From: JBHIER01 sp046760705 [NCBI: bacterium]
GTDB taxonomy: Bacteria > JBHIER01 > G020348925
Reading direction: 5' to 3'
Length of the DNA stretch: 5,384 nt
Assembly (NCBI GenBank): GCA_046760705.1
Contig: JBHIER010000253.1
Location: 1-5,384 of the forward strand
Part shown: positions 1 to 5,384 of the stretch, piece by piece
Numbering within the stretch: position 1 is the stretch's first letter
Layout of the letters: the number at the start of each line of letters is the position of its first letter
Position numbers and translations under genes: made by a program
The notes under the pieces: model-generated
What the model was told of the DNA's origin: nothing
Databases searched by the model: none
The model's input: only the letters and a program-made list of their open reading frames with translations

Positions 1-1
1 A

Positions 2-58
2 AGGTACACCGAGTCCGGCGAGTACCTCTGGAACAGCGGAATGTTCGTGTGGAGCCGG
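2..58 (+). pseudogene. manC: ManC-like mannose-1-phosphate guanylyltransferase fragment
   Basis: The frame starting at base 2 reads YTESGEYLWNSGMFVW, the strongly conserved 'sG.ylWNsGMF.w' signature of the nucleotidyltransferase domain of mannose-1-phosphate guanylyltransferase, which makes GDP-mannose from GTP and mannose-1-phosphate. The upstream part lies outside the window. Beyond about base 58 the frame stays open to 322, but it becomes low-complexity Arg/Gly/Ser-rich and then runs through a promoter and a tRNA, so ManC homology stops abruptly. At the same point another frame takes up UppP-like homology. I read this as a truncated remnant. The motif is secure; the pseudogene status is inferred from the loss of homology. 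Confidence 0.6.
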
Positions 59-178
59 GGCAGGGCTCCTTCAGGCGCCCGGACTGAGGGAACTGCAAGG
101 GGGATTCGTTCTGCCCCTGGCAGTGGGTACGATCACCTCCGCAGTGACCGGCTACGGGATTCGCTTACTGAGGCAAAA
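54..178 (+). pseudogene. uppP: UppP/BacA-like undecaprenyl-diphosphatase C-terminal fragment
   Basis: The frame with codons at 54, 57 and so on encodes a GAGLLQAP-type segment followed by a hydrophobic stretch containing LPLAVGTITSAVTGYGIRLL. It ends at TGA 176-178 after QKFSEKT. Order and spacing resemble the end of UppP: a GAGLL motif after the sixth membrane region, then a G-fxxAxxxGyxxIrxLLr transmembrane helix. UppP recycles undecaprenyl pyrophosphate at the membrane for wall and polysaccharide synthesis. The usual last helix after 'IrxLLr' is missing and no start or catalytic N-terminal part precedes it. The match rests on remembered family patterns and needs a profile search. Confidence 0.42.
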
Positions 179-193
179 ATTTTCCGAAAAGAC

Positions 194-222
194 TTGACAA
201 TTTTCAGGGGGCACTGTATATT
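194..222 (+). promoter_or_regulatory. Sigma-70 promoter of the tRNA cluster
   Basis: There is a perfect -35 TTGACA at 194-199, a 17-bp spacer and a -10 TATATT at 217-222. A start near 229-231 would leave a 5' leader of only 6-8 nt before tRNA-Gly, as expected for a stable-RNA promoter. It is the best promoter match in the window. Confidence 0.8.
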
Positions 223-236
223 TGAATCTGTTGGAG

Positions 237-312
237 GCGGGAATAGCTCAGTTGGTAGAGCATCACCTTGCCAAGGTGGGGGTCGCGGGTTCAAGTCCCG
301 TTTCCCGCTCCA
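237..312 (+). tRNA. tRNA-Gly(GCC)
   Basis: A 76-nt cloverleaf with acceptor stem GCGGGAA / TTCCCGC (237-243 with 302-308), discriminator T309 and encoded CCA (310-312). The anticodon GCC is at 270-272 in loop TTGCCAA, and the T arm contains GGTTCAAGTCC. The sequence is very close to the E. coli glycine tRNA. It is the first gene after the promoter at 194-222, and its CCA directly touches the first base of tRNA-Cys. Confidence 0.96.
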
Positions 313-384
<72 letters not shown>

Positions 385-388
385 CTGG

Positions 389-478
389 GCCGGGGTGGCG
401 GAATTGGTAGACGCAAGGGACTTAAAATCCCTCGTTCCTGCAAGGAACGTGCCGGTTCGATTCCGGCCCTCGGCACCA
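389..478 (+). tRNA. tRNA-Leu(UAA)
   Basis: A class II tRNA of 90 nt including the encoded CCA (476-478). The acceptor stem is GCCGGGG / CCTCGGC (389-395 with 468-474, one G-U pair) with discriminator A475. Anticodon TAA is at 423-425 in loop CTTAAAA. The long variable arm has stem CGTTCC / GGAACG, and the T arm contains GGTTCGATTCC. Only 4 nt separate it from tRNA-Cys. Confidence 0.96.
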
Positions 479-499
479 ACGTTATCGGCCACAAAACTT

Positions 500-537
500 T
501 TCCTCCGATACGGAGGAATTAGGTCCGGCGCACCGGA
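500..537 (+). other. Two hairpins in the tRNA-Leu/tRNA-Val spacer
   Basis: The 72-nt spacer contains an 8-bp perfect stem, TTCCTCCG-ATA-CGGAGGAA (500-518), and a second, TCCGG-CGCA-CCGGA (524-537). Neither is followed by a T-run, so they are unlikely to be terminators. Processing sites that separate the tRNA precursors are more plausible. That role is inferred. Confidence 0.5.
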
Positions 538-550
538 GATGACCAGAAGG

Positions 551-627
551 GGGCGATTAGCTCAGTTGGTGAGAGTGCTTGCTTGACATGCAAGAGGTCA
601 CTGGTTCAAGTCCAGTATCGCCCACCA
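551..627 (+). tRNA. tRNA-Val(GAC)
   Basis: A 77-nt cloverleaf with acceptor stem GGGCGAT / ATCGCCC (551-557 with 617-623), discriminator A624 and encoded CCA (625-627). The anticodon stem is CTTGC / GCAAG with loop TTGACAT, so the anticodon GAC is at 585-587. It is the last tRNA of the cluster, and an intrinsic terminator follows 30 nt later. Confidence 0.96.
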
Positions 628-657
628 CGAGATGGACCGGGCCTGAAGGTATGTTTG

Positions 658-688
658 CCGCTGGTTTACAGACCGGTGGTTTTTTGTT
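658..688 (+). terminator. Intrinsic terminator of the tRNA operon
   Basis: Stem CCGCTGGT (658-665) pairs with ACCGGTGG (672-679), with two G-U pairs and loop TTACAG. A run of six T and then GTT follows directly. The position just after tRNA-Val fits the end of the tRNA transcript. Confidence 0.78.
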
Positions 689-751
689 AAACCTGTATTT
701 GGACCCTGTCAGGAGATGAGAAGAGACCCCACTTTCTGTGAGCGCTAAGCG

Positions 752-1003
752 ATGAGAGAACTGATCGAACGAATAGCCAAGGCAATCGTTGACCAGCCCG
801 AAGACGTCGACGTGAGAGTCGTGGAAGGAGAAGGGATTACGGTTTTGGAACTCTCCGTGGCCAAATCGGATATGGGCCGGATTATTGGAAAGAAGGGCCA
901 AACCGCAAAATCGATGAGAACACTTCTGAATGCAGCAGGGAAGAGGACGGGGAAGAACGTCGTGTTGGAGATTATGGAGTCGGCCCCTTCTGAGCATCAA
1001 TAA
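752..1003 (+). CDS. khpA: KhpA-type single KH-domain RNA-binding protein
   Basis: This encodes 83 residues, the usual size for KhpA (YlqC family). The type II KH signature GRIIGKKG (residues 42-49, GxxG loop GKKG at 46-49) is followed by helix TAKSMRTLLNAAG. The N-terminal helix MRELIERIAKAIVD and the strand VLELSVA are typical of the family. In other bacteria KhpA pairs with KhpB/Jag, binds many small and messenger RNAs and influences cell size or division. The ATG at 752 is the first possible start, because an in-frame TAA lies at 746-748. There is no convincing Shine-Dalgarno at normal spacing; AGGAG at 711-715 is too far away. Elsewhere khpA often sits between rpsP and rimM/trmD. Here it stands alone between tRNAs and infC. 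Confidence 0.92.
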   Translation: MRELIERIAKAIVDQPEDVDVRVVEGEGITVLELSVAKSDMGRIIGKKGQTAKSMRTLLNAAGKRTGKNVVLEIMESAPSEHQ

Positions 1004-1095
1004 CGGTGTCTGCTTTCGATCCAGTGGATGTATGAACGATTCCGTGGGCCTCTGGATATTCGAGCGGGTTGCTTCCTTTCCGTGTAAAATTTTTG

Positions 1096-1123
1096 TTGAC
1101 AAACGCCCTTCTTCTTCCTTAAT
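1096..1123 (+). promoter_or_regulatory. Probable sigma-70 promoter of the infC operon
   Basis: Perfect -35 TTGACA at 1096-1101, a 16-bp spacer and -10 CTTAAT at 1118-1123 (TTAATT with a 17-bp spacer is an alternative). A start near 1130 would give a leader of about 70 nt before infC. That leader holds a small palindromic hairpin, ATCTTCGCCGAAGAT, at 1141-1155. Between khpA and this promoter (1004-1095) I see nothing recognisable. Confidence 0.6.
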
Positions 1124-1186
1124 TGGTATAGCAACTTAATATCTTCGCCGAAGATGGGCCATTCAGATGCGGGCTCTCAACGCAGC

Positions 1187-1204
1187 AGGAGGTGAGTATA
1201 TATT
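1187..1204 (+). promoter_or_regulatory. infC: Strong Shine-Dalgarno with AUU start of infC
   Basis: AGGAGGTGA (1187-1195) is an almost complete anti-16S match. It is followed after 6 nt by ATT (1202-1204), which opens the frame encoding REGVRVNRRI. AUU is the known rare start codon of infC in E. coli and many other bacteria; IF3 discriminates against it, which allows autoregulation. The downstream ATG at 1267 has no Shine-Dalgarno and is an internal methionine of the GIMNTSEAL motif. Confidence 0.75.
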
Positions 1205-1676
1205 AGAGAAGGTGTCCGGGTAAACAGAAGGATTGGATCGGTACCGACGGCAAGCAGATTGGGATCATGAATACGAGCGAAGCACTAACCATGGCCCAAC
1301 GGGAGGGACTTGATCTGGTAGAAGTGGCCCCCGACTCGAAACCACCTGTTTGTCGGATCATCGACTACGGGAAGTACCGTTATAAGCAGAGCAAAAGAGC
1401 CAAAGAAGCTCGAAAAAGACAACATGTTACTCATATTAAGGAGTTGAAAATTCGGCCCAAGATTGAAGATCACGATTTTCAATTTAAGGCCAAACATGCC
1501 AGAGACTTTCTCAGGTGAAACTGACCGCGATGTTTCGGGGCCGAGAGATGCATCACATTCAACTCGGAGAGAAGATCCTGCGACGGATGGCCGGGGTGCT
1601 GAGTGATGTGGCCACTGTCGAGCAGGAGACAAAAGTTGAAGGGCGAAACATGGTCATGGTTCTCGGCCCGAAGTAG
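1202..1676 (+). pseudogene. infC: Translation initiation factor IF3, disrupted by two frame-changing deletions
   Basis: IF3 binds the 30S subunit, prevents 50S joining and checks start codons. Its homology is present end to end but in three frames. Segment A (AUU 1202 to about 1234) encodes the extreme N-terminus, REGVRVNRRI. Segment B (about 1237 to 1515, TGA at 1516-1518) begins IGTDGKQIGIMNTSEAL, then carries DLVEVAP, PPVCRIIDYGKYRY, the basic linker, KELKIRPKIEDHDF and RDFL. Segment C (1515 to TAG 1674-1676) encodes VKLTAMFRGREM, QLGEKILRRMA, EGRNMVMVLGPK. At the A/B joint about 7 expected residues (R-A-x-E-V-R-L type) are absent. At the B/C joint about 5 (EEGDK type) are absent. A simple base-call slip would not remove these residues. 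Segment C alone lacks part of the C-terminal domain and a Shine-Dalgarno. rpmI follows after 22 nt. As written no full IF3 can be made; a faulty consensus is a serious alternative. Confidence 0.82.
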
Positions 1677-1698
1677 TCTTTAAAAACAGAGGAGAACA

Positions 1699-1890
1699 AT
1701 GCCCAAGATGAAATCCAACCGCGGTGCCATGAAACGGTTTCGTAAGACCGGCACTGGCCAAATAAAGAGAGAGAAGGCATTCGCCAGTCACATCTTGTCG
1801 AAGAAGACTACCAAACGAAAAAGGAGTCTGAGACGATCTGATCTGATCGACTCGGCGGACAAAAAGAGAGTAAGAAAACTGATACCGTAA
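1699..1890 (+). CDS. rpmI: 50S ribosomal protein L35
   Basis: This encodes 63 residues, the usual L35 length. The start [20 protein letters not shown] and the basic segments [11 protein letters not shown] and KRKRSLRR are diagnostic; the family ends in a '..kRv.kLlPy'-type tail, here [10 protein letters not shown]35 is a small basic protein of the large subunit, buried in 23S rRNA. GAGGAGA, about 5 nt before ATG 1699, is a good ribosome-binding site. It lies between infC and rplT in the standard order and was probably cotranscribed from the promoter near 1096. It shows no damage. Confidence 0.97.
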
Positions 1891-1914
1891 ACTGAGAAGA
1901 GGAGCGAGAAGAGA

Positions 1915-2274
1915 ATGTCCAGAGTCAAAACGAGTGTTGCTTCGAAACGGCGAAAGATGAAGATCCTGAAGATGGCCAAGGGGTTTCGAGGCGCCAGAGG
2001 AAGACTGTACAGAGTTGCCAGGGACAGTGTACATCGAGCCTTAGCGTATTCCTATCGGGACAGACGGGTGCGAAAGAGGGATTTTAGACGGTTGTGGATC
2101 TGTCGGATCAACGCTGCGGCGAGGATGCACGGCATCTCTTACAGTCTCTTTATGCAAGGGCTGAAGAAAGCCGGCATCACTATGAATCGAAAGGTCCTGG
2201 CTGAACTGGCAGTGAACGATCCCTCGGCCTTCGCCGAGATCGCCGGGTCGGTGAAACAACACCTATCAAACTGA
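1915..2274 (+). CDS. rplT: 50S ribosomal protein L20
   Basis: This encodes 119 residues, normal for L20. Recognisable segments in order are [34 protein letters not shown] (about 21-35), [20 protein letters not shown] (about 47-66), [20 protein letters not shown] and [17 protein letters not shown] (about 90-106). L20 binds 23S rRNA early in 50S assembly. In several bacteria it also represses its own operon by binding the leader mRNA. I see no clear 23S-mimic operator, so such regulation here would be inference. A purine-rich stretch (GAGAAGAGA) just before ATG 1915 can serve as ribosome-binding site. pheST, which often follows rplT, is absent; zapB comes next. Confidence 0.97.
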
Positions 2275-2283
2275 GGTATAACC

Positions 2284-2553
2284 ATGGAGTTTCAAAGCTT
2301 GGAACTTTTAGAAGAACGGGTGAGCAAAACTGTTGAACGCATGAATCAGTTGCGGGAGGAGAATCAGGAACTCCAGAATCAAAACAGAGAACTGATGGCC
2401 AAATTGGAGGAGTACGAAAAGAGCCTGGAGCGGCTTCAAGCCGAAAATCTGGAGTTTCGAGAGGCTCAAAAGAAGAACGAACTGTCCGCTGCAAACCGAG
2501 AGGAGATAAGAAAGAAGATCGAAGGGATGCTATCAAAGTTGGACGATCTGTAA
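2284..2553 (+). CDS. zapB: ZapB-like coiled-coil cell-division protein
   Basis: This encodes 89 residues, almost all predicted coiled coil with heptad spacing of Leu/Met/Val and many Glu, Gln, Asn and Lys. It starts FQSLELLEERVSKTVERMNQ, continues with LREENQELQNQNREL and LQAENLEFREAQ, and ends EEIRKKIEGMLSKLDDL. This layout (an S-L-E..E.rv...v start, N-rich central heptads, a terminal R..i...L.k.e/d segment) matches ZapB, which forms filaments beside FtsZ together with ZapA. The sequence is low-complexity, so the name rests partly on zapA being the next gene. It begins 9 nt after the rplT stop. GAGGT, overlapping that stop, can act as ribosome-binding site, which suggests cotranscription. 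Confidence 0.68.
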   Translation: MEFQSLELLEERVSKTVERMNQLREENQELQNQNRELMAKLEEYEKSLERLQAENLEFREAQKKNELSAANREEIRKKIEGMLSKLDDL

Positions 2554-2555
2554 CG

Positions 2556-2650
2556 GTTCACTGGGAGGCAGGATCTCCCATCGCTGTCTGTTTGAGGGGA
2601 TACCACGTTTACGAGTAATGGACTGCCACTTCATAGATGATCCTGTGAAC
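2556..2650 (+). repeat. Interrupted inverted repeat in the zapB-zapA gap
   Basis: GTTCAC (2556-2561) and AGGATC (2570-2575) together are complementary to GATCCTGTGAAC (2639-2650). An extra hairpin, TGGGAG / CTCCCA (2562-2567 with 2575-2580), lies inside and partly overlaps. No T-run follows, so it is not a standard terminator. It could be a structured leader of zapA, but chance is possible. Confidence 0.3.
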
Positions 2651-2694
2651 TTCACTCTGTTTCCGATCAGCTCTTTCCCTTTTTAGAGGCGGTC

Positions 2695-2997
2695 ATGGCA
2701 GAAAAGGACGATCACATACGGGTGAACATCTTTGGGACAGAATATCCGATCAAGGGAGATGCGGACCCGGCGTATATTGAAGAGATTGCAGGGTATGTTG
2801 ATGCGAAGATGAGGGAGGTGTCGAAGCTTTTGTCACTGCCTTCGATGACAAAGGTGGCCATTTTGGCTGCCATGAACATCGCCGATGAACTCTTTAAAGA
2901 ACGGGCTGAGAGAGAGAAGACCGTGTCGCAACTGGAAGAGCGAGCGGCCGAGATTTCTGGGTGGCTGGAAAAAGAGCTGATGGAAGATGCATCGTGA
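2695..2997 (+). CDS. zapA: Cell division protein ZapA
   Basis: This encodes 100 residues, a normal ZapA length. The N-terminal domain IRVNIFGTEYPIKGDADPAYIEEIAGYVDAKM (about 8-40) has the family 'v.I.G.ey.ik...d..yi..iA.yVd.kM' pattern. TKVAILAAMNIADELF (about 52-67) is the conserved helix, and a C-terminal coiled coil of Glu/Arg-rich heptads follows. ZapA dimers and tetramers cross-link FtsZ protofilaments at the division ring, and ZapB binds ZapA. AGAGG (2685-2689) lies 5 nt before ATG 2695. The gene is followed by a structured RNA, as in the zapA-6S RNA arrangement of many proteobacteria. Confidence 0.93.
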   Translation: MAEKDDHIRVNIFGTEYPIKGDADPAYIEEIAGYVDAKMREVSKLLSLPSMTKVAILAAMNIADELFKERAEREKTVSQLEERAAEISGWLEKELMEDAS

Positions 2998-3073
2998 TCT
3001 GTTGGCAGGAGGGAAGAATTGGACTGAACAGACGTAGTGCGTTGCATTTTGTTTACTGTTTTTAAGACCTAAT

Positions 3074-3172
3074 CCCTACTCGTTCGTGGTGATCGGCCTC
3101 GGAAAAGGCCCCTCAAAGGCGGGATACCCTTCGCCTGACCTCCACAGCGGTGAGTAGGGTTTTTTATTTTTT
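3074..3172 (+). ncRNA. Compact structured RNA, possibly a short 6S RNA (ssrS position)
   Basis: Positions 3074-3081 (CCCTACTC) pair perfectly with 3152-3159 (GAGTAGGG), and a T6-A-T6 run follows at 3160-3172. Inside are GTGG / CCAC (3086-3089 with 3142-3145), hairpin GGCCT / AGGCC (3095-3099 with 3106-3110) and hairpin AGGCG / CGCCT (3117-3121 with 3132-3136). The place just after zapA is that of 6S RNA in many proteobacteria. GTTCG after the first strand and AGCGGTG before the last strand resemble the conserved ends of 6S, and CCCCTCAAAGGCGGGATA recalls its 5' half. However, the body is about 86 nt, against roughly 160-190 nt for 6S, and the fold is a three-way junction. I am fairly sure of a structured RNA and unsure of the family. 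Confidence 0.58.
3160..3172 (+). terminator. T-run ending the post-zapA RNA
   Basis: TTTTTT-A-TTTTTT immediately follows the closing helix strand GAGTAGGG (3152-3159). Termination could use the closing helix of the RNA, whose enclosed region is itself folded; no tight local hairpin is evident. Confidence 0.5.
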
Positions 3173-3184
3173 GGTACCTGTTGA

Positions 3185-3246
3185 GCCACCAAGACACCGA
3201 GTCACAAAGGAAAGGCATGAACTTCGGCTCTTTGTGACTTAGTGGC
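3185..3246. repeat. Octamer-repeat / inverted-repeat intergenic element
   Basis: Three degenerate tandem octamers, CACCAAGA, CACCGAGT and CACAAAGG, occupy 3187-3210. The right arm, CTTTGTGACTTAGTGGC (3230-3246), is the reverse complement of the left arm (3185-3209) with one mismatch and one 8-nt octamer bulged out, giving a long hairpin with an approximately 20-nt loop. Dispersed elements of this CACCAAGA/CACAAAGA type are familiar from intergenic regions of various bacteria. That last point is from memory. Confidence 0.62.
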
Positions 3247-3278
3247 CATATCTGAATAGGACCCTTTTTGTTCGGCCT

Positions 3279-4634
3279 ATGAAATCGGACATCGGCACAG
3301 ATCTCTTCAAAGAGGAAGGAAGTGGGGAAGGAGTGGCCATAGCACCGCTGGCCCGGCGGATGCGGCCGACATCCTTGGATGAATTCGTCGGACAGGATCA
3401 CATCTTGCGGAGGGGGTCCCTCTTGCGCCGGATGATCGAATCAGACCGGTTGACATCCATCATTCTGTACGGTCCTCCGGGGACTGGCAAGACATCGCTG
3501 GCTCACGTTATCGCTCAAACGACCCGGTCGTGCTTCGAAAGGGTGAGCGCTGTCTCCTCCGGTGTGTCCGAGATTCGGAGTGTCGTCGGCCGAGCCAAGG
3601 CCCGGCTCCGCGAGGACGGAAAGCGAACTGTGCTCTTCATCGATGAGGTCCACCGTTTCAACCGGGCCCAACAGGACGTGCTTCTGCCAGAGGTGGAGGA
3701 GGGCCACGTTGTGCTCATCGGCACAACCGTTGAGAACCCCTTCTTCTACATCATCTCTCCGTTGATCTCCCGTTCGCATCTTTTCGAACTGAAACCTCTT
3801 GGGGACGAGGACTTGAAGAGAATACTTCGGCGAACGCTGGCCGATGGAGAGAGGGGACTCGGAGCGCTGAAGATTGAAATCGAGGAGGGGGCCCTTCAGT
3901 TCTGGATCGATCAGGCCGAAGGCGATGCCAGAAGGTTTTTGAACGGACTGGAGATTGCAGTGCTGAGCACGGCTCCTGATGAGAGCGGGAGGACTACTAT
4001 CACTCGGTACATTGCTGAGGAGTCTGTCCCCAGAAGGGTCTTTCGGCACGATCGCAGTGGAGACGACCACTACGATACCGTCTCCGCTTTCATTAAGAGC
4101 ATGCGCGGTTCCGATCCGGATGCGACGCTCTATTGGATGTCCAGAATGATCTCAGCCGGCGAGGATCCCCGCTATATTGCGCGGCGCATCGTCATCTGTG
4201 CGGCCGAGGATGTGGGCAACGCCGATCCTCAGGCCCTCGTTGTGGCCTCTGCGGCCCTCACCGCGGCCCAATGCGTGGGCATGCCTGAGGCTCAGATTCC
4301 CCTGGCTCAGGCCGCTCTCTATGTGGCCACAGCTCCCAAGAGCAATGCGTGTTATGTGGGGATCTCAAAAGCACTCCAGGAGGTCAAGGAGGGCAAGATC
4401 ATCCAGGTTCCCAACCACCTGAAAGACGCTCACTATCCGGGGGCAAAAAAGCTGGGCCGGGGCCGAGGGTATAAATATCCTCACTCCTATGAACATGGGT
4501 ACGTCGATCAGGAGTATGGCCCAGAGGGGAAAAACTATTATCAACCCGCCGATCGTGGGTACGAATCGGTCATAAAGAGGCGATTGGAGAAACTCCGGGG
4601 AAAGAAGGACGGACGGAAAGAGACAAGAGAGTGA
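3279..4634 (+). CDS. rarA: Replication-associated recombination protein RarA (MgsA)
   Basis: This encodes 451 residues, full length for the family. RarA is an AAA+ ATPase related to clamp-loader subunits and Mgs1/WRNIP1. It acts at stalled forks with SSB and the clamp, and is cytoplasmic. Visible motifs are the PLARRMRPTSLDEFVGQDH entry (about 23-41), Walker A GPPGTGKT (65-72), Walker B VLFIDEVHRF (118-127), the sensor-1 region IGTTVENPFF (147-156), the arginine-finger region ISRSHLFEL (163-171) and sensor 2 GDARRFLNGLE (215-225). The C-terminal oligomerisation domain follows, with RGSDPDATLYWMSRMISAGE, AEDVGNADPQAL, ATAPKSNA and DRGYE. ATG 3279 lacks a clear Shine-Dalgarno. GTG 3333 has purine-rich sequence before it, but ATG 3279 keeps the DLF motif often seen near family N-termini, so I prefer it. 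rny follows after 36 nt. Confidence 0.95.
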   Translation: MKSDIGTDLFKEEGSGEGVAIAPLARRMRPTSLDEFVGQDHILRRGSLLRRMIESDRLTSIILYGPPGTGKTSLAHVIAQTTRSCFERVSAVSSGVSEIRSVVGRAKARLREDGKRTVLFIDEVHRFNRAQQDVLLPEVEEGHVVLIGTTVENPFFYIISPLISRSHLFELKPLGDEDLKRILRRTLADGERGLGALKIEIEEGALQFWIDQAEGDARRFLNGLEIAVLSTAPDESGRTTITRYIAEESVPRRVFRHDRSGDDHYDTVSAFIKSMRGSDPDATLYWMSRMISAGEDPRYIARRIVICAAEDVGNADPQALVVASAALTAAQCVGMPEAQIPLAQAALYVATAPKSNACYVGISKALQEVKEGKIIQVPNHLKDAHYPGAKKLGRGRGYKYPHSYEHGYVDQEYGPEGKNYYQPADRGYESVIKRRLEKLRGKKDGRKETRE

Positions 4635-4670
4635 ACCACCGAAATCAACGTCATAGAGGGGGTATATGCG

Positions 4671-5384
4671 ATGGACATAAACTACTTTTTGATCATCTTT
4701 GCCGGTCTGGGGGCGTTGCTCTTCTTCTTTGTGGGGTGGATTGCCAGTTACAAGATCGGGCAGAGCAAGATTGTCAATGCCGAGAAGTTTGCCGAGAAGA
4801 TCATTGCTGACGCCCAAAAGGAGGCGGAGACTCAGAAGAAGGCCGCAATGCTGGAGGCGAAGGATGAGTGGTACAAGGCCAAGGTTCGATTTGAGAAGGA
4901 GACGCAGGCGCGACAGTTAGAGCTGCAGCGGATGGAGAAGAAGAGCGCTGAACGGGAGGCCAACCTGGACCGCAAGGTCGATGTACTGAACAAGAAGGAG
5001 CGGGAGATCAGGGAGAGGGAGCACATCTTCCACCAGAGAGAGAAAGCGGTGCGGGCCAAAGATGAGCAGTTGTCCCGGCTGATTCGCGAGCAGAATGTGA
5101 AGCTGGAACGGATCGCCGGGCTCACCACCCGAGAGGCCAAAAGGCTTCTTTTGGCCAATCTCGAGGCCAAGGCCAAACAAGAGGCAGCTCAGATGGTCAA
5201 GGAGATCAAAGACAGGGCCCAGCAGACGGCAGTGAAGGAGGCCAAGGAGATCATCACCTCAGCCATTCAACGGTGCGCCGCCGAACACACGGTGGAATCG
5301 ACCGTCTCGGTGGTGTCGCTGCCGAACGATGAGATGAAAGGGCGTATCATCGGTCGCGAGGGGCGAAATATTCGATCCTTCGAG
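4671..5384 (+). CDS. rny: Ribonuclease Y, N-terminal part (cut by window end)
   Basis: The first 238 codons are open to the last base. Residues 5-27 form a transmembrane segment (FLIIFAGLGALLFFFVGWIA). A very long charged coiled coil (about 35-200) of Glu/Lys/Arg/Gln/Ala heptads follows, including the LTTREAKRLLLANLE stretch conserved in RNase Y. The KH domain then begins, with STVSVVSLPNDEMKGRIIG and GREGRNIRSFE (GxxG loop GREG at 228-231). The rest of the KH domain and the catalytic HD domain lie beyond the window; the family is about 520 residues. RNase Y is a membrane-anchored endoribonuclease that starts mRNA decay. ATG 4671 has AGAGGGGG (4655-4662) 8 nt upstream. ATG 4666 is out of frame and stops after four codons. 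The gene lies 36 nt after rarA, so the two are probably cotranscribed. Confidence 0.96.
   Translation, partial: MDINYFLIIFAGLGALLFFFVGWIASYKIGQSKIVNAEKFAEKIIADAQKEAETQKKAAMLEAKDEWYKAKVRFEKETQARQLELQRMEKKSAEREANLDRKVDVLNKKEREIREREHIFHQREKAVRAKDEQLSRLIREQNVKLERIAGLTTREAKRLLLANLEAKAKQEAAQMVKEIKDRAQQTAVKEAKEIITSAIQRCAAEHTVESTVSVVSLPNDEMKGRIIGREGRNIRSFE

Follow-up and report, generated by a model that had tools for sequence, protein, structure and literature searches.

An infC gene spread over three reading frames by two short deletions

The infC locus and its closest relative

The genes of the IF3 family (infC, TIGR00168; domains PF05198 and PF00707) are placed before rpmI and rplT and begin with an ATT start codon behind a strong ribosome site. 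The factor is described as essential (PMC8266586). In a genome survey a match to the C-terminal domain (IF3_C) above cut-off was found in 187 of 192 genomes; among the matches listed there was no internal stop, and a few were partial, one or two of these at contig ends, a frameshift being expected to appear in such a survey as a partial match rather than as a stop. The window, that is, the whole stretch of 5,384 nucleotides analysed here, shares the infC-rpmI-rplT order, the ATT start and the strong ribosome site with the family, and its infC pieces together cover nearly the full family length. It differs from the family in that infC lies in three frames, is short of 19 and 13 nt in comparison with its closest relative and has lost a loop of otherwise constant length.

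The closest relative found is a locus of 'Gemmatimonadota bacterium bin29' (CP070758.1, here L001), which is 78% identical in L20. Both have the order manC, uppP, tRNAs, khpA, infC, rpmI, rplT, zapB, zapA, rarA and rny, but in L001 infC is one intact frame of 168 codons with an ATT start, and manC (358 codons) and uppP (267 codons, named by TIGR00753) are likewise whole. The genome to which L001 belongs has one IF3_C match only. Searches for closer relatives, by which the junctions could be polarised, returned none: a scan of genome contigs with L20 yielded 25 loci, the best two being 78% and 65% identical, and 95 of 98 genomes searched, that of L001 included, gave a match, the best (79%) being that same genome and the next reaching 63%. 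Searches of its order and of its class each returned this genome alone, two scans of viral contigs, for relatives of infC piece B (see below) and of RarA, found none, and a literature search for a paper on CP070758 found none.

The window itself contains four tRNAs (237-627), khpA, infC, rpmI, rplT, zapB, zapA, rarA and the start of rny, the rarA call depending on Pfam MgsA_C together with weaker RarA-type NCBIfam matches under their cut-offs and the rny call on a partial RNase_Y match. The odd length of the window and the genes cut at both its ends suggest that it is the whole of a short contig.

Pieces and breaks of infC

The infC gene and the other protein genes whose coordinates are given here lie on the forward strand. 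The infC leader carries a strong Shine-Dalgarno sequence (1187-1201; predicted pairing with the 16S tail -16.2 kcal/mol) that is the same in L001. Behind it the gene is spread over three frames, whose pieces stand in the correct order, each open across its homologous part, so that the single continuous frame across both IF3 domains is absent. Piece A (1202-1270) starts with ATT at 1202, is translated as IREGVRVNRRI... in alignment with L001 and then runs out of frame to a TGA at 1268-1270. Piece B (1237-1518), in which homology begins at about 1237, comprises the remaining N domain (PF05198), the linker and the first 27 residues of the C domain (PF00707), and piece C (1515-1676) the remaining C domain, beginning with VKLTAMFRGREM. 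Matched to TIGR00168, piece B covers positions 19-110 and piece C positions 117-168 of 170; taken alone, piece B scores 135.5 bits, above the curated cut-off of 60 bits, and piece C 54.2 bits, below it.

The first break, early in the N domain, lies at 1233-1237 (to a few nt). Between the ATT at 1202 and the ATG at 1267 the window has 65 nt and L001 has 84, a loss of 19 nt. The second break, at 1513-1515, was the subject of the original prediction, the description of which proved accurate in each particular. Frame B, claimed to end RDFL-R-stop, does so (...HARDFLR, TGA at 1516-1518) at exactly the coordinates proposed; frame C, said to start at 1515, opens there with GTG and stays open to 1676; and the net loss, put at about 13 nt, is precisely 13 nt against L001 (248 versus 261 nt from the ATG at 1267 to the GTG at 1515). 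Only two nucleotides (AG, 1513-1514) separate the last Leu codon (1510-1512) from this GTG. The break was correctly located inside the C-terminal domain, the tail of piece B matching IF3_C 2-28 and piece C IF3_C 35-86 (of 86).

Both breaks remove sequence of constant length. The five-residue loop between DFL and VK that had been attributed to the family at the second break, of which one residue is left in the window, and the stretch of 10 residues at the first break, of which 4 align in the window, have these lengths in 75/75 IF3 ORFs (from 75 fetched loci, amounting to 68 distinct rows; 29 of the loci had been selected because they gave the best matches to IF3_C, and this part is biased to whole genes). 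Each of the two losses equals 1 modulo 3, and together they therefore do not restore the frame.

The substitutions that distinguish the window from L001 retain the pattern of a coding sequence. At codon positions 1, 2 and 3 there are 11, 9 and 42 differences in piece B and 9, 7 and 21 in piece C, third positions thus taking 42 of 62 and 21 of 37. The ratio pN/pS is 0.13 in piece B, 0.26 in piece C and 0.25 in piece A (11 codons), compared with 0.06-0.24 in khpA, rpmI, rplT, zapB, zapA, rarA and rny, figures that are rough, since pieces A and C, which slightly exceed the range of their neighbours, offer few codons for the comparison and synonymous sites are almost saturated. Such values fit an infC that has experienced normal selection throughout, or almost throughout, its divergence from L001. 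Because the constraint in pieces B and C is like that of the neighbours, the lesions are either young or were never in a genome.

As a separate observation, about 26 nt covering the leader and the ATT start (1187-1212) are the same in both loci, an identity to L001 that the intergenic sequence around them does not nearly reach. infC regulates its own expression, and a conserved leader fits this; an Rfam scan of 1010-1700 (E up to 1) gave no match.

Clustering of the breaks and their probable origin

Beyond what had been predicted, two more gene-breaking deletions lie upstream of infC within the same 1.5 kb. In positions 1-200 a manC-like remnant (2-53), cut off and recognised by DNA alignment to L001, whose gene has the Pfam domains ManC_GMP_beta-helix and NTP_transferase, is fused to an uppP remnant (54-158), which lacks about 193 N-terminal residues and the 3' end and is identical in 22 of 35 positions to residues 194-228 of the L001 UppP. 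A Pfam search with the window's own manC-like piece (2-196) gave no match. Relative to L001 about 1085 nt are absent at the fusion and a further 107 nt or so after the uppP remnant. The four gene breaks all fall in the first 1514 of 5384 nt (0.006 under uniform placement, a post hoc figure), and khpA, which lies between them, as well as rpmI, rplT, zapB, zapA, rarA and the present part of rny, have no frame break or gene-breaking deletion in comparison with L001. The presence of the manC-uppP breaks in the same 1.5 kb points to an artefact or to damage confined to this region, and not to a peculiarity of infC. A fresh double lesion in a constrained essential gene, accompanied by two other breaks so close by, is best accounted for by an artefact or, with less probability, by a real recent lesion.

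We consider that the infC deletions are probably an artefact of assembly or amplification in the assembled sequence. The gene would then be an ordinary infC, whole in the living cell, and the two short deletions would have arisen in the sequence data, from wrongly joined contig ends, a chimeric amplification product or a low-coverage stretch. This reading is favoured by the designation of IF3 as essential, which is at odds with a gene in three frames, by the codon-position pattern that the pieces retain, by the near-universal occurrence of IF3_C and the lack of internal stops among the matches listed in the survey, and by the confinement of the four breaks to 1514 nt while the other genes are unbroken. 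Against it, a de Bruijn assembler does not readily drop 13 or 19 nt unless long exact repeats are present, and the infC junctions appear to share no bases when the distant L001 is taken as a proxy for the ancestor. By the same proxy, which is too distant to settle the matter, its synonymous sites being nearly saturated, the uppP 3' junction also shares none and the manC-uppP junction shares 3. A scan of 1180-1700 for direct repeats found no family, a result of little weight, since a repeat-mediated deletion leaves one copy; inverted repeats of 8 nt are present there. Literature searches on small deletions in metagenomes, on MDA chimeras and on misassembly of MAGs found no paper. As the evidence stands, the first 1.5 kb of the contig is not to be trusted without reads.

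That the deletions are real and recent, the region being a decaying copy or the lineage having a second infC elsewhere that does the work, is a possibility to which we give tentative credence. The deletions are short and clean in an otherwise good coding sequence, and the adjoining loss in uppP and manC is large and resembles ordinary gene loss. An infC carried outside the main chromosome can be envisaged, given that the gene occurs on 74 records of a plasmid collection, all less than 60% identical to piece B, although one listed record of 2.9 Mb may itself be a chromosome. However, the genome of the relative has its single IF3_C match, and the genes around and downstream of infC are not only unbroken but constrained, contrary to what is expected of a decaying duplicate. 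Should the lesion be real, this lineage could dispense with an initiation factor that is essential and nearly universal, or would have it duplicated or split.

The last of these, an IF3 that works as three translationally coupled peptides, divided inside each of its domains and assembling on the 30S subunit, is improbable, and so is the mode of synthesis that the sequence would offer it, namely termination followed by re-initiation at ATGA (1267-1270) and GTGA (1515-1518). In its favour, at both breaks the stop stands exactly over a start (NTGA overlaps) and the pieces are still constrained. Yet equal cuts placed in the 68 distinct relatives give a stop/start overlap in 16 cases at the first site and in 31 at the second, so that both together would be expected in roughly one case in nine, if independent, and the overlaps show no excess over chance. 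The pairing with the 16S tail predicted at the two internal starts (-3.3 and -2.9 kcal/mol) falls short of the median found for sampled positions (-5.0); however, the unbroken khpA and rarA reach only -3.9 kcal/mol, so that weak ribosome sites alone do not exclude translation. The residues lost are, moreover, in stretches whose length is constant in the 75 ORFs compared. A limited literature search for a split-gene IF3 found none. Programmed frameshifting or bypassing that joins the frames can practically be dismissed, for although the three are correctly ordered and open over their homologous parts, residues are absent, so that no frameshift yields a normal IF3, and a search for an XXXYYYZ slippery heptamer in 1202-1270 and 1440-1518 found none. 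Internal ribosome sites much weaker than that of the ATT start, albeit not far below those of the intact khpA and rarA, the lack of a slippery heptamer in the stretches scanned and overlaps at chance frequency uphold the doubt, expressed in the original prediction, that the gene is naturally split into working halves.

Downstream genes and intergenic stretches

Directly downstream of infC, rpmI (L35; 1699-1890, TIGR00001) and rplT (L20; 1915-2274, TIGR01032) are intact and align with L001 without gaps, and length gaps are confined to zapA (1 residue) and rarA (3 residues). In many bacteria the place downstream of rplT is occupied by pheS and pheT; here the interval between rplT and zapB (2274-2284) is without a gene, as it is in L001. 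This interval and the stretch after tRNA-Cys are shorter in the window than in L001, which can be ordinary divergence.

The gap between zapA and rarA is, by contrast, about 95 nt longer in the window than in L001. It holds a GC-rich hairpin (3066-3170), closed by the stem CCCTACTC/GAGTAGGG and accompanied by a T run, which may represent a terminator or else a small RNA; its folding energy is not unusual (z -0.85), and an Rfam scan of 2990-3290 (E up to 0.1), covering the hairpin, gave no match. A palindrome-like stretch seen by eye further along the same gap (3185-3247; CACAAAGG ... CTTTGTG) may be a small dispersed repeat.
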